DNA of 64,000 nucleotides from Siphonobacter curvatus (GTDB lineage: Bacteria; Bacteroidota; Bacteroidia; Cytophagales; Spirosomataceae). The stretch spans positions 310,090-374,089 of the forward strand of contig NZ_PTRA01000002.1 in NCBI RefSeq assembly GCF_002943425.1, given 5' to 3'. The notes under the pieces are model-generated. The model searched no databases. It worked only from the letters and a program-made list of their open reading frames with translations, and had not been told where the DNA came from. A program made the translations under genes and the position numbers. Position 1 is the first letter of the stretch; each line of letters begins with the position of its first letter. Of this stretch, positions 1 to 64,000 are shown one piece after another.

Positions 1-3000
1 AAACATTTTCCGGAAATACTTCACGTCTTCAATCCCTACCTGATACGCAATATCCGATACCCGCATCGGGGTGCTGGACAGAAGCTGGGCGGCCCGTTTC
101 ATACGTACATCGCGAATGAATTCAACAACGGTTTGTCCAGTAATACTTTTCAGCCGCCGATAGAATACCGACTGACTCATGCCCATTTCCTGAACCAGGA
201 TCTGAACGTTGAATTCAGGTTCCTGTAATTGGTTTTCGACAATCTGCATGGCCTTTTCCAGGAAGAACTTATCAGCATCCGGAATGACGACTTCGGAGGG
301 CTCCAGCAAAATTTTTCGCTGGTAGTACTCCCGTAGTTTGACCCGGTTCAGCAGTATACTCGTGATTTTGGCGTACAGGATTTTAGGATGGAAGGGCTTG
401 GTGATGTAATCGTCGGCTCCGTGTTCCAGACCTTCCAGTTCGTACACCGCCGCGGCTCGGGCCGTAAGCAGCAACACGGGTATATGACTAGTTTTGGGAT
501 GCTGCTTGATTTTGCGACAAAGTTCCAGACCGTCGCTCCGGGGCATCATAATGTCACTAATGATCAGGTCGGGCAGACTCGTCAGGGCCTGATTCCAGCC
601 ATCCAGTCCATCAACGGCCGTCAGTACTTCAAATTCACCGACCAATAACTGGTGCAGATATTTCCGCACTTCTTCATTGTCTTCCACCACCAGCACGCGG
701 AGCGAAATCGGTAACTGACTGGTTGCCGCCAGGAGTTCCGCGTCGGCCTCGGGTAGCTCCAGCGTAGTGGGAACGGCGGTTTCGGGAACGTGAATTTCGG
801 AGGCTTGCAAATGGCGATTCCCGAAAGGCAGGCGGACTGTGAAAGTAGTCCCCTGATTTGGTGCACTGGTTACCGAAACTTCGCCCCGGTGCCGTTCCAC
901 CCACTGTTTTACCAACGAAAGGCCAATGCCCGAACCTACAATCTTCAGCGTTTGGGTATGAGAAGCCTGGAAATAGGGATCGAAAATGTGCTCAAGTTCT
1001 TCGGTGGGCATTCCTACACCCCAATCCCGTACCTGAATTTCCAGGTAATGCTGTAGAAGCCGACCGTTGTGGTACTCCGCCGACTGCCCGACATCTCCCA
1101 CCACCTGTAAGGACAAGCGAATCCGGTCCTGCGGGCGGGTGTACTTGAAGGCATTCGATAAGAGATTAGTCAGAATGATTTCCAGTTTGTTCCGGTCAAA
1201 ATACAGGTAAATGGGCTCCGCTGGTTTTTCCAGCCGGTAATCCAGTTGCATTTCTTCGGCTTTGAGCTGATAAATGAGATACAGTTCTTGTACAAAACTG
1301 CTGATGTTTTCCCGACTGGCCTTTAGAGACAAATGGCCCGACTCCACCTTGCGAAAATCGAGTAACTGATTCACCAGATCGAGTAGCTTACGCGTCTGGC
1401 TGTGCATGAGTAAGACTTTTTCTCGCAGTCCACTCTGCTGGTATTTGGCAGATACCAGTTCTTCCATCGGCCCCAGGATCAGGGTAAGGGGCGTTCGGAG
1501 TTCGTGGGAGACGTTCGTGAAAAAGCTCAGCTTCAAATCGGTCAATTCCTTTTCTTTTTCATGCTGGAACTTTTCAAAAGCCAGGGTATTTTTCAGATCC
1601 TGCTGAGCCGTAGCGATGCGGCGGTACAACAGCAGAGCCCCCGTTAGGATACAGCCATAGAGTACGTATGCCCACCAGCTTTTCCACCAGGGTGGCAGAA
1701 TCGTTACCTGCACCTGAGCGGCCTGGCTCGACCAGATGCCATCGCCGTTGGTTGCTTTCACCAGGAAGGTATACGTACCGGCAGCCAGGTTTGAAAAACT
1801 GGCCATGCGTTGTCCGCTGGGCAATTCCACCCAATCTGTGTTGTACCCTGTCAGACGATAGGCGTACCGTTGCTTCTTCGGATTGGCATAATTCAGGGCG
1901 ACAAAAGCCAGAGAAAAATCGTTTTCGGAGGCCTCCAGCCGAAGATCCGGATTCGCCGAAAACGGCTTTTCCAGCAGTACTCGGCCGTTTAAGGTATCGC
2001 CGGTAGCTACAGGTTGATTGTGCACGCGGAATTCGGTGATCTGTACCAGCGGCGGATAGGGGTTCGGACGGATTGCGGCGGGTTTGAAAGACGTAATGCC
2101 GTTGATACCGCCGAAGTAAAGCGTCCCATCGCTGGAGCGGTAGGAGGCTCCGACTTTAAAGGAATTACTCTGAAGGCCGTCCGTTACATCATAATGCCAG
2201 AGCTGACGAGTACGGGGATTAAACTGATAGAGACCCGTCCCACCAATCCAGAGGTTTCCCGATCCGTCAAACTGTAAACTTTCAATATCATTTTCGGGTA
2301 CCCAGTGGCGGTAGCGTTCGATGCGTTCCGTACCGGGCGTGAGTCGGTGCAGACCACCCCCGATGGTACCGATCCAGAGGTATCCGACGGAATCTTTGGC
2401 CAGGGGCCAGGCGTAATTCGTTTGCAAACTATTCGGATTACCCGGTTGATGCGTAAAGGCTTTCAGTAAAGACAATTTACCCTGCCGGATCTGGAGCTTA
2501 AGTACGCCCTGATCCCGCGTACTGGCCCATAAACAATCCTGACTGGCGTCGTACAGAAGCGAGGTAATCTGTCGCGTAGGCAAATTATGCTGATCGGGCG
2601 AGTAGGTACCCAGGTAGTTCCCCTGCTCATCGTACGCAAGAATACCGGCACTGCTGGTGGCAACCCAGAGCATACCGTGGCGGTCCTGCGTGATGTGTTC
2701 GATGCAGATGTTTCGCCAGTCCGGTCCGTTCGGGACGGGAGCTTGCAGGCGGGGTGCTAAACTTCCGCCCGGAGCCATCCGCAAGAGGCCTTTGTAACGC
2801 GTACCGATCCATAAAGTGCCCTGGGTATCCTGATAGATAGCCGATACGTCCATGCCATTATCGCGGCCGAATACCGTACTGCTGAGGTAATTTTTGAAGG
2901 TTTTTTGGCGGAGGTCGTAACTGGCAAATCCGTTACGGGTACCCATCCAGATCTGCTGAGCTTTTTCGTCTTTAAAAATAGTATTGATGTAATTGTGAGC

Positions 3001-4110
3001 CGGAGTCGTAGAGCCTAGCATCTGCCGCCGGATGAGTCCGAATGGTTTCGAGCGGAGTTTCAGCAAGTTTAGTCCCCCGGCTGAAGTTGCCAGCCAGAGG
3101 TTGTTAAATCGATCTTCCAGAATATCGTGCACCCGTACGGAATTGATGCTGTATAGATCCGTATCCTGAGGCAGGAAGGTTTGTACATCGGTTACATCCA
3201 GCGGCAGTCCGCTACGCTGGGCAGGCCGCATGAGCATCAGGCCATAACTGGTACCAATCCAAAGCCGCTGAAATGAATCGAGAAACAGACTTTCGATCGT
3301 CGCAAACTGCAAGGGTAGGGCTTGCGGCTGTAAATGGCCCCCTTGAGCAAGGGTAGCCTCTGAAGCCCAGAATACCTGATTTCCCGTACCAATCCACAAA
3401 TCACCCCGGTAATCCCGGTGAAGGGCCCGAATCGATGTCTGATTCAGGGCTTGTACCTGCAAAGCTTTACGAGTATGGGGTTTGATAACCCATAAGCCAT
3501 GATTAAGGGTTCCTACCCAGACCTGTCCGGTACGATCTACCGCGAGCCGGGAGATGCTGGGTTGACCGAAGATCGAAATTCGGGCTATCTTTTGAATATT
3601 TCCCCAAGCATCCAGTTCTATGACAAACAATCCGGCCTGATGCGTAGCCACCCAAAGACGCTGAGGAGCGTCAGAGGTAATGGCGTTGATATTTACTTCA
3701 GATAATTGCTGAGCCAGAGCCTGAAAAGCAGCGGCTCCTGCACATTCCAGAATACTCGAAAAGCGATCTTTTGAAGCGTCATACAGATATAACCCGGCTC
3801 GTTCCACACCCACCCATAGTCGTCCGGCGGGGTCTACATGGAGCGTTCGGACGCGATTGGCTGTCGTGCCCAGGTGGTCATTCAAGGGCAAGTCATACGT
3901 CTTTAAGCTATGCCCGTCGTACCGATCCAGCCCTTTGTTGGTTCCTACCCAGGTAAAACCCAGCCGATCCTGAGCCACGCACATGGCGTCACTGTGGGAG
4001 AGGCCTTCATTGACCGTAATGTGTTCAAAGCGAAAAGGTGCGGATTGAGCCATCGCCGGTATCAGGCAACAACTCATCCAGAAAATACAGCTTAAGAAAA
4101 AGAACTTCAT
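1..4110 (-). CDS. Hybrid two-component sensor/regulator (HTCS), 3' end outside the window
   Basis: One-piece membrane sensor kinase and transcription factor of the kind that controls Bacteroidota glycan loci. The frame is open for 1370 codons from ATG 4110 to the window edge. Visible in order: signal peptide (MKFFFLSCIFWM, ending near AMAQ); about 650 residues of beta-propeller repeats (for example FTWVGTNKGLDRYDG); a Y_Y_Y domain (about 715-790); one membrane segment (about 805-827); a HisKA domain with FFTNVSHELRTPLT (His869); an ATPase domain with NLLSNAFKYT, DWGVGMP and GSGIGLSL; a receiver with DLIISDIMMP (Asp1186); and an AraC-type HTH (YRRLKSITGQTVVEFIRDVR). Only the last turns of the HTH are missing. 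It is divergent from the GH43 gene at 4295, so it probably senses an oligosaccharide released by this locus and activates it. Confidence 0.95.
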   Translation of the reverse strand, partial: MKFFFLSCIFWMSCCLIPAMAQSAPFRFEHITVNEGLSHSDAMCVAQDRLGFTWVGTNKGLDRYDGHSLKTYDLPLNDHLGTTANRVRTLHVDPAGRLWVGVERAGLYLYDASKDRFSSILECAGAAAFQALAQQLSEVNINAITSDAPQRLWVATHQAGLFVIELDAWGNIQKIARISIFGQPSISRLAVDRTGQVWVGTLNHGLWVIKPHTRKALQVQALNQTSIRALHRDYRGDLWIGTGNQVFWASEATLAQGGHLQPQALPLQFATIESLFLDSFQRLWIGTSYGLMLMRPAQRSGLPLDVTDVQTFLPQDTDLYSINSVRVHDILEDRFNNLWLATSAGGLNLLKLRSKPFGLIRRQMLGSTTPAHNYINTIFKDEKAQQIWMGTRNGFASYDLRQKTFKNYLSSTVFGRDNGMDVSAIYQDTQGTLWIGTRYKGLLRMAPGGSLAPRLQAPVPNGPDWRNICIEHITQDRHGMLWVATSSAGILAYDEQGNYLGTYSPDQHNLPTRQITSLLYDASQDCLWASTRDQGVLKLQIRQGKLSLLKAFTHQPGNPNSLQTNYAWPLAKDSVGYLWIGTIGGGLHRLTPGTERIERYRHWVPENDIESLQFDGSGNLWIGGTGLYQFNPRTRQLWHYDVTDGLQSNSFKVGASYRSSDGTLYFGGINGITSFKPAAIRPNPYPPLVQITEFRVHNQPVATGDTLNGRVLLEKPFSANPDLRLEASENDFSLAFVALNYANPKKQRYAYRLTGYNTDWVELPSGQRMASFSNLAAGTYTFLVKATNGDGIWSSQAAQVQVTILPPWWKSWWAYVLYGCILTGALLLYRRIATAQQDLKNTLAFEKFQHEKEKELTDLKLSFFTNVSHELRTPLTLILGPMEELVSAKYQQSGLREKVLLMHSQTRKLLDLVNQLLDFRKVESGHLSLKASRENISSFVQELYLIYQLKAEEMQLDYRLEKPAEPIYLYFDRNKLEIILTNLLSNAFKYTRPQDRIRLSLQVVGDVGQSAEYHNGRLLQHYLEIQVRDWGVGMPTEELEHIFDPYFQASHTQTLKIVGSGIGLSLVKQWVERHRGEVSVTSAPNQGTTFTVRLPFGNRHLQASEIHVPETAVPTTLELPEADAELLAATSQLPISLRVLVVEDNEEVRKYLHQLLVGEFEVLTAVDGLDGWNQALTSLPDLIISDIMMPRSDGLELCRKIKQHPKTSHIPVLLLTARAAAVYELEGLEHGADDYITKPFHPKILYAKITSILLNRVKLREYYQRKILLEPSEVVIPDADKFFLEKAMQIVENQLQEPEFNVQILVQEMGMSQSVFYRRLKSITGQTVVEFIRDVRMKRAAQLLSSTPMRVSDIAYQVGIEDVKYFRKMF

Positions 4111-4173
4111 AGATTGGCTAATATGCCCCTCTGTTTTGACGAAAAAAAGCCTCTCCGGCCATTACATAGGTTT

Positions 4174-4181
4174 TAACTTTG
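4174..4181 (+). promoter_or_regulatory. Candidate -7 promoter box (TAACTTTG)
   Basis: Perfect match to the Bacteroidota -7 consensus TAnnTTTG, about 115 bp upstream of the GH43 start, in the 184-bp divergent region between the HTCS gene and the enzyme gene. No clear -33 element was seen. Confidence 0.5.
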
Positions 4182-4294
4182 TTGTATGAGTTGCCCATGG
4201 GAAATAATTTCGCCCGTAAATCAACTTAAAAAGATCATAAGTTTACTTATTTTCTTCTTATTCGCAAGCATTTCAATTCCTTTTCAAAACCTTT

Positions 4295-6196
4295 ATGTCC
4301 TATCGTATCCTTTTTTGTCTGTGGCTTTTCGTGGGTTTTGTTTCCTCCGGATGGGCCGAACCCCTTCGGAAAGAACCCTATTCAGCGTACCTTTTTGTTT
4401 ATTTTACGGGTAAAGGAGCTAACCAGGAGGCCATACGTTTTGCCGTCAGTACAGATGGGTACAACTACAAAGCCCTCAATTTCAATCAACCGGTTATTCC
4501 CTCGGCTGAGATCAGTGCCACGGGCGGCGTTCGCGATCCGCATATTTTGCGTAGTGAAGATGGCAAGTCGTTTTATATGGTAGCCACGGATATGCACACC
4601 GTTAAAAACAGCTGGGGACCGAACCATGGCATGGTGCTGCTTCGGTCGAAGGATCTACTGCATTGGAAATCCAGTAAGATTGACATTACGCAAACCTATC
4701 CGGCATTCAAGGAAGTAAACCGGGTATGGGCTCCGCAGACCATCTACGATCCCGTCGCAAAAAAGTACATGATTTATTGGTCCATGCGATTTGGGAAAGA
4801 TGCCGACAAGATCTATTACGCTTACGCCAATGCGGATTTCACGGCTTTGGAAAGTACGCCCCAGTTGCTCTTCACCAACCCTCAGGGTGGGTCCTGTATC
4901 GATGCAGATATTATCCGGAAGGATGGCGTGTACCACCTGTTCTATAAAACGGAAGGCAACGGTAATGGCATCAAGCAGTCTACCGCCAAACAATTGACGG
5001 GCCCCTATACTCAGCACGACGCCTACCTGCAACAGACCAATGATCCAGTCGAAGGCTCCGGAATTTTTAAACTCAACCATTCCGATCAGTACATTCTCAT
5101 GTACGATGTCTACACCAAGGGCCGCTACGAATTTACGACCAGCAAAGACCTGGAGCATTTTACAAAAGTAGACCACGAAATTTCCATGAACTTTCTCCCC
5201 CGGCACGGTACCATTCTGCCGATTACGCAGGCCGAGTATCAGGCTCTGACGAAGCAGTGGCCGCTGGCGAATAACCCCGTACTGGGTGGCCATTTTGCGG
5301 ATCCGGAAGTGCTGTATGCGGAGAAAACGGGTAAGTTTTATCTCTATCCCACCAGTGATGGTTTTGATAACTGGGGAGGTACGTACTTCACAACCTTTTC
5401 GTCCACGAATCTGGTAGACTGGCACGACGAAGGCGTTATTCTGGATTTGCCTAAGCAAACCACCTGGGCCAACCGCAATGCCTGGGCACCGTGCATCGTG
5501 GAGAAGAAAATCGGCGGCAAGTATCAGTACTTTTATTACTATTCGGGAGCCCAAAAAATTGGCCTGGCCATCGCCGATGAACCGACGGGACCCTTTACCG
5601 ACATTGGTAAGCCTTTCATTGATAAACATCCCGAAGGCATTAAACACGGGCAGGAAATCGATCCGGATGTTTTTACTGATCCGCAAACGAATAAAAGCTA
5701 TCTATACTGGGGAAATGGCTATCTGGCCGCGGCGGAGCTGAGCGAAGATATGCGTTCGCTCAAACCCGAAACGCAGAAAATTCTAACGCCGGATCAGACC
5801 TTCCGCGAAGGTACCTACGTCATCTATCGGAAAGGAACGTATTACTTCTTCTGGTCGGAAGATGATACCCGCAGTGAAAACTACCGGGTACGCTACGCTA
5901 CAGCAAAGTCTCCGCTGGGTCCTCTGACTATTCCATCCAATAACCTCGTCATCGAAAAAGACAAGAGTCGGGGGATTTACGGTACGGGTCACAACTCGGT
6001 GATTCAGGTGCCGGGCAAGGATGAATGGTACATCGTTTATCATCGCTTCCGCTACCCCGATGGCATTACGCTGGGCGATGCGGCGGGCTATAATCGCGAA
6101 ACCTGTATTGATCGGCTGACCTTCAATGCCGACGGCAGCATTACTCCGACGAAACCCACCTTGGAAGGAATTGCTCCCGTGACTCTAAAGAAGTAA
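4295..6196 (+). CDS. Tandem-domain glycoside hydrolase family 43 enzyme
   Basis: Secreted or periplasmic enzyme, probably cleaving arabinose or xylose-type residues from plant cell-wall polysaccharide. It has 633 residues with an N-terminal signal peptide (ends near GWAEP). Two five-bladed GH43 propellers lie in tandem. The first (about 30-310) shows RDPHI (Asp81), CIDADII (Asp203/205) and EGSGIF (Glu253). The second (about 325-630) shows HFADPEVLY (Asp336), EIDPDVF (Asp456/458) and REGTYVIYR (Glu505). Both triads look complete, so both domains may be catalytic; two-domain GH43 proteins are common in Bacteroidota. It is the first gene of the locus, divergent from the HTCS gene and followed by a strong terminator, so it is separate from the SusCD unit. 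Substrate specificity cannot be read from motifs. Confidence 0.9.
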   Translation: MSYRILFCLWLFVGFVSSGWAEPLRKEPYSAYLFVYFTGKGANQEAIRFAVSTDGYNYKALNFNQPVIPSAEISATGGVRDPHILRSEDGKSFYMVATDMHTVKNSWGPNHGMVLLRSKDLLHWKSSKIDITQTYPAFKEVNRVWAPQTIYDPVAKKYMIYWSMRFGKDADKIYYAYANADFTALESTPQLLFTNPQGGSCIDADIIRKDGVYHLFYKTEGNGNGIKQSTAKQLTGPYTQHDAYLQQTNDPVEGSGIFKLNHSDQYILMYDVYTKGRYEFTTSKDLEHFTKVDHEISMNFLPRHGTILPITQAEYQALTKQWPLANNPVLGGHFADPEVLYAEKTGKFYLYPTSDGFDNWGGTYFTTFSSTNLVDWHDEGVILDLPKQTTWANRNAWAPCIVEKKIGGKYQYFYYYSGAQKIGLAIADEPTGPFTDIGKPFIDKHPEGIKHGQEIDPDVFTDPQTNKSYLYWGNGYLAAAELSEDMRSLKPETQKILTPDQTFREGTYVIYRKGTYYFFWSEDDTRSENYRVRYATAKSPLGPLTIPSNNLVIEKDKSRGIYGTGHNSVIQVPGKDEWYIVYHRFRYPDGITLGDAAGYNRETCIDRLTFNADGSITPTKPTLEGIAPVTLKK

Positions 6197-6217
6197 ACCT
6201 GGCTTTTCATACTTCAA

Positions 6218-6251
6218 AACAGCTGGTGCTCTGAGCATCAGCTGTTTTTTT
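6218..6251 (+). terminator. Rho-independent terminator after GH43
   Basis: Stem AACAGCTGGTGCTC paired with GAGCATCAGCTGTT (one G-T pair), then a run of T. It separates the GH43 gene from the SusCD operon. Confidence 0.85.
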
Positions 6252-6382
6252 ATGGCCTAAGCAGTCCTGCCAATCGCCTTTGGAAGAACGTCTTATTAAC
6301 TCGCTGATACTGAATGTAGCAAAGTCAAATTTACACCCGCTTTTTGACGAAATCGTCCCCGATTATTCTGCTTGAGGACCTC

Positions 6383-6390
6383 TACTTTTG
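6383..6390 (+). promoter_or_regulatory. Candidate -7 promoter box (TACTTTTG) for the SusCD operon
   Basis: Perfect TAnnTTTG match 82 bp upstream of the SusC start. The same octamer TACTTTTG precedes the other two carbohydrate transcription units at 22324 and 26195. Confidence 0.6.
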
Positions 6391-6472
6391 GACTATTCAA
6401 GTAAATAGTTTAACCGACCGCTATCGATTGAATATTAATTCTACCAATAGTTAGACACCTTTTTTACTTCTT

Positions 6473-9400
6473 ATGAAATTTAAATGGCTACTTATTTGTG
6501 GAGCGATGTTACACCTGCGAGGTGGATTCGCCCAGCCCTGGACCGGAAGTCCTTTATACGCGTCAGCGAAAACTTCCCGTCAAGCCATTATCATCACCGG
6601 GAAAGTAACCGACGGCAACGGACAGGGAATTCCCGGTACTAGCGTTTCCTTAAAAGGAACTACGCTGGGAACGAATACCGACACCGACGGGAACTTCAGA
6701 CTCCAGATTCCCGAGGGTACGTCCAGTCCAACCCTGGTTTTCTCTTACGTAGGGTATGCCACGCAGGAAATAGCAGTAGGCTCACAGACTACCATTAATG
6801 TCCAACTGAAAGACGATAGCCGAGCCTTGAGCGAGGTTGTGGTCGTAGGCTATGGTACCCAGAAACGTTCGGACATTACGGGTTCGGTGGCTTCCGTACC
6901 TAAGGGACGTCTGTCGCAATTACCCGTTACTAACGTATTGCAGGCCGTGCAAGGATCCGTGGCGGGGGTAAATATCTCGCAGCCTTCTTCCGTACCCGGT
7001 GCTTCCCCTTCTACGACCATTCGGGGCCAGAACTCGATTAACGCCAATTCGGGACCGTTCGTGGTGGTGGATGGTATTCCGCTGAGCAAGACCGGCGGTT
7101 CGCTCAACGACATCAACCCGAACGACATCGAGTCGATGGAAATTCTGAAGGATGCCTCTGCCGTAGCCATTTACGGTACGAACGGAGCTAACGGGGTAAT
7201 CCTGATTACGACCAAACGCGGTACCACCGGTAAGCCTACCATCCGCTACAATAATTACGTAGGAATTGAAGAGTTCTCGCACATTTTGCGTCCCCGAAAC
7301 GGAGCGGAATACGTTCAAAAATACGCCGATTTTATCGCACAAACGGGGCAGACGGCACCTTTCCCCGTTCCGAACTACGACGAGCTTCCCAATTACAATG
7401 CCGGTATCACGACCGATTGGATCAAAGAATCGACCCAGACGGGCGTATTGCAGGACCACAACTTGAGCATTTCCGGCGGTTCACCCAACGTTCGGTACTT
7501 CGTTTCCGGCGAGTTTCTGGATCAGAAAGGTGTAGTGAAGGGCTATAATTATAAGCGGGCCAGTTTCCGCTCGAACCTTGATGTGACGCTGACGGATTTT
7601 CTAACCGTGGGAACGTCGCTCTTTATTGCCAACAATAACCGCGACGGTGGCCGGGCCAACCTGCTGAATGCTTCAGCCATGAGCCCCTACGGCCAGATGT
7701 ACAATACAAATGGGACGTATAAAATCTTCCCGATGTTCCCGGAACAGTTGTACACGAACCCCCTGCTGGGTTTAACCACGGATCGACTGGATCGGAGTAC
7801 GAACCTGAACGGAAACGGCTACGTAGAGGTGAAGTTGCCCGGTAAACTGGACGGTCTGAAGTACCGCATGAACATTGGGTACTCTTACATTCCAGCCCGT
7901 ACGGGTAGCTACGTAGGTCGTGCAGCCAATGACCTGATCGGAACAGCGAATACGTTTTTCTCAGAAACCAACAGTTTCACGCTGGAAAACATCCTTTCCT
8001 ATACCAAAGATTTTGGGAAACACCACTTTGATTTCACGGGTCTGTACAGTGCTCAACAACGGAAATACGGTACTGCCTCGGGTGAAGCGAAAGGTTTTGT
8101 GAATGATCAGCTTTCCTTCAACAACCTCGGAGCGGGTGCTACCCAGTCCAGTAACTCCTACGCGGATCGCTACGCCCTGAATTCTCAAATGGGTCGGATC
8201 AACTATTCGTATGACAGTCGCTATCTGCTAACCGTTACAGCCCGGAATGACGGATCGTCGGTGTTCGGAGCCAACACGACGAAGTACGGTCTGTTCCCCT
8301 CGGCGGCTTTGGGCTGGAATATCAGCAACGAAGCCTTTATGAAAAATCAGAGCCTAGTTAATAACCTGAAACTGCGGTTCTCATACGGGAAAACGGGGAA
8401 CGAAGCCATCAGCGTGTACCGGACGATTACAACATCCAACACGGGCCGCTCGCCTTTCAACGGCATCAGTACCATCGGAACCTTCCCGGGCAACCTGGGT
8501 AACAACAATCTGCAATGGGAAACGACCTTGAGCCAGAACTTAGGTGTGGATTTCGGACTCTTCAACGACCGCATCAACGGAAGCCTGGAACTGTACAAAA
8601 ACCGCACGAAAGGCCTCTTGCTGTTGCGTAGCCTTCCCATCCTGACGGGTTATTCCAGCGTATTCGACAACTTGGGAGAAACCTCGAATACCGGGGTTGA
8701 AGTAACGCTGAACACGCGTAACCTGACGGCTTCGGATTTTAAGTGGGAGACGACCCTTGTCTTCGCCTCCAACCGTAACCGCATTGTGGATCTGTACGGA
8801 GATAAGAAAGATGATTTAGGTAACCGCTGGTTTATTGGAAAGCCCATCAGTGTCATCTACGATTACCGAATGATCGGGGTTTGGCAACAGGGCGAAAGTG
8901 CGGCCGATCAGGACCCCGGAGCCGTTGCGGGAGATTTGAAGTTTGCCGACATCAACGGAGATGGTAAGATTACTCCCGATGGTGACCGGATTATTCTCGG
9001 ACAAACGGCTCCTAAATGGACGGGCGGTTTAACCAACACTTTCCATTACAAGAATCTGCACTTGAGTGTATTCATTCAAACCGTACAGGGAATAACCCGT
9101 AACAACGCGGATTTGACCTACGCTGACGAAACGGGCAAACGGAATACACCCATTGAAGTAGGCTACTGGACGGCTGAAAACAAAAGCAATACCCGGCCTT
9201 CGCTCGCTTACCGCAATACGCGGGGCTACGGCTACGCTTCAGATGCGAGCTTTACGCGGATCAAGGACGTCACGCTGAGTTACAATCTGAGCCAGAATCT
9301 GGCGAACAAATTGGGTCTGGGTAGCCTAACTGTATACGCCAGTGGTCGGAACCTGTACACCTTTACCAACTGGATCGGTTGGGATCCTGAGGCCGTACAA

Positions 9401-9484
9401 AGCAGCCGTGGTTCAGGAGATTGGACTAATAACTATCCCCTGACTCGTTCACTGGTACTGGGCTTAAATGTTTCGCTTCGTTAA
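6473..9484 (+). CDS. SusC/RagA-family TonB-dependent outer-membrane transporter
   Basis: Outer-membrane barrel that imports oligosaccharides together with its SusD lid, energised by TonB. It has 1003 residues with a signal peptide (MKFKWLLICGAMLH, ends near GGFAQ). The N-terminal extension is a carboxypeptidase-D-like domain (about 40-120, with GKVTDGNGQGIPGTSVSLKG), followed by the SusC signature EVVVVGYGTQKRSDITGS. The plug domain has VVDGIPL and GTNGANGVILITTKRG, and the rest is a 22-strand-type barrel. The C-terminus ends LGLNVSLR, a usual aromatic- and beta-rich barrel closure. SusD follows 24 bp downstream. Transcription probably starts from the TACTTTTG box at 6383 and is probably activated by the HTCS. 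Length and motif order are typical for the family. Confidence 0.95.
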   Translation: MKFKWLLICGAMLHLRGGFAQPWTGSPLYASAKTSRQAIIITGKVTDGNGQGIPGTSVSLKGTTLGTNTDTDGNFRLQIPEGTSSPTLVFSYVGYATQEIAVGSQTTINVQLKDDSRALSEVVVVGYGTQKRSDITGSVASVPKGRLSQLPVTNVLQAVQGSVAGVNISQPSSVPGASPSTTIRGQNSINANSGPFVVVDGIPLSKTGGSLNDINPNDIESMEILKDASAVAIYGTNGANGVILITTKRGTTGKPTIRYNNYVGIEEFSHILRPRNGAEYVQKYADFIAQTGQTAPFPVPNYDELPNYNAGITTDWIKESTQTGVLQDHNLSISGGSPNVRYFVSGEFLDQKGVVKGYNYKRASFRSNLDVTLTDFLTVGTSLFIANNNRDGGRANLLNASAMSPYGQMYNTNGTYKIFPMFPEQLYTNPLLGLTTDRLDRSTNLNGNGYVEVKLPGKLDGLKYRMNIGYSYIPARTGSYVGRAANDLIGTANTFFSETNSFTLENILSYTKDFGKHHFDFTGLYSAQQRKYGTASGEAKGFVNDQLSFNNLGAGATQSSNSYADRYALNSQMGRINYSYDSRYLLTVTARNDGSSVFGANTTKYGLFPSAALGWNISNEAFMKNQSLVNNLKLRFSYGKTGNEAISVYRTITTSNTGRSPFNGISTIGTFPGNLGNNNLQWETTLSQNLGVDFGLFNDRINGSLELYKNRTKGLLLLRSLPILTGYSSVFDNLGETSNTGVEVTLNTRNLTASDFKWETTLVFASNRNRIVDLYGDKKDDLGNRWFIGKPISVIYDYRMIGVWQQGESAADQDPGAVAGDLKFADINGDGKITPDGDRIILGQTAPKWTGGLTNTFHYKNLHLSVFIQTVQGITRNNADLTYADETGKRNTPIEVGYWTAENKSNTRPSLAYRNTRGYGYASDASFTRIKDVTLSYNLSQNLANKLGLGSLTVYASGRNLYTFTNWIGWDPEAVQSSRGSGDWTNNYPLTRSLVLGLNVSLR

Positions 9485-9508
9485 TACGCGATTTTACTCT
9501 TGAACACG

Positions 9509-11143
9509 ATGAAAAAAATATATCTAAAGCTGGCGGCCCTGGCGGCAGTAGCTCTGGCAACTTCGTCCTGCCAAAAAAGCTTTCTTGACGAAAAACCGTA
9601 TTCCGCTTACACGCCCGTTACCCTAAACGATTCGCTGGGGCTTAATTCCTCCCTGGTTGGGCTGTATAATCACACCAGTACGTACTACTCGTGGTCAAGC
9701 CGGCAGGGCTGGCTCAGCGTGTGGCAAGTGGGAACGGACGTGGCCAATGCCACGGCCAATCAGCAGGGCATTGAAATTCCGTATTACAACTACACGCTGC
9801 TGACCCCTACGGACGAAGCTGCGGGCTATTTCTGGAACCGGAATTACATCATGGTGAACCTCACCAACACGATCATCAATTCCGTCGATAATCCGAGCTT
9901 GACGGGAATCAGTCAGGGCGGTAAGAATCGCATCAGTGCCGAAGCTAAGTTTTTCAGAGCGTATGCGTACAACAATCTGGCTACCTGTTTTGGCGGCGTT
10001 CCCGTGATTACGACGGCGTTGACGGGCCCTAAAACGGATTTCGTGCGGGCTTCGCTCGATGAAGTAAACAAGCTTATCGTGGAGGATTTGACTTTTGCGG
10101 TCAATAACTTACCTGACATAGAAAGCGTAGGTAGCAACACCAAAGGAAAGTTGTACGGTCGGGCCCATAAGTTCATGGCCATGCAACTACTGGCAGAAGC
10201 TTACCTGCGAATGGACAAACCCGATCTGGCAGAGACGCAACTACAGGGCATCATCAACAGCGGACGGTTTAAACTGGTGAAAGGTCGGTACGGCATTCAG
10301 TCGACGCAGCCCGGTGATTATTATCACGATATGTTTATTTACGGAAACCAGCGACGCGTACAGGGCAACACCGAAGCCATCTGGGTACTGGAGCAGGAAA
10401 ATCCTAACACGGTGGTCGGCGGTATTACCGATAACCCGCAACATCGCCGGGTATGGGGAGCGGCTTACCACAACGTACCGGGTATGGCTCTTTCCGACTC
10501 CACGGGAGGCCGGGCCTTGGGTCGTCTGCGACTGAGCAACTGGGTACTTTATGAACTGTACAAACCGGGCGATATGCGTAACTCGCAGTATAATATCCGC
10601 CGTCGGTACACCTACAACGATGCTAGCAGACCGGCGACCTTCGGAAAACCCGTCCCTTATGCGGGAGCAGATACGGTATTTAACCTGGCTCCCCACACCA
10701 CGAAATGGTACCAGTTTGACCCCAACGATACGTTTGGTTACGCCATGATCAAGGACATGGTGCTGATGCGTCTCGGTGAAACTTACTTGCTTTTAGCGGA
10801 AGCACAGGTGAAACAGGGTAAGCTTGAAGCCGCCGCGGCTAGTATCAATGCTCTACGGGAGCGGGCTTTCCCGGGCTATCCAGCCGTAGGTAGCGTTTCG
10901 GCCGCGGACATGACGCTGAATTTCGTGCTCGATGAACGGGTGCGGGAGTTGATCGGCGAAGAAAACCGCCGGATGACGCTCATGCGTACAAAAACACTGG
11001 TAGAGCGGGCAACGCGTCTGAACAGCAACAATGGGTTCAACCCCACGCGTGGTTTGACTAATACGCATTTACTGATGCCGATTCCTTTAACGGAAATCCA
11101 GTTAAATAAAGATGCGGTTTTACAGCAAAACCCAGGGTATTAA
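9509..11143 (+). CDS. SusD/RagB-family surface glycan-binding lipoprotein
   Basis: Surface lipoprotein that captures oligosaccharides and caps the SusC barrel. The chosen ATG gives MKKIYLKLAALAAVALATSSCQ, a lipoprotein signal with Cys as lipidation site; a TTG three codons upstream is in frame but unneeded. It has 544 residues, normal for SusD. Typical features are the alpha-helical TPR-like scaffold (AEAKFFRAYAYNNLATCFGGVP; ETYLLLAEAQVKQGKLEAAAASINALRERA) and the closing segment LMPIPLTEIQLNKDAVLQQNPGY, a SusD hallmark. It pairs with the SusC just upstream. A hairpin terminator follows immediately (11161-11197). Confidence 0.95.
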   Translation: MKKIYLKLAALAAVALATSSCQKSFLDEKPYSAYTPVTLNDSLGLNSSLVGLYNHTSTYYSWSSRQGWLSVWQVGTDVANATANQQGIEIPYYNYTLLTPTDEAAGYFWNRNYIMVNLTNTIINSVDNPSLTGISQGGKNRISAEAKFFRAYAYNNLATCFGGVPVITTALTGPKTDFVRASLDEVNKLIVEDLTFAVNNLPDIESVGSNTKGKLYGRAHKFMAMQLLAEAYLRMDKPDLAETQLQGIINSGRFKLVKGRYGIQSTQPGDYYHDMFIYGNQRRVQGNTEAIWVLEQENPNTVVGGITDNPQHRRVWGAAYHNVPGMALSDSTGGRALGRLRLSNWVLYELYKPGDMRNSQYNIRRRYTYNDASRPATFGKPVPYAGADTVFNLAPHTTKWYQFDPNDTFGYAMIKDMVLMRLGETYLLLAEAQVKQGKLEAAAASINALRERAFPGYPAVGSVSAADMTLNFVLDERVRELIGEENRRMTLMRTKTLVERATRLNSNNGFNPTRGLTNTHLLMPIPLTEIQLNKDAVLQQNPGY

Positions 11144-11160
11144 TGATTACCAGTACTTTA

Positions 11161-11197
11161 GCGTCCGGATGGGTTTCCCAGTCCGGACGCTTTATTT
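11161..11197 (+). terminator. Hairpin between SusD and the downstream glycosidases
   Basis: GCGTCCGGA pairs perfectly with TCCGGACGC, and the inner TGGG/CCCA extends the stem, followed by TTTATTT. Lying inside an apparent operon, it probably acts as a partial terminator or RNA-end stabiliser that lowers enzyme expression relative to SusCD. Confidence 0.7.
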
Positions 11198-11216
11198 AAC
11201 AACACGCTCTAGATTC

Positions 11217-12203
11217 ATGAAAAAGCTATTTTTAACTTTTAGTTTGCTAACGGGTCTGGTTACCTCCGGCTTTAGTCAATCGCAGAAAAGAGACGCATTT
11301 ACGCCGGGTGAACGCTGGTATGACGAAAACGGCGAGCTGATCAACGCCCACGGGGGCGGCTTGCTCTATGATCGCGGGACCTACTACTGGTTTGGTGAAA
11401 TTCGCGGTACCAAAGCTTCCGAAGGCGTCAGCGTGTACACGTCCAAAGACCTCTATCACTGGAAAAATCAGGGTGTGGCCCTGCCTAAATCATCCGACCC
11501 CACCAGCGAAATTGCCGTGGGTGGCCTGATGGAGCGGCCCAAGGTAATTTATAACCCGAAGACAAAACAGTACGTGATGTGGTTTCACCTGGAGCTGCCC
11601 GGCAAAGGCTATGACGCCGCCCGGGCGGGCGTGGCGGTTAGCGATAAAGCCACGGGTCCGTATCGCTACGTGAAGAGTTTTCGGCCCAATGGACACATGT
11701 CGCGGGACATGACCTTATTTGTGGATGACGACGGCTCCGCCTATCACGTATACGCTGCCCGGGATAACTACGACTTGCGGATTGCTAAACTCACGGACGA
11801 TTTCCTTTCCGTGACGACCCAGGATACCCTGCTTTTCAGCAAACACCGGGAAGCACCGGCCCTGTTTAAAAAAGAAGGTAAGTACTACCTGATCACCAGC
11901 GGCTGTACGGGCTGGAAACCCAACGCCGCCAGTGTACACGTAGCATCATCGCTGATGGGTCCTTATCAACTGTTGGGTGACCCGATGCGGGGACCAAATG
12001 CGGAACTGACCTTTGACGGACAATCCACCTACATCCTACCAGTACCCGGTAAAAAGGACGCTTACATTTTTATGGCCGATCGCTGGAATCCCAAGGATCT
12101 GAAAGACAGCCGCTACCTGTGGCTTCCCATTCAGTTTGAAAAAGGTCAGCCGGTCATTACCTGGACGGATCGCTGGAATCTGCGTTCGACATTTCCGAAA
12201 TAA
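11217..12203 (+). CDS. GH43 enzyme resembling exo-beta-1,3-galactanases
   Basis: Predicted secreted glycoside hydrolase of 328 residues. Start ATG 11217 gives a clean signal peptide (MKKLFLTFSLLTGLVTSGFSQ); an in-frame ATG at 11112 would overlap SusD. The N-terminal part, with INAHGGGLLYDRGTYYWFGE, and MERPKVIYN (Glu106) resemble GH43 subfamily 24/34 proteins. Their characterised members remove galactose from beta-1,3-galactan backbones and use the Glu of ERPKV as acid. The usual GH43 catalytic Asp near the start is not obvious, as in that subfamily. It follows SusCD and precedes GH105, so it belongs to the same locus. Family is confident; subfamily and substrate are inferred from remembered motifs. 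Confidence 0.8.
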   Translation: MKKLFLTFSLLTGLVTSGFSQSQKRDAFTPGERWYDENGELINAHGGGLLYDRGTYYWFGEIRGTKASEGVSVYTSKDLYHWKNQGVALPKSSDPTSEIAVGGLMERPKVIYNPKTKQYVMWFHLELPGKGYDAARAGVAVSDKATGPYRYVKSFRPNGHMSRDMTLFVDDDGSAYHVYAARDNYDLRIAKLTDDFLSVTTQDTLLFSKHREAPALFKKEGKYYLITSGCTGWKPNAASVHVASSLMGPYQLLGDPMRGPNAELTFDGQSTYILPVPGKKDAYIFMADRWNPKDLKDSRYLWLPIQFEKGQPVITWTDRWNLRSTFPK

Positions 12204-12248
12204 CCAACGTTTTCCAAAACTAAATTCCTATTGAGTCAGAGAGAGCAC

Positions 12249-13391
12249 ATGTTTAAATCTATTCTATTAAGTCTGGGTTTGATTGGCTTGGCCTGCACGG
12301 GCTGGTCCCAGCAACGCCCTACGGCAGACCAAGTACTGACATCCATCGAAAAAGCCAATCAATACTGGCAGTCCACGCATCCCACACACGGCCGGGCCTT
12401 CTGGGACAATGCGGCCTACCATACCGGAAACATGGAAGCTTACTTCCGTACGGGTAAGGAAGCGTACCGGCAGTACTCGGAAGACTGGGCTGAGCACAAC
12501 GAATGGAAGGGAGCTAAATCGGCCGATTCGACCCAATGGAAATATTCATACGGAGAAACGGATGACTACGTATTGTTTGGCGACTGGCAAATCTGCTTCC
12601 AAACCTACATTGATTTATACCGACTGAAACCGGAGCCGCACAAAATTGCCCGGGCGAAGGAAGTGATGACGTACGAAATGAACACGCCTCAGTCGGATTA
12701 CTGGTGGTGGGCCGATGGATTGTACATGGTGATGCCCGTGATGACCAAGCTGTATCAGGTAACGGGTAATCCGCAGTACCTCTCCAAGCTATACGAGTAC
12801 TTCACCTACGCCAACGGTATCATGTACGATCCCGCAGAAAAGCTTTATTACCGCGATGCCAAATACGTGTACCCCAAACATCGGAGTACGAACGGCAAAA
12901 AAGATTTTTGGGCTCGGGGAGATGGCTGGGTTTTTGCCGGATTGGCTAAAGTATTACAGGATTTACCCAAGGAAGATCCCCATCGCAAGGCGTACCTGAC
13001 CCGTTTTCAGGAAATGGCCCAGGCTGTTCTGAAAACCCAGCAACCCGAAGGATACTGGACGCGAAGTATGCTCGATCCGGCTCACGCTCCTGGTCCCGAA
13101 ACCAGTGGTACGGCCTTCTTCACCTACGGCTTGTGCTGGGGAATCAACCACGGCTATTTACCGAAGAAAACCTATCTGCCCGCGGCCCTTAAAGGCTGGC
13201 AGTACCTTTCAAACGTAGCTTTGCAGGCCGATGGTAAAGTAGGCTACGTGCAGCCCATTGGTGAAAAGGCCATACCGGGACAGGTAGTAGATGCCAATTC
13301 CACGGCCAATTTTGGCGTAGGTGCTTTCCTGCTCGCGGGCTGCGAACTTCATCGCTTACTCTCGAAGAAAGCAGACGCCATTGCTCACTGA
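12249..13391 (+). CDS. GH105 unsaturated glucuronyl/galacturonyl hydrolase
   Basis: Removes the 4,5-unsaturated uronic acid left by polysaccharide lyases. It has 380 residues from ATG 12249 with a signal peptide (MFKSILLSLGLIGLACTGWSQ); a TTG at 12231 is in frame but gives a poorer signal. It shows the (alpha/alpha)6-barrel signature of GH88/GH105: DDYVLFGDWQ, YWWWADGLYMVMPVM with Asp156 as the likely catalytic Asp, WARGDGWVFAGLAKVL, and ETSGTAFFTYGLCWGIN. It lies 45 bp after the GH43 gene, probably in one transcript. With a galactanase-like GH43 and a tandem GH43 in the locus, it suits glucuronate-capped arabinogalactan or rhamnogalacturonan side chains. No lyase is encoded in the window. 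Confidence 0.9.
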   Translation: MFKSILLSLGLIGLACTGWSQQRPTADQVLTSIEKANQYWQSTHPTHGRAFWDNAAYHTGNMEAYFRTGKEAYRQYSEDWAEHNEWKGAKSADSTQWKYSYGETDDYVLFGDWQICFQTYIDLYRLKPEPHKIARAKEVMTYEMNTPQSDYWWWADGLYMVMPVMTKLYQVTGNPQYLSKLYEYFTYANGIMYDPAEKLYYRDAKYVYPKHRSTNGKKDFWARGDGWVFAGLAKVLQDLPKEDPHRKAYLTRFQEMAQAVLKTQQPEGYWTRSMLDPAHAPGPETSGTAFFTYGLCWGINHGYLPKKTYLPAALKGWQYLSNVALQADGKVGYVQPIGEKAIPGQVVDANSTANFGVGAFLLAGCELHRLLSKKADAIAH

Positions 13392-13420
13392 TTTTGCATA
13401 GTACCGATGAGTAGTTTTCC

Positions 13421-13455
13421 AATGGCTTTACCGATGCGGGTGAAGCCATTTTTTT
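13421..13455 (+). terminator. Terminator after GH105, overlapping the 3' end of the opposing gene
   Basis: AATGGCTTTACC and GGGTGAAGCCATT form an imperfect stem followed by seven T. It lies 30 bp after the GH105 stop and overlaps the last codons of the minus-strand gene. Confidence 0.7.
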
Positions 13456-13946
13456 AGCACCTTGGTTACGAAAGGCATCACCACCCAGGTAAGTAAACCG
13501 ACCATACACGCCGCCGTGATCAGTAATCGAAGAACGATAGGGAAATCTTTAATAAAAAGACCGACGGTAAAGGTTAGAAAAAGACTCGTGGGAAACACCC
13601 CACACAAGGTAGCCAGGGCCATTTTCCAGCGGGGTGGTGCCCCCGGTGACCGAAACCAGGCTTCCAGACCGTTGAGTTGTCGGTACACGGGATCTTCGGT
13701 TAGCGTAGAGGCATAGGCCTCCCAGTCTTTAAACCGTTGAGAGTTGTAAAAGGCATCGCGTTCCGCTTCATTGGCGAAGGTTCGCAAAATGCCGATTTCA
13801 CCACTGTCGGGTAAAGAGGTAAGCATGGCGGCTCCGTGAACGCCCCCGTGCGAAAAGGATTCACCCAGAAAACGGCGTAACGATTCGCGAAATTCGGCTT
13901 CTTTGCCCGGGCGTACTTTACGGGTAATGGCAACGTGGATAGGCAT
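13428..13946 (-). CDS. Antibiotic-biosynthesis-monooxygenase (ABM) domain membrane protein
   Basis: 172 residues. The N-terminal half (about 1-95) is a ferredoxin-like ABM/dimeric alpha-beta-barrel domain (MPIHVAITRKVRPGKEAEF; ILRTFANEAERDAF; RFKDWEA). The C-terminal half has two hydrophobic membrane segments (about 110-130 and 138-160) and a basic tail. This fusion of ABM and two membrane helices recurs in bacteria, but its reaction is not established; heme or small-molecule oxidation is only a family-level guess. The gene is convergent with GH105 and probably monocistronic. Confidence 0.75.
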   Translation of the reverse strand: MPIHVAITRKVRPGKEAEFRESLRRFLGESFSHGGVHGAAMLTSLPDSGEIGILRTFANEAERDAFYNSQRFKDWEAYASTLTEDPVYRQLNGLEAWFRSPGAPPRWKMALATLCGVFPTSLFLTFTVGLFIKDFPIVLRLLITAACMVGLLTWVVMPFVTKVLKKWLHPHR

Positions 13947-14046
13947 CGGTTTTCGGTAGGATCGAGGGCTTTAGCGAACGTTAAGATAAACGTTGTACAC
14001 AAAAGTACAGGCAAAGCCTATCTTTTCCAGCAGTTGTCTCCTTCGT

Positions 14047-14178
14047 TTATTGAACCAGTAAGGGGCTGAAAAAGCTTGGTATGTCTTCAGCCAGGGTTTC
14101 GGGAATTTCCCCTTGAACTAAACGATGAATTGTCGTCGGATGCAATGTATCCATTAAGATCAGTAAGGATTTTTTCAT
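14047..14178 (-). CDS. Possible 43-residue small protein or gene remnant
   Basis: ATG at 14178 opens a 43-codon frame starting MKKSLLILMDTLHPTTIHRL and ending in TAA at 14047. The start looks like the beginning of an alkaline-phosphatase/phosphodiesterase-type protein (hydrophobic strand followed by MD and a short helix), so it may be a truncated remnant rather than a working gene. No promoter or ribosome-binding signal was seen. This is a weak call made only because the 350-bp gap holds no other candidate. Confidence 0.25.
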   Translation of the reverse strand: MKKSLLILMDTLHPTTIHRLVQGEIPETLAEDIPSFFSPLLVQ

Positions 14179-14294
14179 TGGCTTTTGATAAAATCCAGAT
14201 ACCTGAGCTTGCTTTTCTTCTCCTTACTTAGACCGTTAAAGTGGCATTGGCACTTGTTTTTAGGGAATCGAACGAAAACAACCTTTGCATATCT

Positions 14295-14507
14295 ATGAAA
14301 ACCGCTGGACTCCTTTTAATCGTTGTTGGTGCCATCATGTTAGTATGGACCGGATTCTCCTTCACCAAAAAAGAAAAAGTACTGGATATTGGCCCACTGG
14401 AAGTATCGGCTGATAAAAAAGAAACGGTCAACTGGCCCCCCTATATCGGAGCGATTCTGGTGGTAGGAGGAATTGCCGTAGTGGCAATGTCCAGACGCAG
14501 GGCCTAA
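14295..14507 (+). CDS. Small two-helix membrane protein (hypothetical)
   Basis: 70 residues from ATG 14295: a membrane helix (about 3-24, LLLIVVGAIMLVWTGFSF), a charged middle (TKKEKVLDIGPLEVSADKKETVNW), a second helix (about 50-64) and the basic end MSRRRA. Two-helix proteins of this layout, with the same IGPLEV-type centre, are common in Bacteroidota and Proteobacteria; the role is unknown. An upstream in-frame ATG at 14241 would add 18 residues with no signal-like character. A strong terminator follows at 14556. AACCTTTG at 14280, close to the TAnnTTTG box, lies just before the start. Confidence 0.7.
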   Translation: MKTAGLLLIVVGAIMLVWTGFSFTKKEKVLDIGPLEVSADKKETVNWPPYIGAILVVGGIAVVAMSRRRA

Positions 14508-14555
14508 CCCAATATTTGTTAGGGCGTGAGTAACGGCTCAGACTCATTTTAGGGT

Positions 14556-14592
14556 AAAAAAGCGATAACGTTTCAAACGTCATCGCTTTTTT
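14556..14592 (+). terminator. Rho-independent terminator
   Basis: AAAAAAGCGATAACGTTT pairs with AAACGTCATCGCTTTTTT (one mismatch), ending in a T run, after the small membrane protein. Confidence 0.85.
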
Positions 14593-14642
14593 ACTTTATG
14601 AACGACCCTACGTAGTAAGGAATTTCCCGTATTAGTGTCCTA

Positions 14643-14650
14643 TATTTTTG
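14643..14650 (+). promoter_or_regulatory. Candidate -7 promoter box (TATTTTTG)
   Basis: Perfect TAnnTTTG match 59 bp upstream of the Crp/Fnr-type gene and just after the preceding terminator. Confidence 0.5.
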
Positions 14651-14708
14651 AAAAGAGCAGCCCTCGTACAAACCTTCGCTACCTTCGTGCTTTACTAAAA
14701 CGCGTACC

Positions 14709-15269
14709 GTGGAGATTGAAGAAATACTGGGTAGGATTGATCCCATGCCACAGTCCTCTCAACAAAAACTGATTCAGGAGTTGGCGTTAATCACAGTACC
14801 GAAAGGGCATTTGCTGATGAGTGCCGATCGACTGGCCGATCAGGTGTATTTTATACGAAAAGGCGTAGTGCGGGCGTATGTGCTGCATCAGGAACGGGAA
14901 GTGACGTTCTGGTTTGGGCAGGACGGAGATATTGCCATGTCGATGAACAGCTTTACCATCCGTAAAGCTGCGTTTGAATTTCTCGAAGCCTTGGAAAGTA
15001 CAGAGGTATACGCCATTTCTATCGAAACGTTGCAGGACCTATACCAACAGGATATTCACCTGGCCAACTGGGGCAGAAAATTTGCCGAATCCGAATTACG
15101 ACTGGCGGAGGAACGTTTTACGGCTCGTCAATTCAAAACAGCTCGGGAACGTTACGAGGATTTTCTCAATAATTACCCTGGACTGCTTCAACGGGTACAA
15201 TTAGGTTATATCGCATCGTACTTGGGCATCTCGCAGGTTAGCTTGAGTCGAATTCGAATGAAACCTTAA
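14709..15269 (+). CDS. Crp/Fnr-family transcriptional regulator
   Basis: 186 residues: a cyclic-nucleotide-binding-like jelly roll (about 20-115, with LADQVYFIRKGVVRAYV and VTFWFGQDGDIAMS) joined by a helix to a short winged-helix region (about 140-186, with YIASYLGISQVSLSRIRMK). This is the Bacteroidota Crp-like family that lacks the cAMP-binding arginine cassette; the ligand is unknown. The start is GTG 14709; the first in-frame ATG (codon 13) would remove part of the first helix. It is transcribed alone between two terminators. Confidence 0.85.
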   Translation: MEIEEILGRIDPMPQSSQQKLIQELALITVPKGHLLMSADRLADQVYFIRKGVVRAYVLHQEREVTFWFGQDGDIAMSMNSFTIRKAAFEFLEALESTEVYAISIETLQDLYQQDIHLANWGRKFAESELRLAEERFTARQFKTARERYEDFLNNYPGLLQRVQLGYIASYLGISQVSLSRIRMKP

Positions 15270-15274
15270 GCTGG

Positions 15275-15302
15275 GGTTGGGTTTCAACCAACCGCCTTTT
15301 TT
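15275..15302 (+). terminator. Rho-independent terminator
   Basis: GGTTGG and CCAACC form the stem with a 7-base loop, followed by GCC and a T run, 6 bp after the Crp-like gene. Confidence 0.6.
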
Positions 15303-15337
15303 AACATTTGTAAAAAAGTTTAATCATGGTTAGCTTC

Positions 15338-15345
15338 TAGTTTTG
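15338..15345 (+). promoter_or_regulatory. Candidate -7 promoter box (TAGTTTTG)
   Basis: Perfect TAnnTTTG match 50 bp upstream of the DUF1349 gene start at 15395. Confidence 0.55.
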
Positions 15346-15394
15346 CGGTTTCACCCGACAAAGGGTGTTTTTGTGTACCTTCTCTGTATTCCCC

Positions 15395-16009
15395 ATGAAG
15401 AAACTGCTAGTTAGTAGCTTTTTTTTATTTTCCTCCCTTCTGGTTTCTGCCCAAACGAAATCTTCTATGCAATGGCTTAATCCCCCCAAACAGTGGAGCG
15501 GCGATGCTCAGAAATTATCCCTGACGGTAGAACCCAACACCGATTTCTGGCGGATCACCCATTATGATTTCATCCGCGATTCCGGACCTTTTTATTACCA
15601 GGAACTAACGGGCGATTTTGAGGCTACTGTAAAAGTTACCGGTCAGTATCGGGAGCTCTTTCATCAGGCCGGGCTGATGGTTCGTATCGATGCAAAAAAC
15701 TGGATCAAAACGGGTATTGAGTACGTCGATGGCGTACAGAATGTCAGTGCAGTGGTAACCCGTGAGTTTTCAGACTGGTCGGTGGTACCCCGACACGATA
15801 GCCCAGCTTCCCTCTGGCTAAAATTACTCCGCAAAGCGGATTATGTTCAAATCGAGTATTCGTTTGATAATCAAAAGTTTGAAATGCTTCGATTAGCGTA
15901 TTTTCCGCCCGGTGTTAAAGCACAGATCGGTATGGTAGCAGCAGCCCCGGGTAAAGAGAGCTTTCCCGTCGTATTTGAAAATTTCGTGGTTAAACCTGTT
16001 CATAAGTAA
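15395..16009 (+). CDS. DUF1349-family secreted protein
   Basis: 204 residues with a signal peptide (MKKLLVSSFFLFSSLLVSAQ; start ATG 15395, since the in-frame GTG at 15365 adds a non-signal leader). The mature part is a concanavalin-A-like beta sandwich of the DUF1349 family: WRITHYDFIRDSGPFYYQ, LTGDFEATVKVTGQY, AGLMVRIDAKNWIKTGIEY, and the ending GMVAAAPGKESFPVVFENF. Relatives are annotated as regulation-of-enolase-protein-1-like; no reaction is established. The acetyltransferase gene follows 33 bp later, possibly in the same transcript. Confidence 0.85.
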   Translation: MKKLLVSSFFLFSSLLVSAQTKSSMQWLNPPKQWSGDAQKLSLTVEPNTDFWRITHYDFIRDSGPFYYQELTGDFEATVKVTGQYRELFHQAGLMVRIDAKNWIKTGIEYVDGVQNVSAVVTREFSDWSVVPRHDSPASLWLKLLRKADYVQIEYSFDNQKFEMLRLAYFPPGVKAQIGMVAAAPGKESFPVVFENFVVKPVHK

Positions 16010-16042
16010 GGGTGCCTGCGAGAGTTCTAAGTACTAAAAGTC

Positions 16043-16609
16043 ATGAAAACAGAAAAAGAAAAAATGCTGGCGGGGGAGTTGTACAACGCTCTGGACCCCG
16101 AGTTGACGGCGGAACGGACGCGAGCCCGTTTGTTACTAAAAGCCCTCAATGAATCACGGGAAGATGAGCCCGAATCCCGAGCCCAGCTTATCCAGGAATT
16201 GCTGCCCCAGGCGGGTCCTGGCCTTAACATACAGCCACCATTCTACTGTGATTACGGAACGAACATTGAGATCGGTGCAAACGTATTTTTTAATTTCGAC
16301 TGTACCGTATTGGATGTAACGCCGGTTCGCATTGGAGCCCGTACCCTATTTGGTCCCAACGTGCAGATTTATGCGGCCACGCATCCCATGGATGCTAGGG
16401 TACGGGCGGAAGGACTGGAAAGTGGCAAGCCCATTTCCATTGGAGAAGACGTATGGGTAGGCGGTAGCGTGGTTATTTGCCCCGGCGTGCACATTGGCGA
16501 TCGTTCGGTGATTGGAGCGGGTAGCGTGGTTACCCGTGACATTCCTGCCGATGTATTCGCGGCTGGCAACCCATGCCGGGTGATTCGACCGTTGGATTCT
16601 CAGGGCTAA
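16043..16609 (+). CDS. maa: Sugar O-acetyltransferase (maltose/galactoside type)
   Basis: Transfers acetyl from acetyl-CoA to a sugar hydroxyl. It has 188 residues, the normal length for the family. The N-terminal maltose-acetyltransferase cap has EKEKMLAGELYNALDPEL; the left-handed beta-helix of hexapeptide repeats carries IEIGANVFFNFDCTVLD, the catalytic-His region YAATHPMD (His at about 113), and the CoA-side loop IGEDVWVGGSVVICPGVHIG, ending VFAAGNPCRVIRPL. It is cytoplasmic and followed by a terminator. The natural acceptor cannot be predicted; the symbol is a family assignment. Confidence 0.85.
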   Translation: MKTEKEKMLAGELYNALDPELTAERTRARLLLKALNESREDEPESRAQLIQELLPQAGPGLNIQPPFYCDYGTNIEIGANVFFNFDCTVLDVTPVRIGARTLFGPNVQIYAATHPMDARVRAEGLESGKPISIGEDVWVGGSVVICPGVHIGDRSVIGAGSVVTRDIPADVFAAGNPCRVIRPLDSQG

Positions 16610-16630
16610 GTCAATCTGGGGAAAGCGAGG

Positions 16631-16657
16631 AAAGCAGTGGAGCAATTCACTGCTTTT
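16631..16657 (+). terminator. Rho-independent terminator
   Basis: AAAGCAGTG and CACTGCTTT form a perfect 9-bp stem around GAGCAATT, followed by TTCT. Confidence 0.75.
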
Positions 16658-16792
16658 CTGGCCTAGGAAAACAGCTGCAATCTATGTCCCCGTTCGTAGT
16701 GTCCGGTCTGACCCGTATTCTGTCCAGTTCGCCCGAAAACGGCTAAGCTGACTAAAATTCAGCGTTCATTTTTGCTTCACGATCACGAAACA

Positions 16793-17203
16793 ATGCATGC
16801 CATTATGAACGCGAAAACAAACAAAGCTATCTACTGGACGGGTGTGGTACTGACTTCTTTATGGTTCGGAGCCAGTGGAATCTTTGAACTAACTAAGAAT
16901 CCGCTGGTATGGAGCATCACGGTACAACTGGGGTACCCGCCACACTTTATTTATACTCTGGGGCTAGCCAAACTCTTGGGCGTACTGGTCCTCCTACTAC
17001 CCAACCGATTTCTTCGTTTAAAAGAATGGGTTTTTGCCGGTGTATTCTTTGACATTGCCTTTGCATTCTTTTCCAAACTCAGTGTACTGGGATTTCCAGC
17101 GACGGTAGACGCCATCGTCGCTTTCGTAATGGTATCGGTAACTTACCTCCAGTTTCGAAAGTTGTATCCCGCTACGTATACTTCGCTTATCGCCGTGAAG
17201 TGA
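16793..17203 (+). CDS. DoxX-like four-helix membrane protein
   Basis: 136 residues with four hydrophobic segments (about 12-30, 48-68, 75-92, 103-120) and the DoxX-like pattern KAIYWTGVVLTSLWFGASG, LGYPPHFIYTLGLAKLLGV and KEWVFAGVFFDIAFAFFSK. The family is linked to oxidative-stress or quinone-related membrane functions, but this branch has no defined role. The ATG at 16805 is an equally possible start. A bidirectional terminator separates it from the convergent LytTR gene. Confidence 0.8.
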   Translation: MHAIMNAKTNKAIYWTGVVLTSLWFGASGIFELTKNPLVWSITVQLGYPPHFIYTLGLAKLLGVLVLLLPNRFLRLKEWVFAGVFFDIAFAFFSKLSVLGFPATVDAIVAFVMVSVTYLQFRKLYPATYTSLIAVK

Positions 17204-17217
17204 TGTCACTAGGTATC

Positions 17218-17257
17218 AAACAAAAAGCCGCAAGGGTATCTTGTGGCTTTTTGTTTT
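17218..17257. terminator. Bidirectional terminator
   Basis: AACAAAAAGCCGCAAG and CTTGTGGCTTTTTGTT pair (one G-T), with A and T runs on both sides, between convergent genes. Confidence 0.8.
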
Positions 17258-17284
17258 TCAAGAGATAATTGTTGAAAGCAAAGT

Positions 17285-18046
17285 TTAACGCTCTTCCATC
17301 CAGGAAAGAAAACTGTGCGATTTTTCCTTGTTCACCAGTAGTTTATCGGGCGTTTCGATGACGAGCTTCACCAAGAGTTTTCGCAGGAAATAATGCTCCA
17401 CTTCCTTAATGGCCCTGAAATTGACGATGTACTGCCGATTGAGGCGAAAGAATTGCTTGCTGGATACTGAACTGGTGAGCTGATCGAGCGATTGATTAAT
17501 TGAAAACGCCTGCCTATCGAAGCAGACGATGTGGGTTGCCTCATTGGCAACGTAGAAATAGGCAATGTTTTCCGTTTGAACGGTCGTATATTTTTGGTTT
17601 TTAAAAACCAGAAAACTCGTCTTTCCAGCGGGTGCCCCGAGCCGGGCTAGCAGGTCGCTTAAATCCGGTACCGTCTTTTGCTGGAAGAAATTCTTTAACT
17701 CATCTACTTTCCTCAAGGCCTCGCGAATGTCTTCTTTGGAAAAAGGTTTGAGTACGTAGTCAACCCCGTTCCGTTTGAAGGCCTCCAGTGAATACTCATC
17801 AAAGGCCGTACAAAAAATGACCGGACAGGAAATTTTCACAGCCTTGAAAATTTCAAAACACAAGCCGTCGGCTAATTGAATGTCCATGAAGATCAGATCT
17901 GGTTGTGAGCCTTCCTGGAGTGCCTGTACCGAACGGTCTACGCTTTGATATTTCCCCGTAATGGTAGCATTCGCACGGAGTCCGAGGATCGTGTTTTCGA
18001 GGGATTGGGCCGTTCGAAGCTCGTCTTCAATGATGATGATATTCAT
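17285..18046 (-). CDS. LytTR-family response regulator without an adjacent kinase
   Basis: 253 residues. Receiver domain (about 1-120) with the acidic patch IIIIEDE and phospho-acceptor Asp55 in PDLIFMDIQLA, plus the conserved Thr/Lys side (FCTAFDEYSLEAF, YVLKPFSKED). The LytTR DNA-binding domain (about 155-250) has FFRLNRQYIVNFRAIKEVEHY and the RKLLVKL strand. The start is ATG 18046; 14 further in-frame codons upstream are not needed. No histidine kinase adjoins it. A LytS-type kinase pair without its own regulator lies at 39.2-41.5 kb, so an unlinked partnership is possible but unproven. Confidence 0.9.
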   Translation of the reverse strand: MNIIIIEDELRTAQSLENTILGLRANATITGKYQSVDRSVQALQEGSQPDLIFMDIQLADGLCFEIFKAVKISCPVIFCTAFDEYSLEAFKRNGVDYVLKPFSKEDIREALRKVDELKNFFQQKTVPDLSDLLARLGAPAGKTSFLVFKNQKYTTVQTENIAYFYVANEATHIVCFDRQAFSINQSLDQLTSSVSSKQFFRLNRQYIVNFRAIKEVEHYFLRKLLVKLVIETPDKLLVNKEKSHSFLSWMEER

Positions 18047-18123
18047 AGGTGAACGGGAATTAAAGGGGAAAAATACGATGCTTACCAACAGCCATCAAAA
18101 GCTCGGTACGATTAGTGTATGTA

Positions 18124-18131
18124 CAAAAATA
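18124..18131 (-). promoter_or_regulatory. Candidate -7 promoter box (TATTTTTG) for the LytTR gene
   Basis: On the minus strand TATTTTTG lies 78 bp upstream of the start at 18046; a second match, TACTTTTG, is at 18181-18174. Both fit TAnnTTTG. Confidence 0.45.
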
Positions 18132-18288
18132 GCTTTAGTAACTGTCCGCAAAGTTGTTACGGATGGATAGGAACAAAAGTAGTTTCGAAAAGCAGGTCCC
18201 TACTAGCGTCCCGGGGTTGAACCAGTCTAATTGATAGCTGAGTTGGACCTATTCAGGGCTGAATGTTGTACGCGTAAAATGGCTTTTA

Positions 18289-18322
18289 AGAAAAATCCTC
18301 CGCTCAGTTCGGGCGGAGGATT
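18289..18322 (-). terminator. Rho-independent terminator for the AAA ATPase gene
   Basis: AATCCTCCGC and GCGGAGGATT form a perfect 10-bp stem; on the minus strand it is followed by TTTTTCTT, 24 bp past the stop. Confidence 0.85.
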
Positions 18323-18345
18323 AAGTAGATCAGCGTATGATACAA

Positions 18346-19059
18346 TCAGAATGATTGAACCTCTTGCGATTCAAGCGATTGGATAATGAGCGATTTGAGG
18401 CCCGTGAATAAATGATCCTTCGCTTCGGCGTAAGACACTCCATACTTACGGTCCACGTGATGCAAGGATTCGGGAAAAGCCTGGAGCAGGGTTTCGTAAT
18501 AGGCATCCAGTTCCTCCGGTCCCGGCATCTGATAGCGTAAGGTCAGTTGAAAACGTCTCCTAAGGGCCGGATCAATTACTTCCAGGTGATTGGTAGCGGC
18601 TACGAGTAGGGCCGTGTCGGGCAGGTAGTCGATCAATTGAATGAGTGAGTTAACCAGTCGCCGCATCTCGCCTACATCCTTATCATCCCTGATTTTACCC
18701 AGGTGATCGAATTCGTCGAGAAACAGGATGGCTTTATCCCGTAAGGCCCGGTCAAAAGCTGCCTTAACATGACCCGCCGTCTCACCAATTTTGGCGGAAA
18801 CGACTGTACTCAGGTCCAGAATATACAGGGGTTTATGCAGGGCGGAAGCCATGGCTTTAGCCGTGCTGGTTTTTCCGCATCCGGTGCTGCCCGCCAGCAT
18901 CAGCTTGTTCGTCACGGGAAGATTGTACTTGCGGAGTTCCTCCACATACGTGTATTCTTTAATGACTTGCTGAAGGTATCTGCGGTTCGTTTCGTCTAAA
19001 CGAATATCCTGCCAATCAATTTTTTCTTTGTCGTGAATCAGTACATCCCATGCATTCAT
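18346..19059 (-). CDS. Stand-alone AAA-family ATPase
   Basis: 237 residues, a single AAA module with almost nothing else. Walker A GSTGCGKT (57-64), Walker B ILFLDEFD (111-118), sensor-1 AATN (154-157) and an arginine-finger region ALRRRF (165-170). A short helical lead (about 1-50) replaces a substrate domain. The fold is close to the ATPases that in many Bacteroidota sit beside a subtilisin-like protease gene; no protease is adjacent here. Probably a small remodelling ATPase with an unknown partner. It is monocistronic, with a good promoter box at 19109-19116 and a terminator. Confidence 0.85.
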   Translation of the reverse strand: MNAWDVLIHDKEKIDWQDIRLDETNRRYLQQVIKEYTYVEELRKYNLPVTNKLMLAGSTGCGKTSTAKAMASALHKPLYILDLSTVVSAKIGETAGHVKAAFDRALRDKAILFLDEFDHLGKIRDDKDVGEMRRLVNSLIQLIDYLPDTALLVAATNHLEVIDPALRRRFQLTLRYQMPGPEELDAYYETLLQAFPESLHHVDRKYGVSYAEAKDHLFTGLKSLIIQSLESQEVQSF

Positions 19060-19108
19060 GCCGTAACGCTCGTGTTCGGGGCCTTAGCTTACCCTTGTTT
19101 CTGTTTCG

Positions 19109-19116
19109 CAAAGGTA
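19109..19116 (-). promoter_or_regulatory. Candidate -7 promoter box (TACCTTTG)
   Basis: Minus-strand TAnnTTTG match 50 bp upstream of the AAA ATPase start at 19059. Confidence 0.55.
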
Positions 19117-19261
19117 CTTCCTTATGGAGGAATACGTTTGAAAGGGGTTAAGGTTTGAGTGGTTTAAGGTTAGAAGTAACAGGTTGAAGGGGCTAATTAA
19201 GGCATACAGGAGAAGCATGTAAACGTTCGTAGTACGGTATTAATCGTTTTGCTGTCCAAAA

Positions 19262-19304
19262 TCAAAATTTTCCAGGCTGCACCGTAGGCACAACCTGGAA
19301 AATT
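19262..19304 (-). terminator. Terminator after the DUF1080 gene
   Basis: AATTTTCCAGG and CCTGGAAAATT form a perfect 11-bp stem; the minus strand then reads TTTGATTTTGG. It lies 24 bp past the stop. Confidence 0.75.
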
Positions 19305-19327
19305 CTTCTCTCTGATAGAGAATGTCA

Positions 19328-20197
19328 TTAAAACAAACGCTCGTAAGCCGGTGGCATTTTTTCCAGCGGTTTAATACGAATATCCCGAAAGAAAACCTCA
19401 GCGGCCTCACTCTGTAGCTGGAGTTTGCCTTTCGTCATCGGTACTTCCTTACCTTCGGGCGTTATGTAGCGGGAATTTTGAAGGATCATCACCACGTGGC
19501 CATTCACGATATGAAGGCTTTTCCCTTTGAAGCAAATTAATTCAAGCGTCGTCCACTCGTTGCCGGGCGTCTCGTAATTGCCCGAACGCATGCAAAAGCC
19601 ATCGCCTCCTTGTTTGAGAGTACCAAAGGGTTGTTTTTCGTCGGCAATCCGGCTCATACTTCCTTCCGATGGGTACGAGCGAATATCGATGGCGGAATTG
19701 GCCTGACACCAGAAATCGCCCATGTGCCCTTCCATAATCTGAAATTCTTGCGAGAGCATCCAGGTCCGCCAGTAATCAGCCCCTGCTTCTCCAATGGAAT
19801 GGTAGAGGATACCGGAATCTTTCAACAAGTTCATACGCGGCACGTATTTCTTCTGGCCCCATTTTACCTGAAGTTTTAAGTGGTAGTTTTCGTAGGACTG
19901 CCGTGAAATTAGACAGCCATACATCTCTCCACTAACCCTTAAAACCGGACCACCCTTTTCATCAATCACCGAAAATACCTTTAAAGAATCTTTGTCATAC
20001 CCAACGGGAGCAATTGGGTTACCAGCTGCGTCTTTCGGTACTTTTCCATTATAGCCGGGTTTGTGTGCATAGCTTAGATAGCTTTGCCATTGGGAAAGAT
20101 CTTTATCCAAAAGTGGGGTCCATTCGTCCGCCGTTTTCAGGGATGAAAATAGAATCAGGAGCGTAAAGCACGTTATCTGCAGGAAGATCTGTTTCAT
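19328..20197 (-). CDS. DUF1080 (3-keto-disaccharide hydrolase-type) secreted protein
   Basis: 289 residues from ATG 20197, with a signal peptide (MKQIFLQITCFTLLILFSSL). The mature part is the DUF1080 beta sandwich: DEWTPLLDKDLSQW, LKLQVKWGQKKYVP, DSGILYHSIGEAG, QEFQIMEGHMGDFW, EWTTLELICFKGKSLHIVNG, and the ending LQLQSEAAEVFFRDIRIKPL. Characterised relatives split 3-keto-glycosides; for this protein the substrate is unknown. It is divergent from the AraC regulator at 20308 and may be under its control. The minus-strand promoter box TACATTTG (20235-20228) lies 31 bp upstream. Confidence 0.85.
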   Translation of the reverse strand: MKQIFLQITCFTLLILFSSLKTADEWTPLLDKDLSQWQSYLSYAHKPGYNGKVPKDAAGNPIAPVGYDKDSLKVFSVIDEKGGPVLRVSGEMYGCLISRQSYENYHLKLQVKWGQKKYVPRMNLLKDSGILYHSIGEAGADYWRTWMLSQEFQIMEGHMGDFWCQANSAIDIRSYPSEGSMSRIADEKQPFGTLKQGGDGFCMRSGNYETPGNEWTTLELICFKGKSLHIVNGHVVMILQNSRYITPEGKEVPMTKGKLQLQSEAAEVFFRDIRIKPLEKMPPAYERLF

Positions 20198-20227
20198 AAG
20201 GATAGGATGTTCAATCTGTTGTAAAAA

Positions 20228-20235
20228 CAAATGTA
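20228..20235 (-). promoter_or_regulatory. Candidate -7 promoter box (TACATTTG) for DUF1080
   Basis: Minus-strand TAnnTTTG match 31 bp upstream of the start at 20197, in the region shared with the divergent AraC gene. Confidence 0.55.
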
Positions 20236-20307
20236 CAGATGTGACTTTAGCCTCTAATTGTAAAAATCCATTATCTATCGGTAGATTTACGGGCAGGCTC
20301 TAGCTCT

Positions 20308-21144
20308 ATGAAACGCTACATTTTACATACTCCCTTCAGTATCTACCACTTCGAAGCCCAAACCTGGATGCACTCCGTCCATAAGCATACGTACTTCGAA
20401 ATCATTTTTGTACTGAAAGGGAAGGGCATTCATCACATCAATGGTAATACCTTTCCCTATCAGGAGGGCGACGTTTTCCTGTTGGGGCCGGAGGATTTCC
20501 ATTTCTTTGAAATCGAAGCGTTGACCGAATTCAGCTTTGTCCGTTTTAATGAATCGATTCACAAGGAACACCCTTCTGATAAGGATCGGCCCTGGCAACC
20601 CGTAATTCGGACGCTACTGACGACCTCCTCGCAAAGTCGGGGCTCTTTGCTGGTGGATAAGCAGGAGAAACAGAAGTTGCACCAGTTACTGGCGGTGTTG
20701 GAAGCCGAATCAGCGAACGATCAGACGCCTTATTTTGAGATTGTTCGGGATAGTTTGATGCGGAGTATGCTGATGATTCTGGCTCGCAACTTATTCAGGG
20801 AGACGCCCGCTAAACCGGTACTGAAAGATTCAGTGGAGGCCATTCTTGGTTACATCAAACAACATATTTATCAACCCGAAAACCTGAGTATTGAGCATCT
20901 CGCCCAGACGTTTCATTATGCTCCCGCGTACATCAGTCTTTTGTTTAAGAAGCAGACGGGAGAATCACTGAAACAGTACATTGTCAAGTATAAGATCAAA
21001 CTCATCGAGGCTCGTTTGCTGTATAGTCAGCTTAGTTTGAAGGAAATCGCGGATGAGTTTGGCTACACCGATGAAAGTCATTTTTGTAAACAATTCAGAA
21101 AATACACCGGTACTACGCCGACGCTGTTTCGGAAGCGGGATTAA
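20308..21144 (+). CDS. AraC-family regulator with N-terminal cupin
   Basis: 278 residues. The N-terminal cupin sensor (about 10-100) shows HSVHKHTYFEIIFVLKGKG and YQEGDVFLLGPEDFHFF. The double helix-turn-helix C-terminus (about 177-275) shows LSIEHLAQTFHYAPAYISLL and LKEIADEFGYTDESHFCKQF. It probably senses a small sugar-like ligand. It is divergent from DUF1080, with 110 bp between the two start codons. The heptamer ATCCATT in this control region (20266) recurs upstream of both fucose-type transcription units, so this regulator or the one at 21217 could bind it; that is inference. Confidence 0.9.
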   Translation: MKRYILHTPFSIYHFEAQTWMHSVHKHTYFEIIFVLKGKGIHHINGNTFPYQEGDVFLLGPEDFHFFEIEALTEFSFVRFNESIHKEHPSDKDRPWQPVIRTLLTTSSQSRGSLLVDKQEKQKLHQLLAVLEAESANDQTPYFEIVRDSLMRSMLMILARNLFRETPAKPVLKDSVEAILGYIKQHIYQPENLSIEHLAQTFHYAPAYISLLFKKQTGESLKQYIVKYKIKLIEARLLYSQLSLKEIADEFGYTDESHFCKQFRKYTGTTPTLFRKRD

Positions 21145-21216
21145 AAAGCAATGGATACTACGGGATATGAATGCAGTGAGGTGGAGTCGTTCAATTCGTA
21201 GTACATAACAAAAGAA

Positions 21217-22128
21217 CTACCCCGATGACTGGCTTTTTTTTACCGTAAGTCGATATTGTTCCGGGGATTGGCCGATGTTCTTTTTGAAAATCCTGGAAAA
21301 GTAAAAAGGATCATCATAGCCCAAACTTAGGGCAATATCTTTGATTTTCGTATCATCAGCGTAAATCAGCTGACAGGCTTTCCGCATTTTCAGGTGAATT
21401 AGGTAATCGACGGGTGCCATGCCCGTACCCTTGCGAAAGAGCATGGAAAAATACGAACAGGAGAGCTGATGCTGCTGGGCCAACTCTTCCACCGATAACT
21501 TCTTGTCGAGGTTTGAACTCATGAACGTGATGGCGGCGGAAATAATATCGTCCTTCTTGTTTCGCTCGGGTAGGGAAGGCTTGGGCGGGTATAGAAATAG
21601 GGATGCCAAATACGTCAGACGCATATTCGCCTGAGCCAGGTTGTCCAGACTATACCCCCATTCCAGGCTCTGATAGGTTTTATGCCAGATATCGATGATG
21701 TGTTCGTTAAAAGCCAGGTTGATCGGTCCGTTTTCGGGTATAATGTGTAGCGTCTGATTAAAAGCGTCAATCTGAGGTCCGGTGAAGTGTACCCAGTAAA
21801 TCGTCCAGGGATCTTCGTAGTCGGCCCAGTAGCGAATGTACAAATCCGTAGCGGGCAGCAGGATATACTGATTGGCTCCCACTTCAAATCGCTGATCCCC
21901 AATGACGTAATGGCCTTTTCCCTGTATACAATAAATGAGAATATTGTCTTCGCAGCCTTTCCTGCGTTCCCGGTAATGAAACAGAGCCTTGGGAAAGTAA
22001 CCAATGTGGGTAATGTACAAAGGAAACAAGGCCGGGTTCGGCTGGATGATGTCCCGAAGAACGCCACTCGGTATACCAATTAATTTCTCGCCATCGAATC
22101 CGTCCCTTCTTCGTAAGGTGCTGCTCAT
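21217..22128 (-). CDS. AraC-family regulator, divergent from the fucose-type catabolic genes
   Basis: 303 residues. The N-terminal AraC-ligand domain (about 35-165) has LIYCIQGKGHYVIGDQRFEV, ANQYILLPATDLYIRYWAD and WTIYWVHFTGPQ. The C-terminal HTH pair (about 195-295) has LSVEELAQQHQLSCSYFSML and IKDIALSLGYDDPFYFSRIF. It is transcribed away from the SDR/L-fuconate dehydratase/symporter genes across a 245-bp control region, the normal position for a local activator of a catabolic operon. The inducer is probably a sugar of that pathway. Confidence 0.9.
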   Translation of the reverse strand: MSSTLRRRDGFDGEKLIGIPSGVLRDIIQPNPALFPLYITHIGYFPKALFHYRERRKGCEDNILIYCIQGKGHYVIGDQRFEVGANQYILLPATDLYIRYWADYEDPWTIYWVHFTGPQIDAFNQTLHIIPENGPINLAFNEHIIDIWHKTYQSLEWGYSLDNLAQANMRLTYLASLFLYPPKPSLPERNKKDDIISAAITFMSSNLDKKLSVEELAQQHQLSCSYFSMLFRKGTGMAPVDYLIHLKMRKACQLIYADDTKIKDIALSLGYDDPFYFSRIFKKNIGQSPEQYRLTVKKSQSSG

Positions 22129-22323
22129 TTTATGGGTGATTAATTAGCGGTGAATTTTCCAGCCCTTTGGCTAATTCATATGCTTATCACCACGAAAGTA
22201 CGTTAGAAATTATTTTTTATGTTCCTATTGTTCTATTTAAACGCAAAAATTCAGGGAATAAAAATCATCAAATAATCCATTAAAATAAGTAAATACTCTA
22301 TAGCCCAGGCTAGGGTAGGGTTC

Positions 22324-22331
22324 TACTTTTG
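22324..22331 (+). promoter_or_regulatory. Candidate -7 promoter box (TACTTTTG) for the catabolic operon
   Basis: Perfect TAnnTTTG match 42 bp upstream of the SDR start; identical octamer to those before both SusC genes. Confidence 0.6.
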
Positions 22332-22373
22332 GCGAATCATTTCCTGATCTAAACCCAATAACCCATAGATGTG

Positions 22374-23198
22374 ATGCCTATACCTGCCACCAATGCGGGC
22401 TACCTCCTGGCGGACAAAGTGGTCTTTTTGACCGGAGGAACCGAAGGGATTGGCTTCGAATGTGCCCAGGCCTACCAGCGGGCGGGAGCCCGCCTGTGTA
22501 TCGTTAGCAATGACCGCCTTAGCATTGACCGAGCCCGCACAGTACTGAATCCGGAGGCTACGGATTTCGTGCTCGCCGATGTGGCTGATTCGGGTGAAAT
22601 CAAACATGCCATCGAGCATTGCCTCCGGGTATTTGGGCAAATCGATGTGATACACAACAACGCCGGCATATCCAGTCCCTCGAAAGCCCTGCATGATACG
22701 TCCGAACCGGAATGGAAAACCTTATTTGAAGTGAACGTAGGCGGCATTTATCATACCACGCTGCACGGTATCGAATCGCTGAAGAAAACCCGGGGTACGA
22801 TTCTCAATACTGGAAGTCTGGTCGGCGAGATTGGCCAGGAAATCCACGCTGCTTATACCGCCACCAAAGGAGCTGTTAACGCTCTTACCAAATCCATGGC
22901 TTTGGATTACGCCCCGCTGGGTATCCGCGTGAATGCAGTAGCCCCGGCGGGCGTACTGACGCCCCTGCTGCGGAGCTGGAGTCAGCAACAGCCCAACCCG
23001 GAAGAAGTGGAAGCGTATCTGAATCAGATTCATGCCTTAGGGTACTGTCCCGAAGGGGATGTCATTGCCGACGCCTGTCTGTTCCTGATTTCGGATATGG
23101 CCCGGTTCATCACCGGATGTATTCTGCCCGTCAGCGGTGGAGCGGAGCTGGGTTACAAAAAGTTGCTAGCACCGCAAGCCCTGGAAGCAAAAGTATAA
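22374..23198 (+). CDS. SDR-family dehydrogenase, probably acting on a 2-keto-3-deoxy sugar acid
   Basis: 274 residues. Rossmann cofactor loop TGGTEGIGFE, NNAG motif, catalytic Ser in LNTGSLVGE and the Tyr-x3-Lys pair in YTATKGAVN, ending ISDMARFITGCILPVSGGAE, all typical classical SDR. The ATG at 22374 is preferred over the adjacent GTG at 22371. Directly followed (26 bp) by L-fuconate dehydratase and then a symporter, it is best explained as the 2-keto-3-deoxy-L-fuconate 4-dehydrogenase of the non-phosphorylating L-fucose pathway. A sugar dehydrogenase (for example L-fucose dehydrogenase) is the alternative. The specific substrate comes from context only. Confidence 0.75.
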   Translation: MPIPATNAGYLLADKVVFLTGGTEGIGFECAQAYQRAGARLCIVSNDRLSIDRARTVLNPEATDFVLADVADSGEIKHAIEHCLRVFGQIDVIHNNAGISSPSKALHDTSEPEWKTLFEVNVGGIYHTTLHGIESLKKTRGTILNTGSLVGEIGQEIHAAYTATKGAVNALTKSMALDYAPLGIRVNAVAPAGVLTPLLRSWSQQQPNPEEVEAYLNQIHALGYCPEGDVIADACLFLISDMARFITGCILPVSGGAELGYKKLLAPQALEAKV

Positions 23199-23224
23199 AT
23201 GCACCTAACCTTATTCCTTTTTAT

Positions 23225-24451
23225 ATGATTTATAAAGTTGCCGTTCAGGATGCCCGCTATCCACTCGACAAAAGTGCGGGAAGTGACGCCATTCACCGGG
23301 ACCCCGTATATTCCTACGCGGTCACTCAATTGCTGGATGAAGGAGGATGGACGGGTACGGGATTAGCCTTCACGCTGGGAGCGGGTAACGACCTGGTTTG
23401 TCAGGCGGCGAATTATTACGCTCAGCGTCTGATTGGACACGATATTGAAGCCGTTATGGCGGATTTCGGTAATCTATTCCGAGCCTGGTCGAACGATCCC
23501 CAGTTTCGCTGGCTAGGTCCGCACAAGGGAGTCGTCCATCTGGCTCTGGCTTCGGTGACGAATGCCTGTTATGACCTTTGGGCAAAAAAACGTGGGGTAC
23601 CACTTTGGAAATTATTATTGGATCTGTCACCCGAAGCCTTAGTCCAAACGCTGGATTTTTCCTATTTGGAAGATGAAATGACGGCGGAGGATGCTTTAGC
23701 CCTGCTTACGAGCCAACAAAACGATCGACGTTCCCGCGAAGGAATTTTACAGAGTGGCTATCCCGGTTACGATACCTCGGTCGGTTGGTTTAATTACTCG
23801 GATGAACAGGTACGCAGCAATTGCCAACAGGCACTCGACGCCGGATTTTCGGCCATTAAATTAAAGGTAGGTTCGGAAGACGCCGAGCGGGATATCCGCC
23901 GGGCTTATTTATTACGGGAAGTCGCTGGTCCCGAGGTGAAAATCATGCTCGACGCGAACCAGCAGTGGAATCTGCCCAAGGCGAAAGCGGTTTGCAAAAA
24001 GCTAGCTGCCATGAACCCATTCTGGATTGAAGAACCCACCCATCCCGATGACATCCAGGCTCACCAGACATTGGCCCAGGAGATTGCTCCGGTGAAACTG
24101 GCTTTAGGTGAACACGTACCCAATAAAGTACTGTTTAAGAATTACTTACAGACGCAGTCGGCGGCATTTATTCAGGTAGATGCGGTCCGCGTTGGTGGCG
24201 TTAGTGAATTCTTAACGATCAGTTTACTGAGTAAAAAATTTGGTATCCCAGTCGTTCCGCACGTGGGAGATATGGGCCAATTACACCAGCATCTGGTACT
24301 CTTCAATCACATCGCCATGGGGCATAAAGCCCTGTTTTTAGAACATATTCCGCACCTGAAAAAGCACTTTGTCCATCCGGTTCGGATTAATCACGGCGTT
24401 TACGAAACGCCGCAGGAACCAGGTAGTAGCTGCGATTTACTCGGCGTTTAA
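23225..24451 (+). CDS. L-fuconate dehydratase (enolase superfamily)
   Basis: Dehydrates L-fuconate to 2-keto-3-deoxy-L-fuconate with Mg2+. It has 408 residues from ATG 23225, close to the usual length of about 440. The opening (IHRDPVYSYAVTQLLDEGGW and GLAFTLGAGNDLV) is characteristic of L-fuconate dehydratases. Catalytic Lys pair KLK (Lys212/Lys214); metal ligands in IMLDANQQW, WIEEPTHPDD and LGEH; His346 in PHVGDMGQLHQH; and an LEHIPHL ending. It lies 16 bp before the symporter gene. Other family substrates (L-galactonate, D-arabinonate) are possible, which matters because the neighbouring GH95 could release L-galactose instead of L-fucose. Confidence 0.88.
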   Translation: MIYKVAVQDARYPLDKSAGSDAIHRDPVYSYAVTQLLDEGGWTGTGLAFTLGAGNDLVCQAANYYAQRLIGHDIEAVMADFGNLFRAWSNDPQFRWLGPHKGVVHLALASVTNACYDLWAKKRGVPLWKLLLDLSPEALVQTLDFSYLEDEMTAEDALALLTSQQNDRRSREGILQSGYPGYDTSVGWFNYSDEQVRSNCQQALDAGFSAIKLKVGSEDAERDIRRAYLLREVAGPEVKIMLDANQQWNLPKAKAVCKKLAAMNPFWIEEPTHPDDIQAHQTLAQEIAPVKLALGEHVPNKVLFKNYLQTQSAAFIQVDAVRVGGVSEFLTISLLSKKFGIPVVPHVGDMGQLHQHLVLFNHIAMGHKALFLEHIPHLKKHFVHPVRINHGVYETPQEPGSSCDLLGV

Positions 24452-24466
24452 GGGCCCCTTTCTTCT

Positions 24467-26095
24467 ATGATTCATCCTCTTGATAGTGTCATTAGCGGAA
24501 GTTACATTCTGGCTATTTTCGGGATTGGTCTGTGGACGGGACTCCGCCACCAGCAGCGAACGAAAGATGATGGAGCCGGAGCGTACTTTCTGGCCAGCAA
24601 ATCGCTACGGTGGCCCATGATTGGTCTGGCGTTGTTCGCCTCAAATATTTCCTGCGTGCACTTGGTCAGTCTGGCTCAGAGTGGCTTTGATACGGGCCTG
24701 TTAAACGGAAACTTTGAATGGATGGCGTCCCTGGTGCTCATCCTGCTCGCTCTGTTTTTTGCTCCGTATTACATTCGCTCCGGGGTCACCACGCTTCCCG
24801 ATTTTCTGGAACAACGCTACGACCGGGCCAGCCGCGATTGGCTGACCGGGGTGTCGATTGCTTCAGCGATTATCGTTCACATTTCTTTTTCGCTGTTAGC
24901 GGGCGGTATCGTATTGGAAACCTTGTTTGCCGTGGATATGTACACGGGTGTTATTGCCATTTCGGTAATTACGGCGATCTATACAATTGTGGGTGGACTT
25001 TCGGCTGTCGTCGTTACGGAATCGATTCAGACGATCGTCCTCGTAGTGGGAGCCCTGATTATCAGCGTGGCGGCTTATGACCAAATGGGGGGCTGGCAGG
25101 AGATGGAATCCGTACTGAAACAGACCCACCAACTCGAAAAACTATCCATGATGCGTCCGGCGGATGACGGTAGCGGCATGCCCTGGTACGCGGTGTTTCT
25201 CGGTTATCCGGTACTGGGCATCTGGTACTGGTGTGCGGACCAAACGATTGTTCAGCGGGTACTGGGAGCCAAGGATGAATACCACGCCCGAATGGGTCCT
25301 TTATTCTGCGGTTTTATCAAAATTCTGCCCGTTTTTATTTTCGTGCTGCCTGGACTTTTTGCTTATACCTTAGCCCAAACGGGTAGACTAGACCTCTCAG
25401 TCTTGAAAAATCCGGCTTCAGGTGAAATCCACACCAAGGGCATCTATACGCTAATGATTACCCAACTATTGCCAACCGGCCTGATCGGGATTCTGGTGGC
25501 GGCTCTGTTGTCCGGACTCATGAGTCAGATTTCCGGGGCTCTCAACTCCATTTCTACCCTGGTCAGTTATGATCTGTACCAACGCTACCGGCCTGATACT
25601 ACGGATCGTCAATTGATACGCGTAGGAAAGATTTCGGCGGGTTTGGCTCTGCTGGTTTCACTACTGATTTTACCCTTACTAAATCGCTACGAAAGTATCT
25701 TCAATGGCCTCAACGATATCATCGCTCACCTGGCTCCCCCCATCACCTGCGTTTTCCTATTGGGGATTTTCTGGAAAAAAGCATCGGCTATTTCCGCTAA
25801 AATAACCTTGTGGTTTGGGTCCGCTCTGGGCTTTGTTGTATTTGTTCTCGCGAAACTGGCCCCGCAAAGCATCATCGGTAATGTACCCTTTTTGATGGTA
25901 GCGTTTTATTTGTTTTGCTTTTGTGTGATGCTTCAGGTTGTTCTCAGTAAAACCTTTCCGGATGCCGCTCCTTCCCGGCTTCAGTTGCTGTATTGGAAAA
26001 CTACATCGGACCTGCCCGCGGCTTGGGGTAGCTATCAATGGTTGTCGCTCCTATTGGGCTGCGTCATGGGGCTACTGTTTTGGTGGTTTCGTTAA
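24467..26095 (+). CDS. Sodium/solute symporter (SSS family), probably a sugar importer
   Basis: 542 residues with about 14 hydrophobic segments, typical of the SSS/SGLT family. Signature regions include FLASKSLRWPMIGLALFASN near TM2, the TLPDFLEQRYDR loop, YTIVGGLSAVVVTE, and the sodium-site helix region GLMSQISGALNSISTLVSYD. The window between TM segments 6 and 7 has WYWCADQTIVQRVLGAKDE, usual for sugar or myo-inositol branches. As last gene of the SDR/dehydratase transcript it probably moves the freed monosaccharide (fucose or a relative) from periplasm to cytoplasm. Confidence 0.88.
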   Translation: MIHPLDSVISGSYILAIFGIGLWTGLRHQQRTKDDGAGAYFLASKSLRWPMIGLALFASNISCVHLVSLAQSGFDTGLLNGNFEWMASLVLILLALFFAPYYIRSGVTTLPDFLEQRYDRASRDWLTGVSIASAIIVHISFSLLAGGIVLETLFAVDMYTGVIAISVITAIYTIVGGLSAVVVTESIQTIVLVVGALIISVAAYDQMGGWQEMESVLKQTHQLEKLSMMRPADDGSGMPWYAVFLGYPVLGIWYWCADQTIVQRVLGAKDEYHARMGPLFCGFIKILPVFIFVLPGLFAYTLAQTGRLDLSVLKNPASGEIHTKGIYTLMITQLLPTGLIGILVAALLSGLMSQISGALNSISTLVSYDLYQRYRPDTTDRQLIRVGKISAGLALLVSLLILPLLNRYESIFNGLNDIIAHLAPPITCVFLLGIFWKKASAISAKITLWFGSALGFVVFVLAKLAPQSIIGNVPFLMVAFYLFCFCVMLQVVLSKTFPDAAPSRLQLLYWKTTSDLPAAWGSYQWLSLLLGCVMGLLFWWFR

Positions 26096-26166
26096 GAATG
26101 GAATGCCAGTAAGATTAGTAATCCATCCCAATTGATAATCGTATTATCTATCTCTTTACCAGATTT

Positions 26167-26182
26167 ATCCATTTTAATGGAT
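26167..26182. promoter_or_regulatory. Inverted repeat, candidate operator before SusC
   Basis: ATCCATT-TT-AATGGAT, a perfect 7-bp inverted repeat 12 bp upstream of the TACTTTTG box, that is, around the -33 position where an activator would bind. The half-site ATCCATT also occurs at 22275 and 20266 in the other two control regions. Confidence 0.4.
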
Positions 26183-26194
26183 TTTCCGCTTCTC

Positions 26195-26202
26195 TACTTT
26201 TG
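26195..26202 (+). promoter_or_regulatory. Candidate -7 promoter box (TACTTTTG) for the second SusCD operon
   Basis: Perfect TAnnTTTG match 95 bp upstream of the SusC start at 26298. Confidence 0.6.
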
Positions 26203-26297
26203 CTTCAAAATAGTACGATTCAATGAAAATATTGACGTTATAAAAGCATGAGCTGGTTCCGAGTCATTTCACAAAACAAGGCCTCAAAATCAAACCT

Positions 26298-29200
26298 ATG
26301 AGCAAACAAAACTTTACTTTCCTCCGATGGCGATTGCTCATCGTGATGTGCTGCCTGTGTTGGGTAGCTACAGGTTACGTATCCGCTATCGCCTTGCCCA
26401 TTACTGGCAGGGTTACCTCGACGAAACAGGAACCCGTACCCGGTGTCTCCATCATCGTTAAAGGAACCACCCAGGGAACCGTAACTGACGCCGAGGGACG
26501 GTATTCCCTTACGGTTCCCGATGGTCAGGCGGTACTCGTCTTTTCCTTTATTGGGTACGAAACGCTGGAACAACCCGTCAACGGTCGCAGTGTACTGGAC
26601 GTGACTCTAAAAGAAAGTCAGCAGGAACTCAATGAAGTCGTAGTCGTGGGTTACGGTACGCAGAAAAAAGTGAACGTAACCGGAGCTGTAGCCACCGTCA
26701 ACGGCGATGAGCTCATCAAACGACCCATCACTAACCCCACGGCCATGCTTCAGGGAACCATGCCGGGAGTCCAGATTGTACAGGGACGGGGAGAACCGGG
26801 TAACGAAGGTGTTTCGGTACGTATACGCGGAACCGGTACTTTTAGTGGGGCCGGATCCGATCCGCTGGTTTTGATTGACGGAGTGCAGGGTAATTTATCC
26901 GATCTCAACCCGAACAATATTGAAAATGTGTCCGTACTGAAAGATGCTGCTTCGGCTTCCATCTACGGGGCCCGGGCCGCTAACGGCGTCATTCTGGTGA
27001 CGACAAAGAAAGGCAGCGACGGCAAGTTGAATGTGCAGTACAGCGGGAATTACGGGATCAATAAAGCCACCAAGTTGTTTGATCTGATCACGAATTCGGC
27101 GGAGTACATGGAGCTGTACAACGAAGCCCGGATCAATTCGGGTCTGACTTCAGGACTGTATTCGCAGCAACAAATTGATGAGTACCGGAATGCGACGGAC
27201 CGTCGTCTGTACCCCAACACCGACTGGCTGGGCCTGCTGTTCCGGACGGCTCCCACCCACATGCACGATCTGACTTTCAGCGGCGGTCGGGGTGGTACGC
27301 ATTACAATGCCTCCATCGGGTACGTAAATCAGAAGGGAATTATGCGGGGCTTCGACTACGAGAAGTACAACGCCCGACTCAACCTCAGTTCCGAAATCAA
27401 TTCGCGAATCAAATTTGGGGCCAACCTTGCTCTCAAGTCTGGTAAAACGGAATCGCCCGTATTTGGCTCCGAGGATATGTTTTTATCGGCGATGTCGCAG
27501 GCTCCTACCTATGCTCCGCAGCTAGCGGATGGGAGTGGACATTTCACGTATAAAGCCTACGATTTCGAGTACAATAACAAAAATCCCATGGCCCTGCTGG
27601 CCGGACGCATCAATCGGGATAAGCTGGACTATTCGGCGAATACTCAGGGCTGGTTTGAAGTAAACCTGGCGAAGGGTCTGACCTGGTACGCCAAGGGTGC
27701 GGTGAATGCAGATTTCTACAAAACCAAATCGTTTAAACCTCCCTTGCAGCTTTACAATTTCCGTACGAATGAATTCATGGCGACCCTTGATTTAGGCGGC
27801 GGATTGGAAGTGAACGACGAGCAGAATATCTATACGAACCTGTTTTCGTACCTGGATTATGCCCATACCTTCGGGGATAGTCATGACTTCAAACTCCAGG
27901 TAGGGTACAGTACCGAACGCAATACCTTTCAGTACCTCAACGGAACCCGTCGGAATTTTCCCACCGATATTTTACAGGAGCTGGACGCCGGCAGTCCCTC
28001 CATTCAGTACGCCAACGGCTCGCAGTACCAATGGGCCATTCGCTCGTTCTTCGGTCGACTCAATTACAATTTTAAAGAGCGGTACTTGTTGGAAGCCAAT
28101 ATGCGGTACGATGGAACCTCGCGACTCAGCTCGGCTTCCCGTTGGGGGATCTTCCCGTCGTTTTCGGCGGGTTGGCGACTGTCGGAAGAAGATTTTGTGA
28201 AAAATATGAATCTCAACTGGCTCACCAACGCCAAGGTACGGGGATCTTGGGGGCAATTAGGTAACCAGAACATTGGGAACTATCCCTATCAGGCCATTCT
28301 GAGCTTTACCGGGAACTATTCCTTTGATGACTCCAACCTTTCTTCGGGCGTGGCTCAGACGAATCTATCCAATGCTAACATCAAATGGGAAACGACGACG
28401 ATTGCCGACGTAGGCCTTGATCTGACGTTATTTAAAGGACTGAACGTAACGGCGGATTGGTACCGCAAAACTACTTCGGACATTCTGAGAAGTTCGCAGG
28501 TAACGGGTGTCGTAGGATTAGGGGCACCGACCATCAACAATGGAACCTTGCAAAATACGGGTATGGAACTGGCGATTTCGTACAACCACCTGGTTTCAAA
28601 CGGAGCTTTGGCAGGCCTGAACTACACCATAGGCGGTAATCTCGAGCATTACAAAAACAAGCTCGTAAAATTTGGTCAGCGGGAAATTGATGGCTACCGG
28701 ATTCGCGAAGAAGGCCGTGAGTACAATACCTACTACATGCTGGAAATGGTCGGAATCTTTCAGTCTACGGAAGAAATTAACGCCGCTCCGAAGCAGTATA
28801 ACGATGCCACCGTACCCGGAGATATCCGCTACCGCGACGCTAACGGCGATGGCAAAATCAATGACGATGACCGCGTGGTGATGTCGGGCAATTATCCGGG
28901 CCTGAACTACGCCTTCAATCTGTCGGCCAACTGGAAGGGATTCGATTTTTCAACGCTGTTTCAGGGCGTAAATAATATTCGATTTTTCGTAGATAACTGG
29001 GGCACGGTTCCGTTCGTACAGGGTTCACCGCCGACGGTCGACTGGCGAAATCGCTGGACACCTGAGAACCCGTCGACAACCATGCCCCGCATTTATTGGG
29101 GTTGGGGTGCCCCCGACCGTATTCGCCGGGCTTCTTCCTACTTTCTGCAGGACGCGTCGTATCTCCGACTTAAGAATCTGACGTTCGGCTATACCATTCC

Positions 29201-29375
29201 TCAAACCGTACTGAAGAAAATGGGTATGAATAACCTGCGGGTGTATTTCTCGGGTGACAATCTACTCACGTTTACGAAGTATCCCGGACTTGATCCCGAA
29301 CGCGGGGGCAGTGGCAGTTTCGTTCAGTATCCTCAAAATAAGGTTTTCTCCTTCGGGCTAAACATAAAATTATAA
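26298..29375 (+). CDS. SusC/RagA-family TonB-dependent outer-membrane transporter
   Basis: 1025 residues. Signal region (RWRLLIVMCCLCWVATGYVSA), carboxypeptidase-D-like domain (about 35-110, ITGRVTSTKQEPVPGVSIIV), signature LNEVVVVGYGTQKKVNVTGA, plug with VLIDGVQGNLSDLNPNNIEN and GARAANGVILVTTKKG, then the barrel, ending KVFSFGLNIKL. Its stop overlaps the SusD start by one base (TAATG), implying translational coupling. This is a different subfamily from the SusC at 6473, so a different glycan. The surrounding GH95 and clan GH-D genes suggest fucosylated or L-galactosylated, galactose-containing oligosaccharides. Confidence 0.95.
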   Translation: MSKQNFTFLRWRLLIVMCCLCWVATGYVSAIALPITGRVTSTKQEPVPGVSIIVKGTTQGTVTDAEGRYSLTVPDGQAVLVFSFIGYETLEQPVNGRSVLDVTLKESQQELNEVVVVGYGTQKKVNVTGAVATVNGDELIKRPITNPTAMLQGTMPGVQIVQGRGEPGNEGVSVRIRGTGTFSGAGSDPLVLIDGVQGNLSDLNPNNIENVSVLKDAASASIYGARAANGVILVTTKKGSDGKLNVQYSGNYGINKATKLFDLITNSAEYMELYNEARINSGLTSGLYSQQQIDEYRNATDRRLYPNTDWLGLLFRTAPTHMHDLTFSGGRGGTHYNASIGYVNQKGIMRGFDYEKYNARLNLSSEINSRIKFGANLALKSGKTESPVFGSEDMFLSAMSQAPTYAPQLADGSGHFTYKAYDFEYNNKNPMALLAGRINRDKLDYSANTQGWFEVNLAKGLTWYAKGAVNADFYKTKSFKPPLQLYNFRTNEFMATLDLGGGLEVNDEQNIYTNLFSYLDYAHTFGDSHDFKLQVGYSTERNTFQYLNGTRRNFPTDILQELDAGSPSIQYANGSQYQWAIRSFFGRLNYNFKERYLLEANMRYDGTSRLSSASRWGIFPSFSAGWRLSEEDFVKNMNLNWLTNAKVRGSWGQLGNQNIGNYPYQAILSFTGNYSFDDSNLSSGVAQTNLSNANIKWETTTIADVGLDLTLFKGLNVTADWYRKTTSDILRSSQVTGVVGLGAPTINNGTLQNTGMELAISYNHLVSNGALAGLNYTIGGNLEHYKNKLVKFGQREIDGYRIREEGREYNTYYMLEMVGIFQSTEEINAAPKQYNDATVPGDIRYRDANGDGKINDDDRVVMSGNYPGLNYAFNLSANWKGFDFSTLFQGVNNIRFFVDNWGTVPFVQGSPPTVDWRNRWTPENPSTTMPRIYWGWGAPDRIRRASSYFLQDASYLRLKNLTFGYTIPQTVLKKMGMNNLRVYFSGDNLLTFTKYPGLDPERGGSGSFVQYPQNKVFSFGLNIKL

Positions 29376-30883
29376 TGAAACGGCAAACCCTATCCTTGTG
29401 GGTATTACTGGCTCTCAGTTCGTGTACTCAATCGCTGGATTTAAATCCTTTGGATCAGATTTCATCGGCTACCTTCTGGAAAACCAAGGGTGATTTTGAT
29501 AAAGCCTTAACGGCCAATTATGCCTCTCTACAGGCCGATCCCTGGGCGGTGGAGTTACCCGTCTGGAACTGCCTGACCGACGATGGTTTTGCTCAGCATA
29601 ATTCGGGCAGTGCCAAGGAAATTACCTCGGGCAGTATCAGCCCCTCTACGGGTGGTTACGTATCGGGGGTATACAGTGAAAGCTACAAAGCCATTGCCCG
29701 GGCCAATATTTTCCTGTCACAGTTGGCGGGCTACGGCAATTCGGATATTACCGAAACGGATCGCAAACGCTACGAAGCCGAAGTGCGGTTTTTGCGGGCT
29801 TTCTACTACTTTCAATTGTATCATTTGTATGGCGATGTTCCCTTAGTACTGGAGCCGCTGACTCTGGAAACCCAAAATCAGCCGAAAGTACCCGCTGCTG
29901 ATATTCTCAAGCAAATACTGGCTGATCTGGATTATGCCATTGCCAATCTGAGTACGAGCCCGTACCCGCAAAACGGGGGGCACGCGGCGGTTTCGTCCGC
30001 TCAGGCATTCAAGGCCCGGGTGCTCATCTTTGCGGCCTATGGCGATACCGGTACGCCTGACCCCACCCTTTTGACGCAGGTACGGGAGTTGAGTACGCAA
30101 GTAAAAACGCTGTATACGCTCAGTCCAAAGTTTGAAGACCTTTTTCGGGATGCGGGTCAGAAGAACAATCCGGAGATCATTTTTTCGATCAACTTTCTGG
30201 CTCCCAACAATACCCGCCCCTGGGATATGTACTACGGAGATTGGCTGGTGGCCAGCCCTTTACAAAATTTCGTGGATGCTTTTGAGTGTACCGATGGACT
30301 TCCCTACGGCGTATCACCGTTGACGGATAAAAAAGAACCCTTCAAAAACCGGGATTCGCGGCTGGCGAAAACGGTCTTTATTGATCATCCGGATTTCGGG
30401 GGTGGTCGGGTACATATCCCCTCCAACAGTCGACCTACGGGATATGGGGTTATGAAATTCCTGGCTCCCGAAAATATTCCGTACGGCTTTTCGACGCTAA
30501 GTCAGCAGAATGCAGTCGTACTTCGGCTGGCGGAAGTGCTGCTCATGTACGCCGAAGCCCAGAACGAACTCGCCGGGCCGGATGCATCCGTGTATGAAGC
30601 AATCAATGCCGTCCGTCAGCGTTCGGCGATGCCAGCCCTGCCTACCGGTCTAACTAAAGCCCAGATGCGGGAACGAATCCGTCACGAGCGACGCATCGAG
30701 TTGGCTTTTGAGGGCTTACGATATTACGATCTCAAACGCTGGCACATCGCGGGTCAGGTCCTGAATAATGTCAAGGACAGCTTTGTACCCTACAAATTTG
30801 AAGACAAGTTTTACAAGTGGCCCATTCCCCAAGCCGAAATTGATAAAAGTGGTGGGGTGTTGAAGCAGAATGAAAATTACTAA
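29375..30883 (+). CDS. SusD/RagB-family glycan-binding lipoprotein
   Basis: 502 residues with lipoprotein signal MKRQTLSLWVLLALSSC (Cys17). TPR-like SusD scaffold: EAVRFLRAFYYFQLYHLYGD-type segment (here EVRFLRAFYYFQLYHLYGDV), VVLRLAEVLLMYAEAQNELA, INAVRQRSAMP and the conserved RHERRIELAFEGLRYYDLKR, ending WPIPQAEIDKSGGVLKQNENY. It overlaps the SusC stop by one base. The next gene starts 336 bp later, so the enzymes may have their own promoter. Confidence 0.95.
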   Translation: MKRQTLSLWVLLALSSCTQSLDLNPLDQISSATFWKTKGDFDKALTANYASLQADPWAVELPVWNCLTDDGFAQHNSGSAKEITSGSISPSTGGYVSGVYSESYKAIARANIFLSQLAGYGNSDITETDRKRYEAEVRFLRAFYYFQLYHLYGDVPLVLEPLTLETQNQPKVPAADILKQILADLDYAIANLSTSPYPQNGGHAAVSSAQAFKARVLIFAAYGDTGTPDPTLLTQVRELSTQVKTLYTLSPKFEDLFRDAGQKNNPEIIFSINFLAPNNTRPWDMYYGDWLVASPLQNFVDAFECTDGLPYGVSPLTDKKEPFKNRDSRLAKTVFIDHPDFGGGRVHIPSNSRPTGYGVMKFLAPENIPYGFSTLSQQNAVVLRLAEVLLMYAEAQNELAGPDASVYEAINAVRQRSAMPALPTGLTKAQMRERIRHERRIELAFEGLRYYDLKRWHIAGQVLNNVKDSFVPYKFEDKFYKWPIPQAEIDKSGGVLKQNENY

Positions 30884-31219
30884 GGATTTATTCGGATCAT
30901 TAACGGTACAATAGGTGCGTTTTCGTCCTGCAGAGATGGCTGATCTTTTCGTCCAGATGGAAGGACAGTGTTCGGATTTACACCATCGTTAAAGACAGCT
31001 ATTACTATTGAACACCTTATGGATGGAAGATGAAAACTCCTCCCGCCTGTCAGCATAAAATGCTGACAGGCTACCAGTCTTCGTATTGAAGGGATGAAAT
31101 CCGGTCTGGTTCATACAGCATCATTCAGACAAAAGGCTATCCCTACACGATGAGTTCTAACCTTCAACAGCAAACTGACACCTCTAGTCCTTTACCTGAT
31201 AACCTCGAAAGAAAGACGC
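30884..31219. other. 336-bp intergenic region between SusD and GH95
   Basis: No credible gene was seen. It holds one perfect hairpin (31045-31071) without a T tract, and no clear TAnnTTTG box, so it is unclear whether GH95 is transcribed by readthrough or from its own start. Confidence 0.6.
31045..31071. repeat. Perfect 12-bp inverted repeat
   Basis: GCCTGTCAGCAT and ATGCTGACAGGC with a 3-base loop AAA. No T run follows on either strand, so it is more likely an RNA-stabilising hairpin or a protein site than a classical terminator. Confidence 0.6.
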
Positions 31220-33568
31220 ATGAAGAAAAGCCTATTCCTGGTTACCCTGTTGTATAGTCTGCATACCGCCTTCGGCCAAGCTCAACCCACGCCCTTACGC
31301 CTCTGGTATCAGCAACCCGCCCGGCAATGGGAGGAAACCCTGCCTCTGGGAAATGGTCGGTTAGGGATGATGACGGACGGCGGCGTATTTAAAGAAACCC
31401 TGGTACTCAATGATATTACACTCTGGTCGGGTGGTCGGCAGGATGCCAATAATTACGAGGCTCATCAAAGTCTGCCCAAGATTAGAGAGCTACTGTTAGC
31501 CGGAAAAAATGACGAAGCCCAGACGCTGGTCAATCAGAATTTCGTGGCCAAAGGGGCCGGATCGGGTAGGGGGGATGGAGCCAATGTACCCTTTGGCTGC
31601 TATCAGGTGCTGGGCAATCTGCACCTGCAATTTTCCTATCCGGGGGTTGATACCGCGAAGGTCGTTCCCGAAAACTATCAGCGAAGCTTATCTCTGAATG
31701 AAGCCGTGGCTCGCACCCAGTATACGCTCAAGGGTGTTATGTATAGCCGGGAGTATTTTACCAGTTTTGGTGATGATGTGGGAATGATCCGGCTTTCGGC
31801 CAATCGCCCCGGACAACTGTACTGTCGAGTACAACTAGACCGGCCGGAACGTTTCAAAACCGTAGTAAAAAATCAGTCACTCGAAATGACGGGTCAGCTT
31901 AACAATGGTACGGACGGAAAGGGAATGCGATACCTGGCTCAAATCAAGCCACGGATCAAAGGCGGTAAACTTACTGTATCCAGTAATGAGCTGATCATTA
32001 CAGCCGCCGACGAAATCATTCTGTATTTTTCCGCCGGTACGGATTTCAAGGATCAGGCATTTGAACAAATAACTCCTCGCGTATTGGAAGCGGCTCTAAA
32101 AAAACCGTATGCTAGTCAAAAACAAACCCACGTTAGTCATTTTCAGAAGCTGTTTAACCGAGCTTCCCTGAGTTTAGGCGAATCCAAAGCTGAGCTTTTA
32201 CCGACGGATCAACGGCTTTTGGCCTTCCAGAAAGACCCGGCTTCAGATAAGGCTCTGGCCGCTCTGTTCTTTCAATTCGGACGTTACCTCAGCATCAGCA
32301 GTACGCGGGTGGGGCTGTTGCCGCCCAACCTGCAAGGTTTATGGGCCAACCAGATTCAGACCCCCTGGAATGGCGATTATCACCTGGATGTCAACGTGCA
32401 AATGAATCACTGGCCGGTGGAAGTAGCTAATTTGTCGGAACTAAACCTGCCCCTGGCCGAGCTGGTTAAAGGGCTTGTGGAACCCGGACAAAAAACCGCC
32501 AAAGCTTATTACAATGCCAAAGGCTGGGTAGCTCACGTTATTACCAACGTTTGGGGATTTACCGAGCCGGGCGAGGAGGCTTCTTGGGGCGTTTGTAATG
32601 CGGGTTCAGGCTGGCTGTGCAACAATTTGTGGGAACATTACGCCTTTACGCTCGATCAAAAGTATCTGCAGGAAATCTATCCGGTACTGAAAGGAGCCGC
32701 AGAATTTTATCAGAGTTCCTTGATTAAAGATCCAGTGACGGGCTGGCTGGTTACGGCTCCTTCCGTATCACCGGAAAACTCTTTCTACCTGCCAAACGGT
32801 AAAACCGCCGCCATTTGCATGGGCCCGACTATTAACAACCAGATGACCCGGGAGCTGTTCTCGAATGTCATTACGGCCAGCGAGCAGTTAGGTACGGATG
32901 AAACCTTTCGAAAAACACTACAGCAAAGCTTGAACGAATTGCCGCCGCCCGGTATGGTAGGCAAGGACGGCCGATTGATGGAATGGTTACAGTCGTACAA
33001 GGAAGTGGATCTGCAACATCGGCACATTTCCCATTTGTACGGATTATATCCAGCCGACTGTATCACGCCGGAACAGACGCCTGAACTGGCTACAGCCGCT
33101 GCAAAAACCCTTGAGGTACGCGGGGATGATAGTCCAGGCTGGTCGAAAGCGTATAAGCTGCTGTTCTGGGCTCGGTTGCAGGAGGGCAATCGCTCTTTAA
33201 AGCTCCTGCAGGAACTACTCGTACCGACTACCGCGGTAAACATTAACTACGGAGCCGGGGGTGGCATTTATCCTAATCTGCTTTCGGCAGGCCCGCCGTT
33301 TCAGATCGACGGGAACTTTGGTGGTACAGCCGGGATCGCGGAAATGCTGATTCAAAGTCACGCGGGTTATATTCACATTTTACCAGCTCTGCCCGAAGCC
33401 TGGAAAGATTCCGGCGAAGTAAAAGGATTGAAGGCTCGGGGTAATTTTACCGTGGATTTCCGGTGGGAAAAGGGTCGCGTGAGTGATTACCGGATTACTT
33501 CTCCCGAACCTAGAACCGTTACGGTACTGGTGAATGGCGAGAAAAAGCAAGTAACCTCAAACCGCTAA
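31220..33568 (+). CDS. GH95 alpha-L-fucosidase / alpha-L-galactosidase
   Basis: Removes terminal alpha-L-fucose or alpha-L-galactose by inversion. It has 782 residues with a signal peptide ([20 protein letters not shown]). N-terminal beta domain with [20 protein letters not shown] and [11 protein letters not shown]. The (alpha/alpha)6 barrel has [20 protein letters not shown], the active-site strand [21 protein letters not shown] with Glu519 as likely general acid, [14 protein letters not shown], and [17 protein letters not shown] with Asp697. All family landmarks are present. The next enzyme starts 4 bp downstream. Together with L-fuconate dehydratase in the same neighbourhood it supports use of fucose or L-galactose side groups. 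Confidence 0.93.
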
Positions 33569-33572
33569 ACCT

Positions 33573-36548
33573 ATGATACGTACTTTTATCGCACGCCAGT
33601 CCTTTGCACTTTGGGGGCTCGGACTTATACTAGGTTCAATTCCTTGCTTTTCACAGAGCGTGGAAGTGGAGTCGGGTACCCTGGATGGTGGAGCGGGCAT
33701 TCAGAATTGTGAATCCTGCTCGGGTCAGCAAATGGTCGGCAATCTGGGAACGGGATCGGTGATTGTACCCGTTCAGGTCACGAATGCCGGAACCTACCGG
33801 ATGACGCTTTCCTACGCAACGGGCGACCAGCGTACCATCAATGTCACCCCGAATCAGCAAGCGTTTGTACCCATTACCTGCCCAGCCTCCGGCGGCTGGT
33901 CCACTGTAGCCACGATTGACCTCCGTGTTACCTTGCAGGCGGGTAACAACCTGATTAGTTTCGATAATCCCTACGGATACGGTCCTAACGTAGATAAGTT
34001 TGAACTTTCGCCGCTGCCGACGCCGCTCGTTCAAATCATTCCATTCGGTATAAATAGCCGGATTGAATACGATCTGGCAAATGGCACCTACGACGTTTAT
34101 TTTACCAATACCAAAGTAGTGGCGGAGGCCTCGGCCCGGGCACATTCGAATGCGGTATATCGAAGTAATGCCGGATACACCAGCCGTACCTACACCTCAG
34201 CCCCCGTCACGGATCGATTCGGTACGGGAACTCGACACGTAATAACGTTGAGCGGTGGCAGTCAGCTGGAGATGCAGCAGGTATTTTATACGTATCCTAG
34301 CAGGGATGAATTTTATACGGAGGTCCTACTCAATGGTCCGGGTTCAAATTGCTACCAGATGAGTCCGCTGACTTCAAATGCCGTAGATATTCAGTCGAAT
34401 GCGGATCACCGGGCCTTGTTTGTACCCTTTGACAATGACAAATGGGTGCGATACGAAGCCAAGGAACATCGCTACGCTAATTTTACTTCTTCGGAAGTTG
34501 GAACCCTGTACGATAATACGAGCCGAAAAGGTCTGATTGTGGGCTCGGTAGAACACGAAGTCTGGAAAACAGGAATCAATCTGGCCGGGGAGGGCCGAAC
34601 GCAGACTTCTTACGTATCCGTACTCGCGGGCTGGACCAATGAAAATGTAACCCGCGACAAACGGGGACACGGTTGGGTAAGCGTAGGGCAGCAAAGTTGC
34701 CGATCACCCCGCATCCTGGTCAACTACGCCAACGATTGGCGGCAGGGCTTGGAAGTATACGGTCAGGCCAACGCCATTGCCGAGCCACGGTACGTGTTTA
34801 ACTGGACGCAGGCGACACCCATGGGTTGGAACAGTTGGGGGGCGATTCAGTCGGATCTGAATTTGACGAAGGCTAAACAAGTGGTAGATTTTTTCGCGAA
34901 TGAAGTGCCCGTCTTCCGAAATGCGGATCAAACGCTGTATGTAGACTTGGACTCGTACTGGGACAATCTGACGCCGGGGGGCATGACGGGCGACTTTAGC
35001 CAGCTAACCGAATTTGCGAATTATTGTAAGTCGAAAGGCTTGAAACCCGGCATCTACTGGGCTCCCTTTGTCGATTGGGGTAAGTTTAATCGAACCATGG
35101 AAGGGAGTTCGTACAATTATCAGGATTGCTGGACCAAAGTCAATGGTCAACCCCTGGATTTAGACGGAGCCTATGCCCTGGACCCGACCCATCCGGGGAC
35201 CAAAGCTCGAATTGCCTATCTGATTAACAAGTTCAAGGCCAGTGGTTTTGAAATGATTAAAATCGATTTTCTGGCCCACGCTTCGCTGGAAGCCGACAGC
35301 TTTTACGAACCTGGCGTTTATACGGGAATGCAGGCGTATAAGGTTGGAATGGAGTATCTGATCGATCAATTGGATGGTTCCATGCTGGTTTACGCTGCAA
35401 TTTCGCCGAACATAGCTACGGGTCGTTACGTCCACATGCGACGCATTGCCTGTGATGCCTACAAAGGCATCAGCGAAACGGCTTATACGCTAAACAGTAC
35501 CACCTACGGTTGGTGGCAAAACCAAATGTATTCCTTCATTGACGCGGACCATGTAGTATTTGCCAACGAAAGCGAGGGAGAAAATCGGGCACGGCTGGCT
35601 TCAGCTTTAGTAACGGGCACGCTGATTACTGGCGATGATTACGCCAGCGATGGTGTCTGGAAAACCCGTTCGCAGGAGCTTTTGCAAAATTCGGACTTAC
35701 TGCAGATAATTAATGACGGAAAAGCATTTCGTCCGGTAGAAGGTAATACGGGCTGGGATCCCAATGCTTTATTTGTTAAAAGTATGGGAAACAGTCATTA
35801 TGTAGCCGTTTTCAATTACGGTGCCGAGGCAAAATCTTTTACCATTGATCTGGCCCGTGTCGGGTTGAATGCCCAGCAGGCGAATCAAATGAAAGATTTA
35901 TTTAGTGGAAGTAATCTTCCCTCGAATACTACCGCGGGTAGTATAACACTAAATGTTCCAGCCGCAGATGTTCGATTGATTCAGTTACGGGAGTCTGCCT
36001 TACCCGTTACACTGGTGAATGTGGAGGCGAAGAAAGTAAACCGTACGACTCGGTTGAACTGGAAAACCACGGCCGAGGTGAACAATCGGGAATTTATTAT
36101 CGAACGCAGTCTTGATGCGAAAGCATTCAAGCCCATTGGTACGGTAGCCGGAGCTGGTTCTTCGACCAAATCCATCGCCTATCAATTTACCGATACTACG
36201 CCGACCTTGAATCAAACCAATTATTACCGACTCAAGCAGGTGGATCTTGACCAAACCTTTGCCTACTCTAAAACCCTTGCCGTACGTTTTGCCGATCAGG
36301 ATTCGCTGACGCTTTTTCCTAATCCAACGCATGGCCCGTTGACGGTTAAAGTACCCCGCACGTTGGTGGGTGAACTCAGACTGGAAATTACGAAAAATGA
36401 TGGCACGCCCGTATTGGTGAAAAAATACACATCGGTTGCGGACAGAAGTATCCAGATAAATGTCGCACCACTTAATGTGGGAGTATATACGCTTTCACTC
36501 GAAGATACCGAGGGCAATCGCAGGCAAGCCCGATTGATCAGAAACTAA
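33573..36548 (+). CDS. Clan GH-D alpha-galactosidase-like enzyme with CBM and T9SS sorting domain
   Basis: 991 residues, multi-domain. Signal peptide (to about 29, IPCFSQ); N-terminal CBM6/35-like sandwich (about 30-145, VEVESGTLDGGAGIQNCESC through NNLISFDNPYGYGPNVDKFE); a beta-sandwich lead-in (about 150-400). The GH27/GH36-type barrel (about 415-700) carries TPMGWNSWGAI, YVDLDSYWDN, GLKPGIYWAPFVDW, the probable nucleophile Asp565 in MIKIDF and DADHVVFANESEGENRARLA as the likely acid region. Then come a beta domain, an Fn3-like module (LVNVEAKKVNRTTRLNWKTT) and a T9SS C-terminal domain (SLTLFPNPTHGPLTVKVP to the end). It should be exported across the outer membrane. Family placement within clan GH-D is unsettled; the sequence is unusual for either GH27 or GH36. 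Confidence 0.8.
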   Translation: MIRTFIARQSFALWGLGLILGSIPCFSQSVEVESGTLDGGAGIQNCESCSGQQMVGNLGTGSVIVPVQVTNAGTYRMTLSYATGDQRTINVTPNQQAFVPITCPASGGWSTVATIDLRVTLQAGNNLISFDNPYGYGPNVDKFELSPLPTPLVQIIPFGINSRIEYDLANGTYDVYFTNTKVVAEASARAHSNAVYRSNAGYTSRTYTSAPVTDRFGTGTRHVITLSGGSQLEMQQVFYTYPSRDEFYTEVLLNGPGSNCYQMSPLTSNAVDIQSNADHRALFVPFDNDKWVRYEAKEHRYANFTSSEVGTLYDNTSRKGLIVGSVEHEVWKTGINLAGEGRTQTSYVSVLAGWTNENVTRDKRGHGWVSVGQQSCRSPRILVNYANDWRQGLEVYGQANAIAEPRYVFNWTQATPMGWNSWGAIQSDLNLTKAKQVVDFFANEVPVFRNADQTLYVDLDSYWDNLTPGGMTGDFSQLTEFANYCKSKGLKPGIYWAPFVDWGKFNRTMEGSSYNYQDCWTKVNGQPLDLDGAYALDPTHPGTKARIAYLINKFKASGFEMIKIDFLAHASLEADSFYEPGVYTGMQAYKVGMEYLIDQLDGSMLVYAAISPNIATGRYVHMRRIACDAYKGISETAYTLNSTTYGWWQNQMYSFIDADHVVFANESEGENRARLASALVTGTLITGDDYASDGVWKTRSQELLQNSDLLQIINDGKAFRPVEGNTGWDPNALFVKSMGNSHYVAVFNYGAEAKSFTIDLARVGLNAQQANQMKDLFSGSNLPSNTTAGSITLNVPAADVRLIQLRESALPVTLVNVEAKKVNRTTRLNWKTTAEVNNREFIIERSLDAKAFKPIGTVAGAGSSTKSIAYQFTDTTPTLNQTNYYRLKQVDLDQTFAYSKTLAVRFADQDSLTLFPNPTHGPLTVKVPRTLVGELRLEITKNDGTPVLVKKYTSVADRSIQINVAPLNVGVYTLSLEDTEGNRRQARLIRN

Positions 36549-36562
36549 TCGCGTAAAATTCT

Positions 36563-36605
36563 AACATCGCCGATGGAGAGCTAAGGTCTTTTCATCGGCG
36601 ATGTT
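36563..36605 (+). terminator. Terminator ending the fucose-type locus
   Basis: AACATCGCCGATG and CATCGGCGATGTT form a perfect 13-bp stem with a 17-base loop, 14 bp after the stop; no long T run follows. Confidence 0.7.
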
Positions 36606-36674
36606 AATAAAGAAGCTTCATTATGGTAAGGGGTGCTACTTCGGCAAAATAATAGAAGATTTAACGGTTAAATA

Positions 36675-36688
36675 GGGGATATATCTAC
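36675..36688. promoter_or_regulatory. GATATATC site 1, candidate operator before DUF2141
   Basis: GGGGATATATCTAC, the exact reverse complement of the site at 38299-38312, with the same core as the centre of the 50-bp palindrome. It lies 107 bp upstream of the DUF2141 start. Confidence 0.45.
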
Positions 36689-36794
36689 CCGATGACTAGC
36701 TTGGTTTAATTTTTATAAGAAAGTTCTAAAGTAGTTGTACAAGCTTATTAATAGTTAACTCAAATCCGTACATGATTGCTGCTTAATCGTTTTT

Positions 36795-37235
36795 ATGAAA
36801 CATGCACATCTCTGGCTGAAAACGTTGTTGGTAGTAGGCTCCACCAGCTTCCTCGCCACTCAGGCCCAAACAGTACAGCTTACGATTACGAACCTGAAAT
36901 CGACCGATGGGCAGATTCTAGTTGCGGTGTTTAAAGACCAGCAGGGCTTTAAAGTTGAAAAGCCGGTTTCGCGGCATCGCTTTCCCAAGTCCTCGCTAAC
37001 GAACGGAACCTTAAAGGTATCGCTAGATTTACCGCCGGGCACCTACGGCCTAGCCTTAGTTGATGACGCCAATAAAAATGGTAAAATGGATAAAAACATG
37101 CTTGGGATACCCAAAGAAGGGGTAGCCTTTTCTAATTTCTATCTCTCGGGTATGAGCAAGCCTACGTTCAATGACTTCAAATTTGAAGTAAAAGGTGCTC
37201 CGTTAAGCCTTGACTGCAAAATGCGAAATTTCTGA
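36795..37235 (+). CDS. DUF2141-family periplasmic protein
   Basis: 146 residues with a signal peptide (ends near ATQAQ). The mature part is a DUF2141 beta sandwich: VQLTITNLKSTDGQILVAVF, VSLDLPPGTYGLALVDDANK, NGKMDKNMLGIPKEGVAFSN (acidic, possibly Ca2+-binding loop) and FNDFKFEV. Function is unknown; relatives are small secreted Bacteroidota and Proteobacteria proteins. The upstream GATATATC site links it to the MarR/beta-barrel genes across the convergent junction. Confidence 0.85.
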   Translation: MKHAHLWLKTLLVVGSTSFLATQAQTVQLTITNLKSTDGQILVAVFKDQQGFKVEKPVSRHRFPKSSLTNGTLKVSLDLPPGTYGLALVDDANKNGKMDKNMLGIPKEGVAFSNFYLSGMSKPTFNDFKFEVKGAPLSLDCKMRNF

Positions 37236-37261
37236 ACCCTAAGTAGAGTAGGAGATACAAA

Positions 37262-37297
37262 AAAGCGGATAGCAGGTACATACCTGCTATCCGCTTT
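37262..37297. terminator. Bidirectional terminator
   Basis: AAAGCGGATAGCAGGTA pairs perfectly with TACCTGCTATCCGCTTT around CA, with an A run on the left, between convergent genes. Confidence 0.85.
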
Positions 37298-37311
37298 GGT
37301 TAAGGAAGAAA

Positions 37312-37926
37312 TTATTGGTTCGTTCTTGGGAAACCAAAGGTCAAACCCACATTCACCGCCCAGAGTCGGTTAGGGTTTTGCCAGTTGATATTGTTGGCTG
37401 AACCGATGGTCGTACTGCCATCTTTGTTGCCGAACAAGAGATGATAACTTCCTTCAGCAAACACGCCGATCCCGCCAAAAGACAAAGCAACGCCTGCCTT
37501 CGGGGCTGCTCCAAAACGGGTATCTTTCTGTTTAGCCACTTGTTCTCCCTGAAAATCAACCTTCACCGTTCTCAAATAGGCTCCGGCTTCCACGCCTAGA
37601 TAGGGACGAATGAATCCATCCGTCAGATAATATTCAAACATACCGGTTAAGGGCACAATGGATCCTTTGTTTCTGAGGTTAACACCCAGGGACTGGTGTT
37701 CGTCGTAAGCCAATCCCAAGTATTTAGCCGAGACGCCTAGAGCTACTCTGGGACTAAAATACATTTTCGCAGCTACCCCTACGCCGGGTTTTACCTTGGC
37801 ATCATCGAGGGTCGAAGTAACCCCAGTACCATGAATGGTGAATGCTACTTGAGCAGTGGATTTCTGACTCAGATTCAAAAAAAACAAGCTGAACAAGGTG
37901 CAATAGATAATTTGTCGGGTTTTCAT
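37312..37926 (-). CDS. Outer-membrane beta-barrel protein
   Basis: 204 residues from ATG 37926, with signal peptide MKTRQIIYCTLFSLFFLNLS ending near STAQ. The rest alternates as an eight-strand-type barrel (AAKMYFSPRVALGVSAKYLG, GMFEYYLTDGFIRPYLGVEA, FGAAPKAGVALSFGGIGVFA, GSYHLLFGN), closing LWAVNVGLTFGFP. Typical of small OmpA/OmpW-like Bacteroidota porins of unknown cargo. An upstream in-frame ATG at 37992 gives no signal peptide. The 5' region contains the 50-bp palindrome, and the MarR gene lies upstream on the same strand. Confidence 0.85.
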   Translation of the reverse strand: MKTRQIIYCTLFSLFFLNLSQKSTAQVAFTIHGTGVTSTLDDAKVKPGVGVAAKMYFSPRVALGVSAKYLGLAYDEHQSLGVNLRNKGSIVPLTGMFEYYLTDGFIRPYLGVEAGAYLRTVKVDFQGEQVAKQKDTRFGAAPKAGVALSFGGIGVFAEGSYHLLFGNKDGSTTIGSANNINWQNPNRLWAVNVGLTFGFPRTNQ

Positions 37927-37988
37927 GGATTTGATAAGTTGATGAAATAAATCACAGGGTGTCAGGTGGATTAGGCCAAAAGGTAACT

Positions 37989-38147
37989 TCATTTTTGGTC
38001 AGGTTTTCTGAAAGCTAAGTGGTAGAAAAAATCGGCCCATGGATCACTTTCCCAAAAACGGGTAACCGTAACCGACTTCGTCTTCTTCTTTCCACATCGT
38101 TCTGCCTGCGACACGGAAGACGCTTTGTGCTTTCGCTCTATTTTCAT
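37989..38147 (-). CDS. Possible 52-residue basic small protein
   Basis: ATG 38147 to TGA 37989 encodes a Lys/Arg/Ser-rich start (MKIERKHKASSVSQAERCGK) and an aromatic end (FWESDPWADFFYHLAFRKPD). It starts 14 bp downstream of the 50-bp palindrome and ends 62 bp before the barrel gene. No family is recognised and no start signal is visible; it could be a chance frame in the leader of the barrel gene. Confidence 0.22.
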   Translation of the reverse strand: MKIERKHKASSVSQAERCGKKKTKSVTVTRFWESDPWADFFYHLAFRKPDQK

Positions 38148-38160
38148 GAGGGTTAAAAGG

Positions 38161-38210
38161 TCTTGTACATCCTTATTAGGAGATATATCTCCTAATAAGG
38201 ATGTACAAGA
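38161..38210. repeat. Perfect 50-bp palindrome containing GATATATC
   Basis: Each arm is 25 bp (TCTTGTACATCCTTATTAGG then AGATA) with no spacer. The centre GGAGATATATCTCC (38179-38192) matches the sites at 36675 and 38299. It lacks a T tract, so as an intrinsic terminator it is atypical; it can form a cruciform or a 25-bp RNA hairpin. Confidence 0.85.
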
Positions 38211-38298
38211 TTTTCATAAGGAATGATTCAAGCATTACACATGAGTACTGAACCAGCACTGATTATACTAAGGAACTGCAAAAATAGCATTCCAATTA

Positions 38299-38312
38299 GT
38301 AGATATATCCCC
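38299..38312. promoter_or_regulatory. GATATATC site 3, candidate operator
   Basis: GTAGATATATCCCC, exact reverse complement of the site before DUF2141, lying between the marR stop and the 50-bp palindrome. Confidence 0.45.
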
Positions 38313-38410
38313 AATTATAAAAAATCGACCATCAGTAGCTATAAGTAGTAGTAGTTCGAGAATAAGTCTGCTAAAGGGGTGGAAAGCGAGAAGAAGTATG
38401 ATGTTTACGC

Positions 38411-38899
38411 TTATTCAGCTAATTGACGTTCGTAAAGAGCGTGCATCTTTTTAAGTATTTGATTCAGCTGATCAAGTTCGTCCGGGTTTAATTCTTCAGT
38501 TAGAAAATCGTCGAACCGGCTGGCTGTACGAAAAGCCATTTCCACGACTAATTTACCTTTATCGGTGAGCCTGATCAGTTTTTTTCGTTTATCCGCAGCA
38601 TCCGCCAGGGTTTGCACATAGCCATCCCGTTCTAAAACCTGCAGGGAGCGTCGCACGCTGGATTTATCCCGTTTGATGAGCGTAGCAATATCCTGCTGAG
38701 ATAAAAGGGAATCGCCGGCCAAATGGACAATAGCCAGTACCGGCACTTGATCAAACTGAAAAGTAAATCCTCGTCTGATATACTCACGGTCCAGTAGTCT
38801 AACCATAAGCATATTTACCATATTAAACGAAATGGCAACCGAATTAACTAAATGCGATTCTATATTTGCAATGATTATATCCTCTGTATTCTTTTTCAT
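38411..38899 (-). CDS. MarR-family transcriptional regulator
   Basis: 162 residues, normal for MarR. Dimerisation helices at both ends; winged HTH (about 50-125) with FDQVPVLAIVHLAGDSLLSQ, QQDIATLIKRDKSSVRRSLQ, VLERDGYVQTLADAADKRKK and LIRLTDKGKLV, matching the MarR DxRxK-type wing (here DAADKRKKL). It probably represses genes until a ligand binds. A TAATTTTG box on the minus strand 20 bp upstream probably drives it. The GATATATC sites nearby are its most plausible operators. Confidence 0.92.
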   Translation of the reverse strand: MKKNTEDIIIANIESHLVNSVAISFNMVNMLMVRLLDREYIRRGFTFQFDQVPVLAIVHLAGDSLLSQQDIATLIKRDKSSVRRSLQVLERDGYVQTLADAADKRKKLIRLTDKGKLVVEMAFRTASRFDDFLTEELNPDELDQLNQILKKMHALYERQLAE

Positions 38900-38918
38900 A
38901 GAAGCGGACTTGTTTCTT

Positions 38919-38926
38919 CAAAATTA
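38919..38926 (-). promoter_or_regulatory. Candidate -7 promoter box (TAATTTTG) for marR
   Basis: Minus-strand TAnnTTTG match 20 bp upstream of the marR start. Confidence 0.5.
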
Positions 38927-39245
38927 ATAGAATGTAGTATGGTTTTCTGCTCAAAGGTTACTGGTTAGTGCTTGAGTATTTATAAAAAGAATCGTTCTTG
39001 GATAAAAGGTCAAGAGATATAAAATACTATAAATGATGTTTTATAATTGTGTTTATGTTAAATAGTTATGAATGAATAATGACCTTTAATTCTAAAGAAT
39101 AGTTACTCTCCCACCCTCATGTACTAGGAAAGAAAACGTAACGAAAGTGTAAAAGGGTACACCTTATAATCTGCAAAATGACTTGGTTGAACGCTACTTG
39201 GAATCTTGGTTTTAACACTTCATTATATATTATCAGCTCGAAGTA
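38927..39245. other. A+T-rich intergenic region
   Basis: About 320 bp between marR and the first kinase. No gene, hairpin or clear promoter box seen on the plus strand. Confidence 0.5.
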
Positions 39246-40349
39246 ATGAATAATACGCTTCTTTCTCTCCTAAAAAATAATTTGTTCTTTAAAGATAATT
39301 CCGTTCGTGAACTCATCAAACCCGGACTGATTTTCTCTTTTCTGTTGATCAATGGATACATCTTGACGGCACGTATCATGGAAGGTCAATGGAAAATGAA
39401 TCCGGTGAATTTAGTTCTTTCACAATTTTTTCTGTCTGTGATGTGTAGTTCAGTATGGTTATCCATTATAGCCATTCTGCACGAACCCAAAATCCCGAAA
39501 CAATGGCAGAAAATCGTCTTGAGTTTTATAAGTAGTGGCTTAATTTCAGTTCTTTTCTATTACTCATTTCACTTCATAGCTGAAGACTATCCATTAAAAC
39601 CCTTAACTACTTATCCATTTTATTGGGTTTTATTTCGATTATTTAATCGTGGCTTAGCCATTTGTCTATTCTTTTATCCCCTAGCCTACTTTTACGTCAA
39701 ACAAAAAGAGCTGATGGATTCAAAGTTACAGATTGAAGCCGTAAAAAGTGCACAATTAACCGATCAAATTAAGTTATTACAACAGCAAATGACTCCTCAC
39801 TTTTTATTCAATTCACTGAATGTATTAAAGTCGGGTAATCATGATAAGTGGACAAAAAAATACATTGTAGAATTGAGTAAAACCATTCGTCATCAACTCT
39901 ATAATACTAGTCACAAACATAACTTGATCAGTGTGACACAGGAATTGCAGCTTGTTGAATCGTATATCTACCTCTTAAAGGAACGTTTTGATGGGGCTTT
40001 GGAAGTATCCATTCAAGTGAGCGAGCAGGGTAAACAATCTAAATTTCCACCTTATACTTTACAAACCTTAGTAGAAAATGCACTAAACTATAATTTAATG
40101 TTAATGGATAAACCTTTGTACATTGAAGTATTTGACGAACAGGATTGTCTGGTGGTAAGGAATAATTATCAACCCCGGCAGGATATAGATACGATCCAGC
40201 AAACGGCCTTTCAGGTTGCCTTCAATAATATCCAGGAACGCTACCAATTACTAACGGACCGTTTGATGGTAATTATTCGACACAACAATAGTTTTATCGT
40301 TAAAGCCCCATTGATCGTCGAATCGTTGGTGCCAGAAGACGTAAGCTGA
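39246..40349 (+). CDS. LytS-type sensor histidine kinase homologue with degenerate ATP-binding G-box
   Basis: 367 residues, His_kinase (PF06580) type. The N-terminal part has about four hydrophobic segments (about 28-44, 55-77, 90-108, 128-150), then a short coiled coil. The H-box is intact (QMTPHFLFNSLN, His185). The N-box reads VENALNYN (277-283), where functional relatives have VENAxKH. The G-box region reads QTAFQVAFNNIQERYQLL (319-336): the glycines of the usual GxGLxNIxER motif, present in the neighbouring paralogue, are gone. ATP binding is therefore doubtful and it may be a phospho-acceptor or pseudokinase. It is 55 bp before its paralogue at 40405, a clear tandem duplication. Confidence 0.9.
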   Translation: MNNTLLSLLKNNLFFKDNSVRELIKPGLIFSFLLINGYILTARIMEGQWKMNPVNLVLSQFFLSVMCSSVWLSIIAILHEPKIPKQWQKIVLSFISSGLISVLFYYSFHFIAEDYPLKPLTTYPFYWVLFRLFNRGLAICLFFYPLAYFYVKQKELMDSKLQIEAVKSAQLTDQIKLLQQQMTPHFLFNSLNVLKSGNHDKWTKKYIVELSKTIRHQLYNTSHKHNLISVTQELQLVESYIYLLKERFDGALEVSIQVSEQGKQSKFPPYTLQTLVENALNYNLMLMDKPLYIEVFDEQDCLVVRNNYQPRQDIDTIQQTAFQVAFNNIQERYQLLTDRLMVIIRHNNSFIVKAPLIVESLVPEDVS

Positions 40350-40404
40350 TGCAGGCGGGATATAGACTGAAAGTTCAAAGCAAAATTTTACAGGAGTATC
40401 ATTA

Positions 40405-41526
40405 ATGAGTAATGTTATGGGAAACGTTCTGTTTTCTTCCTTCAGAGAGAACAAATACATGAAAGATGGTTCAGTTCGTGAACTTATAAAACCGGGGTTT
40501 ATTTTCTGCTTTATTTTGATTTATGCCTATGTACTTCCCTTACGTCTCCCGCATGAATGGCAACAGGATCCAATTAATCTATTAACTTCCCAGTTTTTTC
40601 TTCTTTTGATGTGTTGTTCAGGTTGGGTAGCCATTCTGTACATACTTCACGAGCCCAGTCTTCCTCAAAGCTGGCAAAAAATCTCAGCTAGTATTGTAGC
40701 GTGTGTGCTGATTTCCATTGGGTTTCACTACGCCTTTCATTCATTCGGAGAGTTGTATACAGCTAAACCTCTGGAGCAATACCCCTTATCATGGGCTTTA
40801 CTACGATTGTCGATTCGGGGTTTGATGATCGTATCTTTGCTTTTTCCGTTCGCTTTTTTTTATGTAAAACGCCGAGAGGTGATGTTATCCCTGGTTCATA
40901 TAGAAAAAGTAAAAAATGAACAATTAGCCGATCAACTCCTGCTATTACAGCAACAAATGACACCGCATTTTTTATATCATTCTTTACATGTACTGGATTC
41001 AGGTAATACCGATGATTGGACCAAAAGATACATCGCAGAATTAAACAAGGTAGTTAGTTATCAAATTTCCGAAGGTGTAGAAGAAAGCCTGATTTTATTA
41101 GAGGATGAATTACAGTTTGTCGAGTCCTATATTTATATTTTGCAGGAACGATTTGAAGGTTCTCTACAGGTATCATTTAATGTAAGTACGCAAGCTAAAC
41201 AAGCTAAAGTTCCTCCCTATACTTTACAAACCTTGGTAGAAAATGCGATCAAGCATAACAGTATGTCTACTAGTAAACCCCTATCGATTGAAATTTTTGA
41301 CGAACAACAATATATTGTAGTAAGAAATAACTATCAGCCTAAAGTAAATTTTGAAGATCATGCTCAGACCGCTTCTGGTATTGGATTGAAAAATATTCAG
41401 GAACGGTACCAGTTATTAGCGAATCAATCAATTATGGTAATTCAACAGGAAAATGAATTTATTGCCAAAGCACCTTTACTGATAGATATAGGGCATCTTG
41501 AGTATAGAGACACTAACAAAGTCTAG
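40405..41526 (+). CDS. LytS-type sensor histidine kinase with intact ATP site but altered H-box
   Basis: 373 residues, paralogue of the gene just upstream (shared blocks such as SVRELIKPG, SQFFL, ILHEP, WQKI, QQQMTPHFL, PPYTLQTLVEN). Same four-segment membrane part. N-box VENAIKHN (279-286) and G-box GIGLKNIQERYQLL (325-338) look functional. The H-box is PHFLYHSLH (His188 kept, but the conserved Asn of PHFLFNSLN is His). The last dozen codons and the stop lie inside a 27-bp inverted repeat, so the natural C-terminus may have been remodelled. No response regulator is adjacent. Confidence 0.9.
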   Translation: MSNVMGNVLFSSFRENKYMKDGSVRELIKPGFIFCFILIYAYVLPLRLPHEWQQDPINLLTSQFFLLLMCCSGWVAILYILHEPSLPQSWQKISASIVACVLISIGFHYAFHSFGELYTAKPLEQYPLSWALLRLSIRGLMIVSLLFPFAFFYVKRREVMLSLVHIEKVKNEQLADQLLLLQQQMTPHFLYHSLHVLDSGNTDDWTKRYIAELNKVVSYQISEGVEESLILLEDELQFVESYIYILQERFEGSLQVSFNVSTQAKQAKVPPYTLQTLVENAIKHNSMSTSKPLSIEIFDEQQYIVVRNNYQPKVNFEDHAQTASGIGLKNIQERYQLLANQSIMVIQQENEFIAKAPLLIDIGHLEYRDTNKV

Positions 41527-41550
41527 TGTCTCTATACTCAAGATGCCCTA
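41489..41550. repeat. Perfect 27-bp inverted repeat spanning the kinase stop codon
   Basis: Left arm 41489-41515 starts TAGGGCATCTTGAGTATAGA; the right arm 41524-41550 is its exact reverse complement; loop ACAAAGTC. The TAG stop is the first three bases of the right arm. No T run follows at once, so this is an unusually long terminator-like structure. Confidence 0.85.
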
Positions 41551-41714
41551 CTCTATGGAGTTGAATCGATAAGTAGAGTACTTACTTTTTTTGGAGTACT
41601 TATTTTTATAGGAAATATGAATGTCACAGATTATACAAAACTTCTATTCTTAACCTCTTTTATTTAGCTTTTCCAACGTTTGTTTAAGTATCGGGGTCTT
41701 ATCCACAAATCTCA

Positions 41715-42164
41715 ATGGCTATGAAATATCTTCTTGTATTAGGATTCGTACTAAACCTGATCGCTTGTAAAAAAACACCTTCTTCCCCCAGGCCACTGGA
41801 TTGCGATGCTTCGCAGGCGTATACGACTTCGGTTGAAGAAGGATCTCGCCGATTGCTAGGTACCTGGCGATTAAAGACCATTAAAGGTGGATTTGTAAAG
41901 CACGATACAATACCCAACCAAGTAGTTCATTTCTTTGCCAACTACACATGCCAGGTTACTGCTCAAGGCCGTACTTCTCCTCGAATGCCTTATCAGGTTT
42001 CTATAGTGGATCGCCCCCTTCAATTGGCGGTTACGGATAGTGTCGAAACTTCGTACTCGCGAAAATTGGGAAAATCCAGGATGTATATCTGTGAGGAGGA
42101 ACTCATCCTGGACTACGGCCGGGAAGTAGATGCCCAGGCTTACATCTACACCCGACAACCCTAA
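41715..42164 (+). CDS. Small lipoprotein, lipocalin-like size, unknown function
   Basis: 149 residues with a lipoprotein signal: KYLLVLGFVLNLIAC and Cys as lipidation site (ATG 41721 is an equally good start). The mature part has GSRRLLGTWRLKTIKGGFV and later LILDYGREVDAQAYIYTR, a pattern seen in small beta-barrel lipocalin-like Bacteroidota lipoproteins that begin with a GTW motif. It stands alone with no evident partner; no function is assigned. Confidence 0.75.
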   Translation: MAMKYLLVLGFVLNLIACKKTPSSPRPLDCDASQAYTTSVEEGSRRLLGTWRLKTIKGGFVKHDTIPNQVVHFFANYTCQVTAQGRTSPRMPYQVSIVDRPLQLAVTDSVETSYSRKLGKSRMYICEEELILDYGREVDAQAYIYTRQP

Positions 42165-42495
42165 TCCTGCATCGTTCTGAGATTTCGATCCTTCAGAACC
42201 TACTTCGGAAAAATCTTTCTGTTTAATTCTCGCGGGCCTGAAAAGGGCCTGACAAATTGTCTTTCAAGGGTTTTAAGTGTTCCACGGGCTAAAAACCATA
42301 TGATATTGACTGATTTTACATTTCTTAAACGTCCATTCAAGAAATGTAAATCAATTGAGTAGAAGCTTAGTTTTCAATGCTTTAAAAGAATTCAGTAGTA
42401 AAGATGATGGATTGACGAGAATCGTGTAGAACAAGACTGAGCTGGGAGGAATAGTGAATACTTAAATCTCATGAAAGATCGTAAAGTGTATCCGC
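42165..42495. other. Intergenic region with one hairpin
   Basis: 331 bp between the lipoprotein gene and the convergent TonB receptor. TGATTTTACATTTCTT and AAGAAATGTAAATCA (42311-42353) form a stem with one bulge and a 12-base loop. No gene seen. Confidence 0.5.
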
Positions 42496-44913
42496 TTAGT
42501 TAACCCGTCCTTTTTCCTCCTGGGCAGCATCACTATACGAGCGATTTCGGGTTTGTTTGCCGAAACGATACGCAAAGGCCAGACCTATCCGACGCGTGTC
42601 GGTTCGACTGGTCCGAAACTCCGTAGCCCCTCCTAGGCTGCCGGTTTGTTCACGCTGCACCCAGCTTCGCAGCCAGTCTTCCACCATCAGATTGATACTC
42701 CCTTTATTGGACCAAAGTGACTTTTGAATTCCGGCGTTGATTCGATACAGGGATTGACTCCTGCGTTGACCATTGATACTGGGACCCGTGTAACTCATGG
42801 TGCATTCTGCTCGCCAGGTTTTACCCAGCTTCAATTGATTCGTTACGTTGATACGACCCGTTAGCAATCGTGCGTCCAGGGCTTGTCCGTACACTTCAGT
42901 CGGTAAAATGGCCAGATGTACGAACCCGCCGGATGCCGTGAACGTCCAAATGGGAAAGGGATTATAGGAGGCATAAGCTGAAAGTGAAAGGAGTCTGCCG
43001 TTGGCAATGTTTCCGGGACGTGTAATAAAAACATCTCCCACGGCCTGAGTTGTTTGAAAAATGATATTACGGAACTGGTTATACTGAACACTCAGGCCCC
43101 AAATGGTATTGTGTTGATACTTAAGCTCGAATTGCTGAGGGTAAGCGGGTAAAAGCTGGGGATTTCCTGAGGTATAAGTATAGTTGTCCAGATAAAACAG
43201 GAAGGGATTTAGTTGGTGATAATTCGGTCGGTTAATCCGGCGACTGGCACTCAGCGTTAGCGATCGCGTACCCGTGCTATCGAGTTTATAACTTAGAAAA
43301 ATGCTGGGAAACACATTGGTGTATTGTCGGGAAAAACTGGTTTGAGGTACTTCCGGATTTTCCCGCTGTTCTCCCTTCAGCCAAGTTTGTTCAAGCCGCA
43401 GCCCTGCCTGGGCCTGCCAGCGTTTTCCATTTTTACGAGCATTAATATACGCCGAACGAATCGATTCCTCATAGACGAAATGATTGGACTGGCGGTAATT
43501 GGGGATCAATTCATTGTCCACCCGTTGATAGTACCGCGAGTCAAGATCGTTAGTTACATAACTCCATTTTAAACCTGCTTCCAGTGTACCACCGCTCGCG
43601 AACGGACGGGTAAAATCCGTTTTAGCCGTACTAATTAGTAGTGAGGAAGGGAGATCATACCTAAATCGCTGGTCAGTTATTAACACTTCATGGGGGGCAT
43701 AACTTTGATTTTGCAGGAACTGTGTGCTTCGATTACTATACGACCAGTGCGTAAGGTCAACGGTCCATTCCTGCCCTTTCCGGTCAAATTCCCGCTGTAA
43801 GTGCAGGGTGAGGCCACGATTATTCCGTTGCGAATGAGCATCAATCGAGCCGCGTCCGGTGGAGTCAAGCTCTGGGGCAAAACGCTTACTGAGGTAGGAT
43901 AACCCTTCCCGTTTGGGGGCGTGCGTATAATCCAGCTCCAGACTGAGCGAAGTTTTTTTCGTAAATGCGTACTCGATTTCCAGTTTACCCGTCAGGCTAT
44001 GACCGCTGAGCCAGGAGCGATTCATCAGATTGACAAAAGCCTTCGACTGACCGGATGCTTCAGTAAAGGTTCGGTCCACTTGTTCACGGGTTTGATTGCC
44101 ATCCTTACTATGAGAAAGCAGCCCGGATAGTCGTAATTTTTGCTGGGTATACTGAAGCGATATACTCTGGTTCGTCCGACTTTCCCAACCCTGACTGTAA
44201 TTGGTACTCAGGCTACCATTTAGGCCCTGCAATCGTTCTTTCTTGCGTTTGATATTCAGTAAAGCACTACCGGCAGCATCGTATTTAGTGGAGGGATTCG
44301 TCATCAGTTCCAGTCGGTCGAGGGAGGAAGCGGGTAACGACCGTAGATAATCGGCCAGATCGCGTCCAGACAAATACGTCGGCTTCCCGTCCATGAGTAC
44401 GGTGACACTGCTCATGCCATTCAAGCGGATCGTACCGTCCGTTTCCACTGTAATTCCTGGTACCTTTTCTAGCGTTTCCAGCACGTGGCTGGTCGCACTA
44501 CTCAGTAGATTCTCGACGTTTACAATCGTTTTATCCAGATCGTGTTCAATCAACGGACGTTTACCCGTAATCTTTACTTCCTTTAAGTCCGTATTCTTTG
44601 AAGGCTGAAGCTTAATGACCGAAAGATTCCAGGGGTTGCGATTCAGGGAAAAGGATGAACTGGTGTAGCTTTCGTAGCCTAAAGCGGTCACCTGTACCTG
44701 ATAAGTTTCCTTCGCCAGCCGATGTAACTCAAAATGTCCGGTACTATCGGCAACTACCCCTTGCAGTACTTTTGTATGTTTCAAAAGTAGAATCGTTGCT
44801 CCGGGAATGGGGCGAGCCTGTTCATCCTGAATCCTGCCCTGTAAGGTATAGGTGGAATCCTGAGCCCAGACGAACAGTGGCAAAAAGACGAGTACGGTCA
44901 GTAAGAGTTTCAT
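42496..44913 (-). CDS. TonB-dependent receptor family barrel protein (OMP_b-brl_3 type)
   Basis: 805 residues with a signal peptide (MKLLLTVLVFLPLFVWAQ). N-terminal carboxypeptidase-D-like domain (about 22-105, YTLQGRIQDEQARPIPGATI), plug-like region (about 115-220, LKEVKITGKRPLIEHDLDKT, VLETLEKVPGITVETDGTIR, VTVLMDGKPTYLSGRDLADY), then a barrel of the outer-membrane-protein beta-barrel family, not the SusC family, and no SusD partner. It is divergent from the LytS/LytTR pair, a common arrangement in Bacteroidota in which the regulator pair controls the receptor. Substrate unknown (metal chelate, peptide or other). Confidence 0.9.
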   Translation of the reverse strand: MKLLLTVLVFLPLFVWAQDSTYTLQGRIQDEQARPIPGATILLLKHTKVLQGVVADSTGHFELHRLAKETYQVQVTALGYESYTSSSFSLNRNPWNLSVIKLQPSKNTDLKEVKITGKRPLIEHDLDKTIVNVENLLSSATSHVLETLEKVPGITVETDGTIRLNGMSSVTVLMDGKPTYLSGRDLADYLRSLPASSLDRLELMTNPSTKYDAAGSALLNIKRKKERLQGLNGSLSTNYSQGWESRTNQSISLQYTQQKLRLSGLLSHSKDGNQTREQVDRTFTEASGQSKAFVNLMNRSWLSGHSLTGKLEIEYAFTKKTSLSLELDYTHAPKREGLSYLSKRFAPELDSTGRGSIDAHSQRNNRGLTLHLQREFDRKGQEWTVDLTHWSYSNRSTQFLQNQSYAPHEVLITDQRFRYDLPSSLLISTAKTDFTRPFASGGTLEAGLKWSYVTNDLDSRYYQRVDNELIPNYRQSNHFVYEESIRSAYINARKNGKRWQAQAGLRLEQTWLKGEQRENPEVPQTSFSRQYTNVFPSIFLSYKLDSTGTRSLTLSASRRINRPNYHQLNPFLFYLDNYTYTSGNPQLLPAYPQQFELKYQHNTIWGLSVQYNQFRNIIFQTTQAVGDVFITRPGNIANGRLLSLSAYASYNPFPIWTFTASGGFVHLAILPTEVYGQALDARLLTGRINVTNQLKLGKTWRAECTMSYTGPSINGQRRSQSLYRINAGIQKSLWSNKGSINLMVEDWLRSWVQREQTGSLGGATEFRTSRTDTRRIGLAFAYRFGKQTRNRSYSDAAQEEKGRVN

Positions 44914-45134
44914 AACAGACGAGAGAATTGTTTCGTCGGCGAAAGTGCAGTGACTCGATCGGTAGCCCTAATGATCCGGATGGAGGGCATAAGGAGACGG
45001 ACAGAATGAGCATTTCAGAGGTTAAACCCATTCGTCCGCTTTTAAACATTATTGGTAAGGAAAGGCAGCCTGTTCAACCGGAAAGTTTTCAAGCCTATGG
45101 TCGATCCCTTAGTTTTCGGCAAAACTTAAGTATA

Positions 45135-46157
45135 ATGAAACCAACAAGCTCTATAAACCTTTTTCAGACGAGTCGGATTCTGCATCTGTTGATCGCGGCG
45201 GCGGTCGTTTTCGTCGTCTATTTCCTGTTAGAACCGTATTTCGAACGGGTCCTGGCGGGTAAGCACGAAGACCAGGTTGCGCTACTGGCGGGCGTGTACT
45301 TTGTGGGGGGGATCTACCTCGGTCGGACCTTTTCACAGCTTTTGACGGTCAACAAAACCCGCATTCCTAATCGACAATTAATCATTCTGCTTATTCTAAT
45401 TCTCTTTTGTTGTATTGCTTTATTACTTATTAATACCTTACCCTCTTTCTTGAATCTCGTTATCTTCATCACACCCTTTACAGCTTTAAGCATTCTGGTG
45501 GGTATGTTTGTCAAGCATATTCGTACAGCCATCAGTTTACAGTTGAAGGATGCTCAGGTATCGGCGGAACAAAGTCAGAGTGAGTTGCAATTGTTACAGT
45601 CCCAGTTAAGTCCACACTTCTTGTTCAATACGCTTAACAATCTATACGGATTGTCGTTGACCGATCACGAGAAAGTCCCGCCCCTGCTGTTAAAACTTTC
45701 GGATCTTTTACGCTATTCTGTCTACGAAACCAAAGCCCTATGGGTGCCCTTGGTCGATGAACTTTCGTATCTGGATAACTACATTGCCTTTGAAAAAATC
45801 AGGTTGGGAAATCGGCTTAACTTGCGGGTACAGTGGGAAAGTATTCATGATCCTAGCGTGCAAATTGCCCCGATGTTGTTGATTGTGTTTGTTGAAAATG
45901 CGTTCAAACATTCTAAAAACACGGTTGAATCGAAGATTACCATTGAAATTGAACTGAAACTCTGGGCCGATTCCATTTTGTTTTCCGTTCGAAATTCGTA
46001 CGAGAAACTAGAAGCTCAGACGCTCAATAAAAACAGTGGCCTGGGTTTGGAGAATGCCCGGAAACGGTTAGAACTTTTATACCCTGAAGAACATACCTTA
46101 ACGATTGACGCCCAGCCGACGTTTTATCAGGTACTTTTACAGTTAAAGAAGAAGTAA
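45135..46157 (+). CDS. LytS-type sensor histidine kinase
   Basis: 340 residues from ATG 45135; in-frame codons back to 44928 have no membrane character and overlap the receptor promoter, so the shorter start is preferred. Four hydrophobic segments (about 15-32, 48-64, 80-100, 104-126), then a coiled coil and the His_kinase domain with QLSPHFLFNTLNNLYGLS (His161), VFVENAFKHSKN (N-box) and NSGLGLENARKRLELLYP (G-box). All boxes are canonical, in contrast to the kinase pair at 39.2-41.5 kb. One base separates its stop from the response-regulator start. Confidence 0.93.
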   Translation: MKPTSSINLFQTSRILHLLIAAAVVFVVYFLLEPYFERVLAGKHEDQVALLAGVYFVGGIYLGRTFSQLLTVNKTRIPNRQLIILLILILFCCIALLLINTLPSFLNLVIFITPFTALSILVGMFVKHIRTAISLQLKDAQVSAEQSQSELQLLQSQLSPHFLFNTLNNLYGLSLTDHEKVPPLLLKLSDLLRYSVYETKALWVPLVDELSYLDNYIAFEKIRLGNRLNLRVQWESIHDPSVQIAPMLLIVFVENAFKHSKNTVESKITIEIELKLWADSILFSVRNSYEKLEAQTLNKNSGLGLENARKRLELLYPEEHTLTIDAQPTFYQVLLQLKKK

Positions 46158-46158
46158 C

Positions 46159-46854
46159 ATGGTACCCTGCCTGATTGTAGATGACGAACCGATTGCCCGG
46201 CAAATCATCGAGACGTATTGTAGTCATTTACCCCAGCTTCGGGTCGTGGCCAGTTGTGGTAATGCTCTGGAAGCCAAGGCGATCCTGCAACAGCAAGCCG
46301 TATCGATTCTGTTTCTCGACATCAACATGCCCGTGCTGGATGGCATTGCCTTTCTGAAAACCCTTCGCCAGCCCCCGCAGGTCATTTTTACGACGGCCTA
46401 CAAAGAATACGCCGTAGACGCCTTCGATCTGGCCGCCTGTGATTATCTGTTAAAACCCTTTTCACTGGAACGTTTCATCGTAGCCGTTGATAAAGCTCTG
46501 GCCGCTTTACGGCCTACGCCCGTAGCTCTGCCTGACAAGTCGGAAAGCTTTGTTTTTCTTAAATCCGAGGGCCGTATCTACAAACTCCTACACGAAGAGA
46601 TTCTCTTTGCCGAAGCCAGTGGAAATAATACGAAGATTGTAACTCCGAAGCAGATGATTCTACCAGCGATGACGTTTACGCGGGTGGAAGAACTTTTGCC
46701 AGGTACGGTATTTCTGCGGGTACATCGTTCCTTTTTAGTCAACAAGTCCAAGATCTCACATATTGAAGGAAATCGCATTTTCCTGGAGGGCTACGAGATT
46801 CCGATTGGAGCCAATTACCGCGAGCAGTTTCTCCGGGAGGTGGGCTTAGCTTAA
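46159..46854 (+). CDS. LytTR-family response regulator
   Basis: 231 residues. Receiver (about 1-120) with LIVDDEPIA, phospho-acceptor Asp54 in ILFLDINMP, TTAYKEYAVDAF and LLKPFSLERF. LytTR domain (about 130-228) with FLRVHRSFLVNKSKISHIEG and the ending IPIGANYREQF. It is cotranscribed with the kinase (1-bp gap) and probably its partner. Likely target: the divergent TonB receptor gene. Its last four bases overlap the end of the convergent HAD gene. Confidence 0.93.
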   Translation: MVPCLIVDDEPIARQIIETYCSHLPQLRVVASCGNALEAKAILQQQAVSILFLDINMPVLDGIAFLKTLRQPPQVIFTTAYKEYAVDAFDLAACDYLLKPFSLERFIVAVDKALAALRPTPVALPDKSESFVFLKSEGRIYKLLHEEILFAEASGNNTKIVTPKQMILPAMTFTRVEELLPGTVFLRVHRSFLVNKSKISHIEGNRIFLEGYEIPIGANYREQFLREVGLA

Positions 46855-47492
46855 GGTTGCGGTACACCTAGCACTTTCTGTAACAAATCCGTGGAGGTAT
46901 GAAACAGCGTAACGTCAGGGTGCGAAGCTAGTACGTCCGCCCGGGTATACCCCCAGGCGACGCCTCCAAAGGCCGTAGCTACCTGACGAGCGGCCTCTAA
47001 ATCCCGAAGTTCATCTCCGATGCAGAGGGTTTCGTGGGCTAGAACACCGTTTCGCTTCATGGCTTTGGTAAACTTTCTTCGCTTCCCAAACAGGGATGCA
47101 CCGCATCCGTAATAGGAAATGAGCGAAGCACAGGCTGGCCCCAGTACGCGGCGTATATTGGCTTCACTATTGGAACTGACGATGGCTAACCGAACGCCTT
47201 GTTCGGCAAGTTGGTGTAACACAACTGGAATGCCTTCAAACAGCTGAATTTGATCAATGTCACGGGCCATGAGCCGGATAAACGATCGGGCAATCAGTGG
47301 CATTTTCCAGGCGGGTAGCTTGGCTCGTTTCATCATTTGTCGGGCATCCATACCCCGTAAGTGATCCACGTCTTCGGGTTGAATGACGGGAAACTTATAG
47401 GTAAGAGCCAACGTATTTACCGTACGCAGGAAGTACGGAAAGGAATTGGCCAGGGTACCGTCAAAATCAAAAATGACCAGTTTATAAGGCAT
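46851..47492 (-). CDS. HAD-superfamily phosphatase
   Basis: 213 residues. HAD motif I DFDGTLANS (Asp9, Asp11), helical cap (about 20-85), motif II in AIVSSNSEANI (Ser), motif III lysine in KRRKFTKAMK, motif IV CIGDELRDLEAAR. Resembles phosphoglycolate-phosphatase-type proteins; substrate unknown. Tail-to-tail 4-bp overlap with the LytTR gene. Confidence 0.88.
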   Translation of the reverse strand: MPYKLVIFDFDGTLANSFPYFLRTVNTLALTYKFPVIQPEDVDHLRGMDARQMMKRAKLPAWKMPLIARSFIRLMARDIDQIQLFEGIPVVLHQLAEQGVRLAIVSSNSEANIRRVLGPACASLISYYGCGASLFGKRRKFTKAMKRNGVLAHETLCIGDELRDLEAARQVATAFGGVAWGYTRADVLASHPDVTLFHTSTDLLQKVLGVPQP

Positions 47493-47583
47493 GGGGCAGT
47501 CGTTTCAGGTGATTACAAAGATAATAGCGTCACCGATGGTAATCCTGTGGGTAATGAGTGAATCAGCTAATCTGCCAGTGAGG

Positions 47584-48480
47584 TTACGTTGTACTAAATG
47601 GAGCTTTTTGTAAACGGTTCGGCTTCACGTACACATACCCTCCGGCAACGTCAATGATCCAATTGAATCGTTTCAGCACATCACCGCCCAATACACTGAT
47701 TTTTTGTCTGCCAATCGCTCCCTCAAAAAAGCTGACCGGAACCTGCTGGAGCTTAGCCTTTCCCAGCAAAAAAGCCGACAGGCTGGATTTCTTGGTCTTT
47801 AAACGATTGCCGTACGAATCCTTCAACTCCTGGCCACTGATGACGGGTAAATGTTGAATCTGAGGGTGCTGAGCCACCCAGGCATCATCCAGTAACAGGC
47901 TACCCGCATACCCCGAATGCATGAGAAAAGAATGACGCAGCGTGTCCGTTCCGATAACCAGTCCACCCTCCAGATAAAGCATATCCTGCTGGAACTTCAG
48001 ATCAAGTTTCTCGTATCCCCGCATGGTTTTGGGGAGATGCTGATGAATGACAAGGTCTTTCTCGTCAAAATTGATCTCAACCACCCGGCCCGCGAAAAAA
48101 TCAAGGCCAAATTTTCCATCGGTACCGGGCCCCGAATATTTGTTTTCCCAAATGGAAACCTGTTGATAAGTTAGATTGCCCAATTGCAACGTGTTGTTTG
48201 GACTATACCGGGAAGTGTTCCCTTCGCCACCCCAGCTTTTGACCGTATCAGTTCGGGCAAATTTCAGACTTCGCACGTTTCGCGTAGCGTCTTCCGTAAG
48301 TGTGAGTCCACTCGATGCCGTGTGGAACATAAGCTGTAAAGTATCGATCCGATTGATTAGAACCTGTACCGAAAGGTTATTGGCGGGTGTCAGTTGAAAG
48401 GGGATGCGGATCGGCTTCTCTTGACTCCAGGATTTTAAACAAACCAAGAAAAGAAAACTGAGCAGGCTGAATGGTTTCAT
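47584..48480 (-). CDS. Retropepsin-like secreted protein with both catalytic Asp positions replaced by His
   Basis: 298 residues with a signal peptide (ends near KSWSQ). It has the two-lobe aspartyl-protease-like layout: strand, active-site loop, then DGKFGLDFFAGRVVEINFDE (GxLG-type segment) in lobe one, and HSFLMHSGYAGSLLLDD in lobe two. At the positions of the expected DTGA/DTGS triplets the sequence reads FHTASSG (His53) and MHSGYAG (His188). Proteolysis by the usual Asp pair is therefore unlikely; a binding or metal-dependent role is possible. The C-terminus VLGGDVLKRFNWIIDVAGGY is the usual fold closure. It stands alone between HAD and the Asp-box gene. Confidence 0.78.
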   Translation of the reverse strand: MKPFSLLSFLFLVCLKSWSQEKPIRIPFQLTPANNLSVQVLINRIDTLQLMFHTASSGLTLTEDATRNVRSLKFARTDTVKSWGGEGNTSRYSPNNTLQLGNLTYQQVSIWENKYSGPGTDGKFGLDFFAGRVVEINFDEKDLVIHQHLPKTMRGYEKLDLKFQQDMLYLEGGLVIGTDTLRHSFLMHSGYAGSLLLDDAWVAQHPQIQHLPVISGQELKDSYGNRLKTKKSSLSAFLLGKAKLQQVPVSFFEGAIGRQKISVLGGDVLKRFNWIIDVAGGYVYVKPNRLQKAPFSTT

Positions 48481-48535
48481 GCAGATGGGAGCGATACGTA
48501 CGGGAATTGAAAGTACGGAAAATAGATCAACTAGC

Positions 48536-48576
48536 CATAAAAAAGACCAGCCTTATGCAGACTGGTCTTTTTTATG
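48536..48576 (-). terminator. Terminator after the Asp-box gene
   Basis: ATAAAAAAGACCAG and CTGGTCTTTTTTAT pair perfectly around an 11-base loop; A and T runs make it bidirectional. Confidence 0.85.
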
Positions 48577-48590
48577 CGTAACATAAGTAT

Positions 48591-49865
48591 TTACAAAGAC
48601 TCCTTCGTGAGTTGAATGGAATTTTTCCCTTGGGGCGTCGCCACTTCACTAGCGATCAGAAGTTGGTTGTTGCCCACCATCAAACCACTCGGATTCATGG
48701 TACTGGCGGTTTCATTGAGCCATTTTGTATCAGAAACGGCAGTGCCTTTAACCGTCCGGTACGCAATGCTTTTACCGGCACCATCCTGTTTGTTCTGGTC
48801 CCAGAGTAAAACCCCGCCGTCTTTCGAACCCACCAAGGCGGCATTTTTAGCCGATGGATCGGTAATAACGAGCAGTTTTTTGCCTTCGGTCGTTACCAGA
48901 CGAAGACCGGGTTCATTCTTACCCGCCGAAAACCACGATACTAGTCCGCTCTTACCTGAACGTACGGAAACGGCACCTGAATGCGGGCAACCATTGATTT
49001 GCCAGTTATCATCGTGCAGAATCTCGGATTGCGAAAACGTTTTGCCATTGTCTTTGGAAATTAGTCGAGCAATGTCACGAATGTTATCACGGTTATCGCG
49101 GTAATATACGTTAAGCTTGCCATCGGTATCCGTTAGCAAACTAATTGGGCAGCAATCGCAGGGGGTAGGGTCCAGCAATTGTTCCGGTTCAAAGCGATCT
49201 CCTTTCGATACGACCAGGCGTAAGTCACGCTCTTCGTGTTTGGTACTGCCGATCACGTCTTTCAGATAAGCAACTGCTACTTCACCATTGGCCATAACCG
49301 TAGCGTCGAAAAAGCCCCGCAGAGCAGGTACATCTACATCCTGGTACACGGGCTGAGGTGTAGACCAGCTTTTGCCGGCGTTCTTAGAAAACGTATACAC
49401 TACCTGCATAGCTTTCCGGTCCCCCATATTGGGACGACCTCCGCCGCCGGCTGGCCGGGCACCATGACCTTCGTGGCCACCGCCTTGTGGAGCAGCGGCC
49501 GGGGCGGCTGTTGCCACCATCGGTTTGGCCGTCATTTTAGGATTATAGGTGAAAACGGCTACCCATGTTCCGTCTCCTTTAAAGATAAGTTTGGGCCGCA
49601 TCAACTGACCTGTACCAATGCCGGGTGCTGAAAAGATCAGTTGCTTGTCGGAAAAATGCTGACCCTGATCGGTAGACGTTGCAAAGTAGTAGCCCACTAC
49701 ACTTTGGTTGTCCTTCTCGGTCCAAGATAAAATCACATCCCCTTTGGGTGTTTTAGTCAGGAGTGGAAGTCCGTATACTTTAGTCGTATCACTAAACAAG
49801 GGATGGGCCGCGAAGGCTCCTAGGCTCAAGCACCAGAGCAAGAGAAAATACGTAAGACGTATCAT
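48591..49865 (-). CDS. Asp-box (BNR) sialidase-fold exported protein with CDCC motif
   Basis: 424 residues from ATG 49865, giving signal MIRLTYFLLLWCLSLGAFAA; an ATG at 49892 is also in frame. Six-bladed propeller of the sialidase fold with Asp-boxes STDQGQHFS, SKNAGKSWSTP and SKDNGKTFS. A low-complexity insert (about 120-150) is rich in Ala, Gly, His and Pro (APAAAPQGGGHEGHG). Two cysteine clusters, PCDCCPISLLTD and NGCPHSGAV, could bind a metal or form disulfides. The sialidase active-site arginines are not evident, so sialidase activity is not claimed. Function unknown. Confidence 0.75.
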   Translation of the reverse strand: MIRLTYFLLLWCLSLGAFAAHPLFSDTTKVYGLPLLTKTPKGDVILSWTEKDNQSVVGYYFATSTDQGQHFSDKQLIFSAPGIGTGQLMRPKLIFKGDGTWVAVFTYNPKMTAKPMVATAAPAAAPQGGGHEGHGARPAGGGGRPNMGDRKAMQVVYTFSKNAGKSWSTPQPVYQDVDVPALRGFFDATVMANGEVAVAYLKDVIGSTKHEERDLRLVVSKGDRFEPEQLLDPTPCDCCPISLLTDTDGKLNVYYRDNRDNIRDIARLISKDNGKTFSQSEILHDDNWQINGCPHSGAVSVRSGKSGLVSWFSAGKNEPGLRLVTTEGKKLLVITDPSAKNAALVGSKDGGVLLWDQNKQDGAGKSIAYRTVKGTAVSDTKWLNETASTMNPSGLMVGNNQLLIASEVATPQGKNSIQLTKESL

Positions 49866-50448
49866 AATCGGATAAAGTTTAGATATCATCAAGACCAGCT
49901 ATAGTTGTTGGGAAGGTGCTGAGAATGTATCAACAAACATAATGATTAAGAACTAGTCTAAATAGCAATTAGCCCAAAATGCAATTAAATGAGACTCAAT
50001 CTTTAATTAATGAGATGTAGAAAAGAGGAGGGGTGGATGATTCATGGGTATAGAATAGCCATGAATAGAATAAGCATTTAGATTATGAAAAGTAGAAGTT
50101 TAAAAAAGATTGACACTATTAATAACATTATAACGTAAAAAAAACGTTATGATAATTTATAAAGTTAATGTATTATTCCTCATTAACTTCTGAACTCTCA
50201 AACAAAACTGAAACGGATTTTAATAGGCTACTAAATATCAGGCTGAGCCTATAACTCTAGTTCGTCCCGCCGAAACCACCAACGAAGAGCCGTAGGGTCA
50301 ACCCATTCCCTAGGGTTGGGTTTTAATCTAACCCTAAAAGCAACCGGGATTGAAACCAGTTTCTAATCATTCGCTACTTTTCTCGAACGAACGGACCTGC
50401 CCTACCCTGGGGCAGATCCGTCCTATTCTTTAGCCATATAGGCCAGCA
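49866..50448. other. A+T-rich intergenic region
   Basis: 583 bp. Contains an 8-bp inverted repeat ATTCATGG/CCATGAAT near 50040-50066, a short hairpin AGGGTT/AACCCT near 50312-50335 and the weak terminator at 50391. No gene recognised. Confidence 0.5.
50391..50421 (-). terminator. Weak hairpin after the monooxygenase gene
   Basis: ACGGACCTGCCC and GGGCAGATCCGT pair with one mismatch; on the minus strand it is followed by TCGTTCG, a poor T tract. Confidence 0.4.
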
Positions 50449-51591
50449 CTACCCTTTAAATACCGTTACTAAGGCTTCCAAAGCTCCCGGAGCGTGTAGC
50501 ATTTCCGTAGATTCGAGGGTAGCTTTAGCCACTTGCGAGGCCCGGGATCGCATCTGCCGTTCGTAAGCTGCAATGGCTTCCAGCGTAGTCGCATACGCGG
50601 GATTCGTCAAGCACTGACTCAATTCGAGAGCGTCCGCCATGGCCATATTCACGCCTTCACCCGCGTAAGGTGGCATCAGGTGAGCCGCGTCACCCAGCAA
50701 AGTCAGGTTAGCTTGTGCTTCCCAGGTTTGATCTAAGGGCATGCAGTACTGTGGACGAGGGATAAAGGGCGTTTCGGCTTGGGTAAACAGTTCGGACCAA
50801 TGATCATCCCACGCCGCAAATTCCGATTGAAACCAGGCCAGTACCTGATCTTTTTGGGTGAAGTCAATCCTTGACGTCCGTACCCAGTCCTCTTCCGTTC
50901 TGAATCCTGCGTAAAAGGCCATACTGCCGTCACCTTTTGAACTCACAATCAGTGACTGACTGTTTCCTAAGGCAAAGATCTTGCCTCCTTTTAACAGCTT
51001 ATGAATGGATGGACTGGCTGTTTCGGCATTCGGAACGGCTCCTTCCAACACCGTAATGCCACTGTAAAAGGGTTTGATTTCCGTTAAAAACGGTCGAATG
51101 CGGGAACGAGCTCCGTCGGCTCCAATTACTAGGTCGGCTTGTACGGATGTTCCGTTTTGAAAAGTCAGTTCCCATCCTTCTTGTCTGGGTCGCATCGTCA
51201 TCAATTGACGATCCCAAACCACCGTACCTGGCTGTAATGAATCCAGCAACAGGTTTCGTAAGGGCCCACGGTCAATTTCCGGACGATCGTCCTGATACGA
51301 ATCCTGTACATGATCATCCCAGTAGATCGTTCCCTTCGCATCTACGACTCGTAACTTACCGGCATCGGGTCGGTAATGGGCCCAGAATGCTTCCATTAGT
51401 CCTGCCTGGCGGAGGGCTTCCAGACCCGACTCTTCGTGTAAATCCAGGGTGGCTCCCTGGACGCGGGCCTTTTCGTTCACATCCCGTTCGTATACCTTTA
51501 CCTCGGCTCCTTGTAGTTGTAACAGGCGAGCAAGGGTCAGGCCTCCCGGTCCTCCGCCAACGATGGCGATTGTTTTACCTTGTATAGTCAT
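50449..51591 (-). CDS. FAD-dependent monooxygenase of the TetX-like group
   Basis: 380 residues (TetX is about 388). N-terminal FAD fold IAIVGGGPGGLTLARLLQLQ, then GATLDLHEESGLEALRQAGL and PEIDRGPLRNLLLDSL, which closely parallel TetX (GGTLDLHKGSG; EINRNDLRAILLNSL as remembered), VIGADGARSRIR (DG motif) and LLGDAAHLMPPYAGEGVNMA (GD motif). It is a cytoplasmic hydroxylase of a small aromatic or polyketide-like compound. Whether it accepts tetracycline cannot be read from the sequence. It lies 29 bp after the AraC-type gene on the same strand, so probably one operon under that regulator. Confidence 0.88.
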   Translation of the reverse strand: MTIQGKTIAIVGGGPGGLTLARLLQLQGAEVKVYERDVNEKARVQGATLDLHEESGLEALRQAGLMEAFWAHYRPDAGKLRVVDAKGTIYWDDHVQDSYQDDRPEIDRGPLRNLLLDSLQPGTVVWDRQLMTMRPRQEGWELTFQNGTSVQADLVIGADGARSRIRPFLTEIKPFYSGITVLEGAVPNAETASPSIHKLLKGGKIFALGNSQSLIVSSKGDGSMAFYAGFRTEEDWVRTSRIDFTQKDQVLAWFQSEFAAWDDHWSELFTQAETPFIPRPQYCMPLDQTWEAQANLTLLGDAAHLMPPYAGEGVNMAMADALELSQCLTNPAYATTLEAIAAYERQMRSRASQVAKATLESTEMLHAPGALEALVTVFKG

Positions 51592-51620
51592 GGCTTTTTG
51601 CGTTTAAATACGCAGCAAAC

Positions 51621-52379
51621 CTAGACAGCAGGGAGGGTTGAAAATTGTATAAATCGGTCCTCGACATTTTTGCTTAACTCTTTGGGTACGACACCGGCAA
51701 ACTTTTTCACTTCCCGAATGAAATGAGCCTGATCGGTGAAGTTCTCTTCCGGAAAGAGTTTTCCCTGACGAAGGTGCTCAAACGAAGCCCGGAAACGCAG
51801 AATGGTACTGTAGGTTTTTAAAGGCAAGCCAAACCACTGGGTAAAATAACGGTTGATCTGCCGACGATTCCACGTTACCCGCCGGGCTAGTTCTTCTACG
51901 GATATATCGCCCCGGGACTCGTATAATAATTCAAATAACTGCTGCTTTCGTGAATCAGGATTGGGTTGAATACGACGTTCAATGGATTCACTGACCCGGA
52001 AACAAAAGCTTGTAAAATCCTGAAGGTCCTCTGACTGAATTTCCCAGAATCCAGCCGGTAAGGAGCGACCTGTATTTAGCAGGGTAGCCACGCTTTCGCC
52101 CAATACATATTCCACAGCCAATAGATTTAAACTCACCGCAAACATCCGCGTACCCGGTGAAAGGTCCCCCTTGCCGGGTTCCGTATCCAGTCCGCGTAAC
52201 ATCGCCTGTACCGCCCCTGCCGGAGTCACTGAAAAGAGAATGTCCACGCGTCCGTCCGGCACAACAATAACCGGTAGCTTGTGCTCGGATGATTGTTCGA
52301 GCATCCAGAAACTTTCCACAAAGGTTGAAAGGGAGCCATCGGGCTTTCGAAATTGATAAGTTAAACCGTAGGTTGACAT
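51621..52379 (-). CDS. AraC-family regulator with N-terminal DUF6597-type domain
   Basis: 252 residues from ATG 52379 (MSTYGLTYQF); ATG 52409 is an alternative start. The N-terminal domain (about 1-115: FVESFWMLEQSSEHKLPVIV, VPDGRVDILFSV) is the type found in many Bacteroidota AraC proteins. HTH region (about 155-245) with ISVEELARRVTWNRRQINRY, FTQWFGLPLKTYSTILRF and FTDQAHFIREVKKFAGVVPK. First gene of a likely two-gene unit with the monooxygenase. Confidence 0.88.
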   Translation of the reverse strand: MSTYGLTYQFRKPDGSLSTFVESFWMLEQSSEHKLPVIVVPDGRVDILFSVTPAGAVQAMLRGLDTEPGKGDLSPGTRMFAVSLNLLAVEYVLGESVATLLNTGRSLPAGFWEIQSEDLQDFTSFCFRVSESIERRIQPNPDSRKQQLFELLYESRGDISVEELARRVTWNRRQINRYFTQWFGLPLKTYSTILRFRASFEHLRQGKLFPEENFTDQAHFIREVKKFAGVVPKELSKNVEDRFIQFSTLPAV

Positions 52380-52577
52380 AGCGACTGGTGTAAGCAAATG
52401 ATTATCCAAAGGTAGTACGTACCTGTAAAGACGATACGCCAGACGTCCCTTATCGCTAGCGAAAACCAGATTTGGAATACCCTATTTTGTATTTCAATTG
52501 GCCCTAACCTCAACGATGTATGCAATAAGCCATTAAAATTGAATTTGTCAAAAAGGCCGAGTAACAAGCCGATCCCG

Positions 52578-52585
52578 TATTTTTG
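52578..52585 (+). promoter_or_regulatory. Candidate -7 promoter box (TATTTTTG) three bases before the start codon
   Basis: Perfect TAnnTTTG match only 3 bp upstream of the ATG at 52589; if used, transcription would begin at or next to the start codon (leaderless mRNA). Confidence 0.4.
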
Positions 52586-52588
52586 GGC

Positions 52589-53920
52589 ATGAATCAGTCC
52601 CAACTCGATGCCCTTCGCGAAGCTCTTCAGGTTTCGCCGCAGAATGTACCCCTTTGGCGAATGCTGGCCGATGCCTACTACCAGCTCGCTCGGTATGAAG
52701 AAGCTCTCGAAGCCTATAAAGCGGCCCTACAACTCAGTGCTGACCTGGATTTAAAATTCAGACTGGCCGAATGTTACCTGCAACTAGCCAGTTTCTCAAC
52801 GGCTCACGTCATTGCCGAAGAATTACTGGATACGGCTCCCTCACCTCAGGTTCTGTTTCTGCTGGCTCGTATTGCCCTGGCATCTGGTGATCTACAGGCG
52901 GCAAATGCGTACTACAAACAGGCCACCGCTCAGGATCATACCCTAACGCAGGCGGAATTCGAACAGCAACTCAATCAGGCCATTCGGGATTCGGGTTTGG
53001 GTCAAACCAGCAGTTTCGACGAGGTGATTGACCGCATCGAAGCGGAAGGTTCAGGGCTTATCGAAAAGCCCCGCGTCACCTTTGCCGAAGTCGGTGGGCT
53101 TACGGCCGTCAAGGAAGAAATCGCATTAAAGGTGATTCACCCGCTCAATAATCCGGAAATTTACAAAGCCTTCGGCAAGAAAATTGGCGGTGGTATTCTG
53201 CTATACGGCCCTCCCGGTTGTGGGAAAACGCTGTTGGCACGGGCTACGGCCGGTGAAATCAAAGCGAATTTTATTTCAGTAGGGATCAATGAAGTGCTGG
53301 ATATGTGGATGGGTAACTCCGAAAAAAACCTGCACGATCTCTTCCAGCAGGCCCGGATGCATACGCCTTGCGTTCTGTTTTTCGACGAAATTGATGCCCT
53401 AGGTGCCAGCCGGACCGATTTACGCAAAGCGGCGGGCCGTACCCTCATCAACCAATTTCTGGACGAACTGGATGGGGTGAAGTACAGTAACGAAGGCATC
53501 CTGATTCTGGGAGCGACCAATACGCCCTGGTACCTGGACACGGCCTTCCGTCGCCCGGGTCGTTTTGATCGTATTGTATTTGTCAGTCCGCCCGATGTAG
53601 CGGCCCGGGTAGAAATTCTACGAATCCTGCTGGCTGATAAACCGCTCGAAGGAATCGATTACCAGTCCATTGCCAAACAGTCTGACGGCTATTCGGGGGC
53701 AGATTTACGGGCCCTGGTCGACCTGGCTATTGAACAGAAATTACCTGAATCACTTCGGCAAGGTCGGGTACTGCCCCTAACGATGGCTGACTTTAAGGAA
53801 GCCCTACGCAGGCATCGCCCTACGACCAAAGAATGGTTTGCAACGGCTAAAAATTACGCTCTATACTCGAATGAGAGTGGTCTGTACGATGATATTTTGA
53901 CTTATCTGAAGCTAAAGTAG
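52589..53920 (+). CDS. TPR-AAA ATPase (VPS4/Cdc48-like module)
   Basis: 443 residues from ATG 52589 (a TTG two codons upstream is in frame). N-terminal TPR helices (about 2-115: VPLWRMLADAYYQLARYEEA; LKFRLAECYLQLASFSTAHV; LLARIALASGDLQAANAYYK), a linker, then one type-II-like AAA module: FAEVGGLTAVKEEIALKVIH, Walker A GPPGCGKT (207-214), pore-loop region VLDMWMGNSEKNL, Walker B VLFFDEID (262-269), sensor-1 GATN (308-311) and arginine fingers RRPGR (321-325). Probably a protein-remodelling hexamer. A TPR membrane protein follows 122 bp downstream; conserved pairing would make it the anchor or adaptor. The substrate is unknown. Confidence 0.9.
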   Translation: MNQSQLDALREALQVSPQNVPLWRMLADAYYQLARYEEALEAYKAALQLSADLDLKFRLAECYLQLASFSTAHVIAEELLDTAPSPQVLFLLARIALASGDLQAANAYYKQATAQDHTLTQAEFEQQLNQAIRDSGLGQTSSFDEVIDRIEAEGSGLIEKPRVTFAEVGGLTAVKEEIALKVIHPLNNPEIYKAFGKKIGGGILLYGPPGCGKTLLARATAGEIKANFISVGINEVLDMWMGNSEKNLHDLFQQARMHTPCVLFFDEIDALGASRTDLRKAAGRTLINQFLDELDGVKYSNEGILILGATNTPWYLDTAFRRPGRFDRIVFVSPPDVAARVEILRILLADKPLEGIDYQSIAKQSDGYSGADLRALVDLAIEQKLPESLRQGRVLPLTMADFKEALRRHRPTTKEWFATAKNYALYSNESGLYDDILTYLKLK

Positions 53921-54042
53921 CATGTATAAAAATGCTTCAGCCGAGGTAATTTCTTACTTACTACCGATTCCCTTTCGGTTGTATTCTGTCTTGTCCTTAT
54001 CGCCTACCTTTTGTATTAACTGTACGTAAACCATTCTTTCGT

Positions 54043-55281
54043 TTGGAATCAAATGCCCTTGATAAAGCCCGTTTGCTGATGAATCTCAACCGCACCGCGG
54101 AAGCGATTCAGGAATTACGGCAGTGGCTGTTGCAACAACCCGAAGATTTAGAAGCCCTGATTCTGCTTGTACAGGCCTACATCAATACGCACGAGTATCC
54201 AAAGGCACTGGAAACAGCCGAGGAACTCCTGAGCCAGGCACCTGACTATTCCATTGCTCACTATTTTCACGGCGTGACCTTACTCCTTGCCAAGCGATAC
54301 GCTGATGCCGAACAGGCTTTACTGGAAGCCGTTGAGCTGGATCCCTGGGATGCGGACTATTTCAATATGCTCGGCACCCTGCACAACCTGCAGAAGCATT
54401 GGGAAAAAGCGTTGTTTTACGCCGACCAGGGCCTGGCCATTGACCCCGAACATGTACAGTGTCTGAACACGCGTACCGAAGCCCTAACCAAATTAGGGCG
54501 GCTGGAGGAAATGCAGAGTACCATTGAAGAAACCCTGGCTGCCGACCCTCACAACGCTTACACGCACGCCACCGTCGGCTGGAGTAAACTGGAACGGGGG
54601 AATATTTCGGAGGCCCGACAGCATTTTGCCGAAGCCTTACGGATGAAGGCGACGTATGAGTTTGCTCAGGAGGGTATGAAAGAAGCCGTAAAAGCCAAAA
54701 ATCCTCTGTATCGGGCTTATCTCAACTATTCCTTCTGGATGAGTCGTCACCAATCGAGCATGCAGTGGTCGATCATTTTGGGAGTACTGCTGGGGCAGAA
54801 TCTGGTTCGCCAGTACGCCGAACGCTTTCCTGTTTTGAATGTACTATTGGTCCTCATCATCGCCTTTCTGTATTTTACCTGGGTCATGATGCCGGTTGGT
54901 TACCTGATTCTACAGTTGGATTCGTACGGAAGAATGGCTCTGGAAAAAAATCAAAAGCGGCTGGCCTGGATTACGGGTATCGCTCTATGCGTAGGGGTCC
55001 TATCGTTAGCCGTTCATTATTGGCTGGATTACGGTCCCTTATTTCTGTTAGGTATGTACGGACTGCTGGTTATTATTCCGCTATCCCGACTGCTCGATCA
55101 CCCCGAACGTATTCCAACCTGGCTGAAAGTCGTAAGTTGGTTGATTATTGGCTTGGGAGCGTTAGCCGTTCTGGTTGGATTTGTCTACCTCGGCCTGGGT
55201 CTTCTCCTGGGTTATCTAGCCTTTTTCGGGGTATTAATTTATAGCTGGTTGTATAATTTTGCCTCGATGCGAGGAGCTTAA
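54043..55281 (+). CDS. TPR-repeat membrane protein, probable partner of the TPR-AAA ATPase
   Basis: 412 residues from TTG 54043 (first ATG 54079 would cut the first helix). The N-terminal half (about 1-225) is a run of TPR units, for example LEALILLVQAYINTHEYPKA, DYFNMLGTLHNLQKHWEKAL and YTHATVGWSKLERGNISEAR. The C-terminal half has five to six membrane helices (about 242-258, 265-288, 303-320, 324-342, 356-375, 378-400). TPR faces the cytoplasm if the topology follows the positive-inside pattern. It ends at a strong terminator, so the AAA gene and this one form a two-gene unit. No family name is recognised. Confidence 0.8.
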   Translation: MESNALDKARLLMNLNRTAEAIQELRQWLLQQPEDLEALILLVQAYINTHEYPKALETAEELLSQAPDYSIAHYFHGVTLLLAKRYADAEQALLEAVELDPWDADYFNMLGTLHNLQKHWEKALFYADQGLAIDPEHVQCLNTRTEALTKLGRLEEMQSTIEETLAADPHNAYTHATVGWSKLERGNISEARQHFAEALRMKATYEFAQEGMKEAVKAKNPLYRAYLNYSFWMSRHQSSMQWSIILGVLLGQNLVRQYAERFPVLNVLLVLIIAFLYFTWVMMPVGYLILQLDSYGRMALEKNQKRLAWITGIALCVGVLSLAVHYWLDYGPLFLLGMYGLLVIIPLSRLLDHPERIPTWLKVVSWLIIGLGALAVLVGFVYLGLGLLLGYLAFFGVLIYSWLYNFASMRGA

Positions 55282-55312
55282 AGTATTAATTTCTTGAGTA
55301 ATTGAAAAAAAT

Positions 55313-55348
55313 AAAACCCGAGTTGAGGTGTCTCAACTCGGGTTTTTT
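55313..55348. terminator. Bidirectional terminator
   Basis: AAAACCCGAGTTGAG and CTCAACTCGGGTTTT form a perfect 15-bp stem with loop GTGT, between convergent genes. Confidence 0.92.
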
Positions 55349-55395
55349 ATAAACAACTTCTTATACTGCCTGGAGTACTTAGTGATTCTATTTTT

Positions 55396-56442
55396 TTATA
55401 CCGTTTGCCGGGAAGCCATTTCCTTACGAATGACTGGGGCCACCTCCGTACCAAACAATTCGATGGCTCTGAGTATTTTCTTGTGCGGAACCAAATGCCC
55501 GCCGATGAGTTGGGCCAGGTACCGAGTTTGCTGGAACAACTCGTAGAAGTACATGATTTTGTCGATGATTTGCTGGGGACTGCCCACCATCAGAGGTCCA
55601 CTTTTTTGCATGAACTCGACATAATCCCGGCCAATGGGTGACCAGCCCCGCTCCCGTCCTACGCGGTTCATGATAAGTTCATAGGGTGGAAAAAAGTCGT
55701 CGATAGCCTGTTGAGCCGTATCGGCGGCGTAGAAATGCGAGTTGATGGCCAACGGAAGTTTACTTACGTCGTGACCCGCTTGAGCGGCCGCCTGCCGAAA
55801 GAGCTTGACAAAGGGCACGAAGCGATCCGGCGTTCCGCCAATAATGGCTACCGTCATGGGTATATTCAGCGAGCCAGCCCGAGCCGCCGAAGCAGGCGTA
55901 CCCCCTACAGCTAGCCATACGGGTAAAGATTCCTGTAAAGGTCTTGGATACACACCCAAGTTCTGAATAGCTGCTCGAAACTGTCCCTCCCAACTAACCT
56001 TCTCGCTCTGATTAATGGCTAACAGTAATTCCAGCTTTTCCGTAAATAAGCCATCGTAATCGTTGAGGTCGTACCCAAACAAGGGGAAAGATTCAATGAA
56101 CGATCCTCGCCCCGCCATAATCTCCGCCCGTCCGTTTGAGACTAAATCCAGCGTCGCAAAATTCTGAAAGACCCGTACTGGATCGGCTGAGCTTAATACC
56201 GTTACTGAACTGGAAAGTTTGATGTTTTTCGTCTGAGCCGCCGCCGCTGAAAGGATTACTTCCGGTGCCGACACCACAAAATCAGGCCGGTGGTGCTCAC
56301 CTAGGGCAAAGACGTCCAGACCTACTTCATCGGCGAGTTTAATTTCTTCGAGCAACTGCTGTACTCGTTCGTGGGCATTACGGGCTCCACCCGAAACGTG
56401 ATCGGGATGGATTTCACCAAAACTGGAAATACCAAGTTCCAT
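55396..56442 (-). CDS. LLM-class flavin-dependent oxidoreductase (bacterial luciferase-like)
   Basis: 348 residues, usual for the family. TIM-barrel luciferase-like features: MELGISSFGEIHPD, ADEVGLDVFALGEHHRPDFV, IKLSSSVTVLSSADPVRVFQ, DLVSNGRAEIMAGRGSFIES, VWLAVGGTPASAARAG and PLMVGSPQQIIDKIM. It uses reduced FMN from a separate reductase; the substrate is unknown. Monocistronic, followed by a shared terminator. Confidence 0.92.
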   Translation of the reverse strand: MELGISSFGEIHPDHVSGGARNAHERVQQLLEEIKLADEVGLDVFALGEHHRPDFVVSAPEVILSAAAAQTKNIKLSSSVTVLSSADPVRVFQNFATLDLVSNGRAEIMAGRGSFIESFPLFGYDLNDYDGLFTEKLELLLAINQSEKVSWEGQFRAAIQNLGVYPRPLQESLPVWLAVGGTPASAARAGSLNIPMTVAIIGGTPDRFVPFVKLFRQAAAQAGHDVSKLPLAINSHFYAADTAQQAIDDFFPPYELIMNRVGRERGWSPIGRDYVEFMQKSGPLMVGSPQQIIDKIMYFYELFQQTRYLAQLIGGHLVPHKKILRAIELFGTEVAPVIRKEMASRQTV

Positions 56443-56923
56443 GCGTTAAAGCTAGATAGGATTCGATTTGTTGGCTTAATGAAAAAATCCAGTAAATGAT
56501 TCCTTTTTCGCCGTTTTTCCAAAACCCGTGCCCTTTTTAAGGATTTTTCGTAGCAAAATAAACCCTTATATACTTAATTAAATACTAAGCACATAGTACT
56601 AAAAACTATTTAATACTCATTAAATAATACAAGTATTACTACAAGAGGATTCAAGTATTACTATAGCTTCTCAAATACGTATACAATTCCTTTGCTCCCC
56701 AATTCACAACTCTTATTTAGATATTCCAAATCGTTTCCGCTAAAATGATTACTATCTATCCACTGAACCTTTCTTTTTTACAGCTCGATCCCTACGCTGT
56801 TTCCTTGCTATATCTGAAAGCTTCCTGAGTTCTTATTTGACGGTTTGTTAGGCCTGGCGGTTTCATCGCTCAGGTGATTCTTTTTATTTCTAATCAATTT
56901 TTTTCATCCAATTCCTTTACCCT
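56443..56923. other. A+T-rich control region with a 12-bp direct repeat
   Basis: 481 bp upstream of both the luciferase-like gene and the S74 fibre gene. It holds the direct repeat described separately; no gene was seen. Confidence 0.5.
56630..56663. repeat. 12-bp direct repeat, 22-bp period
   Basis: CAAGTATTACTA occurs at 56630-56641 and 56652-56663. The 22-bp spacing is about two helical turns, which would place both copies on one face of the DNA, as for a dimeric regulator. Confidence 0.5.
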
Positions 56924-58492
56924 ATGAAGACTAAACAACTACTTACCACTGCTTGCTTTTTGGCGGCCCTGTCAGCAGCTCCTTCACTCCAGGCTCAGAT
57001 GAAAATCGGGGGTACGGGTGCTCCTAATGCGGCAGCCTTATTAGATTTAAATACGAATCCCTCTGCCAACTCTGGTATTCTTTCCAAAGGACTTTTAATG
57101 CCTCGTGCCTGGCTTACTACGACGACGACCTGGGGCTTAGCGGGTAGTGCCGTTACCGGTATGACTGTTTATAACGGTAACGGTGCCATAACCAGTGAAA
57201 ACGTGAATTATCCGGCGATGGGTGCGGGTGAATACTACTTTGACGGTACGGGCTGGGTTAGTAAAAAGCTCGCTCAACCCTGGAATGTAATAGGTACTAC
57301 CAACCCGGCAACCTCTAATAACCAACATATTTACCAGAAGGGTTGGGTAAGTATCGGTACTTCGCAGCGGCAAGGAAGACTGACCATTGTGAACGATGGT
57401 GCCGGTACGGGAGATGAAGATAATGTTCGTGTATTCAGCTACGGTAATGGTACCAGCCCGGGATTAATCTTAACGAGTTCCCGAGGCAGTGAAGAATCAC
57501 CCTCCGATATTGTGACGAATACGGAATTGGGAAGTGTATCCTTCGGAGGACGCGTTAATAATGCCTTTGCTCCCTTTATGTCCCGAGTGATTTCCTACTA
57601 CAAGGGCGATGGAACAAACAACCTTAGTACTCTGCAATTGCAAACCAGTGGAACGAATCGGCTGATGATCAATGAGGAAGGCAGATTTGGTCTTGGTACC
57701 GTTAACCCACAGTTTTTTGTTGAAACCAGAAGTGGTCGCCCCACAGAACCAGTAGTCGCCTACTTCGATAATGGCGGTGACATTGGAGCAGATCGGGGAA
57801 TTGCCTTCCGTAGTGGCGGTGGTGCATTCTTCGGTTATGGCCGCTTTGCGGAACACATCGGTGCCAAAATTATTGCTGGTAGTGACAAAAGCATCGGCTT
57901 TTTCACGCATGGCGATTCCATGAACCCAAGTGATTCCAGCAACAGACTTCGCATGACCATTTCCTGGAATGGTCGGGTAGGTATTGGAACATCGGCACCC
58001 GGTTATAACCTGGATGTGGCAGGTACGATTAACGCTTCTGCAAACGTTCGTGCCGGTGGCGTTGTATTGACGTCTGACGCTCGTCTGAAGCGTAATATCA
58101 AAGCCGTTGACAATGGACTTTCGCTCGTCAGCCAACTCAAACCTGTATCTTACGAAAAGAAAAGCTCCGTAGCTAGTCAGGACTACAACCGTTCAGAAAT
58201 CGGCTTCATTGCTCAGGATCTTCAGAAAGTACTCCCGATGCTGGTAGAAGAAGGAAACGATGCGGATAAAACGCTTTCGGTAGATTACAACTCCCTGATT
58301 CCGGTACTGACCAAGGCAATCCAGGAATTGAATGCTAAAGTAGAAGCCCTAACGACTGAGAATACGCAATTACGGACCGCTGCGGCCAAAGCAGAAAACG
58401 CCGAGAAAGCCGTAGCCAGTCTGTCCGATCAGATCAAGGAATTACAACAACTGCTGGGCGTGAGCAAAAAGCAGGCTCAGGCGGCGAAGTAA
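56924..58492 (+). CDS. Secreted fibre-like protein with C-terminal S74 self-cleaving chaperone domain
   Basis: 522 residues with a signal peptide (ends near SLQAQ). A beta-rich, glycine-rich body (about 25-375: GGTGAPNAAALLDLNTNP; repeated VSIGT, GLGTVNP and VGIGTSAPGYNLDVAG segments) resembles trimeric tail-fibre shafts. The S74 peptidase/intramolecular chaperone domain begins near TSDARLKRNI with Ser384 and Lys389 at the 5-residue spacing of the known catalytic dyad, followed by EIGFIAQDLQKVLPMLVEEG. The C-terminus (about 455-520) is a coiled coil with AKVEALTTENTQLRTAAAKA. It probably trimerises and releases its C-terminal chaperone. The T9SS protein 47 bp downstream may be cotranscribed. 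Not a phage gene by context. Confidence 0.85.
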   Translation: MKTKQLLTTACFLAALSAAPSLQAQMKIGGTGAPNAAALLDLNTNPSANSGILSKGLLMPRAWLTTTTTWGLAGSAVTGMTVYNGNGAITSENVNYPAMGAGEYYFDGTGWVSKKLAQPWNVIGTTNPATSNNQHIYQKGWVSIGTSQRQGRLTIVNDGAGTGDEDNVRVFSYGNGTSPGLILTSSRGSEESPSDIVTNTELGSVSFGGRVNNAFAPFMSRVISYYKGDGTNNLSTLQLQTSGTNRLMINEEGRFGLGTVNPQFFVETRSGRPTEPVVAYFDNGGDIGADRGIAFRSGGGAFFGYGRFAEHIGAKIIAGSDKSIGFFTHGDSMNPSDSSNRLRMTISWNGRVGIGTSAPGYNLDVAGTINASANVRAGGVVLTSDARLKRNIKAVDNGLSLVSQLKPVSYEKKSSVASQDYNRSEIGFIAQDLQKVLPMLVEEGNDADKTLSVDYNSLIPVLTKAIQELNAKVEALTTENTQLRTAAAKAENAEKAVASLSDQIKELQQLLGVSKKQAQAAK

Positions 58493-58539
58493 GCCGTAGG
58501 CTTTTCAGCGTGTGTTTTCCAATCTTTATTCTGATCGCT

Positions 58540-60057
58540 ATGCATTCAACTACTAAACGATACGCGGTCACCCCCTGGATCAGTGCGGCTATAGCTTTAC
58601 TGCTAAGTCCATTGGCGGGGATGGCCCAATCCACTACCCTTGGTGGGGATAGTTCTCCGGTCATCATCGACGGAGGTACGGTTTCTGACTACAGTCCCGA
58701 CGGACTCTTTATTCTGGCGGATGGTAGTATGACCCTGCTCAATAACAGTACCTTTGAGCACGGTAACTCGCTCTTCAACAACCGGGGTGCCTGGCTCAGT
58801 ACATCCAGTCTGGACTTATTTGCGGCTCAAGGGAATGGTACTATTGCCGGGACCATCGCTCCCAACTTTGCCAATCTCCGCTTTAACATTGGAGCCAATG
58901 TGATGGCTATTACCAACAGCCAGGGCATCAACGTGGCAGGTACCTTAAACTTCCATAATGGCATCACGACTACCGTTCGGAGTGCCACCAGCCTGGGAGC
59001 CATCCACTTTGGAACAGCGGCGGTTTATGGAGATAATAACGCCAGTGACACCAAGCACGTTGATGGCTACGTCAGTAAACGAGGAAGCACTCCTTTTTTC
59101 TTCCCCGTCGGCAGTGGTACGGACTACCGACCCCTACAAACGTTGAGCGTTCCAACGGGAGACAATGAATATGCGGTCGCCTGGATTACGGGCGATCCTA
59201 CCACTACGCCGGACCCCTCCGACGGTGGTAGCACGCATCCGATTACGGCTGTAGGCTCGGGTATTATGAGTGTGAGCCCGGCCGGGCAGTGGGATTGGAT
59301 TACGGTGCAGGGTACTGCGGACCAAGTGAATGTACGCGTATCCATGCCTGACATGACCGGCTTTGCCACGGCTCAAAACCTGCGATTAGTGGGCTGGAAT
59401 GGTACACAGTGGATTGACCTCAGTGGCGGAGCCACCGCTACGGGCAATCAGGAGGACCGGACGATCACGGGTACTATTCCGACCGGTGCTACGATTACCG
59501 CCCTGGCCATTGGTTCCGTATCCTCGGCGTTACCCGTCTCCTTGGCCCGTTTTGAGGTCAGTAAGGAAGGAAATGCGGCTCTGCTAACCTGGCTTACGGC
59601 ACAAGAGAAAAATACGAAAAGCTTCGAAGTGGAGCACAGTCTGGATGGCCGTAGCTGGCGAACCATTGGTTCAGTAGCTGCGAAAGGCAACAGTACTGCA
59701 GAGCAACGTTACAGCTTCCTGGACACAGATCCAGCCAATGGTATAAATTACTACCGCCTGCGGATGGTTGATTTCGATGGCTACACGGAACTCACGCGTT
59801 CTCAAAGTATAGCTTTCGAATTAGCCGCACAGGCCAGCGTGTATCCGAATCCGGTAGCAGATGTACTGACACTCCATGTGAAGGATCAGACCAAATTACA
59901 GGGCGTACAGGTACTTTCTTCCATGGGAACGACTGTTTACCGTACCTCAAGTCCCGGTAGCCAGCTCTCCATGCAGGGCTTAAGCAAGGGTTTGTACGTG
60001 GTACGTTTACAATTTGTGAACGGTACGGTAGAAACCTTTAAAGTGATCAAGCAGTAG
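58540..60057 (+). CDS. T9SS-exported surface protein
   Basis: 505 residues from ATG 58540 (MHSTTKRYAVTPWIS, then a hydrophobic segment to GMAQ). A beta-helical or adhesin-like N-terminal part (about 35-320: GGTVSDYSPDGLFILADGSM; INVAGTLNFHNGITTTVRSA), an Fn3-like module (about 335-420: LPVSLARFEVSKEGNAALLT, ARYSFLDTDPANGINYYRLR-type segment), and a type-A T9SS C-terminal sorting domain (about 435-505: ASVYPNPVADVLTLHVKDQT to ETFKVIKQ). It should be delivered to the cell surface. Enzymatic motifs were not found. It follows the S74 protein closely. Confidence 0.85.
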   Translation: MHSTTKRYAVTPWISAAIALLLSPLAGMAQSTTLGGDSSPVIIDGGTVSDYSPDGLFILADGSMTLLNNSTFEHGNSLFNNRGAWLSTSSLDLFAAQGNGTIAGTIAPNFANLRFNIGANVMAITNSQGINVAGTLNFHNGITTTVRSATSLGAIHFGTAAVYGDNNASDTKHVDGYVSKRGSTPFFFPVGSGTDYRPLQTLSVPTGDNEYAVAWITGDPTTTPDPSDGGSTHPITAVGSGIMSVSPAGQWDWITVQGTADQVNVRVSMPDMTGFATAQNLRLVGWNGTQWIDLSGGATATGNQEDRTITGTIPTGATITALAIGSVSSALPVSLARFEVSKEGNAALLTWLTAQEKNTKSFEVEHSLDGRSWRTIGSVAAKGNSTAEQRYSFLDTDPANGINYYRLRMVDFDGYTELTRSQSIAFELAAQASVYPNPVADVLTLHVKDQTKLQGVQVLSSMGTTVYRTSSPGSQLSMQGLSKGLYVVRLQFVNGTVETFKVIKQ

Positions 60058-60077
60058 TTCGCGGTTAGGTAAAAAGT

Positions 60078-60117
60078 AATAAACCCGGTCTTTGTACGAA
60101 GACTGGGTTTATTTTTT
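60078..60117. terminator. Bidirectional terminator
   Basis: AATAAACCCGGTCTT and AAGACTGGGTTTATT pair (one G-T) with a T run, between the convergent T9SS and sugE genes. Confidence 0.85.
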
Positions 60118-60166
60118 AGTGCGTTATTATTTACCACCAGAGAATGCCTTTTACATCTCTTAGCAA

Positions 60167-60487
60167 TTAATGAGAAGAAGAAACTTTCATTAGTACCAGC
60201 CCTGCGATAATTAACACAGCAGCCAAAATGCGAGTGAAATTAACTGACTCACCCAGTAGAATGATTCCCACCAGAAAAGCTCCTACCGCTCCTATGCCCG
60301 TCCAGATTGAATAAGCCGTACCGAGGGGTAAGGTTCGCATGGCTACGGACAACAGCCCGAAACTGGCCAGCATGGCTATAAGCGTGAGGATAGAGGGGGT
60401 AAGGCGAGAGAATCCCTCGGATTGTTTCATGAAGTACGCCCAGACGACTTCCAGCAGTCCAGCGAAAATTAAATAGATCCAGGCCAT
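60167..60487 (-). CDS. sugE: SugE/Gdx-type small multidrug-resistance protein (guanidinium exporter)
   Basis: 106 residues, four membrane helices. The chosen start (ATG 60487) gives MAWIYLIFAGLLEVVWAYFM; an in-frame ATG at 60604 would add 39 residues that read through two RNA hairpins and is rejected. Compared with remembered E. coli SugE, blocks such as AGLLEVVWA with the essential Glu, GFSRLTPS, SVAMRTLPLGTAY, WTGIGAVGAF and LLGES align closely. The SugE/Gdx branch is known to exchange guanidinium for protons. The guanidine-II-like riboswitch just upstream supports that role over general multidrug export. Confidence 0.93.
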   Translation of the reverse strand: MAWIYLIFAGLLEVVWAYFMKQSEGFSRLTPSILTLIAMLASFGLLSVAMRTLPLGTAYSIWTGIGAVGAFLVGIILLGESVNFTRILAAVLIIAGLVLMKVSSSH

Positions 60488-60511
60488 GGTTTGGCTTTTT
60501 TTAAAATAAGC

Positions 60512-60557
60512 CGGGCCGTCCCGAATGCGATTCCCTGCGTGGGGGAGGTCGTCCTCC
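60512..60557 (-). promoter_or_regulatory. Guanidine-II (mini-ykkC) riboswitch candidate
   Basis: On the minus strand two hairpins lie in tandem: GGAGG-ACGA-CCTCC (60557-60544) and CGGG-ACGG-CCCG (60523-60512), separated by 20 nt. Both loops are ACGR closed by G-C, the defining signature of the guanidine-II class, and the second hairpin ends 24 nt before the sugE start. Stem lengths (5 and 4 bp) are within what is expected. Seen in sequence; binding not tested. Confidence 0.82.
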
Positions 60558-60705
60558 AGTGACTTAACGTAGTTCGTGCTGTCTAAACTTCCCCAGGCAT
60601 TCAAAAATTCCCGTTTGGGTTCATTTTTAAATTCTGGCAGTAATGGCTATGCGGTAAAGTAGGTCGCTATGCTACACAAAGCCCTTTTCATAATCGAATC
60701 ATTCT

Positions 60706-61080
60706 TTACTTTCCAATAATCTGCTTCCGGTGGGCCAGTCCCCAGTAATGCAGTTCTGCGATTACTTTTTCCAGCGACAGCCCGTGCGGCGTAATCGAGT
60801 ACTCAACCGTCGGTGGGAACGTATCATGCACTTCCCGTTTCACGAGTTGGTTCGATTCGAGCAATTTCAATTCTTTCGATAGTGTCTTATCGGTAATCCC
60901 GGCGACCTCTTTGGAAATCTGTTTAAAGCGTTTAGGCCCCGAAGAAGATAAAGCGAACAAAATCAGCAATTTCCACTTCCCTTCCAGAGCCTCCAGGGCA
61001 TCTTTGATCGATAACATCGTACTAGGGCAACCTTCGCTAGTAAGCATCAGACTGGGTTTTAAGGGTACGTTACTATCCAA
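60706..61080 (-). CDS. HxlR-family transcriptional regulator
   Basis: 124 residues with the HxlR winged helix: CPSTMLSIKDALEALEGKWK, LLILFALSSSGPKRFKQISK, GITDKTLSKELKLLESNQLV, VEYSITPHGLSLEKVIAELH. Cys18 sits in the position where some HxlR proteins sense electrophiles or redox state. It is divergent from a DoxX gene, a common pair in which the regulator represses its neighbour. Confidence 0.92.
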   Translation of the reverse strand: MDSNVPLKPSLMLTSEGCPSTMLSIKDALEALEGKWKLLILFALSSSGPKRFKQISKEVAGITDKTLSKELKLLESNQLVKREVHDTFPPTVEYSITPHGLSLEKVIAELHYWGLAHRKQIIGK

Positions 61081-61090
61081 CTGGAAAGTG

Positions 61091-61106
61091 CTATCCCAGC
61101 GGATAG
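61091..61106. promoter_or_regulatory. Candidate HxlR operator
   Basis: CTATCC-CAGC-GGATAG inverted repeat, with a further GGATAGC at 61118-61124, in the divergent region between hxlR and the DoxX gene. Confidence 0.35.
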
Positions 61107-61123
61107 TGCTTTCTACAGGATAG

Positions 61124-61131
61124 CAAACTTA
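61124..61131 (-). promoter_or_regulatory. Candidate -7 promoter box (TAAGTTTG) for the HxlR gene
   Basis: Minus-strand TAnnTTTG match 44 bp upstream of the start at 61080, next to the operator-like repeats. A near match TAGTTTCG on the plus strand (61134-61141) precedes DoxX. Confidence 0.5.
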
Positions 61132-61164
61132 CCTAGTTTCGTGCCATTCCAAATCAATCAGCAC

Positions 61165-61566
61165 ATGAAAAAGAACCGAATCTTGCACGTAACCCTTTGG
61201 CTTATCCAACTCATGCTGGCGGCAAGCCTGCTCTGGGCCGCCAGCATGAAACTATTTCAACCCCTGGATACCTTAGCGGCGATGTGGCCCTGGACGAATC
61301 AGGTACCCCGATCGCTGGTGACGCTTACCGGAATGGTCGATGTACTGGGAGCTTTGGGTCTGGTATTACCGATGCTGGTTAACGTGAAACCTGCACTGAC
61401 GCCGCTCGCAGCGGTGGGAGTAATTCTGCTGATGATCACCGCCAGTATTTTTCACATCGCCCGCGGGGAGGTATCGCTCATTGGTGTAAATGTTATCTTT
61501 ACACTACTGGCCGCCGGGGTCGCCTGGGGTCGATGGACGAAGGTACCCATACGTTCATTTTTGTAA
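61165..61566 (+). CDS. DoxX-family membrane protein
   Basis: 133 residues from ATG 61165, four hydrophobic segments (about 8-25, 48-68, 75-92, 100-118) with the DoxX pattern LLWAASMKLFQPLDTLAAMW, GMVDVLGALGLVLP and LLMITASIFHIARGE. Divergent from HxlR and probably repressed by it. Members are linked to thiol or oxidative stress; no reaction assigned. Confidence 0.85.
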   Translation: MKKNRILHVTLWLIQLMLAASLLWAASMKLFQPLDTLAAMWPWTNQVPRSLVTLTGMVDVLGALGLVLPMLVNVKPALTPLAAVGVILLMITASIFHIARGEVSLIGVNVIFTLLAAGVAWGRWTKVPIRSFL

Positions 61567-61807
61567 GATATGAAGACGCCGTACCGAATTAAACCCATTG
61601 TTGTGTACCCTATGTGGACTTACTTCTGACCAATGTCAGGCGGTTCTGTCATCGACCGTTTATAACCCAACAGTCAACGAATTATTCCCTTTTGTACCCA
61701 TGGGAAGCCCTGTCGATGGGTTCTTCCAATGGAACGAGCCTGGAATAGGGTCTGGGACGTAGGGTCGATTGCAATCAATGGAATACCAGTGTCCGATTAT
61801 CAGCTGA

Positions 61808-62218
61808 TTAACCCAGTAGATGTAGCGTCTGGGCATCCGCTTCTCCTTGATAGAATTTATCCAGTACCCGCTGAAATACGGGATCACTTGCTTCGAGCGT
61901 AGCAAACAGGGTCATGGAGGAACGTAATTTCAGGTCATCGGGACTTCCCAAAACGACCGTAGCATTGGCTATCGGCAGATCCAGCAGGGCCTGGGAAATT
62001 TCGATAAGACGAGGCCCGAGCACGGGATGTTGTACATAGGCCTGAGCCTCCGCCCGGTCCGCAATACCATAGTGCTGGGCCATGTGACTATAACCGAGTC
62101 CTTTCAACTGCGGAAAAATGTACCACATCCAATGACTCCGCTTCCGCCCGTTTTTAATTTCAGACAAAGCCTGAGCATACTCTTCTTGTTGAGCTTCTAT
62201 AAATCGGTTGAGGTCCAT
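61808..62218 (-). CDS. DUF1810-family protein
   Basis: 136 residues from ATG 62218 (MDLNRFIEAQQEEYAQALSE); upstream in-frame ATGs give a leader not typical for the family. DUF1810 landmarks: EIKNGRKRSHWMWYIFPQL, GLGYSHMAQHYGI, VLGPRLIEISQAL, SSMTLFATLEASDPVFQRVL. Helical cytoplasmic protein of unknown function; often calpastatin-annotated without support. Monocistronic. Confidence 0.88.
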   Translation of the reverse strand: MDLNRFIEAQQEEYAQALSEIKNGRKRSHWMWYIFPQLKGLGYSHMAQHYGIADRAEAQAYVQHPVLGPRLIEISQALLDLPIANATVVLGSPDDLKLRSSMTLFATLEASDPVFQRVLDKFYQGEADAQTLHLLG

Positions 62219-62388
62219 CGTAGTAATTTTTGCTCCAACTGGTATAAAAAGAGTTGTGCCTAAACCTTTCAAACCCATTCTATCCTTAATTTCATGCAAC
62301 CTCTCCTATCTAAACCGCATCCTCATTTTCAAGACGTTTTTAGACAAAAAACGCTGTTTTTTACCACGCCTATCCTTATCGTCTTGCG

Positions 62389-63648
62389 ATGAAAGCAGTA
62401 CTTTTTACTACCTTTTCGCTTCTTCTGGTCTTACCCTGCTTTAGTCAGGCTATTAAAAAATATGTCACTGAACATACGGTCAATATTGAGCATGTGGAGA
62501 CTTCTACTGCCGACTATAGGGACCTAGAACCGATTGGTAAGGCCATTGGTGATGCCCGCGTAGTAATGCTGGGCGAACAGGATCACGGGGACGCAACGAC
62601 CTTTCTTGCCAAAACCCGTTTAATCAAATACCTGCACGAACAGAAGGGTTTTAATGTACTTGCCTTTGAAAGTGACTTTTATGGCTTAACGAAAGGCTGG
62701 GATGAAGTAGCGAAACGCTCCGAAACCCTTATCCCTTTTTTCAGAGAAAACATTTTTCCCATCTGGACGCGTAGTGATGCCTGTCAGTACCTCTTCGAAA
62801 ACTATATCCCGCACACCTTCCAAACTCAGCAACCCTTGCAGGTTACGGGTTTTGATTCCCAGCTTTTTCAAGCGTACAGCTTTCAGCACCTGAAAGAAGA
62901 CCTGGATCGACACCTGGTTGAAACCCATGTAAATGCAACATTCGCCACGGCCGCCGCGTACCAAACCTTCCTTGAGGCCGTAGCCGCCTTACTGGCTAAA
63001 CCCCTTAATCCTGAGTTTTTTACGAATGAAATGGTTCAGGTACTGGAAGACGGGTTGCAAACGATACGACAGGCCCAGCTTGCCAATAACGATTCCTCAT
63101 ACTGGCAGATCGTCGTCGAAAACCTGAAGGCCCTCACTAGGAACTCTAATCGGGTACGGGATCAAGCGATGGCGGTGAATCTTAACTATGTCGTGAATGA
63201 AAAATATAAAAACGAAAAGGTGATCGTCTGGGCGGCCAATACGCACGTAATGAAGTATACCGATCACATCAAAAGTAAGGCGAAACAATTCGATCAGGTC
63301 ATTTTTGAAAACATGGGTACTGCGTTTGTCAGAGACGGGGCGACGAAAACCTATGTACTCGGTTTTGCTTCGTACCAGGGAACGGCCGGGCGATTGGGAG
63401 CACCGACGTTTTCCGTTCAGGCCCCGCACAAAAACGGATTCGAGAATTGGATACCAGAGCAGATTCATTACGGCTTTGTGGATTTCTCTTTCTACAACGC
63501 TACCTACAATTACCCACAAGAACCCTTTCTGATGAAATCACCTATGCATTTTACGATTCCAGGCCGCGTCGCGGCCATTCCCTGGAATTTGGCATATGAC
63601 GGTATTTTCTTTATCCGGGAAATGCGGGCGGTGAAAAAAGCGGAGTAA
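62389..63648 (+). CDS. Erythromycin-esterase-family secreted protein
   Basis: 419 residues with signal peptide MKAVLFTTFSLLLVLPCFSQ. The Ere/ChaN-like fold shows the family active-site elements MLGEQDHGDATTFLAKTRLI (Glu and His), VLAFESDFYG (Glu), VRDQAMAVNLNYV (Arg) and VIVWAANTHVMKYTD (His). Ere enzymes hydrolyse the macrolide ring, but most chromosomal Bacteroidota members have other, unknown substrates, and a periplasmic location argues against an antibiotic role. No linked genes. Confidence 0.85.
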   Translation: MKAVLFTTFSLLLVLPCFSQAIKKYVTEHTVNIEHVETSTADYRDLEPIGKAIGDARVVMLGEQDHGDATTFLAKTRLIKYLHEQKGFNVLAFESDFYGLTKGWDEVAKRSETLIPFFRENIFPIWTRSDACQYLFENYIPHTFQTQQPLQVTGFDSQLFQAYSFQHLKEDLDRHLVETHVNATFATAAAYQTFLEAVAALLAKPLNPEFFTNEMVQVLEDGLQTIRQAQLANNDSSYWQIVVENLKALTRNSNRVRDQAMAVNLNYVVNEKYKNEKVIVWAANTHVMKYTDHIKSKAKQFDQVIFENMGTAFVRDGATKTYVLGFASYQGTAGRLGAPTFSVQAPHKNGFENWIPEQIHYGFVDFSFYNATYNYPQEPFLMKSPMHFTIPGRVAAIPWNLAYDGIFFIREMRAVKKAE

Positions 63649-63704
63649 GGGATCATCCGAAGATAAGGAACGCGGGCGGGAGACGCTCTGCATTATTCTT
63701 AAGA

Positions 63705-63740
63705 GAAGAAAACCCCACCAGGAAGTACCTAGTGGTGTTC
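63705..63740 (-). terminator. Terminator after the truncated SDR gene
   Basis: On the minus strand AACACCACTAGG pairs with CCTGGTGGGGTT (one mismatch), followed by TTCTTC, about 6 bp beyond the stop. Confidence 0.6.
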
Positions 63741-63745
63741 CGGTT

Positions 63746-64000
63746 TTACCAGGGACAGTTAGCCGGCTCCGGAAAGTATTCTTCACTGAAAAATTTACCC
63801 GTTGGTCCATCCGATCCGATCGTTGCGTATTTAACGATCCGTTCGCCGGCCTGGGCTACCGTACTGGTCCCGTGATGATTGGTAAAATCGGTCTGCGTAT
63901 AACCGGGACAAACGGCATTTACCTTGAAGGACGTATGGCGAAGCTCGTACGCCAGATTGATCGTGTACATGTTCAGGGCTGTCTTTGAAGATTGATACGC
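63746..64000 (-). CDS. SDR-family oxidoreductase, C-terminal part only
   Basis: 84 residues visible; the start lies past the right edge. The visible part begins with the active-site Tyr-x3-Lys (YQSSKTALN), then INLAYELRHTSFKVNAVCPG, TQTDFTNHHGT and the usual SDR end. Carbonyl-reductase-like; substrate unknown. Confidence 0.85.
   Translation of the reverse strand, partial: AYQSSKTALNMYTINLAYELRHTSFKVNAVCPGYTQTDFTNHHGTSTVAQAGERIVKYATIGSDGPTGKFFSEEYFPEPANCPW

Follow-up and report, generated by a model that had tools for sequence, protein, structure and literature searches.

The gdx gene and its likely promoter

The 64-kb stretch of Siphonobacter DNA analysed here (the window) carries on its minus strand a gdx (sugE) gene, preceded by a leader with two tandem hairpins. 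The gene, the leader motif and the promoter element, like the conservation and the scarcity of Shine-Dalgarno (SD) sequences described below, were computed directly. Gene and promoter are placed as follows:

60602–60609, minus strand: AATTTTTG, likely leader promoter, one mismatch from TAnnTTTG (from the exact element of relatives)
60167–60487, minus strand: gdx (sugE), for a 106-residue SMR-family protein, predicted guanidinium exporter, ATG at 60487 (NCBIfam, Pfam and PDB matches, residues)

The gene product scored 128.3 bits against the SugE equivalog model of NCBIfam, NF008512 (cut-off 126), and is an SMR protein by Pfam PF00893, of which it is the only match in the genome; its best PDB matches were 8vxu and 6wk5. 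Parts of PMC7695847 name E13, S42 and W62 for Gdx and describe W16 as conserved in Gdx, with Gly or Ala instead in Qac; all four residues are present in the window sequence. By its NCBIfam, Pfam and PDB matches and these residues the gene is a Gdx-type SugE, with guanidinium export as its predicted transport function, which agrees with a preliminary description of this DNA that had read the gene context as guanidine export. The Gdx of Siphonobacter sp. BAB-5405 (G003), of the same genus, is 98% identical.

The preliminary description had also placed the gene start at 60487 instead of at a TTG at 60604, and this placement is supported because the start M-[S/A]-W is common to the relatives and the TTG lies within AATTTTTG; a start at 60604 was rejected on the same grounds. 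The −7 promoter element of Bacteroidota has the consensus TAnnTTTG. The exact element was found no more than 80 nt upstream of the first hairpin, P1, in 32 of 42 aligned leaders (a raw count), in 30 of these at 36–54 nt before the aligned stretch; that of the window, with its one mismatch, stands at 49 nt and, judged from its sequence, is likely the promoter of the leader.

Upstream of gdx lies a gene for an HxlR-type regulator (60706–61080, minus strand), divergent from a DoxX-like gene (61141–61566, plus strand). At codon 5 of gdx (60475–60473 in the window), tyrosine is encoded by TAT in all 36 genes that have Tyr there (42 examined), and never by TAC.

A guanidine-II aptamer upstream of gdx

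Two GC-rich hairpins make up the aptamer:

60544–60557, minus strand: P1, guanidine-II aptamer hairpin, GGAGG-ACGA-CCTCC (sequence, Rfam RF01068, leader alignment)
60512–60523, minus strand: P2, guanidine-II aptamer hairpin, CGGG-ACGG-CCCG (sequence, Rfam, leader alignment)

Read directly on the minus strand, P1 and P2 are 20 nt apart and P2 is 24 nt from the ATG at 60487, so that the ACGA and ACGG hairpins reported in the preliminary description are exact. Both have the ACGR loop closed by G-C that marks guanidine-II; the 20-nt linker falls within the range of 7–40 nt given for the class in a portion of PMC7544219, and the 24 nt to gdx match the closeness of such elements to genes of guanidine export or metabolism. 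The covariance model RF01068 (Guanidine-II) matched at 60560–60511 (minus strand) over its full length with 32.6 bits, above the gathering score of 32, and was the sole Rfam match over threshold in the 64-kb window. Since this score is barely above the threshold, the relatives carry more weight than the single window match. A search for the paired core GGACGRCC-N10-40-GGACGRCC gave a single occurrence in the window, where 0.01 is expected from shuffles, and a single one in the 6.4-Mb genome; because a reversed control pattern is as frequent genome-wide (also once), the pattern alone is not decisive at that scale.

Occurrence across the family

A protein search of 222 genomes of the family gave 46 matches of at least 116 bits, with the next at 83 bits, and the 46 above this gap are taken as the Gdx clade; two low-scoring gdx remnants (L065 and L066, in G236 and G124) are excluded from the gene count. 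RF01068 gave 31 matches in 30 of the 222 genomes (26 genomes over the cut-off), and coordinate comparison placed all 31 just upstream of a Gdx-clade gene. The motif was present in 12 of the remaining 15 clade leaders and was missing before the Gdx-clade genes of G150, G136 and G174 (L053, L059, L061), which brings its occurrence to 43 of 46. Ten of the 12 motif-only leaders matched RF01068 at the same place below threshold (20.6–30.1 bits), and two (L035, L060) gave no RF01068 match even below threshold, though the motif was found in them. With 12 of 43 leaders known from the motif only, at 30.1 bits or less or unscored, the Rfam threshold evidently misses members.

These 43 leaders, together with the Rfam match, bear out the guanidine-II identity suggested in the preliminary description, and we regard it as virtually certain that the window element is a guanidine-II (mini-ykkC) riboswitch. 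Guanidinium binding and loop kissing would be carried over by analogy from the accepted model of the class.

Some loci depart from the common arrangement. The gdx of L059 (G136) is very like those of its cluster neighbours, but its leader has lost the aptamer and resembles theirs only in the last bases ahead of the ATG. G104 has a second gdx copy on contig 15 (L006), with a good riboswitch match and a seeming frameshift near the start; its other copy, on contig 3, matches over residues 1–104. In G022 (L001, positions 1501–1620), P1 is followed by P2 and three P2-like hairpins with loops AAGA, ATGA and AAGA, and thus P1 plus four P2-like hairpins precede gdx.

Wider samples gave RF01068 in at least 20 of 390 genomes of the order, all 20 of them Spirosomataceae (15 candidates scored per genome), and in at least 3 of 395 genomes of the phylum (the genome of the window plus two in which it stands before sugE-like genes); such many-genome searches score few candidates per genome, so these distribution counts are lower bounds. 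Our own model, R1, was built from 42 leaders including that of the window, so that its matches on those leaders prove nothing; in 295 genomes of the class it matched the window and locus L202, the latter a false positive because the matched stretch lacks ACG loops. Sections of a 2025 review put guanidine-II at 611 examples, mostly from Proteobacteria (PMC12186494). In the open-licence papers that were covered, largely by title, we found no report of guanidine-II in Bacteroidota, a coverage too limited for the Bacteroidota occurrence to be claimed as unreported. The riboswitch belongs to a known class, with a family-wide Bacteroidota set, extra hairpins and a probably SD-free platform as its particular features.

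Leader anatomy and covariation

Alignment of 42 leaders (41 distinct; L001 of G022 was omitted for its repeated P2) showed two further hairpins:

60533–60543, minus strand: PL, linker hairpin CCC-ACGCA-GGG, abutting P1 (leader alignment)
60494–60511, minus strand: P3, hairpin between P2 and the start codon, GCTT...AAGC (leader alignment)

ACG is invariant in both aptamer loops of all 42 leaders. The exceptions to ACGR are ACGC in P2 of L035 and AACGR, a P1 loop one base longer, in L045, L049 and L060, all from outside the main Gdx cluster; the same longer loop is found in L092 of Acinetobacter. Cells of the alignment are paired at 96.1% in P1, 98.8% in P2, 89.6% in PL and 77.2% in P3.

Two-sided changes were found in P1 at pairs 4-18 and 7-14, in two sequences each (GGAAG/CTTCC in L035 and L039; AGAGG/CCTCT in L038 and L047), and in P2 at pair 40-49, again in two sequences (CCGG in L038 and L047). 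Within PL, pair 20-28 goes from C-G to U-A in two sister sequences (CTC/GAG, L021 and L042) and pair 22-26 has several pair types; three of the four P3 pairs are changed on both sides, in 3, 8 and 6 sequences. Each couple with a two-sided change consists of sisters in the gene tree and so represents one event. Conservation of the loops in relatives and compensatory change in both stems had been set out in the preliminary description as checks, and both are found, each of the changes in P1 and P2 being a single event.

For the structure as a whole, 90.8% of cells are paired, against 86.2% in shuffled alignments (0 of 500 as high, kinship uncorrected), and pairs with two-sided changes number 8, where shuffles give 4.5 (4 of 500 reach 8, kinship uncorrected). 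None of the 500 shuffles reached the real alignment in two-sided-change cells or in covariation score; 65 of 500 did so in further pair types. PL is weak when linkers are folded singly, with 8 of 42 below 0.05 against shuffles and a value of 0.18 for the window. The hairpins PL and P3 and the −7 promoter element upstream are new here; PL, P3 and the misfit of the usual SD-masking platform, considered next, had been missed in the preliminary description.

A probably Shine-Dalgarno-free platform

As described in parts of PMC9300104, PMC9094411, PMC9561414 and PMC12186494, the class is translational: the ligand makes the loops kiss, which frees a masked SD. The P1–P2 kiss itself is disputed, and NMR of the E. 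coli switch, in the portion of PMC9300104 that treats it, gave an intermolecular P1 contact in its place. A masked SD is the usual platform of guanidine-II and no part of the aptamer definition, and the window leader has no SD through which this platform could act. Passages of PMC9976891 state that Bacteroidia ribosomes fail at SD recognition, and passages of PMC6847099 that Flavobacterium tunes initiation through structure and an A at −3. Among 493 crude gene calls from three genomes of the family (Siphonobacter, G000, the window's; Dyadobacter, G036; Spirosoma, G218), SD-like 4-mers occurred at −18 to −5 in 16 and at −60 to −47 in 39, a comparison to be read as SD rarity and nothing more, because the control interval may fall in neighbouring genes and the starts are crude. 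As it stands, the SD-masking platform as published does not fit the Spirosomataceae leaders, and we propose hiding of the start codon because Bacteroidota hardly use SD sequences.

A proteobacterial-type platform, in which a weak SD, AGGTC, would be masked by P3 or by the 3′ strand of P1 and exposed by the ligand, seems unlikely, although it has the class descriptions behind it (PMC9300104, PMC9561414, PMC12186494, each in part). In many relatives AGGTC stands roughly 10 nt ahead of the ATG, where it is the leader consensus; GACCT of P1 is complementary to it. At the same position Acinetobacter leader L090 has a full GGAGG, paired with P1 in the fold. The window, however, has AAGCC at this place and no SD, and the rarity of SD-like motifs in the family and the failure of Bacteroidia ribosomes to recognise them likewise argue against such a platform. 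In several leaders with a changed AGGTC, moreover, the P3 partner changes along and the P1 partner does not, though 22.8% of P3 cells are unpaired; since P3 covaries and P1 does not, AGGTC–P1 pairing was rejected as the main OFF helix.

Transcription attenuation with P2 as an intrinsic terminator stem is very improbable. In the window, CTTATTTTAA follows directly after P2 and scores terminator-like, but only 7 of 42 leaders have at least five T in the eight bases after P2, for which reason P2 was rejected as a terminator; such a terminator would also be stabilised by the ligand and so turn the exporter off, against the usual logic. That there is no riboswitch, and that the hairpins arose by chance or are protein binding sites, e.g., of the HxlR regulator encoded upstream, can practically be dismissed even with a window score merely 0.6 bits over threshold and the HxlR gene nearby, given the motif in 43 of 46 orthologous leaders, the two-sided stem changes and the invariant ACG of both loops, and no support was found for an HxlR operator.

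Proposed occlusion of the start codon

Our preferred reading, to which we assign a probability of about 0.6, is that a guanidine-II riboswitch switches Gdx translation ON with guanidinium via access to the start codon. Ligand binding, the ON direction and start-codon occlusion are the steps that we infer. When guanidinium is absent, the 5′ strand and loop of P2 would pair with GUC-AUG and codons 2–4, with P3 folded inside, and this anti-P2 helix would close off the start region. Guanidinium, when present, would be bound by the ACGR loops of P1 and P2, which kiss in the accepted model of the class; the ligand would stabilise P2, the start region would be released and Gdx would be translated. 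The control point would then be access to the start codon and not an SD sequence. We think it highly probable that the element is an ON switch for export. Occlusion of the start codon by the P2 strand, a modelled feature, stands at even odds because its basis is folding, codon choice and the GYY conserved ahead of the ATG, with no support from covariation.

60477–60526, minus strand: predicted OFF-state helix enclosing P3 and the ATG, which excludes P2 (minimum-energy fold)

The predicted helix pairs 60526–60520 (ATTCGGG, the 5′ strand of P2) with 60483–60477 (CCTGGAT, codons 2–4) and, in a second part, 60517–60516 with 60489–60488. Minimum-energy folds of many leaders lack P2 and contain the anti-P2 helix with GUC-AUG and codons 2–4, P3 lying inside. 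The P2-less ensemble of the window is 2.2 kcal/mol below its P2 ensemble, and the OFF state is favoured in 37 of 42 leaders, by a median of 2.8 kcal/mol. At least four anti-P2 pairs are expected in 35 of 42 leaders in the P2-less ensemble and in 32 of 42 in the free ensemble; the helix is not formed in 7 of the 42. Of 19 leaders from outside the family, 6 have four or more expected anti-P2 pairs (one at 4.0), including both tested Acinetobacter leaders.

At bases −3 to −1, which belong to neither the aptamer nor the coding sequence, GYY stands in 33 of 42 leaders vs 48 of 493 genes. GYY here pairs with GRC of the P2 loop; an A at −3 would favour initiation. Native codons 2–5 favour the OFF state over usage-weighted synonymous codons, with a mean rank of 0.266 where 0.5 is expected (Wilcoxon p = 4e-6, kinship uncorrected). 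All 32 serines at codon 2 are encoded by TCC or TCT, vs 11 of 51 codon-2 serines of the three genomes, and the tree requires only nine TCC–TCT changes, all transitions. Since conserved serines elsewhere in these genes are equally biased (AGY in 31 of 31 at position 42, TCR in 28 of 31 at position 23), the codon-2 choice is weak, suggestive evidence; a further point against it is that all 6 paralogues with alanine at codon 2 likewise use GCY there.

Cells of the anti-P2 helix are paired at 89.4%, but only one of its 11 pairs has changed on both sides, so the helix draws no support from covariation and the covariation signal comes from P3. Much of the pairing is due to fixed letters, and a degree of complementarity is unavoidable, since the aptamer and the conserved protein start constrain GGGAC and AUGUCC in part. 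A kissing-ready fold leaves the region from −3 to +9 more open in 40 of 42 leaders; taken by itself, the AUG triplet becomes more open in only 29 of them. In the window, openness of this region rises from 0.41 to 0.62 but that of the AUG falls from 0.87 to 0.55, and codons 1–3 differ little between states (0.46 vs 0.40 unpaired). The constraint to form P1, P2 and an open linker has a median cost of 10 kcal/mol.

If the preferred reading is true, the ligand hairpin and the initiation region are mutually exclusive. The set of family leaders in Bacteroidota is a natural test of how a translational riboswitch can work without an SD, and also of the fate of an expression platform once its gene enters an SD-less lineage.

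Origin of the gene and its riboswitch

The gene tree holds 81 SMR proteins (106 columns), 45 rows being from the family; 20 distant or odd loci are omitted by name, and identical rows and proteins of insufficient or excessive length, including that of the frameshifted L006, are left out as well. Family Gdx sit among those of Alphaproteobacteria and Acinetobacter, at a distance from those of E. coli and of two other Bacteroidota families, a grouping that makes horizontal transfer of gdx likely. The label Cytophagales-type given to sugE in the preliminary description is therefore not upheld, as the tree draws the gene away from other Bacteroidota Gdx. The 45 family rows need six label changes, at least two of them forced by well-supported branches (on few columns), and exchange has with six such changes probably occurred more than once. 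Support is weak (88/70) for the cluster that unites the window with Acinetobacter and most members of the family. Outside it lie L022, L045, L049, L053, L057, L060 and L061, which include all three AACGR leaders and two of the three motif-less ones.

We infer that gene and riboswitch arrived together and that the SD disappeared later. Somewhat short of even odds, and offered tentatively, is the fuller proposal that the platform was rebuilt for an SD-less lineage so that the P2 strand masks the start, gene and sensor having come from SD-using Proteobacteria and the SD having been lost after arrival.

Comparison with known systems

The protein resembles structure 6wk5, which we take to be Gdx-Clo, of the Gdx/SugE SMR subtype (106.9 bits over residues 1–105); it shares W16 with this subtype and shows no notable difference from it. 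The guanidine-II riboswitches (RF01068) of Escherichia coli gdx and Pseudomonas aeruginosa have the same two GC-rich ACGR hairpins closed by G-C, likewise close before Gdx/SugE, and the linker of the window is within the published range. For an E. coli leader (L158), RF01068 gives 49.3 bits. Unlike these, the window leader has no SD and has the extra hairpins PL and P3, and in it the P2 strand is predicted to pair with the start region, an interaction that in the leader from E. coli has just 0.7 expected pairs.

The Gdx proteins closest to the family from outside it include those of Acinetobacter (L090, L092) and of ten alphaproteobacterial loci (L078, L094, L097–L099, L102, L104–L107). Their linkers can form a hairpin when taken alone, below 0.05 against shuffles only in L090, L092 and L107, and L099, L102 and L104–L107 have a hairpin just before the ATG in the fold, as P3 is in the family. 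The Acinetobacter and alphaproteobacterial leaders have kept an SD, which L099, L102 and L104–L107 hold in the pre-ATG hairpin, whereas the family does not. All ten alphaproteobacterial leaders have a canonical P2 and a P1 loop extended by two bases inserted before ACG, CCACGN (CCACGA, CCACGT or CCACGC); five match Rfam below threshold at 20.3–27.3 bits and five give no match, and they may constitute an uncatalogued guanidine-II subtype. Within the phylum, leaders from two other Bacteroidota families (L070 and L071) have the same canonical aptamer before a sugE-like gene, at 46.1 and 42.8 bits, but differ from that of the window in having other stem sequences, no CCC/GGG linker hairpin and a distant Gdx.
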